IMG/VR virus record: IMGVR_UViG_3300017951_000040
Location: 1 to 37,499 of that record
Reading direction: 5' to 3' (one strand)
Length of the DNA stretch: 37,499 bases
Source of the DNA: a virus
Each line of letters begins with the position of its first letter. The stretch's first letter is position 1. The position numbers were made by a program, and so were the translations under genes. Below, in pieces: positions 1-37,499 of this stretch. The notes under the pieces were generated by a model. It did no database searches. It worked only from the letters and a program-made list of their open reading frames with translations, and had not been told where the DNA came from.

Positions 1-189
1 GCAGAAAAAGCTGCAAAAAAAGACGAGCGGACTGCACGAAGAACCGCAAAAAAAGACGAACGGACTGCACGAAAAGCTGAGCAGGAGAAAAGAAAAAGAA
101 TGGGTAAGCCTACTATTACAACGCCTGCCATCCGTGACCCTAAAAAAGCAATCAGAAGGCCTCGTACTAAAAGCACTAAGAATGGCTAA
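1..189 (+). CDS. C-terminal end of a charged, repeat-containing protein (partial)
   Basis: An open frame enters from the left edge and stops at TAA 187-189, leaving 62 residues. The visible part is Lys/Arg/Glu/Ala-rich and contains two copies of an 11-residue unit (AKKDERTARRT, AKKDERTARKA), encoded by a 33-nt direct repeat starting at 13 and 46. This looks like a long charged helix or coiled coil with a basic tail. The function is unknown and the start lies outside the window. The next gene starts inside its last codons, so the two are translationally coupled. Confidence 0.6.
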   Translation, partial: AEKAAKKDERTARRTAKKDERTARKAEQEKRKRMGKPTITTPAIRDPKKAIRRPRTKSTKNG

Positions 190-325
190 TCCAGATTATT
201 ATGACTTAAAAAAATTGAGGTCATTAGTAGAAAAGCCTAAGGGCAAACCAAAGGCTAATCCTAATACCTCAATTTTTAACAAAAAGTCTAAGAACAACAA
301 AAAAGATCAATCAAAAAAAGGTTGA
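182..325 (+). CDS. small basic protein, 47 aa
   Basis: The product starts MANPDYYDLKKLRSLVEKPK and ends in an Asn/Lys-rich tail; about one third of the residues are basic. I chose the ATG at 182 because it overlaps the stop of the preceding gene by 8 nt. The in-frame start at 134 would lie deep inside that gene. Its last codons form part of the terminator hairpin that follows. The function is not recognised; it may bind nucleic acid or be a minor virion protein. Confidence 0.5.
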   Translation: MANPDYYDLKKLRSLVEKPKGKPKANPNTSIFNKKSKNNKKDQSKKG

Positions 326-335
326 TCTTTTTTAA
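302..335. terminator. bidirectional rho-independent terminator
   Basis: A 9-bp stem (AAAGATCAA at 302-310 pairs with TTGATCTTT at 322-330) is followed by a T run on the plus strand and, read on the minus strand, also by a T run. It sits exactly where the rightward operon (ends 325) meets the end of the long leftward operon (ends 332), so it can serve both. Confidence 0.8.
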
Positions 336-649
336 TCTCTTTGACGCCAGTCCTCTGTTTTCTCCTGAGTAAACCACTCAGCAATATCTTCTACACTTTC
401 AAAAGAAGTGCGGTGGTTTCTTGGATCAGGATCTCCTAGATCCATGGCATTCATGAAGCCGTCAAGGCTATCAGCTTTCATGTCTGGATTAACGGCAAGC
501 CTCCTTGCCCGTCTCATGATCTCACTGGCTGAACGATTTGCTTTTGCAAGTTTTTCAGCCCAGATCATATCTTTCAGCTCGACTTTTTCTCCTTTGGAAA
601 TACGCGAACAGATGTATTCCAGTCGAAGACGGTATTCTGTAGATAACAC
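332..649 (-). CDS. hypothetical protein, 105 aa
   Basis: This is the last gene of the leftward virion/lysis operon. The start is a GTG at 649 preceded by a good GAGG Shine-Dalgarno about 7 nt upstream. The product is soluble, with a charged helical N-terminal half (residues 1-60), a DLGDPDPRN stretch near residue 72 and a C-terminal acidic/aromatic segment. I do not recognise a family. Its position after the lysozyme and NblA-like genes suggests a late accessory role. Confidence 0.7.
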   Translation of the reverse strand: MLSTEYRLRLEYICSRISKGEKVELKDMIWAEKLAKANRSASEIMRRARRLAVNPDMKADSLDGFMNAMDLGDPDPRNHRTSFESVEDIAEWFTQEKTEDWRQRD

Positions 650-658
650 TTTCTCACC

Positions 659-955
659 TCAACCAAAGAAAGGCTGAGCGTCATCTTCGTCCTCAAATTC
701 TTCTTGATTCATCATGGATAGCGCAAGCTGTGCAAGTTCGATGTCAGTAGGGATATCAAATTCCATTTCAATATCTTCTGCTTGGAGCATATCTTTAATA
801 GCTTGCAGCTCCATCAGGCGCTTGTGATAGAGATTAAGTAAAGCAATACGCATTTGATCCCACGTCATTTCTTCTGACGCAATCTCAGCTTTCCGCATTG
901 CTAATTGGAGATGCAATGGCATATCCATTTCTTTCATCGTATCGAAATCGCCCAT
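659..955 (-). CDS. NblA-like small protein (candidate phycobilisome-degradation adaptor)
   Basis: The 98-residue product has a helical region whose pattern resembles NblA (PF04485). MDMPLHLQL (residues 11-19) matches the family's start, and MTWDQMRIALLNLY (about 31-44) matches the conserved M(S/T)xxQxxxxLxxLY segment, with a few residues fewer between them. Known NblA proteins are about 60 residues long and deliver phycobilisomes to the Clp protease; cyanophage homologues have been described. Here an acidic tail (about residues 60-98) extends the protein, which is unusual. No Shine-Dalgarno is obvious before ATG 955. The motif match is seen; the function is inferred. The alternative is a small helical virion or assembly protein. 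Confidence 0.5.
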   Translation of the reverse strand: MGDFDTMKEMDMPLHLQLAMRKAEIASEEMTWDQMRIALLNLYHKRLMELQAIKDMLQAEDIEMEFDIPTDIELAQLALSMMNQEEFEDEDDAQPFFG

Positions 956-981
956 GCGAATATCAATCAGCTGTAATCATT

Positions 982-1638
982 CTACGTCCATGCAGTAAAA
1001 ATAGACCGTAATTCTTCTTCGGTAATTTGTACCTGTTCACAGTGAAAACTGTTAGCAAACTCTGACAAAGTATATGGATCAATCCGTTCTTGCAATTCAC
1101 GAATTGCTTTTACTTGCTTTGCACTGGCTTCATAATTCCTAAAAGCAGCCAGAAGAACCTCTTCACTGCTGATTACATCGTCATACTGTTCTTCCAGGAA
1201 AAGCTTAGATTCCTTGCGTCTGCGATCTAATAAACCGCCAATAACCTTGTGATTTTCATCAAAGATCCATTTACTCATTTCATGAGCAACAGCAACATAG
1301 TTTTGGTTTTCACAATAGTCGATGATGTTGCTATATAAAAAAGGTTTCCAGCCAACGGAGTGAATAAAAGAAATCAAAGCATTCTCCATACTTTGATCTA
1401 GGTCTAGGTTTAATTTTTCTAACTCATCCGCAATGATACGCACCTCATAAAGAAGGTACTCCAGGGCCTTCTCCTTGGTGCAGCGATGCCCTTGTTTTAC
1501 AGGCGTGCCATCTGGGTAATAAGTTGTCCCATAGCCCAGGCTGTAGGGCTTGCCACCGGTAGATGGATCAGCAAAAGCTTTCTCGTTAAAACCTTCAAAA
1601 GTTTTAATTAGCTTTAAAGCTTCACTATATGGATACAT
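982..1638 (-). CDS. endolysin, GH24 (T4-type) lysozyme
   Basis: The 218-residue product hydrolyses peptidoglycan during lysis. The N-terminal domain (about 1-150) carries the GH24 pattern: Glu15 in KTFEGF, Asp24 nine residues later (same spacing as Glu11/Asp20 of T4 lysozyme), and SLGYGTT at 33-39 in place of the catalytic Thr region. IGGLLDRRRKESKLF (about 133-147) matches the family's C-terminal core. An extra helical tail of about 65 residues follows. No signal peptide or transmembrane helix is present, so release would need a holin. It sits near the end of the late operon. Confidence 0.9.
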   Translation of the reverse strand: MYPYSEALKLIKTFEGFNEKAFADPSTGGKPYSLGYGTTYYPDGTPVKQGHRCTKEKALEYLLYEVRIIADELEKLNLDLDQSMENALISFIHSVGWKPFLYSNIIDYCENQNYVAVAHEMSKWIFDENHKVIGGLLDRRRKESKLFLEEQYDDVISSEEVLLAAFRNYEASAKQVKAIRELQERIDPYTLSEFANSFHCEQVQITEEELRSIFTAWT

Positions 1639-1667
1639 AAACCAGTGGCGTATCCAATTAGTTTATA

Positions 1668-1790
1668 TTACTTTCCTTGTCCACGGCTCTTTTTGCGACC
1701 ATGATTTGCCTTGGAATGCTTCCCTTGGCCTTGGCGCGTTTTTTTGGGGGTGCCAACAACGTAGCCACCGCCTTTAATGTTTTTGCTCAT
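1668..1790 (-). CDS. very small basic protein, 40 aa
   Basis: The product (MSKNIKGGGYVVGTPKKTRQ... ending GRKKSRGQGK) is Gly/Lys/Arg-rich with a GTPKKTRQGQGK core. I recall similar short basic proteins in other marine phages, but no function. ATG 1790 overlaps the stop of the preceding gene as ATGA, so translation is coupled. It may be a DNA-binding or packaged minor protein. Confidence 0.6.
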   Translation of the reverse strand: MSKNIKGGGYVVGTPKKTRQGQGKHSKANHGRKKSRGQGK

Positions 1791-1966
1791 GCATCTAAAG
1801 AAGCTTCACATAAGATACTAAACAAAAACAGCTTTAATTGTTGGTAATTAACCTGTTCTTCTGGTGGCCTACGAGGTGAGCCAGGCCACATCTCTATGGC
1901 ATCACAGACAGCTTGATACAAAGTTCTAGTATCTTCTAAAGATAAATCAAAACTTACATTTACCAT
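1787..1966 (-). CDS. hypothetical protein, 59 aa
   Basis: The product starts MVNVSFDLSLEDTRTLYQAV, contains an EMWPGSPRRPPEE turn, and ends in a hydrophobic helix. Its start overlaps the end of the preceding gene by 7 nt, and its TGA overlaps the next ATG, so it belongs to the coupled chain of small genes downstream of the 879-residue protein. The layout (charged segment, Pro-rich turn, helix) faintly resembles the 57-aa gene at 17136-17309, but sequence similarity is too weak to claim homology. Confidence 0.6.
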   Translation of the reverse strand: MVNVSFDLSLEDTRTLYQAVCDAIEMWPGSPRRPPEEQVNYQQLKLFLFSILCEASLDA

Positions 1967-2256
1967 TTAACTTTGTGACTCCAATAACGCGCACTCATCT
2001 TACTTGGGTTGCTATCTTGTGCATTATGACGTGCATAATATGACTTCTTACGTGCTTTGTCTTTGGCTGTCGTCGGATTTTTGCCAGCGCCCTTCACACC
2101 CTGCTGGCCAAAACGAATTATCTTTTCTTTCCCTTTGTCGCAAGCTTTTACAACGTGTGATTTAGTTGGGTGCTTTGGTGTTCTCTTTGGCTTGTTACAA
2201 GCCATCTTGTCTTTACTTAATTTGGCAGCTTTAGCTGCTCTTCTATGTTTAGACAT
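1960..2256 (-). CDS. conserved small basic phage protein, 98 aa
   Basis: A basic N-terminus with MACNKPKRTPKHPTKSHVV (about residues 18-36) is followed by KEKIIRFGQQGVKGAG and a C-terminal KMSARYWSHKVKW. I recall this architecture (ACNKP...KSHVVK...IRFGxQG...YW..KVKW) as a short protein common in marine podoviruses and related phages, of unknown function. ATG 2256 lies just past the stop of the 879-residue gene, so it is co-transcribed with virion genes. A structural or DNA-associated role is plausible but not shown. Confidence 0.75.
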   Translation of the reverse strand: MSKHRRAAKAAKLSKDKMACNKPKRTPKHPTKSHVVKACDKGKEKIIRFGQQGVKGAGKNPTTAKDKARKKSYYARHNAQDSNPSKMSARYWSHKVKW

Positions 2257-2258
2257 TA

Positions 2259-4898
2259 TTACTGAAATAAACTAAGCACATCACCATAATAATCGGTGCT
2301 AGTGTCTAAATCAAAACCAAGGGTTGATTTCTTCTTGTCTGCAGCTTGCTTCTCTTGTTCTCCAAAAAGATTAAAGTAATCTACTTCTTTCTTAGGTTGA
2401 GTTGTTGTTTTTTTCGTGCCAAAGATATCTTCATCGTCTGTGCCAAACATTTTATTTATATCTGATAAAGTTTCAAAAGGATCCGAGGTGTCAATACTTC
2501 TTATGTTCAAATCAGCTCTATTGGTTCTTGAGATTAGTTCCAAGGCACTTCTATCTGCATCTGGCATAAAGCTTTCATAGAACTCATCTACTGTTCCCCC
2601 ATAGCCTGCTTTACTGAATAAAGTGTAGAGTTCGTCTGCTTTTGGATCTACCCGATATTTATCATCTTCTGCCCTTTCGATATAAGTTACACCTAATTCT
2701 TTTTGAGTTGGTGTTATCTTTTGCTGGTTTAAGTAAGCAATTGATTCTCGAATAACTTTAGCTTCTCCATTTGTAAAAGCTGTAGATAAATAATCTTTAA
2801 CTGCATCAAGACCGGCATCTTGTTCTAATCCAAATGTATCAATTAATTCTTTAAATGCACTTTGGTTTTCTTCTGGATTAATACCTTCAATTACAGAATC
2901 CGCAAATTCTTCTGGAGTAACAAAGGCTAAGTATTCACCTGCATCCCAATCAACATCTACATCAGCCAACGCAGGAATAAGTGATTCTGAAATATATCTT
3001 TTAACTTTTCTATCTGTTACTACGTTTTTAGCGGGATCAAATCCTTTTGTTCTTCCGATGATGTCATAATGTAATCTTGCAAATTCGTCTCTGCTGTAAA
3101 GATTTACTCCATAGTAATAAGCCCATTCATTCCATGTACGTCCTGTATCGCCTGCTATAGCATTACCGTTAGTTTTTGCGGCGCTCCAATCTGCGGCAAC
3201 TTCTGTTCTTTGAACACCATATCTAGTTCTTTGAGCAGCATTAGTTGCTGATGGATAAAAGTAAAAAGTTGAATTAAAACCTACAGCAGGAAGACTTTTA
3301 ATCTCATCAAGATATGCAGCAGCCCTTTCAGATGCAACATTCTTTAAAGCTTCAGCTGCTGTAGCAGCTTCAAATACATTTTGATCATTTTGAGTTGTGG
3401 TTAAATAACCTATAAACTCATCCATAGATTTGGAATTATCAAATCGTGGTTTGAGATAATTTTCAATAAAATCTTGTCTATATTGTTCATCTATGGCGTA
3501 TTGAGCATCAGCTGCTGTTCTTCCTTCAACGCTTTCAATAGTTTCATAACGTTTTACCAATTCTTCATTAAACCATTTATTCCAGTCATAAGTTGCATAA
3601 CCTTTATCTACACCTGTATATCCTGCTAAATCTTCTTCAAGTCCACGTTTAAATTTAGTTGTATTGATACCCATCATTCCTAGGTATCCACCCAATCCAG
3701 AATCACCTAATAAAGTATTGGCAAGACTTGAATTGATATTAAAAATTTCACTGTATCCGGGTAATGAATTATAAATATCTAAATCACGTTCTTGCTGGCG
3801 TACTTCTTTTAATTTATTAACAGTTGTTTGTAATGCGTCTCTAGTTACAGCACTAAATTTATCTAAAACTCCTAATTGTTGTTCATTAATATTTTTGATA
3901 ACTTCTTTTTCAAGAACAGAACCAGTCTTATCATCCCAATCAATCTGGTCACCACTTAAACCAAGTAGACTTGTTCTAATGTATTGCTTTTCAGCATTGG
4001 GTAACGATGAAAATTTTTCTTTATATTTATCTGCATATTGTGTAGGTTTTGCTGCATTACCACGATATCCTGCTGATTTACCAACAGTGCTGTAATGGTT
4101 AAAAGCATAATTATCTAAACTCCCATAACGTGCAAGAAGATCTAAATTATCATTAGCAACAGCTTCTTGCCATTTTGCTTTTAAATCTAAACCACTTTGA
4201 TTACCTGTTGAAATATAATAAGAAGCTTGAAATCCCCCTGTGGGAGGTTGTAAACCCTGGGCCTTTGCATCCCAAGGGGCAATGCGTTCAGATGTATAGT
4301 AGTTTTTATAACTACTAGTGGCTAAATTTTTTAAACTATTAACAATATTTTCATTTAAAGTCCCGTTTGCAACTAAACCATCAAGAGCCTGACTACTATA
4401 GTTTTCAATATTTGTTCTGTTGTTAATATAAGATCCTGTTGGACCAGCGTTTGCTTTACTAATTATTTGACGACTCCACTGATTAATAGCGGAATTACCA
4501 GTATTTAATTTTGCATTATTAGTATTTTTTGTTGTTGCTTGTGTCGTACGATTTTGTAAATCTTCTTTATTTCTTCTAAGGTTTTCAGTTAATGTACCAC
4601 CAAGTTCTTTTGCTTTACTTTCGACACCTGAAGAATAAGTAAATCCTTGTTGTTGTGCAAAGGTAGAGATATTGCCAACAGTTGTGTCTTTAAGTAAAAA
4701 AGGGTAGCGTCCAGAGCCTTCCACTTTGCCATAAGTTAAGACATTAGCTACCCCATCTGAACCTACAGTAAACGTAATCCACTGCTCTACTGGACGATCA
4801 GCAGGAAATTGGCTAGCAAAATCTTCGGGTGTATAGTTTGTTCGATAATCTGTTTTTTCGTTTAAGGGTACCCAAGTTTCACCATTCCATAAAGCCAT
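2259..4898 (-). CDS. large virion-type protein, 879 aa
   Basis: The product is soluble, Asn/Gln/Tyr-rich and helical, without signal peptide or membrane segment. Two copies of an HY..xG...G motif are visible: NHYSTVGKSAGYRG near residue 265 and LHYDIIGRTKGFD near 620. Motifs like this (roughly LxHYxxxGxxEGR) recur in secreted and adhesin-like bacterial proteins. The N-terminus (about 1-75) resembles a small beta domain; the C-terminus is acidic and Lys/Thr-rich. Size and late-operon position suggest a virion protein such as an internal/ejection or tail-associated protein. ATG 4898 overlaps the HNH gene stop by 1 nt. No catalytic motif was seen. Confidence 0.75.
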   Translation of the reverse strand: MALWNGETWVPLNEKTDYRTNYTPEDFASQFPADRPVEQWITFTVGSDGVANVLTYGKVEGSGRYPFLLKDTTVGNISTFAQQQGFTYSSGVESKAKELGGTLTENLRRNKEDLQNRTTQATTKNTNNAKLNTGNSAINQWSRQIISKANAGPTGSYINNRTNIENYSSQALDGLVANGTLNENIVNSLKNLATSSYKNYYTSERIAPWDAKAQGLQPPTGGFQASYYISTGNQSGLDLKAKWQEAVANDNLDLLARYGSLDNYAFNHYSTVGKSAGYRGNAAKPTQYADKYKEKFSSLPNAEKQYIRTSLLGLSGDQIDWDDKTGSVLEKEVIKNINEQQLGVLDKFSAVTRDALQTTVNKLKEVRQQERDLDIYNSLPGYSEIFNINSSLANTLLGDSGLGGYLGMMGINTTKFKRGLEEDLAGYTGVDKGYATYDWNKWFNEELVKRYETIESVEGRTAADAQYAIDEQYRQDFIENYLKPRFDNSKSMDEFIGYLTTTQNDQNVFEAATAAEALKNVASERAAAYLDEIKSLPAVGFNSTFYFYPSATNAAQRTRYGVQRTEVAADWSAAKTNGNAIAGDTGRTWNEWAYYYGVNLYSRDEFARLHYDIIGRTKGFDPAKNVVTDRKVKRYISESLIPALADVDVDWDAGEYLAFVTPEEFADSVIEGINPEENQSAFKELIDTFGLEQDAGLDAVKDYLSTAFTNGEAKVIRESIAYLNQQKITPTQKELGVTYIERAEDDKYRVDPKADELYTLFSKAGYGGTVDEFYESFMPDADRSALELISRTNRADLNIRSIDTSDPFETLSDINKMFGTDDEDIFGTKKTTTQPKKEVDYFNLFGEQEKQAADKKKSTLGFDLDTSTDYYGDVLSLFQ

Positions 4899-5260
4899 TA
4901 TGCAGCACCCAGACTGTACTCTTCAAGATCTGATATAAACTCTATTTTATCTCCTTTTGTCCAGGCAATTATATTTTCTAGACTTACCTCTGAGAAGAAA
5001 TCTTGTTTACGATACCATTCTTCCATGTCTTCTGAACCTTTGTTACCATTACACCGAAGGCAAGAAGGTACAAGGTTATACCAGCAGGATGAACCTGATT
5101 TGAATTTTGGAATGATGTGATCTAAAGAAGTTGCGTATTCACCACAATAGGCACAGTTGTGGTTCCAGGCTTCGTAGATTCCTTGTCTAAAGCGTCGTTT
5201 GGCTAATCGCGGTGTTAGTTCAATGAGAAGGACGAGAGGTTCGTTCTCACATCTGAACAT
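4898..5260 (-). CDS. HNH endonuclease
   Basis: The 120-residue product has a compact HNH domain with zinc knuckles: CAYC at 36-39, DHIIP at 47-51 with His48 as the expected general base, Asn62, and CLRCNGNKG at 67-75. Such nucleases cut DNA as homing enzymes or assist packaging. Here the gene is far from the terminase and borders the integrase/excisionase module, so a homing or mobile origin is more likely. It is coupled by a 1-nt overlap to the 879-residue gene. ATG 5260 follows an AAGGAAA-type Shine-Dalgarno at some distance. Confidence 0.85.
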   Translation of the reverse strand: MFRCENEPLVLLIELTPRLAKRRFRQGIYEAWNHNCAYCGEYATSLDHIIPKFKSGSSCWYNLVPSCLRCNGNKGSEDMEEWYRKQDFFSEVSLENIIAWTKGDKIEFISDLEEYSLGAA

Positions 5261-5320
5261 AGTTTTTTAGCCGTTTCCTTATTTTAAAATCGCCTAGCTT
5301 AAGAAATACAACAAAGCTAA

Positions 5321-5364
5321 GTCTTAATTAAGACGCTTGACGTTACGACACAGAAGCCTAATTT
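5321..5364 (+). promoter_or_regulatory. promoter and palindromic operator for the excisionase-like gene
   Basis: A perfect 14-bp palindrome GTCTTAATTAAGAC (5321-5334) is directly followed by a -35-like TTGACG (5337-5342) and, 16 bp on, a -10-like TAATTT (5359-5364). Transcription would start about 15-20 bp before ATG 5388. The palindrome next to the -35 suggests a repressor or autoregulation site. This is a visual assignment. Confidence 0.45.
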
Positions 5365-5387
5365 AAATATGTAGCCCATCAAACACC

Positions 5388-5615
5388 ATGGCTTCAAACG
5401 CTATTGCACCTCACTGGGTGCCTGTCCATAAAGCTGAGCGGCTTCTTGGCATCTCACGCGAAGACCTTCATCGCATGCGTGATGACGGAACGTTCAAGCT
5501 TGGTAGGCATTATGGCGCAGGTCCCCTGACCCGGTCAAGGGACTCTTACTACTGGAATGTGCCCAAATGCCAAAAGGTACTCAAGCAGCTGCAAGAGACT
5601 CCTTCTGTTGCTTGA
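5388..5615 (+). CDS. excisionase-like small helix-turn-helix protein
   Basis: The 75-residue product starts MASNAIAPHWVPVHKAERLL. HWVPVHKAERLLGISREDLHRM fits the winged-helix/MerR-like start of excisionases, followed by FKLGRHY and a Trp near the end (YYWNVPKC), a layout I associate with cyanobacterial and cyanophage Xis-like proteins. Such proteins bend attachment-site DNA to steer an integrase towards excision. It is the only plus-strand gene inside the 29-kb minus-strand block and has its own promoter and operator. Its 3' end overlaps the convergent integrase-like gene by 35 nt. The specific role is inferred. Confidence 0.6.
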   Translation: MASNAIAPHWVPVHKAERLLGISREDLHRMRDDGTFKLGRHYGAGPLTRSRDSYYWNVPKCQKVLKQLQETPSVA

Positions 5616-6057
5616 GGGGAGTGTAATAGACCTTACGGACTTTATGCGCTAGCAACAACCCTTCAACTCTTAAGTTGACACGGTTTTCTTCAAGTGCTTG
5701 GGAGAGGCTCTTGTTTAAGGCTGACCAACGGCTCTTCGTTCTGGAGGGCTGTTTTTCTTTGAGCTGAAACAAGAAAACCCACTGAGGGTGTAGTGGGCGC
5801 ACAGCTCTTTTCTTTGAGGAGATATTAATACTGTTGTCTTCATTCCATGTGAACCCTTTAAGTTCTTCTGGAGTTTTGCCGTAGGTTGCGACCATGGCGA
5901 GTAACCATCCGACTTCTTCAAGTCCAGGCTTGGTCACTGTAGAAAAGATTTCATCGACGATTCTTGGATCAGTCGGTAGTCGCTTGTGCAGCATTTTGTA
6001 GGAAGTTTGGTGTTGGTTGATAAGACTATAAACACTGGACGACGTACTTGATAACAC
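5581..6057 (-). pseudogene. tyrosine recombinase (integrase) remnant
   Basis: The 158-residue product resembles the catalytic part of a cyanobacterial-style tyrosine recombinase. WLLAMVATYGKTPEELKGFTW (51-71) aligns with box I, but the catalytic Arg (usual GLRxxEL) is replaced by KT. Lys82/83 lies in the beta-2/3 Lys region, and AHKVRK (137-142) keeps the HxxR of box II. The protein ends about ten residues later, so the Tyr nucleophile segment is missing, as is most of the N-terminal core-binding domain; full integrases are about 350-400 residues. The start is a GTG without Shine-Dalgarno. It is probably inactive, or a reused fragment such as a regulator. Confidence 0.6.
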
Positions 6058-6068
6058 AAAAAATACTC

Positions 6069-6095
6069 GATTAGAAAAGATTATCCTTTCTAATC
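6069..6095 (-). terminator. probable terminator after the 567-residue virion gene
   Basis: Read on the minus strand, a 9-bp stem GATTAGAAA/TTTCTAATC with a 9-nt loop is followed about 4 nt later by a T run. It lies just after the stop at 6122, separating the virion operon upstream from the integrase remnant. A TATAAT-like element between the stop and the hairpin could instead start the remnant's transcript. Confidence 0.5.
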
Positions 6096-6121
6096 TTTAT
6101 ATTATATATTGTTTTGGTTTT

Positions 6122-7825
6122 TTAGTAATTTGTACCTTGCGGGAAATCCCAATCTTTGATAACAAAACCAGATGCTCTTGTATCAACTGCAGGCATCTGC
6201 CCAGAAGCAACGTTGTAACTGTTTCCGTTTTTATCGACCATTGAGAAGTTTTGCATGACTATAAATTCACTTGGAATATTTATAAGCCTTTGTAACATTG
6301 GACTCATCATAGGAGCTTGGAAGTTAAAGGGAGGCACGTCCATATAACCAAGGCCGTAATATGCCAATCTTTCAAAAGCTTTATTCTGTCCATTCCTTGT
6401 TTTTTCTATAATTTTATTTTCCCATTCACTCATCAACCCAATATCAACAGGGAAATCAGATGGTTCATTTGGGAATTCACCATCTTGATATTTCATTGCA
6501 TAGATATGTTTGCAGTAAGCGTATTGATCTAATGTATATGTCCAGAAATCAGATATTTCTGTAATGCTTAATCCACTTTGTTTGTAATCAGCAAACTTAG
6601 ACATACCTTCTGCAACACCACTTGGGTTAGGAATGTCTCCAAAGCCCCTTTCATAAACTTTTCCAAATTCTTCAAAGACACCAGGATGGTCCCGGTATAG
6701 GTTTTTAGGGTCTCTTATATCTTTTCCTGATTCAGAAAAAGTGACTCCTCGAATTGAATATTCACTACTTTCACCACTTGGATAGACAATCGTCATTAAA
6801 CGATTGTCTAATGCACTTTCGGTAATTTGTTGTTGTGCTGAGTTAAGTATTTCCCCTCTTAACTTCATTACTTCATAACGACCTGGCTTAACAGTTGCAC
6901 ATTTATTCTTAGGAAACTTCCTGCCTTTGCGTAAACCAAGAGAAGATAGATAAGCGTAATTACGTCTAGTAAAATCTTGACAACTACAGCAGTACCTAGC
7001 ACCTGTTTGGAAAAACCTGCCAGGGTTTGGAGGTATGCGAGAAGGTGTTACAAGCACACCATCTTCTGTTGATTGAACTGAACCAAGTTTAGAAAGTTTT
7101 AAAATACCTTGGTTCTGATCAACATCAACTAAAACTGCTTGCATAAAGCCATAACGTTTTGCAGTTGCAGGATCTCTTGTATCTGAATCAACAGGTGTAC
7201 CTGATACGGTAAGTATCTTGTCTTCTAAGATGTCACCATTGATTGGTTTAATTCCATTGCCTGGGAAAAACTCAACGTATAAAGGAGGGGGAACTGGAGC
7301 ACTAACTCCTGAAACACGGAAAGAACTAAAGGTACCACTGAGTTGAACGTACCAGAAGTTTTCATTATCTTGTCCACTGCCTAAGAAAAGTTGATTAGCT
7401 GGAGCCTCTCCTGATACAGCTAATCGAACATTTTGTTCGTCTTGTAAGTTATCAAACCTTAAGTTACCGGCATCAATTCTGCCCGCCCAATGCATTCCAT
7501 ATTCTTTGTTTTCAGTTAGAAAACCTTGTACAGTACCGCTAACTTCTGGTTGGCGATTACCAATGATTGGTATCCCTTGTAAGGGAATTAAATATTTAAA
7601 AGGATAATAAAAAGGGCGTTCAACGCCGTTAGATGTTGCTAGTTCCCAACCCCGACGCCAGCGGGTCCATGTTGATTCTCGATTACTTGTGTAGAGAGAG
7701 TCTGGAACACTACCTCCAAACTCTCCCTTGATTGGTTTGACTTTATAACTATCAATAGCTGGACGCTCCGGTTTGGAGAACGAAGACCCTGAGAATGAAT
7801 TTCCTTTTGGTCTTCTGTTAGCCAT
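6122..7825 (-). CDS. virion protein with interrupted SWIM-like zinc signature, 567 aa
   Basis: The product is soluble and beta-rich without signal peptide. YCCSCQDF (278-285) provides a CxC pair and YCKHIYAMKY (437-446) a CxH pair, together the CxC...CxH pattern of SWIM zinc-binding domains, but separated by about 155 residues instead of the usual 20-60. Residues 85-260 look like a beta domain with GTVxGF and VSG repeats. I recall large phage structural proteins with CSCxDF...CKHIYA, of unknown function. ATG 7825 overlaps the previous stop. Its place after head genes and before the lysis genes suggests a tail or baseplate-type component. Confidence 0.75.
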   Translation of the reverse strand: MANRRPKGNSFSGSSFSKPERPAIDSYKVKPIKGEFGGSVPDSLYTSNRESTWTRWRRGWELATSNGVERPFYYPFKYLIPLQGIPIIGNRQPEVSGTVQGFLTENKEYGMHWAGRIDAGNLRFDNLQDEQNVRLAVSGEAPANQLFLGSGQDNENFWYVQLSGTFSSFRVSGVSAPVPPPLYVEFFPGNGIKPINGDILEDKILTVSGTPVDSDTRDPATAKRYGFMQAVLVDVDQNQGILKLSKLGSVQSTEDGVLVTPSRIPPNPGRFFQTGARYCCSCQDFTRRNYAYLSSLGLRKGRKFPKNKCATVKPGRYEVMKLRGEILNSAQQQITESALDNRLMTIVYPSGESSEYSIRGVTFSESGKDIRDPKNLYRDHPGVFEEFGKVYERGFGDIPNPSGVAEGMSKFADYKQSGLSITEISDFWTYTLDQYAYCKHIYAMKYQDGEFPNEPSDFPVDIGLMSEWENKIIEKTRNGQNKAFERLAYYGLGYMDVPPFNFQAPMMSPMLQRLINIPSEFIVMQNFSMVDKNGNSYNVASGQMPAVDTRASGFVIKDWDFPQGTNY

Positions 7826-8601
7826 CAGTAGAAACCGCCTTGTGCGACAACATGTGCTCCTGGAATAAAACCAGAGGTGGTGTTGTATACACCTTTTTGC
7901 AGTACGCCGACGTAGAGACGATCACCCCGTTGCAGGTTAATTGCACGAGCTTTGAGAGGTGTACCGGAACCAAGTCCAGCTGTGTTGCCTTGTTGTGGCA
8001 CGGGTACTGAAAGCTCAGGCATCACATCTGAACAATCAACTGAAGTTTCACCAACGGCAAGATTCTTTGCAAAGAGGATGTTGTAGTCACCATCAGCAGG
8101 AATAGGAACCGTGGTACCACGGGTGTGATAGACGACAAAAGTAACAGCAGGCAGTACACCTGATTCAACTGAACTGCGAGTAAAAGAACCTGTTACGGTG
8201 TAGTCAAGAGCGGTATTAACGCTAGAAGTTGGTGTTCCTGTATAAGTGTAGTAACCAATGCCAGAAGGAATATTGCCAGTAACAACACTATCGTCTTCTA
8301 CATAAACTGTTTGTCCACTGACTAATCCGATCGTTGTTCCGGAAGTGCCAGAATTAACAGAATAATCAGGATCAACAGTATAGTTAGTGTCATTCCGCAC
8401 AATGCGAATTGAATCAATAATACCGCCACTGTTGTTATCAGAAGACAAGGTGGCATCCATATCAACAAGAATGCCAGGGCTTTGTCCGCCTTGGACATTA
8501 AGGTCGGTGGCTGTACCAACAATCTGGTTAGTGATCTTGACCCTAGAAATCAATGGGCGATCAACAAATACAGGTTGTTTATTCGTATTAGTTGCAGACA
8601 T
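7825..8601 (-). CDS. beta-rich virion protein, 258 aa
   Basis: The product is Gly/Ser/Thr/Val-rich with few charged residues, typical of a beta-sandwich virion protein such as a tail, fibre or head-decoration component. The first 50 residues (DRPLISRVKITNQIVGTATD) resemble a strand-rich anchor, and it ends GAHVVAQGGFY. No enzyme motif is visible. It overlaps the next gene by 1 nt. ATG 8601 has no Shine-Dalgarno. I do not recognise the family. Confidence 0.7.
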   Translation of the reverse strand: MSATNTNKQPVFVDRPLISRVKITNQIVGTATDLNVQGGQSPGILVDMDATLSSDNNSGGIIDSIRIVRNDTNYTVDPDYSVNSGTSGTTIGLVSGQTVYVEDDSVVTGNIPSGIGYYTYTGTPTSSVNTALDYTVTGSFTRSSVESGVLPAVTFVVYHTRGTTVPIPADGDYNILFAKNLAVGETSVDCSDVMPELSVPVPQQGNTAGLGSGTPLKARAINLQRGDRLYVGVLQKGVYNTTSGFIPGAHVVAQGGFY

Positions 8602-8633
8602 TGTAAGGAGACTTTTTGTTTATTCTAAGCCAA

Positions 8634-9389
8634 TCAGTAAAAAAGATTAGACAGGCTAGTTGGCATTTGTGGCAGTTGTGGATTCATTAATCCCTGAGTC
8701 ATGTCTTGTTGAATCAAACGTTGAACAAGACTGGGCTGACTAAGCATCTGCCCTAAATATTGTTGAAGATAATTTTGACTAGTTTTCTTTTTAGGATCAG
8801 ACTTAGTATCAGTAGTAGTAGTAGTAGCAGGCTGTTTGTCGTCTGGCTTAGATACTGGTAGCTGTGTTCCAGTGGAGCTGTATCCTTGTACTAGAGAAGG
8901 ATCAAAGTTTCCTGCAGATTCAAAGTATTTAGCACCTTTTTGATATGCATTAGCAGACAAAGGATTAAAGTAAAAATTACCTTTATCTTCGTACATTACA
9001 TCTCCTTCTTTTTTATTTTTAAGAAGAGATTGTCCACGAAAAGACTGTGCTCCACCGCTACGTTTATATGCGGCTCCTACCAATTGAGGATTCTCTGCAA
9101 TAGCTGTGATACGTTGCATATCACTTGGCTTCAAGCGACGTGCATTGTATTTAATCAATTCATTTCTAGGAATTGTAAAGTTAGCCTCATATTGTGACGG
9201 CGCTGTTGCAATATCTACAAGGTTAGTGCCACCCCATTTGCCTGACATGCGTCTAGCAATTAGGTTGGCTGCTACACCAGCAATATCACCACCTTTACCT
9301 CCTAAATAAGCTTCACCTGTAATTGTATTCAGATAAGCCTGTGTTTCTTCAGGAGAAAAGCCAAAAAGTTGAGAAACAGTCTTACCCAT
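8634..9389 (-). CDS. virion-associated cell-wall hydrolase, SleB/CwlJ-like
   Basis: The N-terminal region (about 15-75) fits the SleB/CwlJ hydrolase fold (PF07486): ITGEAYLGGKGGDIAGVAAN (24-43) with a candidate catalytic Glu near 26, LIARRMSG in place of the NR helix, and IATAPSQYEANF (60-71) matching the V(I/Y)xPxQF(E/S) segment. The remaining 175 residues are low-complexity (Thr-run, Lys/Gln-rich) and end hydrophobic. I chose ATG 9389, which overlaps the upstream stop as TGATG and has a strong GGGAGG site; the TTG three bases earlier is not needed. It probably makes local openings in peptidoglycan during DNA entry. Function inferred from motif and context. Confidence 0.6.
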   Translation of the reverse strand: MGKTVSQLFGFSPEETQAYLNTITGEAYLGGKGGDIAGVAANLIARRMSGKWGGTNLVDIATAPSQYEANFTIPRNELIKYNARRLKPSDMQRITAIAENPQLVGAAYKRSGGAQSFRGQSLLKNKKEGDVMYEDKGNFYFNPLSANAYQKGAKYFESAGNFDPSLVQGYSSTGTQLPVSKPDDKQPATTTTTDTKSDPKKKTSQNYLQQYLGQMLSQPSLVQRLIQQDMTQGLMNPQLPQMPTSLSNLFY

Positions 9390-10591
9390 CAAAGCCTCCC
9401 TTGTTGACGTGCAAGGCGTAACTGTTCTGCTACTTCAGGAGTAAGTAAAGGTTCTACTGCATTGGTTGCATCAGCCAAAGCAACAGCAGAATCTGCTTCA
9501 GTCATGGAAGCAGGCTTTTGGATACCACGCTCTTCAATAAAGGCTTCCAAGGATTGTGGATAACGATCCGGGAAAGTCCTTGCCATTAAAGGATTAAATG
9601 AATTTTGATTATTAAGTTTCGGGAACAGTCTTTGATTAATAGTAGTACCTAAATTCTGGACTGCTTTACGTTCTTCTTGTGTTCCAGCAGCAGTACGTCC
9701 TTGACCGTAAACCGCAAGGTTGTAGGCATAAGGATCCATCATCGCTGGAGTTTCTTCAGGAGATGGAGGAAGATTAGTTGCAGGCGGAGGGCTATAACCA
9801 CCCGCATTACCAGCACTTCCTATTGCAGGTAAAGTTACACTTTCATCGTATGCTGCCAGGTTGGTATTAACAGACCGAGGCAGATTCATTAAACCGCTAT
9901 TACCAACTGTTGCTTTTTGAGTGCCAGCTGCAATACGTTCTTTTGTTAATTTGTCAGCTAAGGCTTTTTGTTTTGGAGTAAGTTTGAAATCTTTCATTGT
10001 TCCATCTGCAACGCTGGGAGTCATAGCTCCATCGCCAAGTGCAAACAGTCCTGCAGCTCCTGCTAAATAAGGCAGAGGTGCCATTAAAGATCCTTCAACA
10101 ACAGCTCCTCCTACATTGCCTTGTCTTAATTGATTAGCAGCACCTAAGGCACCAAGTCCTTGAAGACCTCGTCCTAAAAGATTACCTCCAGCTTTTGGCG
10201 GGATTCCTCCACCAGTTACTGTGTATCGTCCAGGTGTAGCAAAGTTTACCGGTTGTCCTCCTGTTGGGATAACAGGAACACGCGTCGTACCCGAACCAGC
10301 TTTCCTAGCAAAATCTTTACTTGCTTTCTGTAGAATCTGTTGTCTAACAGGTCCTGCAAAAGGTGCTGCAGCTGCATCGTCTAAAGCACCTAATGCACTT
10401 GTCGGAACATTTTGAAAACCTGCACCCCTAAATTGTGGAGGTAAAGAACGTCCAAGTGTATCTGAAGCCCGCTGAGATAAACCTTGATATGTCTTAGGAT
10501 TAGTTGCAGTATCTAATAAAGAAGCAGGTGCAAAACGCCTACCACCTTGATAAGCACCTTGAATTATCCTTTGCAGTAAAGACAAAGACAT
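9389..10591 (-). CDS. Gly/Ala/Pro-rich virion-type protein, 400 aa
   Basis: ATG 10591 (MSLSLLQRIIQGAYQGGRRF) is preferred over the upstream TTG because it lies directly after the previous stop. A central segment (about 140-195, LGRGLQGLGALGAANQL then APLPYLAGAAGLFALGDG) is a glycine-zipper-like hydrophobic stretch. The rest is proline- and alanine-rich and probably disordered, with a charged helix near the C-terminus. Such composition is common in minor capsid or membrane-penetrating ejection proteins. The family is not recognised. Confidence 0.7.
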   Translation of the reverse strand: MSLSLLQRIIQGAYQGGRRFAPASLLDTATNPKTYQGLSQRASDTLGRSLPPQFRGAGFQNVPTSALGALDDAAAAPFAGPVRQQILQKASKDFARKAGSGTTRVPVIPTGGQPVNFATPGRYTVTGGGIPPKAGGNLLGRGLQGLGALGAANQLRQGNVGGAVVEGSLMAPLPYLAGAAGLFALGDGAMTPSVADGTMKDFKLTPKQKALADKLTKERIAAGTQKATVGNSGLMNLPRSVNTNLAAYDESVTLPAIGSAGNAGGYSPPPATNLPPSPEETPAMMDPYAYNLAVYGQGRTAAGTQEERKAVQNLGTTINQRLFPKLNNQNSFNPLMARTFPDRYPQSLEAFIEERGIQKPASMTEADSAVALADATNAVEPLLTPEVAEQLRLARQQGRL

Positions 10592-10593
10592 GG

Positions 10594-11073
10594 TCAACGA
10601 TAGATAGTGTGGAGATAGATGTTTGCGCCAACAGCAGTGTCAGCAGGTCCAGGTAAAGCCTGAATAAATTCAGCTCCAGATCGCTCATATCGATAACGCG
10701 CCTGGAAGGGATCTTTGTAATTAGGAACATAAAGGATCTGTGCAAGACGGTTGGTCTCATACAGATAAACTTCGTCCCATAATTTCAAAGCATCTTTAAC
10801 ATTACTGGAACGAATCGTACGATCAACGTCACCAATAATGCCTTCAACTCGGGTACTTGGTGGAGTGAAGTCATCGTCAAAAGACGCAAGTTGTGTCTTC
10901 TTCTCAGCAGAATCACAACGCCCTATTTGATAAACAATCTTGTCATGAAACACTGAATCAGGAACTGAATTCAATGCTTCTTCCAAACGGGCATAATCAC
11001 CTGCTGGAACACTAACAACGTAGTATCCTAGGTGATATCTAATGCGACTTTTATTAAAATCAGATAACTGCAC
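10594..11073 (-). CDS. possible head-tail connector or adaptor, 159 aa
   Basis: The product is compact and mostly ordered: it begins MQLSDFNKSRIRYHLGYYVV and continues with helical segments and a YRYERSGAEFIQALPG tail. Size, start (a short helix followed by RIRYHLGY) and place four genes after the probable major capsid protein fit a head-completion/adaptor protein, but no signature is decisive. The start is GTG 11073 without clear Shine-Dalgarno; a TATAAT-like box lies about 25 bp upstream. Confidence 0.65.
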   Translation of the reverse strand: MQLSDFNKSRIRYHLGYYVVSVPAGDYARLEEALNSVPDSVFHDKIVYQIGRCDSAEKKTQLASFDDDFTPPSTRVEGIIGDVDRTIRSSNVKDALKLWDEVYLYETNRLAQILYVPNYKDPFQARYRYERSGAEFIQALPGPADTAVGANIYLHTIYR

Positions 11074-11095
11074 AGCGTACCGTCATTATTTGTTC

Positions 11096-11101
11096 ATTAT
11101 A
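11096..11101 (-). promoter_or_regulatory. possible -10 box before the 159-aa gene
   Basis: Read on the minus strand the sequence is TATAAT, lying between a terminator-like hairpin (11118-11133) and GTG 11073. No good -35 is visible at 16-18 bp, so this would be a weak or factor-dependent promoter restarting transcription of the downstream virion genes. Confidence 0.3.
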
Positions 11102-11117
11102 ATCTGTGCAAATAAAG

Positions 11118-11133
11118 AAGCCCCGTAGGGCTT
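11118..11133 (-). terminator. rho-independent terminator after the helix-hairpin-helix gene
   Basis: On the minus strand AAGCCC-TACG-GGGCTT is followed by CTTTATTT. It overlaps the TAA stop of the gene at 11133-11543. The 6-bp GC-rich stem with a tetraloop and a T-rich tail fits an intrinsic, possibly partial, terminator inside the virion operon. Confidence 0.65.
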
Positions 11134-11543
11134 TAGACACGCACTAGATCAGCTGCAAAAACTGAATCCCAATCAACTCGTGGAATTTGCCGTAACTGCT
11201 CAAGACTATTAAATCTTTCACCCGATAAAGAAGATTGTACTTCTTTAATATCTCTTGCAGTTTTCATACCAACTCCCTTGATATGATCAGCAATCATTTG
11301 TGCAGTTGCAGTATTGATGTTTAACCTTGTTTCCGCTGGAAACTTACGAGGTTCATCACCTTTTGCTGCGTCTTTTACTTGAAGAGTTTTGACTTTCTTT
11401 GTTCCTTCTTTGTCTTCTTCAAGTTCTGTTTTGTAAACAGTAAAGATGCGACCGTCCTGGTCTTCGACCATGTACCAATCGCCATCATCCCATTCGGATA
11501 CAACTTTTAAACGTACTCCTGTTTTTTTATGTTTAAAGAGCAT
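11133..11543 (-). CDS. helix-hairpin-helix (ComEA-type) DNA-binding protein, 136 aa
   Basis: LNINTATAQMIADHIKGVGM (74-93) followed by KTARDI is a ComEA-like helix-hairpin-helix, which binds DNA backbone non-specifically. Residues 1-42 (FKHKKTGVRLKVVSEWDDGD then WYMVEDQDGRIFTVY) look like a small SH3-like beta barrel, joined by a charged linker. It lies between virion genes and may act in DNA packaging or as an internal DNA-contacting protein. The start ATG 11543 lies 1 nt beyond a stable hairpin and has no exposed Shine-Dalgarno. Confidence 0.75.
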   Translation of the reverse strand: MLFKHKKTGVRLKVVSEWDDGDWYMVEDQDGRIFTVYKTELEEDKEGTKKVKTLQVKDAAKGDEPRKFPAETRLNINTATAQMIADHIKGVGMKTARDIKEVQSSLSGERFNSLEQLRQIPRVDWDSVFAADLVRV

Positions 11544-11544
11544 A

Positions 11545-11567
11545 GGGACCAGATTTAACCTGGTCCC
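11545..11567 (-). promoter_or_regulatory. hairpin directly before the helix-hairpin-helix gene start
   Basis: GGGACCAG (11545-11552) pairs perfectly with CTGGTCCC (11560-11567), loop 7 nt. On the minus-strand transcript it lies between the stop of the 255-aa virion gene and ATG 11543, ending 1 nt before the start codon. No T run follows, so it is more likely an mRNA stabiliser, processing site or translation brake than a terminator. Confidence 0.55.
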
Positions 11568-11586
11568 ATATTACTCTATTTAACTA

Positions 11587-12354
11587 TCAATAACCAGGGT
11601 AGTTAGAAGCAGTCTTGTAAGGAAGATATTGCTCCATGTCATCGTACTCAACGGCAACATCCTGACGGATGAAGCACACTTCGCAGAGGATGTAACCGGT
11701 GCGACCTGCAGCCTTGTCAGCGTCAGAGATTGCCCAACCACCGTTGGTTGAAGTGGAGTTGGTAGCAGCCTTTGAATAGACGCGGAATGCTTGATCGGCG
11801 CTGTACTCGCTGTACTGGATGCCAGAGGTCAGAGGAGAAGCACCAAGACCACCAGTGCCGACTGCAATGTTGTTGGAGGTAGCAGTGACGTTAGCGCCGT
11901 GGGGGACGCCAGAGAAGCTAACAGGGGTGGTAGCGGTACCAGGACCGAAACCAATCACCTGAGTAGCACCTGAAGTGGTCAGGCCGTCTTCTGCAACGCG
12001 ACCATCACCCCAGCCTTGGGCCACGGAGATAGCGGTGCGATAGACGTAAGAAGGACGATCAGCATCTGCAGCAACAACCATACCGGTGATGTTCACGCGG
12101 GTATCGTCGTTCTTGTAAGGAGAAGGGATCTGAACTTCAGCGGTGGTGGTGTAGCCGTCACCAGTTGAGGTGGTAACGGGCACATAACCACGCAGTTGAT
12201 AGAACTGCCAACCAGGGTTGGCCAGAACAGAAGTCGGGCCAGCCTTGGAAGCGTTGTTAGAAGATCCACCAGTCGTGTCGATGTTCTGATACCACCCGTT
12301 AAGGGGCTCAGTCATATCGCCTGGATAAATCTTTTTAGCGGATAAGTATGCCAT
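11587..12354 (-). CDS. abundant virion protein next to the capsid gene, 255 aa
   Basis: The product is Gly/Ser/Thr/Ala-rich and beta-type, starting MAYLSAKKIYPGDMTEPLNG. It contains a long GTATTPVSFSGVPHGANVTA-type region and ends QYLPYKTASNYPGY. Base composition is clearly more GC-rich than the flanking minor genes and shared with the adjacent probable major capsid gene, as expected for a highly translated structural protein. It could be a capsid decoration protein or a second head protein. Family not recognised. Confidence 0.7.
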   Translation of the reverse strand: MAYLSAKKIYPGDMTEPLNGWYQNIDTTGGSSNNASKAGPTSVLANPGWQFYQLRGYVPVTTSTGDGYTTTAEVQIPSPYKNDDTRVNITGMVVAADADRPSYVYRTAISVAQGWGDGRVAEDGLTTSGATQVIGFGPGTATTPVSFSGVPHGANVTATSNNIAVGTGGLGASPLTSGIQYSEYSADQAFRVYSKAATNSTSTNGGWAISDADKAAGRTGYILCEVCFIRQDVAVEYDDMEQYLPYKTASNYPGY

Positions 12355-12393
12355 TAACTTTTCTCTTAGTAGAGGTTGACTTTTTTATAATGA

Positions 12394-13557
12394 TCAGACA
12401 ACGCCGTCGTCAGACACGAAGCTGAATGCAGTGGTGATGAAGTCTTTGTTGAGCACTTCGAAACCAGCATAAAGCTGCCAGATGAGAATGATGAAGCGGC
12501 TAAAGTCATCATTGTTGTTGATCAGAACTTGAGCGTTCGGACCACCGATACCAACACCGATTGACTGAGGACCGAAGAAGTAACCCTGGGCGACTTCTTC
12601 AGAAGCGTAACCACTGCCACCATCGAAGGAAGCGGTAACGTTCTTGGTCGGGAAGTTGGTTGATTCGAAGAATTTAACGCCTTCAAACTGAACGCCAGTC
12701 GGCATCACAGGCTCACCAGCCAGGAAGTAGCCCTGACCAGCTTGGGGACCCATGTAGAAGCTGGTGTTGTTAGGCATCATGGGGTTAGCCATGTACATGC
12801 CTTGACCAGGGTTGCCGCTGTAACGAGCAATCTCACGGAAGTCATCGTCACGACGCAGGTGCATCATGAAGACGGGATCGCAAATACAGCGATACAGACC
12901 ATCAGCAAAGGTAGGAACGTTGCGCTTACGCAGGTCCTTAACGACTTCCAGGAGGTCAGTACGAACAGAGAACTGTTGAACTTGTGCGGTGTACTCAGCA
13001 CCGGTATAGGAAACACGGCCTTGGGAATCCTTAGCCTTGTCACCAGCGAAGTAGTAACCACCTTGTGAAGAAGAAGCCTGGCCTTGTGCTTCAGCTTTAG
13101 CCAGTTCGTCAATGAAGACGCGATCGCGCCAACGACGATAGTCATCGAGCAGGGTCAGTGAACCGATGCTCTGGTGGAACATGTTCAGGTTGCCGGTATC
13201 CAGCAGGAGGCGCTGAGCGGTAACCAGGGTTTCCCGTGCAATCTTGAAGGTAGAAGGCTGGGTGGGATCAGACGGGTCTGCAGGACCGGTGTATTCCTTA
13301 AGCACCACCAGGACTTTCTCCTTGGTGATGTTACGGCTGTTAGCAGTACCGATAGTCTGATCAGCAATACGCTCACGGCTATCTTTCGTACCAGGAGATC
13401 CCCAGAACTTATAGCGATCCAGTTGCACAGTTTGGCCGGGCTGTGAGGTGAAGTCATGCACCACAACAGGCTCACAAGCCATCTCGCAAATATATGCGGG
13501 ATGCGGACGGTAAAGTTCCGCCCCTAAAATTTTAGGAAAATCGTTATCTAAAAACAT
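12394..13557 (-). CDS. probable major capsid protein
   Basis: The 387-residue product is the best capsid candidate: it follows portal and scaffold genes, has a strong GGAG site before ATG 13557 and a GC-rich, highly-expressed-type codon choice. The arrangement of an early QTVQLDRYKFWG (about 44-55), ITKEKVLVVLKEYTGP (76-91), a long helix near 105-125 (ARETLVTAQRLLLDTGNLNM) and LYRCICDPVFMMHLRRDDDF (221-240) resembles N4 gp56-type HK97-fold capsid proteins, in which a (Y/V)xxxxxP segment precedes a helix. The capsid role is inferred from context plus this pattern. Confidence 0.7.
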   Translation of the reverse strand: MFLDNDFPKILGAELYRPHPAYICEMACEPVVVHDFTSQPGQTVQLDRYKFWGSPGTKDSRERIADQTIGTANSRNITKEKVLVVLKEYTGPADPSDPTQPSTFKIARETLVTAQRLLLDTGNLNMFHQSIGSLTLLDDYRRWRDRVFIDELAKAEAQGQASSSQGGYYFAGDKAKDSQGRVSYTGAEYTAQVQQFSVRTDLLEVVKDLRKRNVPTFADGLYRCICDPVFMMHLRRDDDFREIARYSGNPGQGMYMANPMMPNNTSFYMGPQAGQGYFLAGEPVMPTGVQFEGVKFFESTNFPTKNVTASFDGGSGYASEEVAQGYFFGPQSIGVGIGGPNAQVLINNNDDFSRFIILIWQLYAGFEVLNKDFITTAFSFVSDDGVV

Positions 13558-13641
13558 TAGTTATTCTCCAGTAACCCAGGAATAGTTTTATCGGATAAAA
13601 GAATGGACAAAAGTCCTATCTATTTTAAAGTTTAGCAGTCT

Positions 13642-14160
13642 TTAATACATTGGGAGCATTGGAGACTGCATGCTCATACGAGAACCCAACGTGTTGCTAG
13701 ATCCAGGTGCTTCAGGATCAATGCCCATGGCTTGGCCGATAGCGCCAACTGCACGTCCTGCGGCAACACCACCTAAACCAGCAGCTAAACCAGCAGCTGG
13801 AACAAGTCCTGCAGCAGCTGCTTTACCAACTCCTCGTTCAGTAATCGCATCTGCGGTTCTACCAGCAAGGTTAGATAAATCCAACAAAGCATCAGCACGC
13901 ATGGAACCATCGGGTCTATTTGCACTTGCTTGAGAAAGACGATCTTCAACACTGCCTAAGCCACGTTGTACTTTTTGTACAAGCCCTGGCGAGTATTTTC
14001 CAGCTAAAGCACGTGCACCGAGAAGACCAGCAGCACCGCCAAGGACACCGGCAGCACCGGCACCCAAGACGGCTGCGGGGTTCTCATCTTCAGCAGCAGC
14101 CATTCCTGCTACACCTAAACCAGCTGCAGCAGGAACGCCATACTTAAGACGATTACGCAT
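13642..14160 (-). CDS. Ala/Gly-rich minor virion protein, 172 aa
   Basis: I place the start at ATG 14160 (MRNRLKYGVPAAAGLG), because it has a GGAG site 7 nt upstream and avoids overlap; an in-frame ATG at 14178 exists inside the scaffold gene. Two glycine-zipper hydrophobic segments (about 8-55 and 118-145 in the 172-residue form) flank a charged helix. Such proteins insert into membranes; here it lies between scaffold and capsid genes, suggesting a packaged ejection-type or minor head protein. Confidence 0.7.
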   Translation of the reverse strand: MRNRLKYGVPAAAGLGVAGMAAAEDENPAAVLGAGAAGVLGGAAGLLGARALAGKYSPGLVQKVQRGLGSVEDRLSQASANRPDGSMRADALLDLSNLAGRTADAITERGVGKAAAAGLVPAAGLAAGLGGVAAGRAVGAIGQAMGIDPEAPGSSNTLGSRMSMQSPMLPMY

Positions 14161-14164
14161 TAGA

Positions 14165-15163
14165 TCACTCCATAACAAACAGTTTCTGAGACATCGCTTG
14201 AGGAGATGCCTGGTTGATCAAACGCCATGCTTGGGTAGGATCAGCCTCCATTTGTTGCTTAAAGGAACCCCAGAAATCAGTAGGGGCTTGGGGAGCAGCA
14301 GCCTGGGGAGGAGCAGGCATTTGTGCGCCAGGTGCCATAGCTTGTTGTGAAACAGGCTGAGTGGGATAACCAGTGGTTTCCAGATCAGCTTCTGATTCAT
14401 AAACAGGATACGGACCTTCGGGACCAAAGAACTGCAGCGTGTAATCGCTCAGAACATCAGGATTGGTAAGGATCTCGTTATAAGCAAGGTTTTCACGATG
14501 CTCATTAACGGCGAAGTCAGCGTAATTCTTAAGAGTGGTCTGGGCTTCTTTACCCCATTCCACTGCTGAATCAAGCATTCCCTCAAGATTTAGGGCGTAC
14601 TGATTTAGAATTGCGGGTGCTTCGGTTCCGTAGTTTTCGACCACCATCCGGCTTTCCGGACTCCAATCCAGCAGGTTCGCGACGTCCTCCAAGGAGTTGA
14701 TCTGCGAAGTTGGGGAAGAGTTGCTGAATGAGGTCTGGCTTGTTTGCGAGGTCTGCTGATCCGATGTTGCCCAAGGCTGCGCCTGGCTGGGAGCTGCCTG
14801 AGTACCCCAGTTTGCCTGGGTATACGGATTCGCTGCCGCTTCCGGGGCCTGTGACTGTTGAACCGGGAACGGGGATTGAACCGGACTGCCCAACAGGTTG
14901 ACCACCTTGTTGAATGCCGATTCCCATGGGTTGCCCTGAGTCTCCACCGAAGCCGGGGATTGGGGGGCGGATTGAGACGGGGCTGATTGGTAACTGGTAT
15001 TCGGAGCCGGTGCTGCCTGGGGCACCGCCTGGGGGTAATACGTTCCCACCGGAGCTTGGGGAGCCGCCGGAGCTTGTGCTGCCGGTGCCGCCGCCACGTA
15101 ATTGCTCGGGGCCACGGACTGGGGGCTCGTCTGTGGGATCGATTGGACGGAAGCGTCCTGCAT
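14165..15163 (-). CDS. probable capsid scaffolding/assembly protein, overlapping the portal gene
   Basis: The 332-residue product has a Pro/Gln/Ala/Ser-rich disordered N-terminal half (1-160) and a helical, acidic C-terminal half (about 165-250: NSLEDVANLLDW, EGMLDSAVEWGKEAQTTL). This composition, and location between portal and capsid genes, fit a scaffold. ATG 15163 has a strong AGGAG site 7 nt upstream, so initiation inside the portal gene is well supported. Its first 193 codons run out of frame (+1) with the portal's C-terminal tail for 581 nt. No protease domain is visible. Confidence 0.7.
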   Translation of the reverse strand: MQDASVQSIPQTSPQSVAPSNYVAAAPAAQAPAAPQAPVGTYYPQAVPQAAPAPNTSYQSAPSQSAPQSPASVETQGNPWESAFNKVVNLLGSPVQSPFPVQQSQAPEAAANPYTQANWGTQAAPSQAQPWATSDQQTSQTSQTSFSNSSPTSQINSLEDVANLLDWSPESRMVVENYGTEAPAILNQYALNLEGMLDSAVEWGKEAQTTLKNYADFAVNEHRENLAYNEILTNPDVLSDYTLQFFGPEGPYPVYESEADLETTGYPTQPVSQQAMAPGAQMPAPPQAAAPQAPTDFWGSFKQQMEADPTQAWRLINQASPQAMSQKLFVME

Positions 15164-16925
15164 AGCTCATCTCCTTTTGTAATGCTTCCAGAGTTCGATA
15201 CAGATAAGGTGTTAGGTCTAATCTCGGGTCAGCTGCCATAGGCAAGTCTGGAGATTGTGGATGAGGGGTCTGCATCATCCCCCCAATCAAACGAGAGAAC
15301 TGGTTATAAGCTCCCTGTAGTTCGTTTACCATCCTGAACGGAAAGCCCGAAAGCATTTCCGCTCTTTCCTCATCAGTTTTAGATGGGAAAAGATACTTCA
15401 GTGCTTCAATGCTATCAACACCTAACTCTTGCAAGTTACGTACGACGATTGAATTATTGAGAATATCCTGTGTCGATTCCTCGTACACAGGACCAAGCCA
15501 ACGCCAAAGCATCGTGATGTCTCCATCGGGTATCAATCCTTTGACACCCGGTGGAATCATCTGAGCCTGGACGCAGGCCATCATTAATTGTCTAACACGA
15601 TCGTCATATTCTTCCATTGCGAAGTTATATCCATCCATTGCCTGTGGCGGAGCATCTGCCGGAGGTGGAACTGGCTTTTCATATCCAGCAGCAGCTGCCA
15701 AAGTATCCATAAACATCTTTTCTTCTTGATAGATAATCAACTCCATACAACGGCATAAGCCATGCGTATAAATGGAGTTTGCTTTTTTCTTACTAGTTGC
15801 TGCGACACGGCCAAACAAAGATTTATACTCAGTCGCAGTAACACCTGCACTAATTGATAATTCGTCTACACCACCTAATGATGTTCGGATTTCTTCTCGG
15901 TATTGCCGCACAAATGCATTCTGATCTCCAGAAATCGCATCAGGAACGATATAACCAACCCTATCATTCGGCTCCAGGTTGGCGATCACCCTAGGAACAC
16001 GCATTTGTCCATCAACACCACGAGTGATGGGATCTTGTTTAAAGGTTGAGCGTGACATTGCAGACATGCTCTGAAAACCTGAGTTGGCTGCAATTGATGG
16101 TCGCTGTGGACCGGAGTCAGAATTACCTGGCTCCATCAAATCTGTTTTAGGACGAGAAGAAAGTAATGTTGGATTACCGAAGAACTGTAAGTTCTTCTTC
16201 ATGTTCCGAACTAAATCATCATGCGTAATGATGTGTTGAGCAAGTTGATCAAATTCTCCACTTCCTTCCATGGAGAATCCTTTTGGATTATTGAAAATCT
16301 CAACGCAAGGAATGTAACGCAACTCATTAGGGAACGTTTGCGTTTTACCTGGAATCATTGCATTGACATTATCAAAAGACATTTCGCCTTCTGAATGAGT
16401 CTCTTCAATAACTTCTGGTTTAATTGATAATCTGATATAACGCTTTTGACCAGGGGTATCGGGGTGTTGCGCCTGAGCAGAAGGTGTATCCATTCCACCA
16501 AGACCAATGTCTTGGTACATGCCACCCTTGCCTGCTTTTACCTTATAACTATAGATAATAACAACTTGTTCTAATTCGCCATCGACATTGTAATAAGAGC
16601 GGTACTCGTGGCTACGAAAATAATAGAGACGGTAATTGTTTTTAGTAGGCCGAATGTAGAAAAGCCCCTTTCCATCGCATAGGAAATAATCCCATATTGA
16701 ATCAAGACGCGTATCTAGTTTGTTATATTTGATAACTTTATCGATAAAATCTTTCCGCTGATTGCCAAAGTTATCTTGTGACGGAAAGAACTCAACACCT
16801 TGGCGAATGCCAAAGAGTTTCATCTGTGCAATATGTCCAGCAACAATCCCAGTATCAACATATTGTCCTCCATCACGCTCGATGTAGGAATCAATAATTT
16901 CCTTAAGACGCGCCGGGATTGCCAT
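14583..16925 (-). CDS. portal protein, 780 aa
   Basis: The portal forms the dodecameric channel for DNA packaging at one capsid vertex. Size, position after the large terminase, and segments such as HIITHDDLVRNMKKNLQFFG, VGYIVPDAISGDQNAFVRQY and ISAGVTATEYKSLFGRVA fit large portal proteins of podo-like phages; the PxxxSxxxxxFVRQYREEIR helix is typical of the family. Residues about 590-780 are Gly/Ser/Pro-rich and disordered, and are encoded in the region shared with the scaffold gene. ATG 16925 overlaps the preceding stop as TAATG. Assignment is by pattern and synteny. Confidence 0.75.
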   Translation of the reverse strand: MAIPARLKEIIDSYIERDGGQYVDTGIVAGHIAQMKLFGIRQGVEFFPSQDNFGNQRKDFIDKVIKYNKLDTRLDSIWDYFLCDGKGLFYIRPTKNNYRLYYFRSHEYRSYYNVDGELEQVVIIYSYKVKAGKGGMYQDIGLGGMDTPSAQAQHPDTPGQKRYIRLSIKPEVIEETHSEGEMSFDNVNAMIPGKTQTFPNELRYIPCVEIFNNPKGFSMEGSGEFDQLAQHIITHDDLVRNMKKNLQFFGNPTLLSSRPKTDLMEPGNSDSGPQRPSIAANSGFQSMSAMSRSTFKQDPITRGVDGQMRVPRVIANLEPNDRVGYIVPDAISGDQNAFVRQYREEIRTSLGGVDELSISAGVTATEYKSLFGRVAATSKKKANSIYTHGLCRCMELIIYQEEKMFMDTLAAAAGYEKPVPPPADAPPQAMDGYNFAMEEYDDRVRQLMMACVQAQMIPPGVKGLIPDGDITMLWRWLGPVYEESTQDILNNSIVVRNLQELGVDSIEALKYLFPSKTDEERAEMLSGFPFRMVNELQGAYNQFSRLIGGMMQTPHPQSPDLPMAADPRLDLTPYLYRTLEALQKEMSYAGRFRPIDPTDEPPVRGPEQLRGGGTGSTSSGGSPSSGGNVLPPGGAPGSTGSEYQLPISPVSIRPPIPGFGGDSGQPMGIGIQQGGQPVGQSGSIPVPGSTVTGPGSGSESVYPGKLGYSGSSQPGAALGNIGSADLANKPDLIQQLFPNFADQLLGGRREPAGLESGKPDGGRKLRNRSTRNSKSVRPKS

Positions 16926-17134
16926 TATTTACCAGTCTTTGATTTATACATCCTAGCAGCTTTACCAGCTTTCTTTGCTTTCTCAGTATTAGCTACGAAC
17001 TGTTTTCCTTTACGAGAACCTTCTCTTTTTTTGCGATCAGTGTCTTCTCTTTCTTCTTTAGAAAGGGCTGCCCAAGCTTTCTTGGGGAGATAGCGTTTGG
17101 TTGTACCGTCTTTTTGAATTGCTTTATCTGCCAT
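16925..17134 (-). CDS. DUF5872-like protein, C-terminal half, 69 aa
   Basis: KDGTTKRYLPKKAWAALSKE then DRKKREGSRKGKQFVANTEK matches what I remember as the second half of DUF5872 proteins, small basic proteins of algal viruses and some phages, usually encoded as one chain. Here the first half is a separate gene at 17310-17594, and a 57-aa gene lies between. It has its own ATG and is coupled to the portal gene by a 1-nt overlap. The family has no known function; the charge suggests DNA binding. Confidence 0.7.
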   Translation of the reverse strand: MADKAIQKDGTTKRYLPKKAWAALSKEEREDTDRKKREGSRKGKQFVANTEKAKKAGKAARMYKSKTGK

Positions 17135-17135
17135 G

Positions 17136-17309
17136 TTAACTTTCCGTTTCTAAACACTCAGGCCAAGTTTTTGTTTTGAAAAATTCATGCAAATTTTTAC
17201 GTTCTTCTGCTTGTTCCGGTTTTTGAAAAAATGGATCAGCATATAGACGTTCTATAGCTCCATGATACTGAGAACAACTTAAAGACCAGGCTAATAAAAC
17301 TTCTATCAT
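17136..17309 (-). CDS. 57-aa protein lying between the two DUF5872-like halves
   Basis: The product begins MIEVLLAWSLSCSQYHGAIE and ends KTKTWPECLETES, with a short Cys-containing N-terminal helix and an amphipathic charged helix. ATG 17309 directly follows the TGA of the upstream gene, and its stop is 1 nt before the next ATG, so it is tightly coupled. It is not recognised. If the two flanking halves were once one gene, this frame arose or was inserted at the break. Confidence 0.6.
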   Translation of the reverse strand: MIEVLLAWSLSCSQYHGAIERLYADPFFQKPEQAEERKNLHEFFKTKTWPECLETES

Positions 17310-17594
17310 TCATTTTTTGTCTTTATGTTTCTTGGCAGCAGAAGCTGCTTTTTTGCCTTTTTCATATTCATCCTTAGTCTGCCAATCTTCTTTACCCCAT
17401 TTCTTTAAAGCTTTTTGTTTCTTTCCTTCTCCGCCTTTGTACCCGCCACCAGCTTTCTTGTACTCGGAAGCAACGAGCTGCGCTTTACGTGCAGACCACT
17501 GACCAGGCTTACCACCTTTAGAACCTTTCATGACACGGTTTTTAATCCGTTCACGTAGTTCTGGTTTTGTATATTTTGAATCGTCTTGTGCCAT
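17310..17594 (-). CDS. DUF5872-like protein, N-terminal half, 94 aa
   Basis: YTKPELRERIKNRVMKGSKG then KPGQWSARKAQLVASEYKKA and GGGYKGG correspond to the first half of DUF5872 proteins as I remember them; KKWGKEDWQTKD matches the segment before the family's RYLPKKAW half, which here is the gene at 16925-17134. A Lys-rich tail (KGKKAASAAKKHKDKK) replaces the missing half. ATG 17594 overlaps the previous stop. Function unknown; probably a basic, nucleic-acid-associated virion protein. Confidence 0.7.
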   Translation of the reverse strand: MAQDDSKYTKPELRERIKNRVMKGSKGGKPGQWSARKAQLVASEYKKAGGGYKGGEGKKQKALKKWGKEDWQTKDEYEKGKKAASAAKKHKDKK

Positions 17595-18040
17595 CAGACT
17601 TTAGGAAATTCAACTTTAGGCAATCCAAGGATGCCTTCTAATTTTCTACGTAAGTTACGTGCTCCGGGCATACGTGGATCATTGTAAATACTGTAATCAG
17701 GGTTACGACCTTGGCCTTGAGGAATCTCAAAGCTAGGGCTCTTTGCAAACAAATCACCATAACGACCGGCTAACATTGGCCCTGGGCTAAAAGCAGGATC
17801 ACCAAAACCCATTCCTAAGTAACCGGCCATAGCTCCTAAAGCTCTGCCAGAGTTAAAACCCCCTTGGTTGTTACCTTGATTACCTTGTGTTGGAACTGGA
17901 TAAGGAACTGGAATAAATTGAGGGGTAGATTGAGGTTCTGGAGCTGGTAATTTTTCAAATTTACTGTAACGATTGTCTATTCGAGGTAAAAAGATAAGAG
18001 GATTTACCTTTTGATCTTGCTGTGCTACTAAACCTTTCAT
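17594..18040 (-). CDS. Pro/Gly/Gln-rich hypothetical protein, 148 aa
   Basis: The product is mostly disordered, with a PEPQSTPQFIPVPYPVPTQG stretch (about 35-54), a short Gly/Met-rich hydrophobic region (about 66-90) and a C-terminal basic helix (RNLRRKLEGILGL). It sits in a coupled run of small genes between terminase and portal. No family is recognised; it resembles low-complexity minor virion proteins of this phage. Confidence 0.65.
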   Translation of the reverse strand: MKGLVAQQDQKVNPLIFLPRIDNRYSKFEKLPAPEPQSTPQFIPVPYPVPTQGNQGNNQGGFNSGRALGAMAGYLGMGFGDPAFSPGPMLAGRYGDLFAKSPSFEIPQGQGRNPDYSIYNDPRMPGARNLRRKLEGILGLPKVEFPKV

Positions 18041-18042
18041 GA

Positions 18043-18333
18043 TTAAAATACTTTTTTAATTGTCATTGGGTCTACAAACTGACCTAAGGCACCCATATTG
18101 CCCATGGTGTCTGAAGCTTTAATACCCAAGCCATTAAATTGACCTAGTAATCCACCGGTTAAAGGACTTAATTGTTGTGCAGTTCCCTCCTCAGACTCAC
18201 CACCTTCCGCTTGAGGTTGAGCTTGCCCTTGTTGCGGACCACCGTAGATATTGCCTAACAACCCACCACCAGCAAAACCACCAATGTTTCCCATGCCTCC
18301 GCCTTGAGTCATGCCTAAACGGTAATTAAACAT
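18043..18333 (-). CDS. Gly/Gln-rich hypothetical protein, 96 aa
   Basis: The N-terminus (about 10-32) is a Gly/Met-rich zipper (GGGMGNIGGFAGGGLLGNIY), then a Gln/Glu-rich linker and a second Gly/Leu-rich segment around 57-75. It is likely membrane-interacting or an assembly peptide. It ends 2 nt before the next gene's ATG. Not recognised. Confidence 0.65.
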   Translation of the reverse strand: MFNYRLGMTQGGGMGNIGGFAGGGLLGNIYGGPQQGQAQPQAEGGESEEGTAQQLSPLTGGLLGQFNGLGIKASDTMGNMGALGQFVDPMTIKKVF

Positions 18334-18351
18334 TTGTCCGCAACTTTTTTA

Positions 18352-18531
18352 TTATTCTAAAGGTTCATAACCTGATTCACTATTTAACCTTTGTAAAACA
18401 ATTCCATCTCCTTTCAAATCCCAAGTCATCAAATCATCTGCCATCCACCCTAAGGTTTCAATGACTTCTTCTGGAACTTTGAATAAAAGATCACCGTTGG
18501 TATCTTCTTCTAGTTCTACGTAATAGCTCAT
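18352..18531 (-). CDS. small AbrB/MazE-like fold protein, 59 aa
   Basis: The product has the order strand-(L/V)PEEVIETLGW-DLMTWDLKGDGIVLQRL, which follows the SpoVT/AbrB swapped-hairpin pattern (PxxxxxxLGxxxGDxxxwxxxxdGixlxx). Similar short proteins are frequent in cyanophages, with no established role; relatives in bacteria bind DNA or antitoxin targets. Its ATG overlaps the upstream stop as ATGA. Fold assignment is by pattern only. Confidence 0.6.
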   Translation of the reverse strand: MSYYVELEEDTNGDLLFKVPEEVIETLGWMADDLMTWDLKGDGIVLQRLNSESGYEPLE

Positions 18532-18752
18532 TTGGAAAGTAATCTTTCCACAAGTTTATCAAGCTTTGTATTGATTTCACGAAATTCTACATTCATCTTT
18601 TCCATCTCACGTATATAATCCTGCTTTAAAACATATTCAAGAGGCATACGATCAATACGGTCTTCCAAGGCTCTCATTCTCCCGAATACTTTAGTTGTCA
18701 TCCAACCACCACCAGTAACCAAGGCAATACCTAATGCGATGATTTGCTCCAT
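18528..18752 (-). CDS. small membrane-anchored coiled-coil protein (possible holin/spanin-type)
   Basis: The 74-residue product has one short hydrophobic helix (about 3-17, QIIALGIALVTGGGW), then RMRALEDRIDRMPLEYVLKQ and a charged coiled coil to the end. One membrane helix plus coiled coil is seen in several phage lysis accessory proteins, but also in unrelated small membrane proteins. It lies immediately after the terminase gene and about 17 kb from the lysozyme, so the lysis role is uncertain. Confidence 0.6.
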   Translation of the reverse strand: MEQIIALGIALVTGGGWMTTKVFGRMRALEDRIDRMPLEYVLKQDYIREMEKMNVEFREINTKLDKLVERLLSK

Positions 18753-18788
18753 CGTTACATTAATATTTGATGAGTATTTAATTCTTAA

Positions 18789-20315
18789 TTAGTAGTCTAC
18801 TTGAAGTTTTCCTCTCTTCATCAAACCATTAACAAGCCAAACCAATGCATCCACACAGTCATCGTGAGAACTAACACCAAAGTTTGTTAGTTCTTCAAAC
18901 ATGGTTGTGAAATTACGATATCGATTAAAAACAATCTTGCGATCTTCAAACATTCCCATAATTCCTCTGAAGCGTGCCAACTTATCAGAGCGGAATCCTT
19001 TAACTGGATGCCAGATCAGATTATATAAATTTTCTTGTTGTAAACAGACTCGTTTGAAGTCTGCCTCCAAAGATGCTTGGTACTGGACTGCTTCTGACCA
19101 GATATCACACGTTGAATAAGTTGGGAAGTACAATCCATCTTCTTGACGACCAATCACTGACCAGTCATTTAACAACTCTTTCATCTCATCTAGCTTCTCT
19201 AGATTACCCATTACGCGTAATCTGCGGTAATCAATGATATGAATCTTGTCCCCAATTCTTCCGCCCAGGACCATAACTGTATAGTCATTTTTCTCTTTTG
19301 TACCTGCAGATAAGTCAACACCAACACCAAGACAGTCAAACTCAGTAGCAATCTCTGCCTTGACCAGTAGCTCAGGCGCAAGAGACAACTCGTTCTGCCT
19401 GACGATCTGATTCATGTACTGGAAGGAGAAGGCAATAGGGGCTTGGCGCTTCTTCTCTCTGAGGTAATCTAGGGACCACATCTCAGGCCAATATGACTCT
19501 TCTTCGCCTGTCTCCGGGTTATTTAAGATCGCTGATAGGACGATCTGCATCCAGTTGTTATTTGGGCAAAACGTTGTGGAGTGGATATCGTCATGACGGA
19601 ATCGCGTACCCAAACAAATCGCTCGGCCCCCTTCAAACATCGTCGGTGCAATCACTGCATTCCAGTTGTCCTGCATCATTTTGCGGATATCTGGATTACC
19701 AATGTCAGCAGCAGACTTTACAGGGTCATCAATAATCACCAGGTGAGAACGCTTGGAGGTCACTGAACCTTTCAGACCAGCAGCACATAGGGTGAACTGT
19801 TCTTCACCCGTGGTATCAATACCTGCAAATTTATGATCAATGGACCAGTATTCATTACTGGTTACATTCTTCAGGAGTTTAACTTTTGGGAATACGTTCT
19901 GATATTTTTTAGATTCAATAATTCTTTTAATAGTTGCTGATTTAGAACGAGCAATATCAACGGTATAGCTTAGATACAAGATCTGCAGAGGCTTTTGTGC
20001 CATGGTATGAATACCAATGGCCCAGGCTGTATATAAACCAAGGACTGTAGATTTAGCTGATCCCCGTGGACCTAACAAATCAATATTGGGTCCGGCAATA
20101 CTATCTAAACAGGAACTTGATTCACCTGTTACTAATTGTCTATGCCATTCTCTATGGTGTTTGGCTGGAGGTTTATCTGCTACAAACTCACAAAAAAAAC
20201 CAAAATCTTCTCTAGCTTTTTTATAGATATCTTCTTGATCTGTCTTGCGAATGCGATGATTAGCAGCCGCAGCTTTTGCGTTGCGGCGATACGCAAGATG
20301 CAGATGAGAAGGCAC
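18789..20315 (-). CDS. terL: terminase large subunit
   Basis: This is the packaging motor that translocates and cuts phage DNA. The 508-residue protein has an ATPase domain with Walker A GPRGSAKST (82-90), Walker B HLVIIDD (191-197) and coupling motif LGTRF (235-239). The RuvC-like nuclease domain shows Asp334 (VGVDLS), an acidic site near 405-408 (DIWSE) and HDDCVDAL (484-491). All catalytic elements look intact. The start is GTG 20315; no ATG lies nearby and the Shine-Dalgarno is weak. An inverted repeat AGTACT...AGTACT lies just upstream (20327-20346). A possible small subunit is three genes upstream. Confidence 0.95.
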   Translation of the reverse strand: MPSHLHLAYRRNAKAAAANHRIRKTDQEDIYKKAREDFGFFCEFVADKPPAKHHREWHRQLVTGESSSCLDSIAGPNIDLLGPRGSAKSTVLGLYTAWAIGIHTMAQKPLQILYLSYTVDIARSKSATIKRIIESKKYQNVFPKVKLLKNVTSNEYWSIDHKFAGIDTTGEEQFTLCAAGLKGSVTSKRSHLVIIDDPVKSAADIGNPDIRKMMQDNWNAVIAPTMFEGGRAICLGTRFRHDDIHSTTFCPNNNWMQIVLSAILNNPETGEEESYWPEMWSLDYLREKKRQAPIAFSFQYMNQIVRQNELSLAPELLVKAEIATEFDCLGVGVDLSAGTKEKNDYTVMVLGGRIGDKIHIIDYRRLRVMGNLEKLDEMKELLNDWSVIGRQEDGLYFPTYSTCDIWSEAVQYQASLEADFKRVCLQQENLYNLIWHPVKGFRSDKLARFRGIMGMFEDRKIVFNRYRNFTTMFEELTNFGVSSHDDCVDALVWLVNGLMKRGKLQVDY

Positions 20316-20346
20316 GTTATATCTTAAGTACTAATTAAATAGTACT

Positions 20347-20496
20347 CTATTTTTCGCACTTGCACTTATGCTTCTTAGCTGCCTTTGCAGCCTTCAAACC
20401 TTTTTCTGCAGACTCTTCTGCATCTTTACCTTCCTTAGAAGCATTCTTCTTTTTATAATATTCCACCAATTGGGGAGGCATTTTCTTTTTAGCCAT
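20347..20496 (-). CDS. Lys-rich small protein, 49 aa
   Basis: The product starts MAKKKMPPQLVEYYKKKNAS and ends in a Lys/Ala/His helix with two Cys (HKCKCEK). ATG 20496 overlaps the upstream stop as TAATG. It belongs to the set of very basic small proteins scattered through this operon, which may be DNA-condensing or packaged. I recall MAKKKMPPQL-type starts in other marine phages, without a function. Confidence 0.65.
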   Translation of the reverse strand: MAKKKMPPQLVEYYKKKNASKEGKDAEESAEKGLKAAKAAKKHKCKCEK

Positions 20497-20690
20497 TACA
20501 TGTATTTCCCTGCTAAAGGTTGATCTGGATAAGGATTGCCTGCTACAGGCGGCTCTTTGTTATCACGGAAGTTATTAAAACCAGGAGTGATGCGCCTGTT
20601 TTTAGCAATTGTTTGTAAGACATTATTAAGCGATTCCTTTGTAAAAGGACGCTCCATTGGAATGTCTACACCAAACTTTTCTTCGTCCAA
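20496..20690 (-). CDS. hypothetical protein, 64 aa
   Basis: The product ends EPPVAGNPYPDQPLAGKYM and has a central helix KESLNNVLQTIAKNRR. The longest frame starts at a TTG 8 nt after the previous stop; an ATG at 20657 (MERPFTKESL) is the alternative. No Shine-Dalgarno decides between them. Function unknown; adjacent to the terminase genes. Confidence 0.6.
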   Translation of the reverse strand: MDEEKFGVDIPMERPFTKESLNNVLQTIAKNRRITPGFNNFRDNKEPPVAGNPYPDQPLAGKYM

Positions 20691-20698
20691 TGTTTTAT

Positions 20699-21448
20699 TT
20701 AATCTTCAAATTGAATTCTAGCCCATACAGACATTGCAGCTTCTTGTAATGGACCTTCGATTGGATCATCTTTAAATACTGCGCTAAGTTCACGTAATGC
20801 GCGATCAGCTCCAGCCATCAATAAACCTTTACGATCTTTGGAAGATACGAAGGCTTCAACCTGTGCAATAGTGCCACGTAATTCTTTTTGCATTTGAGCA
20901 ATACGTGCAACACCAGCATCACGCTTTACAGTCATATTTTCTACATCTTCTCGTAACTTACGCATATCTTCTTGCATTTCATCAATCTCATGCAATAAGA
21001 CTTTGTGGTGATTTGGTTTGGGATAAGTTGCTTTTACCCAATCATCAACACAGATAATGCTGCCATCATAACCAATGAACTTGGCATAAAGATAAACCTG
21101 GATAGGAGAGAAGGTATCTTCTGCAAAAGCATGAAAAGATTCCCTGGTCGCATTATCCAGATTATCTACCCAATATTCAAAAGTTTTGACGTTGATATCA
21201 GAATCGATATCCCTTAAGTGCTTGGCCTCGGTCCCTTTCTTCTTCTCGATCTTTAAACTGTTGGAGAAGTCGATCTCTGGCTCGCTGCTCTTCTGCAGAT
21301 TTACCGATAGTTTCTCTTTGTTCAAATCCTTGTGTTCCAAGAGAAAGTCGTTCTTCCTGTCCTTGTTTTCCAAGGGTTTGTCTTTGTTCGTATCCTTGTG
21401 TTCCAAGGGTAAGACGTTCTTCTTCTCCTTGTTTTCCGAGGGTTGCAC
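20699..21448 (-). CDS. possible terminase small subunit; start uncertain
   Basis: The conserved-looking part (about residue 88 onward, DINVKTFEYWVDNLDNATRE) continues through DDWVKATYPKPN and a long helical region (150-235) ending in DPIEGPLQEAAMSVWARIQF. I recall proteins with this C-terminal pattern upstream of large terminases in marine phages, and the position three genes before terL fits a small subunit, which recognises packaging sites. The first 83 codons from GTG 21448 lie out of frame with the repeat region of the neighbouring gene and look like shadow sequence. No ATG precedes the conserved part, so a +1 frameshift from the upstream gene or a non-standard start should be considered. 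Confidence 0.55.
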   Translation of the reverse strand: MQPSENKEKKNVLPLEHKDTNKDKPLENKDRKNDFLLEHKDLNKEKLSVNLQKSSEPEIDFSNSLKIEKKKGTEAKHLRDIDSDINVKTFEYWVDNLDNATRESFHAFAEDTFSPIQVYLYAKFIGYDGSIICVDDWVKATYPKPNHHKVLLHEIDEMQEDMRKLREDVENMTVKRDAGVARIAQMQKELRGTIAQVEAFVSSKDRKGLLMAGADRALRELSAVFKDDPIEGPLQEAAMSVWARIQFED

Positions 21449-21677
21449 GTTGTTCAGTTCCTGTTGTACCTATTGTTGCACGTTCTTCTGCTGCACGATT
21501 ACTTTCGGTTGACCGTGCTTCTTGACCTGTAGTTTCAATGCCTTTACGCTGTTCTTCACCTTCCTTCCCCATCTTTCCAATGGAAAAATCATAGGCCACT
21601 TGAGCAGCTTGTTTGTATTTATCTAGGTCAAACCAATCATCATCAGTAGTTCCTGAGATGTCATAGCTGCTAGTCAT
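21198..21677 (-). CDS. protein with six 11-residue repeats, 159 aa
   Basis: After an acidic N-terminus (MTSSYDISGTTDDDWFDLDK) come Gly/Glu/Arg-rich helices. Residues 69-134 are six 11-mers of the form (I/L)G(T/K)(T/Q)GxEQRxT, alternating GTQG and GKQG types, so a 22-residue higher-order period is visible. Such hendecads form right-handed coiled coils or fibrous rods. It ends GQALKGYRF at TGA 21198, and its last 251 nt overlap the downstream gene in another frame. Probably a virion protein; function unknown. Confidence 0.65.
   Translation of the reverse strand: MTSSYDISGTTDDDWFDLDKYKQAAQVAYDFSIGKMGKEGEEQRKGIETTGQEARSTESNRAAEERATIGTTGTEQRATLGKQGEEERLTLGTQGYEQRQTLGKQGQEERLSLGTQGFEQRETIGKSAEEQRARDRLLQQFKDREEERDRGQALKGYRF
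21276..21473. repeat. 33-nt tandem repeat, six units
   Basis: Six degenerate 33-nt units encode the six 11-residue repeats of the minus-strand gene 21198-21677. On the plus strand each unit carries TCCTTGTNTTCC(A/G)AG(G/A)G or a relative. Neighbouring units alternate between two subtypes, suggesting growth by duplication of a 66-nt pair. Confidence 0.75.
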
Positions 21678-21697
21678 GGCCTATTAAAAAGTAAAAA

Positions 21698-21859
21698 TCA
21701 GAAGTTACTCATCACGTTGGCAATACCCTGAGAGAAGAGATTGCGACGTCCTTCCACAGATTCTTGACGCTTCTGACGCATCTTAGATGCTTCAAGCTTC
21801 TCAAGAAGTTGTTGGAAGTCGCCTAAATTAATAGATTCGCCGGTAGTGGTTTCGTCCAT
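21698..21859 (-). CDS. small helical protein, 53 aa
   Basis: The product starts MDETTTGESINLGDFQQLLE and continues with a charged amphipathic helix (KLEASKMRQKRQESVEGRR), ending NLFSQGIANVMSNF. It is a compact open frame filling the gap between two virion genes on the same strand. It could be an assembly chaperone or minor virion peptide; not recognised. Confidence 0.55.
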   Translation of the reverse strand: MDETTTGESINLGDFQQLLEKLEASKMRQKRQESVEGRRNLFSQGIANVMSNF

Positions 21860-21899
21860 AGTTTCAAATAAAACCTTGATTTAATTATACTATTGGTTT

Positions 21900-22898
21900 T
21901 TACCAGAAGCCTGCAACAAAGTTACCAAAGACACTAGCGTCTCGATTAACATTAGCGACATACTTACCATAATCAGCTCGAATATTTTCAATATCTTTGC
22001 CGTATTCACCACGGATTCGTTCAGCACCTAAGTTATATTCACCTTTAACACTTTCAACTTCTTTATTACCAGCATTGATGATGTCTTGAAGATCTAATGC
22101 ATATTGACCTTCAATTTTTGCTGTATCAGTCTTGGTTTTGTAATCAACGTCACCAAGGTATTCACGCATTGCACGTTCGGAATCAGCAGTGTATTGCTGA
22201 CGCCAGTTGGCTGCATCTTGCTCAATTTGAGTATTGGTGGTTGATGTTGCATTGGTTAAGGCAGCTGCTTCATTACGCAAACCTTGCAGCATCAACTGCT
22301 GATTACCAGCTAGCTCTTGCTGGTCATATGCATAACCTGCCTGAAGACCTAATAACTTTTCTTGAGAGTATAAATCAAACTCAGCTGGGGTCATCCCAAC
22401 TTCTTCTGCATAAGCAACATAAGGCTCAGTTTCAGTATAAGAAGCACTAGCTGAAGAACCTGATGAAGAACCAGTGGTACTGGTAGCAGGAGCACTGGCT
22501 TTACTTGTAGTAGTAGCAGTAGTTGAAGGAGTACTGGTCTTGCTAACAGCAGGAGCACTAGCAGTGCTTATAGTGTCAGCAGGAGTAACTTTTGCTGCAT
22601 TAGATTTACATTTGCTCCTGTACCAATCAACATCGTTTTGACTATCAAGATTTTTAGGTGCACCAGGTAATTTAGATGCCTGGTCAACAGCTGATTGACT
22701 TCCACAAACGTTTAAAATTTGTTGGAAAATACCTGAAGAAGCAGAAGAAGAGCCTTGTTTGCAATTGGCTTTATACCAATTAACATCATTTTGACTGTCA
22801 AGTTTCCTGGGAGCACCTGGAAGTTGAGATGCTTGATTAAAAGCGGCCTTGCTGCCACAAGCAGCTACAGACTGGTCATATATACTATTGTTTGCCAT
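21900..22898 (-). CDS. virion-type protein with two Cys-containing repeats and a coiled-coil tail, 332 aa
   Basis: Two repeats of about 34 residues (about 13-47 and 64-98) share CGS...QxSxLPGAPxxLDSQN then DVxWYxxxCK, each with a Cys pair at its ends. A Ser/Thr/Ala-rich linker (about 105-150) follows, then a helical region. The C-terminal 70 residues contain 11-residue repeats (GEYNLGAERIR, GEYGKDIENIR, ADYGKYVANVN). It ends in hydrophobic VFGNFVAGFW. The modular layout suggests a fibrous or surface-exposed virion protein. Family not recognised. Confidence 0.7.
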   Translation of the reverse strand: MANNSIYDQSVAACGSKAAFNQASQLPGAPRKLDSQNDVNWYKANCKQGSSSASSGIFQQILNVCGSQSAVDQASKLPGAPKNLDSQNDVDWYRSKCKSNAAKVTPADTISTASAPAVSKTSTPSTTATTTSKASAPATSTTGSSSGSSASASYTETEPYVAYAEEVGMTPAEFDLYSQEKLLGLQAGYAYDQQELAGNQQLMLQGLRNEAAALTNATSTTNTQIEQDAANWRQQYTADSERAMREYLGDVDYKTKTDTAKIEGQYALDLQDIINAGNKEVESVKGEYNLGAERIRGEYGKDIENIRADYGKYVANVNRDASVFGNFVAGFW

Positions 22899-22909
22899 TT
22901 TTTTAAATC

Positions 22910-23569
22910 CTACCTTGAACCCATTTTAGCAAGACGATCCTTGACAAACTTATCAGATTCACTCAAAGATTCTCTTGCTCCTGCTACACGTCCCACACTA
23001 TCTTTACTGCGTCCAAACACTGCATATTGTCCAGTGTTATTACCTTGAGTGTCCCTAAGAGGTGCTCCGTAATAAGCCGCCATTTGATATTGAGCTTGAT
23101 CAAAGGGACGCTTTGATTCACCCTCAGGAGAACGTGCTAGACGTTGAGTCATGAAATTACGAAGCTCATTAGGATTATTAAGTACACCAGCTCTTTCAGC
23201 CGCTTGATAGTAACCTTCAATCTCTCGTTGCTCACCAGGCCTAAAGTAATTCGTAGCAAAGGCATCACCGATGATGCCCCGTGCCCGGTCACCACCTAAT
23301 TGATAGTTCAGCAGGTCTTCAAATTCTTCAGACTTGAAATAACTACTGGTCGGAGTTGTACGGCTTTGGACCATTGCCAAAGCTGTTTTGGGATCAAGAC
23401 TACCTTGATTTACAGCACCGAATAAAGTATCACTGAAACCCTCTTCTTTATTATCCTTGAAAAGAGGTGCGCTATAACGCATTAACTCTTCAAATTCTTC
23501 GGAGGGGTTATATCCCATTTCCGAAGGAGATTGAGGTTCTTTATTGCCGCCAAAAAGACCAAAGACCAT
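22910..23569 (-). CDS. virion-type protein, 219 aa
   Basis: It begins MVFGLFGGNKEPQSPSEMGY and contains two similar acidic motifs, SEEFEELMRYSAPLF (about 23-37) and SEEFEDLLNYQLGG (about 79-92), apparently an internal duplication. The middle is helical with Arg/Glu pairs and the C-terminus basic. ATG 23569 overlaps the preceding stop by 1 nt. No enzyme signature. Function unknown. Confidence 0.7.
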   Translation of the reverse strand: MVFGLFGGNKEPQSPSEMGYNPSEEFEELMRYSAPLFKDNKEEGFSDTLFGAVNQGSLDPKTALAMVQSRTTPTSSYFKSEEFEDLLNYQLGGDRARGIIGDAFATNYFRPGEQREIEGYYQAAERAGVLNNPNELRNFMTQRLARSPEGESKRPFDQAQYQMAAYYGAPLRDTQGNNTGQYAVFGRSKDSVGRVAGARESLSESDKFVKDRLAKMGSR

Positions 23570-24027
23570 TACGAATATCCTCCAAACATATCAGTCCATT
23601 GTGAAACTTGTGCTGGATTAAAGCCCCGACCCGCTAGTTGAAAACCAGCAGTCCGACTCAGATCGGAAAGAAAAGGAGCTGTATTCCTTAAGTTTAATTG
23701 ATCAATACCTCGCCTAAATTGACGATTGTATTCATTATCTCTGGCTCGTTCTTGTGCACCAAAACCAGCTAATAATGCATCTTGCTGGAATTGAGTCTGA
23801 ACACCTAAAGCTTCTTGCGCACCTTGACGTTGTGAAGCTGCTGCACGATTACCAAAAATACCGCTAATAACAGGCGCTGCAACTGACGCTGCTGCCATCC
23901 ATGGGAATGCCATACTACCTCCTGCTGATGCTGCCGAAGAGAATCCAGCGGCTGTTGATGTTGATGATGTAATTGGTGTTGCTGCGGGCGGTAAAGTCCA
24001 TGAGGAGCCCGTTGCTGTTAGTGACAT
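23569..24027 (-). CDS. small virion-type protein with a hydrophobic segment, 152 aa
   Basis: The N-terminal 40 residues are Ser/Thr/Ala-rich. A hydrophobic helix follows (about 39-60, MAFPWMAAASVAAPVISGIF), then a Gln/Arg-rich charged helix (62-115), and the chain ends WTDMFGGYS. One membrane-type helix plus a long amphipathic helix recalls internal ejection proteins of podo-like phages, but no family is recognised. Confidence 0.65.
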   Translation of the reverse strand: MSLTATGSSWTLPPAATPITSSTSTAAGFSSAASAGGSMAFPWMAAASVAAPVISGIFGNRAAASQRQGAQEALGVQTQFQQDALLAGFGAQERARDNEYNRQFRRGIDQLNLRNTAPFLSDLSRTAGFQLAGRGFNPAQVSQWTDMFGGYS

Positions 24028-24038
24028 TATTGTTTATT

Positions 24039-24584
24039 CTAAAGCATGCTGTAGTTACCAGTAGCTTGTCCAGTTGCACCTCTATAGGCATTTTGAGCAA
24101 TACCTGGTGTACCTAAAACAAGATCATCAAGGTAACGATTGCGACGACGTGCTGGCTCTGTAAGAACCCTTGGAAGTTCTTTAAGTGCATAACCAATTAA
24201 GTTAGATTGCCAGCCTAACTTTTGTTGTTCTTTGGCACGACGTAACATCATATCTTCATACCACTTTCGCTCTTCTTTACTTCTTTCATAAGCACGATCT
24301 CCGTACTTATTGATCATTTCACCAAAAATAAGTGCTGATTGAACTTGAGGATCATAATCTTTAGCTGACTCTAAAAGCTGTTGCATAGGATTGAGTGGCG
24401 GACTCATATCACTTCCAACAGGAGGCATCAGTGAAAATCCTGCTTCGGCACCAGCATTCGTGGTGTTCCTATACGCCTGAGCCAAAGTATCTTGATTCTG
24501 GGTTCCGCGAAAGCCACCTGCTAATGCAGGACCTGAATAATTCAAACCTTGTGTGGCTAAATTAAAGCCTTGTGGAATTGCCAT
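24039..24584 (-). CDS. virion-type protein, 181 aa
   Basis: A Gly/Ala/Gln-rich N-terminus (MAIPQGFNLATQGLNYSGPA) is followed by helices with clustered charges (YERSKEERKWYEDMMLRRAK near 100-120) and a basic stretch PARRRNRYLDD. Unrecognised; part of the coupled run of virion-type genes upstream of the terminase. Confidence 0.65.
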   Translation of the reverse strand: MAIPQGFNLATQGLNYSGPALAGGFRGTQNQDTLAQAYRNTTNAGAEAGFSLMPPVGSDMSPPLNPMQQLLESAKDYDPQVQSALIFGEMINKYGDRAYERSKEERKWYEDMMLRRAKEQQKLGWQSNLIGYALKELPRVLTEPARRRNRYLDDLVLGTPGIAQNAYRGATGQATGNYSML

Positions 24585-24586
24585 GA

Positions 24587-25432
24587 TCAGAAACTGATAT
24601 TAGGAGCCTGGAGAACAGAACCTGCATAGGGATTAGCCTGCATTGCAGTACGGAGATTTGCTCCCATCTCACCTTGCAATCCGGTCGCAAGTTTACCTGC
24701 AGTAGCAACAGTACCCATCGCCATATAATTCTGAGCATTAGAAGCATTCAGAGCTTGCTGGCGAACAAGCGCATCATTAAGACGTTTTGCAATAATAGGA
24801 TCCATGCGTTTCTCATTTTCAATAAATAAATCAGATGAGTACTGCATCAAATCCTTTTGTTGAGCCACATAAGGTGCCATGGCTGCAGAGGTAAGTCTTG
24901 ACATTAAATCTGCATCTTGTTCAATCCTTGCCATGTCTGCACGACGCTGTTCAACTGGTGACGCATTAGCAGGAGCAACACCTGTGCCCTCAGAACGCAT
25001 TTGCTCTGCTTTATTACCAGCAATATTACCTAGAAGGGGTGCAGCAACTGCTCCAATTGCACGAATTGCAGCTCCTTTACCACCTCCAACAAATTTACCA
25101 GCTGCTTCAGTAATTCCTAAAGCACCTAAGCCAACACCACCCGTAACAGCTGCATCAAGTGTGCGTCCTGCTTGTACGTCTTGAATAACCTGTCCAGCAA
25201 GAGGAGCAGCAGCTGCAGCAGTACCAGCAAGACCAATCATTGCATCACGACTAAAGTTGATGCCAGCTTTTTGCATGGCTTGAGCTAACCGCTGTTCTCC
25301 ATTGCTAAGAATATTTTTAACATTTTGTTCCTGAGCTTTAATTCGCTCTAACAACAATGCTTGCGGATCAATTACTCCTCCCCCACGGAGATAAGAACCA
25401 GCACTTCCTGGCTTATTTCTTTGATCAGCCAT
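24587..25432 (-). CDS. Ala/Gly-rich virion-type protein, 281 aa
   Basis: ATG 25432 (MADQRNKPGSAGSYLRGGGV) is preferred to the in-frame TTG at 25444. Residues about 55-125 form an Ala/Gly-rich hydrophobic region (IGLAGTAAAAAPLAGQVI then VTGGVGLGALGITEAAGKFV), which could insert into a membrane. The flanks are helical with Met/Gln-rich segments. Likely a packaged or ejection-type protein; not recognised. Confidence 0.65.
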   Translation of the reverse strand: MADQRNKPGSAGSYLRGGGVIDPQALLLERIKAQEQNVKNILSNGEQRLAQAMQKAGINFSRDAMIGLAGTAAAAAPLAGQVIQDVQAGRTLDAAVTGGVGLGALGITEAAGKFVGGGKGAAIRAIGAVAAPLLGNIAGNKAEQMRSEGTGVAPANASPVEQRRADMARIEQDADLMSRLTSAAMAPYVAQQKDLMQYSSDLFIENEKRMDPIIAKRLNDALVRQQALNASNAQNYMAMGTVATAGKLATGLQGEMGANLRTAMQANPYAGSVLQAPNISF

Positions 25433-25469
25433 ATTTATATTCAATATATAAGATTATTTAAATTCTATC

Positions 25470-26390
25470 TCAACCTAACTGCTGTCCAGTTACTCCATAT
25501 TCTTGAGTAGTGGGTAAATCTGACTGGCCTGCAGCAGCAATCATTCGATTAGCAAACTTACCAGCTAACGCACCAGCCAATGCACCCGCTGCACTTGCAC
25601 CTGCAACAGTACGTGTTTTAACACGAGGTTGTTTTTTACTAGCTTGACCCATTACTGCACGGGCTGTGCCAGCACCGCCAACCAGAGCACCTGCAGCTTG
25701 AAGACCAACAGGGAAACCAACAATACGAGCTTCTGGCTCACCTTGTAAGTTCTCCATTGTCCCCTTAATTACACCAACACCAAGAGGACCTTTCTCGTTG
25801 TAGAGAAAGTTCATATAGTTGGAATAACGTTGTTTTGTTAAATCAGGAATATCTTCTTTAGCAGTCTCAAATTTTAATGGGCGACCCTGACGTCCAAGAA
25901 CAAAACGATCAACCAGCTCAGGGCCAACCTGACCGGTCTCACGGCGATCTTCTGATCCAGTCTCTGCATAAGATTGAGAAAAACCTTTAGGTCTTCCAAG
26001 TTCAGCAAGATTAGTGATGTCGTAAGTTCCAAGAGATGCACTAACAGGTACACCGACTGCCGCTAATCCAATCGCTGCCTTCTGTGGTTGTGTATATCTT
26101 TTGATATCTTCTCCCATTACACCTTCGGCTACTTTTTCTGAAATAGCCATTGGATGGTTATAACGCCAATAAATTTTACGAGTTTCGTCTTTTCCTAAGT
26201 CAGTTAATAAACGAGCCCCTAAAGCACCAGCCAGTTGTAAAGGTGTTTCTGTAGCTGTAATGCCTTTTTCACCTAGACGTTTATAAAATTGCCTTCCTTC
26301 TTTAGTCGGTAAAATGGTGTGACCATAGTCACCCATTGCACCCATAATGGCTGATGCTTCTTGCCAACCTTTTTTAAGTCCAGCTAACAT
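25470..26390 (-). CDS. virion-type protein with C-terminal glycine zipper, 306 aa
   Basis: The N-terminal 200 residues are mixed helical and charged (GDYGHTILPTKEGRQFYKRL). Residues about 230-285 carry Ala/Gly-rich hydrophobic segments (GLQAAGALVGGAGTARAVMG then GASAAGALAGALAGKFANRM) separated by a basic KKQPRVKTRT. Glycine zippers of this kind are found in membrane-active virion proteins. No family recognised. Starts 2 nt after the preceding stop. Confidence 0.65.
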   Translation of the reverse strand: MLAGLKKGWQEASAIMGAMGDYGHTILPTKEGRQFYKRLGEKGITATETPLQLAGALGARLLTDLGKDETRKIYWRYNHPMAISEKVAEGVMGEDIKRYTQPQKAAIGLAAVGVPVSASLGTYDITNLAELGRPKGFSQSYAETGSEDRRETGQVGPELVDRFVLGRQGRPLKFETAKEDIPDLTKQRYSNYMNFLYNEKGPLGVGVIKGTMENLQGEPEARIVGFPVGLQAAGALVGGAGTARAVMGQASKKQPRVKTRTVAGASAAGALAGALAGKFANRMIAAAGQSDLPTTQEYGVTGQQLG

Positions 26391-26392
26391 AA

Positions 26393-27010
26393 TCAGAGAC
26401 CAAACATTTGAATAGCTGCTGCTTCCATTTCTGGATCGTTAGTAAGTCCTGTGCCTAAATCATTTAAACGTTGCTGAAGTATTGCATTCTGAGTAGGGCC
26501 TACAGCTTCTTGTAAATTAGTGAACGGCATATATGCACCCGCTAAACCTTGAATGGGAACATTATTTACAGCTGCACGTTGTGCTTGTTGTTGAAGAATT
26601 TGGTTAGATTGTGCACCCTGAACTCCCTGCTCCGTACCTAACAATGCAGTTACTGGAAGAGCGGAAGCAACTGATGCTGCAATATTCACAGGCAGCTCTA
26701 ATTTGGAACGAATAGGTTCTTTTGTTTTAATTTGTTTACCATTTTTACCTGTTCTAATAACAGTTTGAGTTCCTTTTGGCCGAAATCCACGTACTAAACC
26801 AAGACTTCCCGCAGAAGCTAAAGCATCAGCACCACCATAAGCCAAAGCAGTTAATGGATCTGCACCACCCATCATGCTAAGTCCAGTATTTAATCCACCA
26901 CTAACTAAAGCGTCGGTAGCAATACTCTTTAATCCTTGATGTCCACCAAGTTTTTCAAGGGTTTTAGGGCCTAATAACCTACCTGCTAATTTAATTACTC
27001 CTGTTCCCAT
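26393..27010 (-). CDS. virion-type protein with Ala/Gly-rich segments, 205 aa
   Basis: The N-terminus is basic (MGTGVIKLAGRLLGPKTLEK), followed by small-residue hydrophobic regions (about 45-75) and a basic strand-like FRPKGTQTVIRTGKNGKQI. Another hydrophobic segment near 105-122 (LPVNIAASVASALPVTALLG) precedes a Gln-rich helix (QGAQSNQILQQQAQRAA). Composition parallels the neighbour at 25470-26390, so the two may act together. Unrecognised. Confidence 0.65.
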   Translation of the reverse strand: MGTGVIKLAGRLLGPKTLEKLGGHQGLKSIATDALVSGGLNTGLSMMGGADPLTALAYGGADALASAGSLGLVRGFRPKGTQTVIRTGKNGKQIKTKEPIRSKLELPVNIAASVASALPVTALLGTEQGVQGAQSNQILQQQAQRAAVNNVPIQGLAGAYMPFTNLQEAVGPTQNAILQQRLNDLGTGLTNDPEMEAAAIQMFGL

Positions 27011-27034
27011 GACGACCCTAGTAATCTTTTTATT

Positions 27035-27583
27035 TTAAGTCTGCTTATCTTTATCTCTAGTATCCTTGCTATTGCTCATTAACTCAGCAACAGTAAAGTT
27101 TTCTTCTACTGCATCTTGCGCTTCTTGCTCTGCTTTGGCTTCAATAACACCTTTTGGATCAGGGTTAGTTGATCGAGGCATCGGATTCTTAGAAGGTTCC
27201 TCAACCGTTGGACTAGCTTGATATAACTCACTCCAAATAGGTTTATATTCTGGATAAGTTCTAAAGTCACTTAACGTATTTGGCCTACCCAACTCAAAGT
27301 CATATAGTTCTTTCCGATTATTATCAAACCTAGGTAATCCAGTGAACAACTTAAATTGTTCTGGATTGTCATTAACAAAGTTAAGACGTGGATTTAATAC
27401 CGGTTTCTTTGTTTGAATTTTACGCCTTAAATCAGACGCATCAAAACGGTTGACGGTAAAAGGCGGTTGTGTTGATGGTTTCTTAAACGCTTCACCGTAA
27501 TCAACCTTTTTGCTACGGTAAAAACGTTTTTGTACGTCATCAATATAATCGTTGGGATCAGTAAGACGACTATCAAAAGGCAT
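27035..27583 (-). CDS. hydrophilic virion-type protein, 182 aa
   Basis: The product is Asp/Pro/Lys/Arg-rich and lacks hydrophobic segments. It begins MPFDSRLTDPNDYIDDVQKR, contains a central NPRLNFVNDNPEQFKLFTG and ends in an acidic, Lys/Asp-rich tail. ATG 27583 is coupled to the upstream gene. Probably disordered in part; function unknown. Confidence 0.65.
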   Translation of the reverse strand: MPFDSRLTDPNDYIDDVQKRFYRSKKVDYGEAFKKPSTQPPFTVNRFDASDLRRKIQTKKPVLNPRLNFVNDNPEQFKLFTGLPRFDNNRKELYDFELGRPNTLSDFRTYPEYKPIWSELYQASPTVEEPSKNPMPRSTNPDPKGVIEAKAEQEAQDAVEENFTVAELMSNSKDTRDKDKQT

Positions 27584-27801
27584 TAGTCTTTCTTAGCTTT
27601 TTTCTTCTTGTTTAATTTTACAAGAGTCTCGCGAAGCTGTGCTTGCTTCCGAGTCTTCTCATCAAACTTTTCTGGATTCCTTTCTACGTTAGCTTGAAGT
27701 TGTGCTGGTGTAATGCCACGTTTCTTAGCCTTTGCCGTAAAAGCACCTTCTTTAATATCAGCTTTTTGAATCCATTTCTTATCTTTTTTTGCTTCTGCCA
27801 T
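27583..27801 (-). CDS. small basic phage protein, 72 aa
   Basis: KKWIQKADIKEGAFTAKAKKRGIT, then QLQANVERNP, then KTRKQAQLRETLVKLNKKKK matches a short basic protein type I recall from many marine phages (WIQKAIK..GA..AKA...G....KA.LA.TL). Those are of unknown function, possibly packaged or DNA-binding. It overlaps the next gene by 1 nt and begins 2 nt after the previous stop. Confidence 0.75.
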   Translation of the reverse strand: MAEAKKDKKWIQKADIKEGAFTAKAKKRGITPAQLQANVERNPEKFDEKTRKQAQLRETLVKLNKKKKAKKD

Positions 27802-27803
27802 AA

Positions 27804-29858
27804 TTAAACTCCGAAGCCCATTGCGCGAAGTAGTGCCTGAGGATCACGACGATCACCCTCGATTCTAGCTCGCCTTATTGCTTCTGATGCTTTAAGTGGA
27901 TCTTGGCTGAGCTGTCTAGATGAACGAGTAAAAACTAAATCTTGGTCAGGAGGAGTAGGAATTCCCATCTCATCTGCAACTGAATCAGCTAAAGCTTGAG
28001 CTGTAGTTTCATCCATGGTTGTTTGTGTAGGTCGCTGTCCATATGTAGCCCGTTCTCCTTGACGATCTGTACGTTCAATGCCATACAAACCAATACGACC
28101 GCCGGTTTGTGTTCGGTCTCCTTCAAAAACTTGCCTAGGGGCTCCCGTATCGTCATAATCACGATAACGACCTCCGGTTTGAAGACGCTTTACTTCTTCT
28201 TGAAGACGGTCACCAGCAGAATACTCCGCTACATTTCTACCTCCTCCACCTTTTTTTTGTTCAATGTCTTTACGTCCAGGTCGTATTTCTAATGTTTCAG
28301 GAATAATTTCATTAGTTTCTGGATTAACTTCATAAAAAGCCCTTGTTCCTTCTGTTTTATCAATTAAAAAATGTTTAGGACCAACGTCTTGTAAACCTTT
28401 GAGCTGAGCACGGACATTGTCCCTCTCTGCCATTGCATCACCAATGTCTACATTCAGACTTGCAGGATCAGGCATATTCTGCAATTCGTGTTGCATCTGG
28501 CCAAACATCTGGCTGTATGAATCTTGACCAGGTTTTTCACGATCCATGGCTGAACGGATCATCAGTGAATCTTCTTCCAGCTGTTTCCTACGTCCGACCA
28601 ACTGCTGTTGTTCCGCACGCAATTCTGAGATGCGATTGGTTAAGTTAACATCTTTACCTTCTAAATCTTCTACAAATTCTCCAAATATTCCTGTTTTTGG
28701 AGTATCCCCTTTTTTAAACAAAGCACCTGTTGGTAACTCATCTCCCTTTAAAGATATTACAGAACTAGGTTTAACTTTTATAGGAGATGCTGGTTGTTCA
28801 GAGAAACGTGATAAGACTGCTTCATCACCAGTACTAGCGTACAGTTCAGCTGCTTCTGCAGTAGCTGGATCAGAAGCAAGAACTCGTTCAACACGCGTAG
28901 GTGATAAGCCTTGACCTTCAAGCTTCTCACGTTTGTTGTTAAGAAAACGTTGGGCCATACCAACATCAACGTCTTCGTTGCGTTGTAACTCACGTTCGAT
29001 AGGTGCAGCAGCCTGATCAGATGCAGTATTAGAAGCTTCTAAGTTTTGCTCAATAACCAATGGTTCTGTTGCATCTTGAACGTCTACTAAAGTTTGAGGT
29101 TCTTGGCTCGTTACTTTTGCAACCGTTTCATCACGTAATTCTTCCGCACGCATCGAACGACCACCGCCACGGCGATATACCTCACCCGTATTGGGATCAG
29201 TAACAACCATAGATTCTTCTACACCACCTTGAGGGCGTGAAACTTCAGGTAACTCAGATTCTGGCTTTACTGCTACATTTTCATAAACAGACTGGCGACG
29301 TTTTGCTTCAGTAGAAATAGCATCAGCTTGTTGACTAAACCTTTGGAACTCACCAAGTCCTGTATTCTCTGCTTTCTCTGGTGCAGGGAATGCACCAGGC
29401 ATTTGCCGTTGCTGATACTTGGTTTCAATTGCATTAGCCTCACCAAGACTCTTTTGAAGCTGTGTAAAGTCTGATGTAACCTCATTCTCTGCAATACGCC
29501 TTGGTCTTGAACCACCAAGGTCTTGCTTAGCTGTATTTAAGTTTGTAATACGCTTAAGTTCTGTTGGATTAGACAAATCAACGCGTTGTACTCCGCTTTT
29601 ACCTGCAGATGCACCTGATTGCATCCTGGGATCTCTAGCACGACCCCGTAATTTCATTGCAGCAGCGCCAATACCAGCTAATGCACCTGCACCAAGGGCA
29701 ATTCCACCTGCTGTTTGCAATGTAGACGGCGCTTTAAGTTGATTTTCCCGGAATTCACGGACTTCACCGTACATTTCCGCCTTTTCTTCTTCAGATTGGG
29801 GGTATGCACGCCCTGTTTGGCGGCTATAGGCTGCATAATCTGCCGGTGAAAGCATCAT
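27804..29858 (-). CDS. first gene of the virion operon, 684-aa virion-type protein
   Basis: The product has one short Ala/Gly-rich hydrophobic segment near 48-68 (TAGGIALGAGALAGIGAAAM); the rest is strongly charged, Arg/Glu/Gln-rich and mostly helical or disordered. Coiled-coil potential is visible around 390-440 (LTNRISELRAEQQQLVGRRK) and Arg/Gly-rich stretches near 540-620. Such a large hydrophilic protein with one hydrophobic helix fits an internal core/ejection protein. The start has tandem ATGs (29858, 29855) with AAGG just upstream. Confidence 0.7.
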   Translation of the reverse strand: MMLSPADYAAYSRQTGRAYPQSEEEKAEMYGEVREFRENQLKAPSTLQTAGGIALGAGALAGIGAAAMKLRGRARDPRMQSGASAGKSGVQRVDLSNPTELKRITNLNTAKQDLGGSRPRRIAENEVTSDFTQLQKSLGEANAIETKYQQRQMPGAFPAPEKAENTGLGEFQRFSQQADAISTEAKRRQSVYENVAVKPESELPEVSRPQGGVEESMVVTDPNTGEVYRRGGGRSMRAEELRDETVAKVTSQEPQTLVDVQDATEPLVIEQNLEASNTASDQAAAPIERELQRNEDVDVGMAQRFLNNKREKLEGQGLSPTRVERVLASDPATAEAAELYASTGDEAVLSRFSEQPASPIKVKPSSVISLKGDELPTGALFKKGDTPKTGIFGEFVEDLEGKDVNLTNRISELRAEQQQLVGRRKQLEEDSLMIRSAMDREKPGQDSYSQMFGQMQHELQNMPDPASLNVDIGDAMAERDNVRAQLKGLQDVGPKHFLIDKTEGTRAFYEVNPETNEIIPETLEIRPGRKDIEQKKGGGGRNVAEYSAGDRLQEEVKRLQTGGRYRDYDDTGAPRQVFEGDRTQTGGRIGLYGIERTDRQGERATYGQRPTQTTMDETTAQALADSVADEMGIPTPPDQDLVFTRSSRQLSQDPLKASEAIRRARIEGDRRDPQALLRAMGFGV

Positions 29859-29954
29859 TACCTTATTATTTGCATATTTATTAGATATCTATATTTTACT
29901 GCTTAAAATTTCAGTGATATAAACTAAATACATGGGAAAAACCTAAATAAGTTC
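29859..29954. promoter_or_regulatory. divergent intergenic promoter region
   Basis: This 96-nt AT-rich gap separates the long leftward operon (starts 29858) from the rightward gene at 29955. Minus-strand TATAGAT/TAATAAAT boxes and plus-strand GATATAAAC/TAAATACAT boxes are possible -10 elements, but no convincing -35 is present. By position it must contain the main virion-operon promoter unless transcription enters from outside. Confidence 0.4.
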
Positions 29955-30221
29955 ATGATTCCAGAACTTACTGACATCGAGAAGAACGAAAGGGCTGTCG
30001 CATTACTCGCTATTGCCGATACAGCCGAGAAAAAGATGGAAAAAGGCGATAGTCCTTTGGATGTTCAAACTTTTGTAAGCGGTGCTCGCCGTGAATTAGC
30101 CCGTAAACTTCCCGATACCAAAAAAATGGGGGAAGCAAGCCTGGCCGCTAAACGCTATAAGGAAGAAACACAAAAAGCCGGTGGTGACTTTAGTACAATG
30201 GTTCAACCTAACCTCGGATAA
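29955..30221 (+). CDS. small helical protein, 88 aa
   Basis: The product is soluble and helical: it starts MIPELTDIEKNERAVALLAI, continues with an Asp/Lys-rich turn, then SGARRELARKLPDTKKMGEA and a C-terminal FSTMVQPNLG. It is transcribed away from the virion operon and closed by its own terminator at 30245-30268. There is no Shine-Dalgarno before ATG 29955. Function unknown; position next to the origin-like region would suit a regulatory or replication-linked role, but nothing in the sequence shows it. Confidence 0.65.
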   Translation: MIPELTDIEKNERAVALLAIADTAEKKMEKGDSPLDVQTFVSGARRELARKLPDTKKMGEASLAAKRYKEETQKAGGDFSTMVQPNLG

Positions 30222-30244
30222 TTTGGGTTAAAAATTTGGGGTAA

Positions 30245-30268
30245 GTCCGGATTTTCCGGACATTTTTT
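30245..30268 (+). terminator. rho-independent terminator after the 88-aa gene
   Basis: GTCCGGA (30245-30251) pairs with TCCGGAC (30255-30261) over a 3-nt loop, followed by ATTTTTTAT. It lies 24 nt after the stop at 30221. Confidence 0.85.
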
Positions 30269-30601
30269 ATGTTATAAATTTTTTTAGCTTTTGTAAATTA
30301 CATTTTTTGCTTTTGGGCTACCAGGGGTAGTGCAATACATATTTTTTGTTCAATTAAGGCGGCCCCTAGGGCCTCAAATTGGGCTAAAAATTATCTGACA
30401 CATCTCACACATGTGTTCCGACTGGGAATGTGTAGAGAAAAAAAATAAAGGGCGGGTATGTGTATGTTGGGCGGGTTGTTGAGTGAGAGATTAGAATTTT
30501 TTGAGTGAGTGTAAGGAGGATGTGGAGAATTTGTTAGCAATTCACCACAAACATGTGGAAAATTTAAGGAAATCTTCACAAAATAGCTGTCGTTTTCCAC
30601 A
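30262..30601. other. candidate replication origin: AT-rich tract, direct repeats, DnaA-box-like sites
   Basis: No convincing gene occupies 30222-30721. The stretch contains an AT-rich tract (30262-30316), an inverted repeat GGCCC-CTA-GGGCC (30361-30373), the palindrome ACACATGTGT (30407-30416), direct repeats GGGCGGGT (30450-30457, 30469-30476) and TTGAGTGAG (30479-30487, 30501-30509, spaced 22 nt). Two perfect inverted TTTTCCACA boxes lie at 30554-30562 (minus) and 30593-30601 (plus), with a one-mismatch box at 30521-30529. TTTTCCACA is the DnaA-box form typical of cyanobacteria. Location at the divergence of the two transcription directions supports an origin, but this is inference. Confidence 0.45.
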
Positions 30602-30658
30602 GATTCCCGCGCAATTTGGGGAAAGATCCTGACGCTACAGTTTTGCAGATAAGACTGT

Positions 30659-30721
30659 TATACATAACAGACCTAAGTAAGTCTTTAAACTGCTTTTTGT
30701 TCTTTCATTTTATCAAATCAA
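30659..30721 (+). promoter_or_regulatory. extended -10 promoter and TTAAACT hairpin leader (copy A1)
   Basis: TGT-TATACA (30656-30664) resembles an extended -10. Four nt later AGAC (30669-30672) and GTCT (30681-30684) form a 4-bp stem with loop CTAAGTAA, followed by TTAAACT (30685-30691) and, 37 nt after the stem, ATG 30722. The leader ends in ATCAAATCAA directly before ATG. Three further copies precede the genes at 32064, 32549 and 34940. Confidence 0.6.
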
Positions 30722-30901
30722 ATGAACACAATTGCTTTCGTCACTGACAACTTCTACTTCGAGTTTGTTATCAACTCGGAGGAGGATATTGCGTACGTTA
30801 CCAAGCGTGCGTTCCAAACTGCTGACGTTGATTTCAATGATCAGTGCACGTCGATGTCAATCGAACGTGCCCGTAAGTATTACGCATCATTGATTGGCTG
30901 A
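30722..30901 (+). CDS. small protein, 59 aa, first gene of the small-gene region
   Basis: The product starts MNTIAFVTDNFYFEFVINSE, then EDIAYVTKRAFQTADVDFND, and ends ERARKYYASLIG. It looks like a small alpha/beta fold. It directly follows leader copy A1, which supports the start. Its TGA overlaps the first base of the following three-hairpin element. No family recognised. Confidence 0.65.
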   Translation: MNTIAFVTDNFYFEFVINSEEDIAYVTKRAFQTADVDFNDQCTSMSIERARKYYASLIG

Positions 30902-30965
30902 TCCGTACAAGCGGGTTGGGAGGTGCAAACCCTCCCACAGTTATTACCCACAGCGGAGATGGGTA
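30902..30965 (+). ncRNA. three-hairpin intergenic RNA-like element (copy D1)
   Basis: Directly after the stop at 30901: hairpin I CCG-TACAAG-CGG (30903-30914), a 2-nt gap, hairpin II TGGGAGG-TGCAAAC-CCTCCCA (30917-30937, 7-bp stem and 7-nt loop), and hairpin III TACCC...GGGTA (30945-30965). Loop II resembles a tRNA T-loop. Copies D2 and D3 share the order. Whether it is a separate RNA or part of the mRNA is unknown. Confidence 0.5.
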
Positions 30966-30986
30966 CCGCACACACAGGAGACTGAC

Positions 30987-31175
30987 GTGTTCTTCGTCAT
31001 CGTCGACGGTCAACAACACAGCGCACACTTCTCTAAAGAGGAAGCTGACGACGCTGCATTCGATCTTTCGGTCGATTGCAACTACAACTTCGGTTTTCCT
31101 GTACAGGAACGCGTACAGATATCCGTCCTCTCCTTTACGGAGATGATGGAGTCTCAGGTTGAGATGGTCATCTGA
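30987..31175 (+). CDS. small protein, 62 aa, GTG start
   Basis: GTG 30987 is chosen because AGGAG lies 6 nt upstream and because an earlier in-frame ATG (30894) would run through hairpin element D1. The product (VFFVIVDGQQHSAHFSKEEA...) has a beta-strand start, an acidic helix and strands CNYNFGFPVQERVQISVLSF, like a small alpha/beta fold. It is one of the few genes here with a canonical Shine-Dalgarno. No family recognised. Confidence 0.6.
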   Translation: MFFVIVDGQQHSAHFSKEEADDAAFDLSVDCNYNFGFPVQERVQISVLSFTEMMESQVEMVI

Positions 31176-31178
31176 CCA

Positions 31179-31232
31179 GGCGTGATGCCGGGGGTCGAAC
31201 CCCCTCTCAATTATTGCCACAATCCAGTGGCA
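31179..31232 (+). ncRNA. three-hairpin intergenic RNA-like element (copy D2)
   Basis: After the stop at 31175: hairpin I GGC-GTGAT-GCC (31179-31189), hairpin II GGGGG-TCGAA-CCCCC (31190-31204; also readable as loop GTCGAAC), and hairpin III TGCCAC-AATCCA-GTGGCA (31215-31232). Compared with D1 and D3, stem I is changed on both sides (GGC/GCC instead of CCG/CGG) with pairing kept. The next ATG is 16 nt downstream. Confidence 0.5.
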
Positions 31233-31248
31233 TTTATCAGATCACATC

Positions 31249-31455
31249 ATGCGTTACATGCATCCTCTCATTGCTGTCACCATTGGTACAGGCATAGGTT
31301 TATTACTTTCTGTCGTTGGACAGAAACAATTTAATGCCCATGCCCGTCACACCTGTAACAAGCCTGGCATCAGCGATACACATCGTCTGGTTACAGTCTC
31401 ATCTTTTACAGGTGATGCTAACTACTGTATGCACATCCGTTACCTTGGTAACTGA
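31249..31455 (+). CDS. small membrane or exported protein, 68 aa
   Basis: The N-terminus MRYMHPLIAVTIGTGIGLLL has a basic start and a hydrophobic helix (about 6-24), so it could be an N-anchored membrane protein or a signal peptide. The remaining 45 residues contain two Cys (HTCNKP, NYCMHI). ATG 31249 follows TTTATCAGATCACATC. No family recognised. Confidence 0.6.
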   Translation: MRYMHPLIAVTIGTGIGLLLSVVGQKQFNAHARHTCNKPGISDTHRLVTVSSFTGDANYCMHIRYLGN

Positions 31456-31475
31456 TCACATTACTAACAAGAACC

Positions 31476-31640
31476 ATGACAGCATTGAACATCCGCAAGA
31501 ACATTGCCGGTCTTCTGTATCTCACTGCAGATGCCATTATCAAAGCCAAGGCACCCAAAGTGCCGAGTAAAGGTCAGGTCCAGTATCGTGTTGACGATCT
31601 TCGCCGTAAGGTTGCCAACAAGATCAACCCTGACACTTGA
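31476..31640 (+). CDS. small basic protein, 54 aa
   Basis: The product starts MTALNIRKNIAGLLYLTADA and continues basic (KAKAPKVPSKGQVQYRVDDL), ending RRKVANKINPDT. It lies 20 nt after the previous stop, preceded by an A-rich AACAAGAACC leader without clear Shine-Dalgarno. Its TGA is followed directly by element D3. Function unknown. Confidence 0.55.
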   Translation: MTALNIRKNIAGLLYLTADAIIKAKAPKVPSKGQVQYRVDDLRRKVANKINPDT

Positions 31641-31644
31641 TCAT

Positions 31645-31704
31645 CCGTTAAAGCGGGAGACCAGGTGCAATCCCTGGTCGATCAGTTGCCACAATCCCGT
31701 GGCA
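31645..31704 (+). ncRNA. three-hairpin intergenic RNA-like element (copy D3)
   Basis: After the stop at 31640: hairpin I CCG-TTAAAG-CGG (31645-31656), a 2-nt gap as in D1, hairpin II GACCAGG-TGCAATC-CCTGGTC (31659-31679), and hairpin III TGCCAC-AATCCC-GTGGCA (31687-31704). Stem II differs from D1 at most positions yet pairs fully, while the TGCAA(A/T)C loop is kept, which is the mark of a conserved RNA structure. The next ATG is at 31723. Confidence 0.55.
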
Positions 31705-31722
31705 TTTATCAAATTAAATTGT

Positions 31723-31935
31723 ATGGCTACCAACAAAGAGAAGTCGATTGCTCTTGGTGCAGCATGTACTGCACTGGGTGCCATCATCTTTCCACCAAGT
31801 GCTATTTTAGGTGCAATTTTAATTGCAAGGGAGGCACTGTCAGACCACCCTTACGAACAAGATGATAAGAAATCTAAGTCTTATCACAAACCCTTGGAGT
31901 ACCAACCACCTGACATCAGTAACCCTAGGTTTTGA
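31723..31935 (+). CDS. small membrane protein, 70 aa
   Basis: The product (MATNKEKSIALGAACTALGA...) has one hydrophobic segment (about 9-36, with PPS near the middle, possibly a helical hairpin) followed by a charged, Pro-rich cytoplasmic-type tail (DDKKSKSYHKPLEYQPP). I chose ATG 31723 because it follows the D3/ATCAAATTAAATT leader. After its stop CTGCC/GGCAG and AGAC/GTCT can form short hairpins (31936-31967). Unrecognised; a holin-like or superinfection role is only a guess. Confidence 0.6.
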   Translation: MATNKEKSIALGAACTALGAIIFPPSAILGAILIAREALSDHPYEQDDKKSKSYHKPLEYQPPDISNPRF

Positions 31936-32013
31936 CTGCCCAGACAACATGGCAGACACTTTTGTCTAGCTATGTCTGGCTATTACTCTTTACAAGTTCA
32001 TCAGATCAGGTAC

Positions 32014-32063
32014 CGTCCTGAGCATGACGTTAAACTGCTTAATGTTTCCTTTAGATTCCCGAC
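32014..32063 (+). promoter_or_regulatory. TTAAACT hairpin leader (copy B1)
   Basis: CGTC (32014-32017) and GACG (32026-32029) pair around the loop CTGAGCAT, followed by TTAAACT (32030-32036) and ATG 32064, 34 nt after the stem. The stem differs from copies A1/A2 on both arms but still pairs. This copy lacks the ATCAAATCAA motif at the start. Confidence 0.55.
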
Positions 32064-32348
32064 ATGCCAACCACTGTTGAGATTCAAACCGATGCCATTG
32101 CTAAAGCCCGTGACAAGAACTGGATGGTTCTAAGCGCGGGCACTGACTACACAGCAATTGTCATCGCACACTGCCGTGACATGAACACCAACTGGTACAG
32201 GGAAATGGTCATTGTTGATGGTGTAGCCGAAACTCTGACACATCAAAGTCCAGATACAGTCTGGAACGATGAAGAGATTGCCAAGAAGCTTGAGTGTTTC
32301 AAGCTGAACACCCAGGGCAATGACTTTGTTACACCTGAGACTGACTGA
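32064..32348 (+). CDS. hypothetical protein, 94 aa
   Basis: The product starts MPTTVEIQTDAIAKARDKNW and appears to be a compact alpha/beta protein with an acidic C-terminal helix (WNDEEIAKKLECFKL). It follows leader copy B1, which supports the start. Soluble, without motifs. Family not recognised. Confidence 0.65.
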   Translation: MPTTVEIQTDAIAKARDKNWMVLSAGTDYTAIVIAHCRDMNTNWYREMVIVDGVAETLTHQSPDTVWNDEEIAKKLECFKLNTQGNDFVTPETD

Positions 32349-32369
32349 CCCCCCACCCCGTTGTCGCCA

Positions 32370-32486
32370 ATGTCACTGCAGAGCTACAGAATCGGCAAGA
32401 ACCAGTATGTGACCACTGACTTTTATGAAAGTCCAGGGTTACGCAATCGGTTCTATCGTTTCATTGCACGGTTATTCCGTATTTAA
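32370..32486 (+). CDS. possible 38-aa peptide
   Basis: The frame gives MSLQSYRIGKNQYVTTDFYE and ends in a basic aromatic helix (NRFYRFIARLFRI). It starts 21 nt after the previous stop without Shine-Dalgarno and ends 9 nt before the next leader hairpin. Composition (Arg/Phe/Tyr-rich amphipathic end) is plausible for a membrane-active peptide, but shortness keeps confidence low. Confidence 0.4.
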   Translation: MSLQSYRIGKNQYVTTDFYESPGLRNRFYRFIARLFRI

Positions 32487-32495
32487 TCCTGCAAT

Positions 32496-32548
32496 AGACC
32501 TGAGCAAGTCTTTAAACTACTCACTGTTCTTTCATTTTATTAAATCAA
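32496..32548 (+). promoter_or_regulatory. TTAAACT hairpin leader (copy A2)
   Basis: AGAC (32496-32499) and GTCT (32508-32511) pair around the loop CTGAGCAA, followed by TTAAACT (32512-32518), a TGTTCTTTCATTTTAT stretch shared with copy A1, ATTAAATCAA and ATG 32549, exactly 37 nt after the stem as in A1. A TATTTAAT box lies about 10 nt upstream. Confidence 0.6.
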
Positions 32549-32818
32549 ATGACTGTTCAAACATTTGACGATGGTGGTTATGTTGTCACTGGTGACAGCA
32601 TTCCCATGTATCGTCTCTTGACATTACGCACAGCCCTCAAAATGGAAACCAAGGGATTGCGTATGTCATCTCATCGCCCCAGTGCATACTCAATCATCAA
32701 GAAAGAGTTTGGTCTAAAGGGTTCCAAGGCTAAGGTCTTGGCTGCTTTTGAATCAATCCTTGTCAATGATTACGGCATACCGTTGACAGGCTTTACAGCC
32801 TCTGAGCCTACGGTATAA
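32549..32818 (+). CDS. conserved small phage/cyanobacterial-type protein, 89 aa
   Basis: The core YRLLTLRTALKMETKGLRMS (21-40) followed by RPSAYSIIKKEFGLKGSKAK matches a short conserved pattern I recall (LRxALKLExKGMxxxxxSAYxxIKxEFGLKGxxxxV) from cyanobacteria and their phages, of unknown function. It begins directly after leader A2. The helical, basic core could bind nucleic acid. Confidence 0.7.
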   Translation: MTVQTFDDGGYVVTGDSIPMYRLLTLRTALKMETKGLRMSSHRPSAYSIIKKEFGLKGSKAKVLAAFESILVNDYGIPLTGFTASEPTV

Positions 32819-32837
32819 CTACATTGTCCCCATCACC

Positions 32838-32894
32838 AGCTGGGCAGATGAGTTACATGCGTCATGTGTATGGAACTCCTCGTAAGTCCCAGCT
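32838..32894 (+). promoter_or_regulatory. GTAAGT-type hairpin leader (copy C1)
   Basis: AGCTGGG (32838-32844) pairs with CCCAGCT (32888-32894). The 5' arm is followed by CAGATGAG and the 3' arm is preceded by CGTAAGT. The long loop contains its own inverted repeat (ACATGCGTCATGTGT). A C/T-rich stretch leads to ATG 32926, 31 nt after the stem, preceded by ACATC. Confidence 0.5.
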
Positions 32895-32925
32895 TTCTTC
32901 ACCTCATTTCATTCAGTACAACATC

Positions 32926-33081
32926 ATGTCTACCATGTCTGAACTCCATCGCCTGATGCAAGAGATGAAGCAGGATGACCTTGACATCCTCGCTGATATT
33001 GCCTACGAACAGGAGCAAGCCATGCGCGAAGCCATGGACGAACCACCAATCGAGGTATCAAATGACTCACCAACAAATTGA
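32926..33081 (+). CDS. small acidic helical protein, 51 aa
   Basis: The product MSTMSELHRLMQEMKQDDLD continues with DILADIAYEQEQAMREAMDE and is a strongly acidic helix. I start it at ATG 32926, after the C1 leader, rather than at 32824, which would place the hairpin inside the coding region. Its last 20 nt overlap the next gene. Function unknown; acidic helices of this size occur in inhibitors and DNA mimics. Confidence 0.55.
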   Translation: MSTMSELHRLMQEMKQDDLDILADIAYEQEQAMREAMDEPPIEVSNDSPTN

Positions 33082-33535
33082 TCACACTGAAATCATTACA
33101 GAGATCATTGCTTTGATCTCTGTTGTCATCACAGTTCTCATCACCAACATCATCCAATGTCTTCAACCCTCAAGTACTACACCGACCGTTACCCCGTTAC
33201 AGGCGCAGCAAGATATTGGATTGACCGATACAACTGGTCCAAAACCTTTGATGGTTGTGACCCAGAAACAATCCAAATCCATAACACCTGGCAAGTCTAC
33301 GGCGGGCCAGAAGAAGGCGGCTGGTGGTACGAAGTCGGTCAAGCAATCTCCACGCATTTCATCTTCTCCAAGAAGCAATGTATCCGGAGATGCATTGAAC
33401 TCACCCAGCAGTACCAGCTTGATGACCAACCTTCCATTACAGATTCACGAGGTCTCACCGCCGTTCATGCCACACTCGGAACAGGATTTGCCATGGACTA
33501 TCCCACCGAGCGGCCTTACTATTGCTAGGTCATGA
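33062..33535 (+). CDS. single-pass membrane protein overlapping the 123-aa gene, 157 aa
   Basis: ATG 33062 has a GAGG site 6 nt upstream. Residues 11-32 (IITEIIALISVVITVLITNI) form a clear transmembrane helix. The remaining 120 residues are Ser/Thr/Pro/Lys-rich and entirely out of frame over the gene at 33157-33528, so the tail may be poorly constrained. The membrane segment lies almost entirely before the overlap and looks real. Unrecognised. Confidence 0.45.
   Translation: MTHQQIDHTEIITEIIALISVVITVLITNIIQCLQPSSTTPTVTPLQAQQDIGLTDTTGPKPLMVVTQKQSKSITPGKSTAGQKKAAGGTKSVKQSPRISSSPRSNVSGDALNSPSSTSLMTNLPLQIHEVSPPFMPHSEQDLPWTIPPSGLTIARS
33157..33528 (+). CDS. conserved small protein, 123 aa
   Basis: The product is ordered and aromatic: RYWIDRYNWSKTFDG, then WQVYGGPEEGGWWYEVGQAI and FSKKQCIRRCIELTQQYQLD. 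I recall the VYGGPEEGGWWYxxG pattern followed by a short helix in cyanobacterial and cyanophage proteins of unknown function. It lies wholly inside the frame of the membrane protein 33062-33535. ATG 33157 lacks a Shine-Dalgarno; upstream is AACATCATCC. Confidence 0.7.
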   Translation: MSSTLKYYTDRYPVTGAARYWIDRYNWSKTFDGCDPETIQIHNTWQVYGGPEEGGWWYEVGQAISTHFIFSKKQCIRRCIELTQQYQLDDQPSITDSRGLTAVHATLGTGFAMDYPTERPYYC

Positions 33536-33543
33536 ACTACATA

Positions 33544-33575
33544 CCCTGGGCAGCTATGATGCGTAAGTCCCAGGG
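33544..33575 (+). promoter_or_regulatory. GTAAGT-type hairpin leader (copy C2)
   Basis: CCCTGGG (33544-33550) pairs with CCCAGGG (33569-33575). As in copy C1, the 5' arm is followed by CAG and the 3' arm preceded by GCGTAAGT. TTCC and TTTATCTAATCAAATCAAATC lead to ATG 33602, 26 nt after the stem. Confidence 0.55.
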
Positions 33576-33601
33576 CTTCCTTTATCTAATCAAATCAAAT
33601 C

Positions 33602-33868
33602 ATGGACACAGTCAATGACATCTACGGTCCTTACTACCAAGAGAAGGGCCGAGAGATACCACGCAAATCTTCACTCTCACCCGAAGCAACTAAGTTATGG
33701 CGTGAGATGGAACAAGCAGCTCATGCTTCTGTCTACCAAAGAGAGAACATGACAGTAGATGTGGACTGGAACTTGGAGCAAGCTATCGAAAAGCTTTGCA
33801 GTCATCCAGGTTGCAGCTGGGAACCAACTACCGTCAGGTATTGGATCCGTCAAACCTACTACAAATAA
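33602..33868 (+). CDS. hypothetical protein, 88 aa
   Basis: The product begins MDTVNDIYGPYYQEKGREIP and has a central helix (EATKLWREMEQAAHASVYQR). The C-terminal part (LCSHPGCSWEPTTVRYWIRQ) contains a Cys-His-Cys group that might bind metal. It follows leader C2 and the ATCAAATCAA motif. Family not recognised. Confidence 0.65.
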   Translation: MDTVNDIYGPYYQEKGREIPRKSSLSPEATKLWREMEQAAHASVYQRENMTVDVDWNLEQAIEKLCSHPGCSWEPTTVRYWIRQTYYK

Positions 33869-33881
33869 CCACTACAATCCC

Positions 33882-34121
33882 ATGAAACTTGAACGCAGTC
33901 CAACGTTAAGTCTTCCAATCGAAGCTTTGATTGGTGGAGTTGTCACTAGTTCTAGCGGTATTGAACTCGGTTGTATACAACATGTTCGCATCACCATTTC
34001 TAGTGATGATACAATTGATCTCCTATTATGCCTGGAAGACAACTATAGTATTTCTTGGAGTGATGTTGAAGACTACAAGATTCATTTTCAAGCACCTTTT
34101 CAATGCGCTCCTACCTTTTAA
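33882..34121 (+). CDS. small beta-rich protein, 79 aa
   Basis: Start ATG 33882 is chosen because the longer frame from 33759 would overlap the previous gene by over 100 nt. The product starts MKLERSPTLSLPIEALIGGV and alternates strands (CIQHVRITISSDDTIDLLLC), ending acidic then hydrophobic. The leader CACTACAATCCC has no Shine-Dalgarno. Unrecognised. Confidence 0.6.
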   Translation: MKLERSPTLSLPIEALIGGVVTSSSGIELGCIQHVRITISSDDTIDLLLCLEDNYSISWSDVEDYKIHFQAPFQCAPTF

Positions 34122-34145
34122 TTCATTAGTAAAACTTATTACCCA

Positions 34146-34355
34146 ATGATGTCTAATCTTCAAATTCCTGACAACATTCCTGATTCAGATCGGCTTAGGG
34201 CCATGGCACTCGTTGCCAAGATGAAGGATGCCGCTGACAAGTGCGGTGCTCAATTCATCGGTGGATTCATTGCACCAGATGGCACCAAATACATTGCATC
34301 CAACATGGATGAAGACGATCCGAACTACATCATTCCTGACAACCTTATGGATTGA
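34146..34355 (+). CDS. hypothetical protein, 69 aa
   Basis: The product begins MMSNLQIPDNIPDSDRLRAM, has a Lys/Ala helix (ALVAKMKDAADKCGAQF) and a strand GGFIAPDGTKYIASN with an acidic tail. The two initial ATGs leave the exact start open. It is followed 6 nt later by the next gene. Unrecognised. Confidence 0.6.
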   Translation: MMSNLQIPDNIPDSDRLRAMALVAKMKDAADKCGAQFIGGFIAPDGTKYIASNMDEDDPNYIIPDNLMD

Positions 34356-34361
34356 TCGGCC

Positions 34362-34652
34362 ATGACCCGTAAGAAATCAAAGGTCAACTTTGACAAAACT
34401 ATTGCCGGATTTAACATTACTGAACACGGCATCAAAAGCTACAGCAAGACCATCAAGCTTGGTCCTTTTCAGTTCACTGCCAACATTAATGGTTCACAGG
34501 CCAGGGGATCCTTGGGGATCCCTGGTACTGGCATATCATTTCGCAACTGTGTCTCTATGGACTTACCTTCTTTAGAGTCACCAGATCTGCCAGAATACAA
34601 CCGCAAACCAGACATGTGGAATGACGACGAAGGTTCTCAAACTAAGCATTGA
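34362..34652 (+). CDS. DUF4236-like small protein, 96 aa
   Basis: KSYSKTIKLGPFQFTANING (25-44), then QARGSLGIPGTGISFR (46-61), follows the DUF4236 pattern (repeated Gly turns ending in GxPGTGxS(Y/F)). That family consists of small secreted or surface-type domains of unknown function, common in bacteria. The N-terminus is basic (MTRKKSKVNF) and the C-terminus acidic. Its end overlaps the next frame by 32 nt. Confidence 0.65.
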   Translation: MTRKKSKVNFDKTIAGFNITEHGIKSYSKTIKLGPFQFTANINGSQARGSLGIPGTGISFRNCVSMDLPSLESPDLPEYNRKPDMWNDDEGSQTKH

Positions 34653-34815
34653 TAGTGTCATGCCAGATGATGTAATACACACAGGACCACGGGGTGGTGA
34701 ATACATCATCCGCGATGGTATCAAGTATTACATCAACCGTAAGCCAACAAGCTATGGTCGTAATTACAAACCAAGGGCAGGTGCATTCCAACGGTTCCTT
34801 ACTAATCAAATCTAA
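34621..34815 (+). CDS. small protein with GPRGGxY motif, 64 aa
   Basis: HTGPRGGEYIIRDGIKYYIN (20-39) matches the TGxRGGxYyxxxGxKxY(I/V) motif found as a short domain in many viral and bacterial proteins. The C-terminus is basic (RNYKPRAGAFQRF). An alternative start ATG 34660 (MPDDVIHTGPRGG) lies 8 nt after the preceding stop and would remove the 32-nt overlap; the sequence does not decide. Confidence 0.6.
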   Translation: MTTKVLKLSIDSVMPDDVIHTGPRGGEYIIRDGIKYYINRKPTSYGRNYKPRAGAFQRFLTNQI

Positions 34816-34886
34816 ATAACCCCTCCACACCTCCCAAGGGACGACCAGGGGGAATACATTTATATATAGATGTACTTCCCTTTACT

Positions 34887-34939
34887 CGTCCTAGACATGA
34901 CGTTAAACTGTCTCTGTTCACATCACACTACATTTCATT
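34887..34939 (+). promoter_or_regulatory. TTAAACT hairpin leader (copy B2)
   Basis: CGTC (34887-34890) pairs with GACG (34899-34902) around the 8-nt loop CTAGACAT, followed by TTAAACT (34903-34909). ATG 34940 lies 37 nt after the stem, the same spacing as copies A1 and A2. A TATATATAGA stretch (34861-34870) about 20 nt upstream may hold a -10. Confidence 0.6.
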
Positions 34940-35116
34940 ATGGACCAATCGACAATCATCCAAGCCTACACAACTGTGTCAGGTATGGCCGACACCAAAA
35001 GAGCTGAGGCTAGACAATATCCAGTAGGGTCTCATGAATGGTGTAAGTACTTTGACCAGGCTGAGGCTTTATCTAAAGCTGCACTTGCAGTACTAGACAT
35101 CAAAGACAATGACTGA
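34940..35116 (+). CDS. small helical protein, 58 aa
   Basis: The product starts MDQSTIIQAYTTVSGMADTK and continues RAEARQYPVGSHEWCKYFDQ, ending AEALSKAALAVLDIKDND. It is preceded by leader copy B2, which supports the start. It overlaps the next gene by 8 nt. Unrecognised. Confidence 0.6.
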   Translation: MDQSTIIQAYTTVSGMADTKRAEARQYPVGSHEWCKYFDQAEALSKAALAVLDIKDND

Positions 35117-35393
35117 AATCATTTCTGTCCATTCAATTGAACTCGATCTCGTCGATGAACATGGAACAAGTTATTGGATCTGTTCTGCCACCATTGCTGA
35201 CGCAGTTGAAACAATTGCTGCTCGGTACAATCCTCCTGGCAGTGCCCATCCTGCTGAATATGGTTCAGCGGTTTGCAGCTCATCATTTGAGCTAGAGGAT
35301 GGTGAGTTGCCTCCTCCAGTGGATGGTACTCAGCCAGAACAAATCCAGTATCTAACTGAACTCGATCTCGACTGGGAAGTCGAAGACGACTAA
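35109..35393 (+). CDS. acidic hypothetical protein, 94 aa
   Basis: The product begins MTEIISVHSIELDLVDEHGT and is very acidic, ending LDLDWEVEDD, with Cys-containing strands in the middle. The strong negative charge and small size are features shared with DNA-mimic or inhibitor proteins, but no family is recognised. Translation is coupled to the preceding gene. Confidence 0.6.
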   Translation: MTEIISVHSIELDLVDEHGTSYWICSATIADAVETIAARYNPPGSAHPAEYGSAVCSSSFELEDGELPPPVDGTQPEQIQYLTELDLDWEVEDD

Positions 35394-35396
35394 ACT

Positions 35397-35440
35397 CTAG
35401 GCATCAGTCGCCTTATCTCTGCAGACTGTGTAAGTCCTAG
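35397..35440 (+). promoter_or_regulatory. GTAAGT-type hairpin leader (copy C3)
   Basis: CTAGG (35397-35401) pairs with CCTAG (35436-35440), with further A-T pairs possible outside (AAA/TTT). The 5' arm is followed by CATCAG and the 3' arm preceded by GTGTAAGT, as in C1 and C2. TTTTTCCTTT and a CATCACATCACATCACA repeat lead to ATG 35472, 31 nt after the stem as in C1. Confidence 0.5.
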
Positions 35441-35471
35441 TTTTTCCTTTACTACATCACATCACATCACA

Positions 35472-37316
35472 ATGCATTTCCAACTTCCTGAACAACTGCA
35501 GATGGAGGTCATCAAGTATGACGCCACCCGCAAAAAGATTGCAGCCCAACAGAAGAAAGAGACTACTCGTAAGAAGAGTCCTTATCCTGTCGGCAATGTT
35601 ATTTCGTTGGAACTAATTCCAACTGAGATCGTATCTGTTGCTGACATGCAAGGTGCCATTGACTTTATTAATGGTCACAGTGCTGAGCAGCAGTCAGTTC
35701 GATTTACCAGGCCCGATACCGAGTCGGGCACAAACAAGATTAAAGCAATCTTGTATTACACCAAACACTTCTGGGTAGCTGCTTGGTTACCTAAAACCAC
35801 AGAAGATGGTTATTGGTATGGCATCTCTGTTGCATTCAAAGATAACAAGACTGCGCGTAAACAATTCACTGGTCGATTGTTTACGTCTAGCAATATCGGT
35901 GGAGAAGCAATGGTTAAAGACATCAGTGACATGCGTTTACAACGTATTGGTCGTACTGATTGGTGTGTTACTACTAAGTACATTACCCAAGAACATATCA
36001 ATAAAGGTTATACACGACGTTACTATCATGATGTTGATGGTAATCACCCGATTAGGGCATACCAGGGCAGGACCATGCAACATTATCGTCTTGTTGAAGA
36101 ATTTGATCGTGAGTTATTAAGTCGTATTCCTGTATGGACTGATGTGCGTTATTCATCTAATGCATGGGCACGTACCATACCAGGTGGTAATAGTATCCAA
36201 GCTTGTCTTAGATCTTCAAGGTTCTTGACAACTACACATGATTATAAAGATGATTTCAAGCATGAAGTTGATACTTACATGTCTAAATTTAAATCATTAG
36301 ATAATTATAAAAACATTCCAGAAGATTTCTGGGAATGTAAGTGGTTTCGCAAATTGTTATCTAAAACTGTTAATGATATGACTGCTGCATTTACTGCAGC
36401 AGATCCTATGAGAGCTAGCATTTTGCCTATAATTAAACCTTTTGCAGTTCTTGCTTCTTTCTTAAATACAGCAACTGAAATTTATAGACTTTATCCAGAC
36501 CTAAATAGAGATCTACTTATTACTCGTTATGATTTATTAGTTGAGACAGATTTTAACGTACCTACTAGACATCCTGCTAGTAAAAACCGTCCTCTTGATT
36601 GGTTGCAACAAAACCTTTCACCTGAATCATTCTTAAATATGCTTACTAAGTTTCATGCTGAAAACATATCTGAATATTCCGAGGCTTCTGAAACTCGGTG
36701 TAATTATGTAAAAGATGATTGGACTGACCGTTGGAGTTTTTACTGGCGACTCTTTGAAGATACATTTTCTATGCTCAATCAAGTTATGTGTTTCAATGAA
36801 GGCATGACTGAATCAGGTGCAGTGTATTCCAACAAAGAAGCACTGCCTAAACTTAATCCAATGCCACGTCGTTGGCGTATGGATGAATGGCATGATCATT
36901 TAATGGGAGAAACATGGAAGATTCGTAATCCAAACGAAGAGCTTCCTCAAAAGTTATTCCCTGAACCAATTAAAGTTCTTCACAAGGGAACGTATGAAGG
37001 TTTCGATACTGAAACTAAGTACACTTTCCTGCAGCCAAAGGATACCCATCAGTTATCACAGTGGGGCAAAGCAGTACGAAACTGTGTTGGTTCTTCTAAT
37101 TACTCAGAAGGTATCCGTAAGTACAGGCATATGATTGTGCTTGTCATGATTGATGGCAAACCTCGTTACACTGTCCAACTTAAAGTTGACAATGGCATGA
37201 TGGTTGTTAGTCAAATTGCTGACATCAGTAATGCAGGGCTTGATGATCTTGAACGTTCCAACGTCCAGGATGCATTCAAACAAGCCTTGCAACTGCGTGA
37301 AAAGCAGCTAAACTAA
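35472..37316 (+). CDS. PcfJ-like protein, 614 aa
   Basis: The C-terminal 80 residues (about 531-612) show the PcfJ-like pattern: WGKAVRNCVGSSNY, MIVLVMIDGKPRYTVQLKVD and VVSQIADISNAGL, matching the (G)xxMxxCVxxY...G...xxxxxxGxPxxTxExxxxxxxxQxxGxxN motif. PcfJ was named on a conjugative plasmid and its homologues occur in phages; the activity is unknown. Residues 1-60 are basic and helical, the middle (about 250-480) is helical with many aromatic residues and is more AT-rich (36.2-36.7 kb) than the ends, hinting at a mosaic gene. It is the largest plus-strand gene. Confidence 0.7.
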   Translation: MHFQLPEQLQMEVIKYDATRKKIAAQQKKETTRKKSPYPVGNVISLELIPTEIVSVADMQGAIDFINGHSAEQQSVRFTRPDTESGTNKIKAILYYTKHFWVAAWLPKTTEDGYWYGISVAFKDNKTARKQFTGRLFTSSNIGGEAMVKDISDMRLQRIGRTDWCVTTKYITQEHINKGYTRRYYHDVDGNHPIRAYQGRTMQHYRLVEEFDRELLSRIPVWTDVRYSSNAWARTIPGGNSIQACLRSSRFLTTTHDYKDDFKHEVDTYMSKFKSLDNYKNIPEDFWECKWFRKLLSKTVNDMTAAFTAADPMRASILPIIKPFAVLASFLNTATEIYRLYPDLNRDLLITRYDLLVETDFNVPTRHPASKNRPLDWLQQNLSPESFLNMLTKFHAENISEYSEASETRCNYVKDDWTDRWSFYWRLFEDTFSMLNQVMCFNEGMTESGAVYSNKEALPKLNPMPRRWRMDEWHDHLMGETWKIRNPNEELPQKLFPEPIKVLHKGTYEGFDTETKYTFLQPKDTHQLSQWGKAVRNCVGSSNYSEGIRKYRHMIVLVMIDGKPRYTVQLKVDNGMMVVSQIADISNAGLDDLERSNVQDAFKQALQLREKQLN

Positions 37317-37346
37317 GTCGGGCTTTGGCCTGTTCTACTGGACTCC

Positions 37347-37372
37347 TAACCAGGTGGTGAGACACCTGGTTA
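37347..37372 (+). terminator. strong hairpin between the PcfJ-like gene and tRNA-Leu
   Basis: TAACCAGGTG (37347-37356) pairs fully with CACCTGGTTA (37363-37372) around GTGAGA: a 10-bp stem. Only TTTC follows, so termination may be weak. It lies 6 nt before the mature 5' end of the tRNA, so it could also guide processing of the tRNA precursor. Confidence 0.55.
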
Positions 37373-37378
37373 TTTCTT

Positions 37379-37467
37379 GAGAGTGTGGCGGAATTGGTAG
37401 ACGCAACAGACTTAAAATCTGTCGGTCAGTAATGGCTATGTGGGTTCAAGTCCCACCACTCTCACCA
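37379..37467 (+). tRNA. tRNA-Leu (anticodon UAA), CCA encoded, no intron
   Basis: Acceptor stem GAGAGTG (37379-37385) pairs perfectly with CACTCTC (37457-37463), followed by discriminator A and an encoded CCA (37465-37467). The D-arm region GGCGGAATTGGTAGACGC is typical of tRNA-Leu. Anticodon stem ACAGA/TCTGT encloses CTTAAAA with anticodon TAA. A long variable arm and T-arm GTGGG-TTCAAGT-CCCAC complete it. It reads UUA/UUG codons, and phage copies usually supplement the host pool. The host tRNA-Leu(UAA) gene of many cyanobacteria carries a group I intron in the anticodon loop; this one is uninterrupted. Confidence 0.97.
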
Positions 37468-37488
37468 AAGTCCACTACATCAAATCAA

Positions 37489-37499
37489 ATGTTTCAAGC
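37489..37499 (+). CDS. start of a further small-region gene (cut by the window edge)
   Basis: ATG 37489 is directly preceded by ACATCAAATCAA, the same start-proximal motif seen before the genes at 30722, 32549 and 33602. Only four residues (MFQ plus part of a codon) are inside the window, so the call rests on the leader alone. Confidence 0.4.

Follow-up and report, generated by a model that had tools for sequence, protein, structure and literature searches.

A 28-nucleotide RNA pseudoknot of unrelated phages, usually close behind a stop codon, and its possible role as a 3'-end cap

An RNA element of only 28 nt that folds into an H-type pseudoknot occurs four times in a virus record of 37,499 bp (IMGVR_UViG_3300017951_000040, the whole of which is called the window here) and in a total of 578 distinct examples from 366 loci. 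The class is spread widely among unrelated phages and is covered by no Rfam family. The element usually has the stop codon of the upstream gene as its rigid neighbor, though not for three of the four copies in the window. We propose, at slightly less than an even chance, that the knot caps the 3' ends of phage transcripts, blocking 3'→5' exonucleases.

Four Copies in the Window

An earlier note on this DNA had described four copies of an mRNA leader, each with a 4-bp stem, an 8-nt loop, TTAAACT and a fixed distance to an ATG. Sequence inspection and a descriptor scan found the four copies in the same places (Table 1), with the compensatory switch of the stem between AGAC/GTCT (A1, A3) and CGTC/GACG (A2, A4) and with the 8-nt segment and TTAAACT following as described. 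The structural descriptor matches the window exactly four times, with no fifth copy elsewhere in the 37,499 bp, vs. a mean of 0.11 matches in 200 Markov-shuffled windows. In the record, the forward search with the pattern CCTNNNNAWGNNNNTAAACT gave 4 matches and the reverse and control searches none. TTAAACT by itself shows no enrichment, with 9 occurrences in the window and 9.4 expected.

The hairpin with an 8-nt loop had to be given up in favor of a pseudoknot: the nested hairpin alone is not more stable than shuffled sequences, and "loop" bases 3–6 pair with bases 3' of TTAAACT in all four copies (core pairs AAGU/GCUU in A1, GAGC/GCUU in A2, GAGC/ACUC with 3 of 4 pairs in A3 and AGAC/GUCU in A4).

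Table 1. Positions of the four pseudoknots and of neighboring genes in the window.
Feature	Position	Strand	P1	L1	P2	L2	L3	Remarks
Copy A1	30669..30696	+	30669-30672/30681-30684 AGAC/GTCT	30673	30674-30678/30692-30696 TAAGT/GCTTT, 4 inner pairs	30679-30680	30685-30691 TTAAACT	
Gene 3' of A1	30722..30901	+						59 aa, no family assigned; leader without Shine-Dalgarno sequence
Copy A2	32014..32041	+	CGTC/GACG		TGAGC/GCTTA, 5 pairs		32030-32036 TTAAACT	
Gene 3' of A2	32064..32348	+						94 aa, no PHROG match
ORF 5' of A3	32370..32486	+						38 aa; TAA stop at 32484-32486, 9 nt before A3
Copy A3	32496..32523	+	AGAC/GTCT		TGAGC/ACTCA, 4/5 pairs		32512-32518 TTAAACT	
Gene 3' of A3	32549..32818	+						89 aa, phrog_19182, unknown function
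Copy A4	34887..34914	+	CGTC/GACG		TAGAC/GTCTC, 4 inner pairs		34903-34909 TTAAACT	
Gene 3' of A4	34940..35116	+						58 aa, unknown

Structure and Covariation

In the family the layout is P1 NNNC/GNNN (4 bp, C-G closed), L1 C, P2 UNNNN/NNNNA (4–5 bp), L2 AW (two nucleotides in the aligned examples) and L3 NUAAACU. Among 199 distinct cases chosen without regard to P2, all four P2 pairs are formed in 169; nearly all other registers gave 0–14, and the sole comparable count, 140, belongs to P2 shifted by one pair, which is its U-A extension. In 171 cases picked irrespective of P1, all three extra P1 pairs are formed 129 times, and 31 pair combinations occur. Covariation over 58 sequences was 0.626; shuffling brought it to 0.223 and sliding to 0.203 at most, and double-change cells numbered 108 vs. 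31. Whether the stem is broken while TTAAACT stays was checked on 334 distinct cores picked by sequence signature, pairing not being demanded: P1 was kept in 240, P2 in 248 and both in 201, vs. 2, 2 and 0, respectively, among 53 cores of a reversed control.

The interpretation in the earlier note is partly supported as a whole, and its claim of RNA function rather than a DNA operator strongly, since hundreds of sequences show covariation in P1 as well as in the newly found P2; compensatory pairing in two interleaved helices is not what a DNA operator would show. The extended −10 that the earlier note saw at A1 did not hold up: two close relatives lack conservation of its TATACA box, and shuffled sequences contain promoter-like sites just as often, on which grounds a promoter at A1 was rejected.

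The positions CC, A, G and AAACU are near-invariant, beyond what pairing needs, and the single helices are weak (about −2 to −3 kcal/mol each). A general 5' hairpin beside the knot is not claimed, since it was seen in single cases only and the control region 30–60 nt upstream is equally structured.

Distribution

The hosts of the carrying phages are Cyanobacteria, Firmicutes, Actinobacteria, Bacteroidota and Proteobacteria, and examples were also found in contigs assigned to Patescibacteria. An RNA structure conserved across phages of such different hosts is rare. With Rfam 15, cmscan of the window to E = 5 found one tRNA and one chance snoRNA and nothing at the four copies; on 15 loci bearing the element only tRNAs, one hammerhead and one DUF2800 RNA were found. 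An obligate tie to phage hammerheads was rejected, the knot being absent from PaP3, Bcep176 and the examined part of 80alpha. The commonest sequence had no match in E. coli genomes and plasmids, a weak test in that one variant was used. No earlier description was found in a literature coverage that mostly excludes subscription papers, so that one may exist. The element seems to have escaped notice through its very small size and its pseudoknot, a fold that standard covariance models are unable to represent. Whatever its function, the knot is useful as an annotation marker for metagenomic phage genomes.

Position Relative to Stop Codons and Other Neighbors

In 42% of 185 unrelated upstream protein clusters a stop codon lies 5–6 nt before the knot (5 nt before P1 in 45 clusters, 6 nt in 32, less than 4 nt in 2). 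When no gene calling was used, a stop triplet ending 5 nt before P1 was found in 33.6%, vs. a background of about 6%. Of the five knots found in the 45 kb of the cultured Synechococcus phage S-EIV1, four follow annotated stops, at distances of 5, 5, 6 and 11 nt. The stop is UAA in 107 of 167. In 28% of all copies no ORF of at least 50 aa ends within 60 nt upstream; in the window the arrangement of stop codon and knot is seen at A3 only, and no called gene ends within 60 nt upstream of A1, A2 and A4. The spacing makes the footprint of the ribosome at termination readable from sequence.

The flanking genes are unrelated on both sides (108 clusters of downstream proteins, 86 of upstream proteins), on which account gene-specific regulation was rejected. 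A downstream ATG, proposed as the partner of the element, is not the general one: a leader and gene may follow the knot, but many copies precede a tRNA, a hammerhead ribozyme or a terminator. The fixed distance to the ATG stands for the window, where it is nearly constant (37, 34, 37 and 37 nt from stem to ATG for A1–A4), but in the family it varies, with peaks at 24, 25, 27 and 33 nt after P2' (mostly 24–27 nt in phages lacking Shine-Dalgarno sequences). Genes after the knot have a Shine-Dalgarno-like sequence in 46 of 185.

In 30 of 49 distinct knot-tRNA pairs the tRNA starts 4–8 nt after P2'. Of about 18 hammerheads, most begin directly after the knot, with predicted cleavage about 5–8 nt from it; of two examined with Rfam, one was above and one below the gathering score. 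Both scans required a short distance by design, so that information comes solely from how sharp the distances are inside the range admitted. Where an RNA 3' end can be predicted, no other structure lies between it and the knot. Some knots sit between two tRNAs (loci L003 and L088). In the tRNA array of L003 one knot starts 1 nt after an encoded CCA, which argues against a cap, since blocked 3' trimming would be awkward at that place. The knot also recurs between portal/minor head and scaffold/capsid genes, a placement that would also suit a benefit to the downstream gene.

Possible Functions

By its position 3' of a cistron and near the predicted 3' end of the RNA, the element fits the class of mRNA stabilizers that block 3' exonucleases; copies A1, A2 and A4 of the window do not have this position. 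In the mechanism that we propose, phage operon RNA would be cut 3' of the knot. Where a tRNA follows, RNase P would make the cut; elsewhere a hammerhead would do so, or an endonuclease acting in an unstructured leader. The cut would leave behind the knot a single-stranded tail too short for 3'→5' exonucleases, which the knot would halt, so that the upstream cistron would be protected. The knot would lie as near to the stop codon as it can without being unwound by a ribosome that terminates there; being placed beyond the reach of this ribosome, it would keep the end sealed during translation.

RNase II of E. coli stalls 5–7 nt before a duplex and that of Synechocystis 4 nt (PMC3293843), while the overhang required by RNase R is about 7 nt (PMC12320835). 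These limits fit the predicted cut, which is usually 4–8 nt past the knot where a tRNA or hammerhead follows. That helix stability alone blocks RNase R is doubtful because each helix is so weak; both helices being short, the blocking would probably occur via tertiary contacts of the A-rich L3 or via a bound factor. The full proposal is that of a portable cap in phages of many bacterial phyla, set as near to the stop codon as the terminating ribosome permits and paired with an RNase P or hammerhead cut a few bases on, which would give a short exonuclease-proof end. We hold it tentatively, at somewhat less than an even chance, this estimate covering jointly that the class was previously undescribed. 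A cap would mean phage-wide protection of mid-operon messages without terminators, would explain why hammerheads and tRNAs stand directly behind genes in some phages, and would give a 28-base part open to testing in laboratory bacteria.

Instead of capping an end, the knot could be a ribosome-proof spacer that shields the next tRNA, hammerhead or ribosome binding site from terminating or sliding ribosomes, or that uncouples the translation of neighboring genes. We consider this unlikely. The wall below 4–5 nt and the mode at 5–6 nt in the stop-to-knot distance would be expected of such a spacer; frameshift pseudoknots touch the ribosome at spacers of 5–9 nt (PMC7618472), and the spacing of the knot is at the low end of this range. 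In the phages lacking Shine-Dalgarno sequences the usual ATG distance lets the knot fit between a terminating and an initiating ribosome, and tRNAs and hammerheads follow within a few nucleotides. A short unstructured stretch would serve equally well, however, 28% of the copies are without a nearby upstream ORF, and at the knots between two tRNAs no ribosome arrives.

A further reading is a leader element that recruits ribosomes to the downstream gene or regulates it; where Shine-Dalgarno sequences are lacking, it could for example be a standby site or a protein operator. In the window all four copies precede an ATG at a near-constant distance, in leaders that are G-poor and lack Shine-Dalgarno sequences, and in two relatives A1 is kept together with its leader, ATG and gene and with no upstream gene. 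As an explanation of the element this role is unlikely, since the downstream partners are unrelated and include tRNAs, terminators and hammerheads that would sever the knot from the next gene, the ATG distance varies and many of the genes have Shine-Dalgarno-like sequences. A1 lies about 440 nt past the last ORF and a terminator-like hairpin, and its conservation with leader and ATG fits a leader role there. The window copies, of which A3 alone has a nearby stop, may have such a role.

A folded knot that serves as a processing signal, bound or cut by a host protein or nuclease of wide conservation, would account for the near-invariant bases; the weak helices also point to a partner, and the element occurs across many phyla. 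The same bases can equally well be explained as tertiary contacts of L3 in the P1 groove, and a comparison of the neighboring genes revealed no co-occurring protein, the neighbors being unrelated; we consider a recognition site improbable. Stimulation of stop-codon readthrough or −1 frameshifting was rejected as very improbable. In its favor, the stop spacing equals that of known stimulatory pseudoknots, and a distance of 7 nt, which would bring UGA and UAA of the knot into frame, is under-represented. Against it, slippery heptamers show no peak, UAA is the predominant stop, and reading on in frame would give short extensions, with a median of about 20 codons.

Comparison with Known Systems

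The −1 frameshift and readthrough pseudoknots of the luteoviral type share with the knot the compact H-type fold, the short L1, the A-containing L3 and a spacer of about 5–6 nt from the A-site codon, which lies within the 5–9 nt after the decoded codon given for such stimulators (PMC7618472). They differ in having a slippery heptamer or a leaky stop with a conserved extension, whereas the knot follows an ordinary stop, usually UAA, and is also found before tRNAs and ribozymes and between tRNAs.

The preQ1-I riboswitch (RF00522) is likewise a small H-type pseudoknot with an A-containing L3. It has no match in the window to E = 5, the L2 of 2 nt leaves no pocket loop, and no queuosine genes recur beside the knots, whose neighbors are unrelated. 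This riboswitch, which needs a multi-nucleotide L2 ligand loop, was rejected, as were other known riboswitches and Rfam families, for which there was no match.

The pseudoknot in the mRNA of T4 gene 32 is also a phage pseudoknot in an mRNA leader region, where it is the autoregulatory operator of a single gene. The knot differs in being present in several copies per genome, beside genes that are unrelated, and in its tie to the stop codon upstream; an operator of the gene 32 type, bound to one gene and its binding protein, was rejected in view of the many clusters on both sides.

The ToxI RNAs of type III toxin-antitoxin systems are short pseudoknots of similar length. ToxI units are repeated in tandem next to a toxin gene; the knot stands in single copies, with no toxin gene recurring.

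REP/BIME elements and other 3' stem-loop stabilizers are intercistronic structures proposed to halt 3' exonucleases and so to spare the upstream cistron, as we propose for the knot. From these the knot is set apart by being a phage-borne pseudoknot with conserved loops, whose distances are fixed both to the stop codon and to the sites cut by RNase P or a hammerhead.

Fold of the element

The four copies in the window, a 37,499-bp IMG/VR virus record, that the earlier note had proposed as an mRNA leader are found there as described with regard to position, stems, loop segment, TTAAACT and distance to the ATG. TTAAACT alone occurs at chance frequency, and the full element occurs exactly four times, always on the plus strand; Markov-shuffled windows contain on average 0.11 full elements and the reversed pattern has no match in the window. 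The hairpin with an 8-nt loop has to be redrawn: bases 3–6 of this "loop" can pair with those that immediately follow TTAAACT, so that the element is a pseudoknot (from here on, the knot). Its consensus is CGUC C UGAGC AU GACG UUAAACU GCUCA, in the order P1, L1, P2, L2, P1′, L3 and P2′.

IMG/VR was scanned with one P1 fixed and P2 free, which gave many exact matches; among the matches listed, all four P2 pairs form in the predicted register in 169 of 199 distinct sequences. Nearly all other registers pair in 0–14 of the 199; the one that comes close (140) differs by a one-pair shift and represents the U-A extension of P2. In the converse scan (P2 fixed, P1 free), 129 of 171 sequences have a paired P1, drawn from 31 combinations. 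In an ungapped alignment of 58 distinct sequences (28 columns) the covariation of the two interleaved helices is 0.626; shuffling lowers it to 0.223 and sliding to 0.203 or less. There are 108 versus 31 double-change cells; the mutual information of the variable pairs is far above that of shuffles, and C4, C5, A11, G13 and AAACU (19–23) are invariant. Pairing is conserved also when it is not demanded: both helices are kept in 201 of 334 distinct cores chosen by the sequence signature alone (reversed control 0 of 53). The nested hairpin by itself is not stable.

Features in the window and at two further knot-bearing loci
Feature	Position	Strand	Remark
Knot A1	30669	+	
Knot A2	32014	+	
Knot A3	32496	+	
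Knot A4	34887	+	
T-arm-like stem-loop region	30902–30990		82% identical to S-EIV1 43711–43794
T-arm-like stem-loop region	31176–31213		
T-arm-like stem-loop region	31641–31685		
Hairpin leader	31214–31247		
Hairpin leader	31686–31719		
tRNA gene at window end	37379–37464	+	Rfam, 63 bits; no knot in front
CCGCC...GGCGG fold, L294	after 7916	−	immediately 3′ of knot
CCGCC...GGCGG fold, L301	after 6123	−	immediately 3′ of knot

Neighbouring genes and distance to the stop codon

The constant feature of the knot is its geometry and not its gene neighbours. The proteins beside it are unrelated (86 upstream and 108 downstream clusters in the first set), with DNA polymerase, ribonucleotide reductase, thymidylate synthase and minor head protein on one side and PhoH, SSB, scaffold and methyltransferase on the other. 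In several phage lineages (loci L163, L164, L166, L314, L317 and L319) the knot separates portal/minor-head genes from the scaffold/capsid module.

Upstream stop codons lie most often 5 nt from P1, next most often 6 nt and almost never less than 4 nt. When each unrelated upstream protein cluster is counted once, the spacing is 5–6 nt in 77 of 185 and below 4 nt in 2 of 185; without gene calls, a stop triplet ends 5 nt ahead of P1 in 33.6% of cases versus about 6% elsewhere. Four of the five knots found in S-EIV1 begin 5, 5, 6 and 11 nt past annotated stops; the window virus is taken to be a cyanophage because its terminase and the one from this cultured cyanophage share 80% identity. A spacing of 7 nt is scarce (7 clusters versus 32 at 6 nt and 17 at 8 nt); there, UGA and UAA of the knot itself would fall in frame. 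The mRNA entry helicase of the ribosome lies at about position +11 from the P codon, and 5 nt is presumably the first spacing that leaves P1 intact beside a ribosome terminating on the stop. A rival reading is that the knot is a ribosome-proof spacer.

Elements downstream of the knot

A leader and a gene follow the knot in most cases, otherwise a tRNA, a type III hammerhead ribozyme or a terminator. In a set fetched regardless of tRNAs, 11 tRNAs start within 34 nt of a knot, 9 of them within 12 nt; targeted scans found the knot-tRNA pattern in at least 72 contigs and the knot-hammerhead pattern in at least 20. The tRNA starts 4–8 nt after P2′ in 30 of 49 distinct pairs. Most of the hammerheads (19 pattern matches, about 18 clear) begin directly after P2′, with expected cleavage mostly about 5–8 nt, in a few cases 10–21 nt, from P2′. 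Locus L282 has two successive runs of gene, stop, knot, hammerhead and Shine-Dalgarno gene.

The knot could also be a leader or operator for the downstream gene. Where a hammerhead lies between the knot and the next gene, it separates the two, and so the knot remains part of the upstream RNA. For the window copies the leader reading may hold, since only A3 has an ORF stop codon nearby (9 nt) and A1, leader and ATG are conserved together in two relatives; about 440 nt upstream of A1 are without a gene. The −10 box that the earlier note had placed at A1 is not conserved in these relatives.

Other structured elements were seen. A hairpin leader, TTGCCACAATCC(A/C)GTGGCATTTATCA(G/A)AT, precedes two start codons (88% identity over 34 nt), and stem-loops resembling tRNA T-arms (GGAGGTGCAAACCCTCC, GGGGTCGAACCCC, ACCAGGTGCAATCCCTGGT) directly follow three stop codons, possibly as another kind of 3′ element at knot-less genes. 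The conserved CCGCC...GGCGG fold at loci L294 and L301 has an invariant inner loop, CATCACCTGATCACTGATGGCTCAA, and no Rfam match at the gathering threshold.

Distribution

In all sequences collected there are at least 578 distinct knots in at least 366 loci, with the IMG/VR scans in part pattern-biased and giving lower bounds; a structural descriptor finds 494 sites in 2.7 Mb versus 9–13 in shuffled or reversed sequence. Far beyond the window virus, the knot is present in Staphylococcus Phietavirus SA13 and StB12, Lactobacillus Lj771, phig1e and relatives, Bacillus phage Page, a Moorella phage, thermophilic phage D6E, Arthrobacter Amigo, Mycobacterium phage Labelle, Roseobacter SIO1 and other cobaviruses, Paracoccus and Vibrio phages, crAss-like cr7_1, and Nostoc, Microcystis and Synechococcus phages. 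Bacterial-genome contigs with the knot include Saccharibacteria, Nomurabacteria and Ignavibacteria; three are CRISPR-array stretches whose spacers carry it. One array of 141 repeats in the Ignavibacteria chromosome CP054675 (loci L307 and L311) has the knot in 5 of 137 distinct spacers, two of which end 1–2 nt after it; this spacer set is more structured than shuffles (29% versus 13% below −6 kcal/mol), and an RVT_1 reverse transcriptase was not detected in this genome. No Rfam family matches the knot and no description was found in the literature searched, the coverage of which was incomplete; it is probably a new RNA class.

A proposed 3′-end cap

We favor the reading that the knot is a 3′-end cap, which would have to remain folded beside the terminating ribosome, because the tail of 4–8 nt expected after it has the length at which bacterial 3′ exonucleases stall or cannot load: RNase II from E. 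coli stalls at 5–7 nt and that from Synechocystis at 4 nt (PMC3293843), and RNase R needs an overhang of about 7 nt (PMC12320835). In the processed cases the end product would be an upstream RNA that ends, at its 3′ side, just beyond the knot; this product, the exonuclease block and the benefit of the knot are what we infer, whereas its fold, its distribution and its geometry are shown. A strong block would need tertiary contacts or a bound factor, since both helices are short and weak; another rival reading makes the knot a recognition site for a protein or nuclease. Known frameshift pseudoknots have spacings of 5–9 nt (PMC7618472). Recoding, the last of the rival readings, is largely excluded. 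As a 3′-end cap, the knot would resemble in function the known 3′ stem-loop stabilizers.
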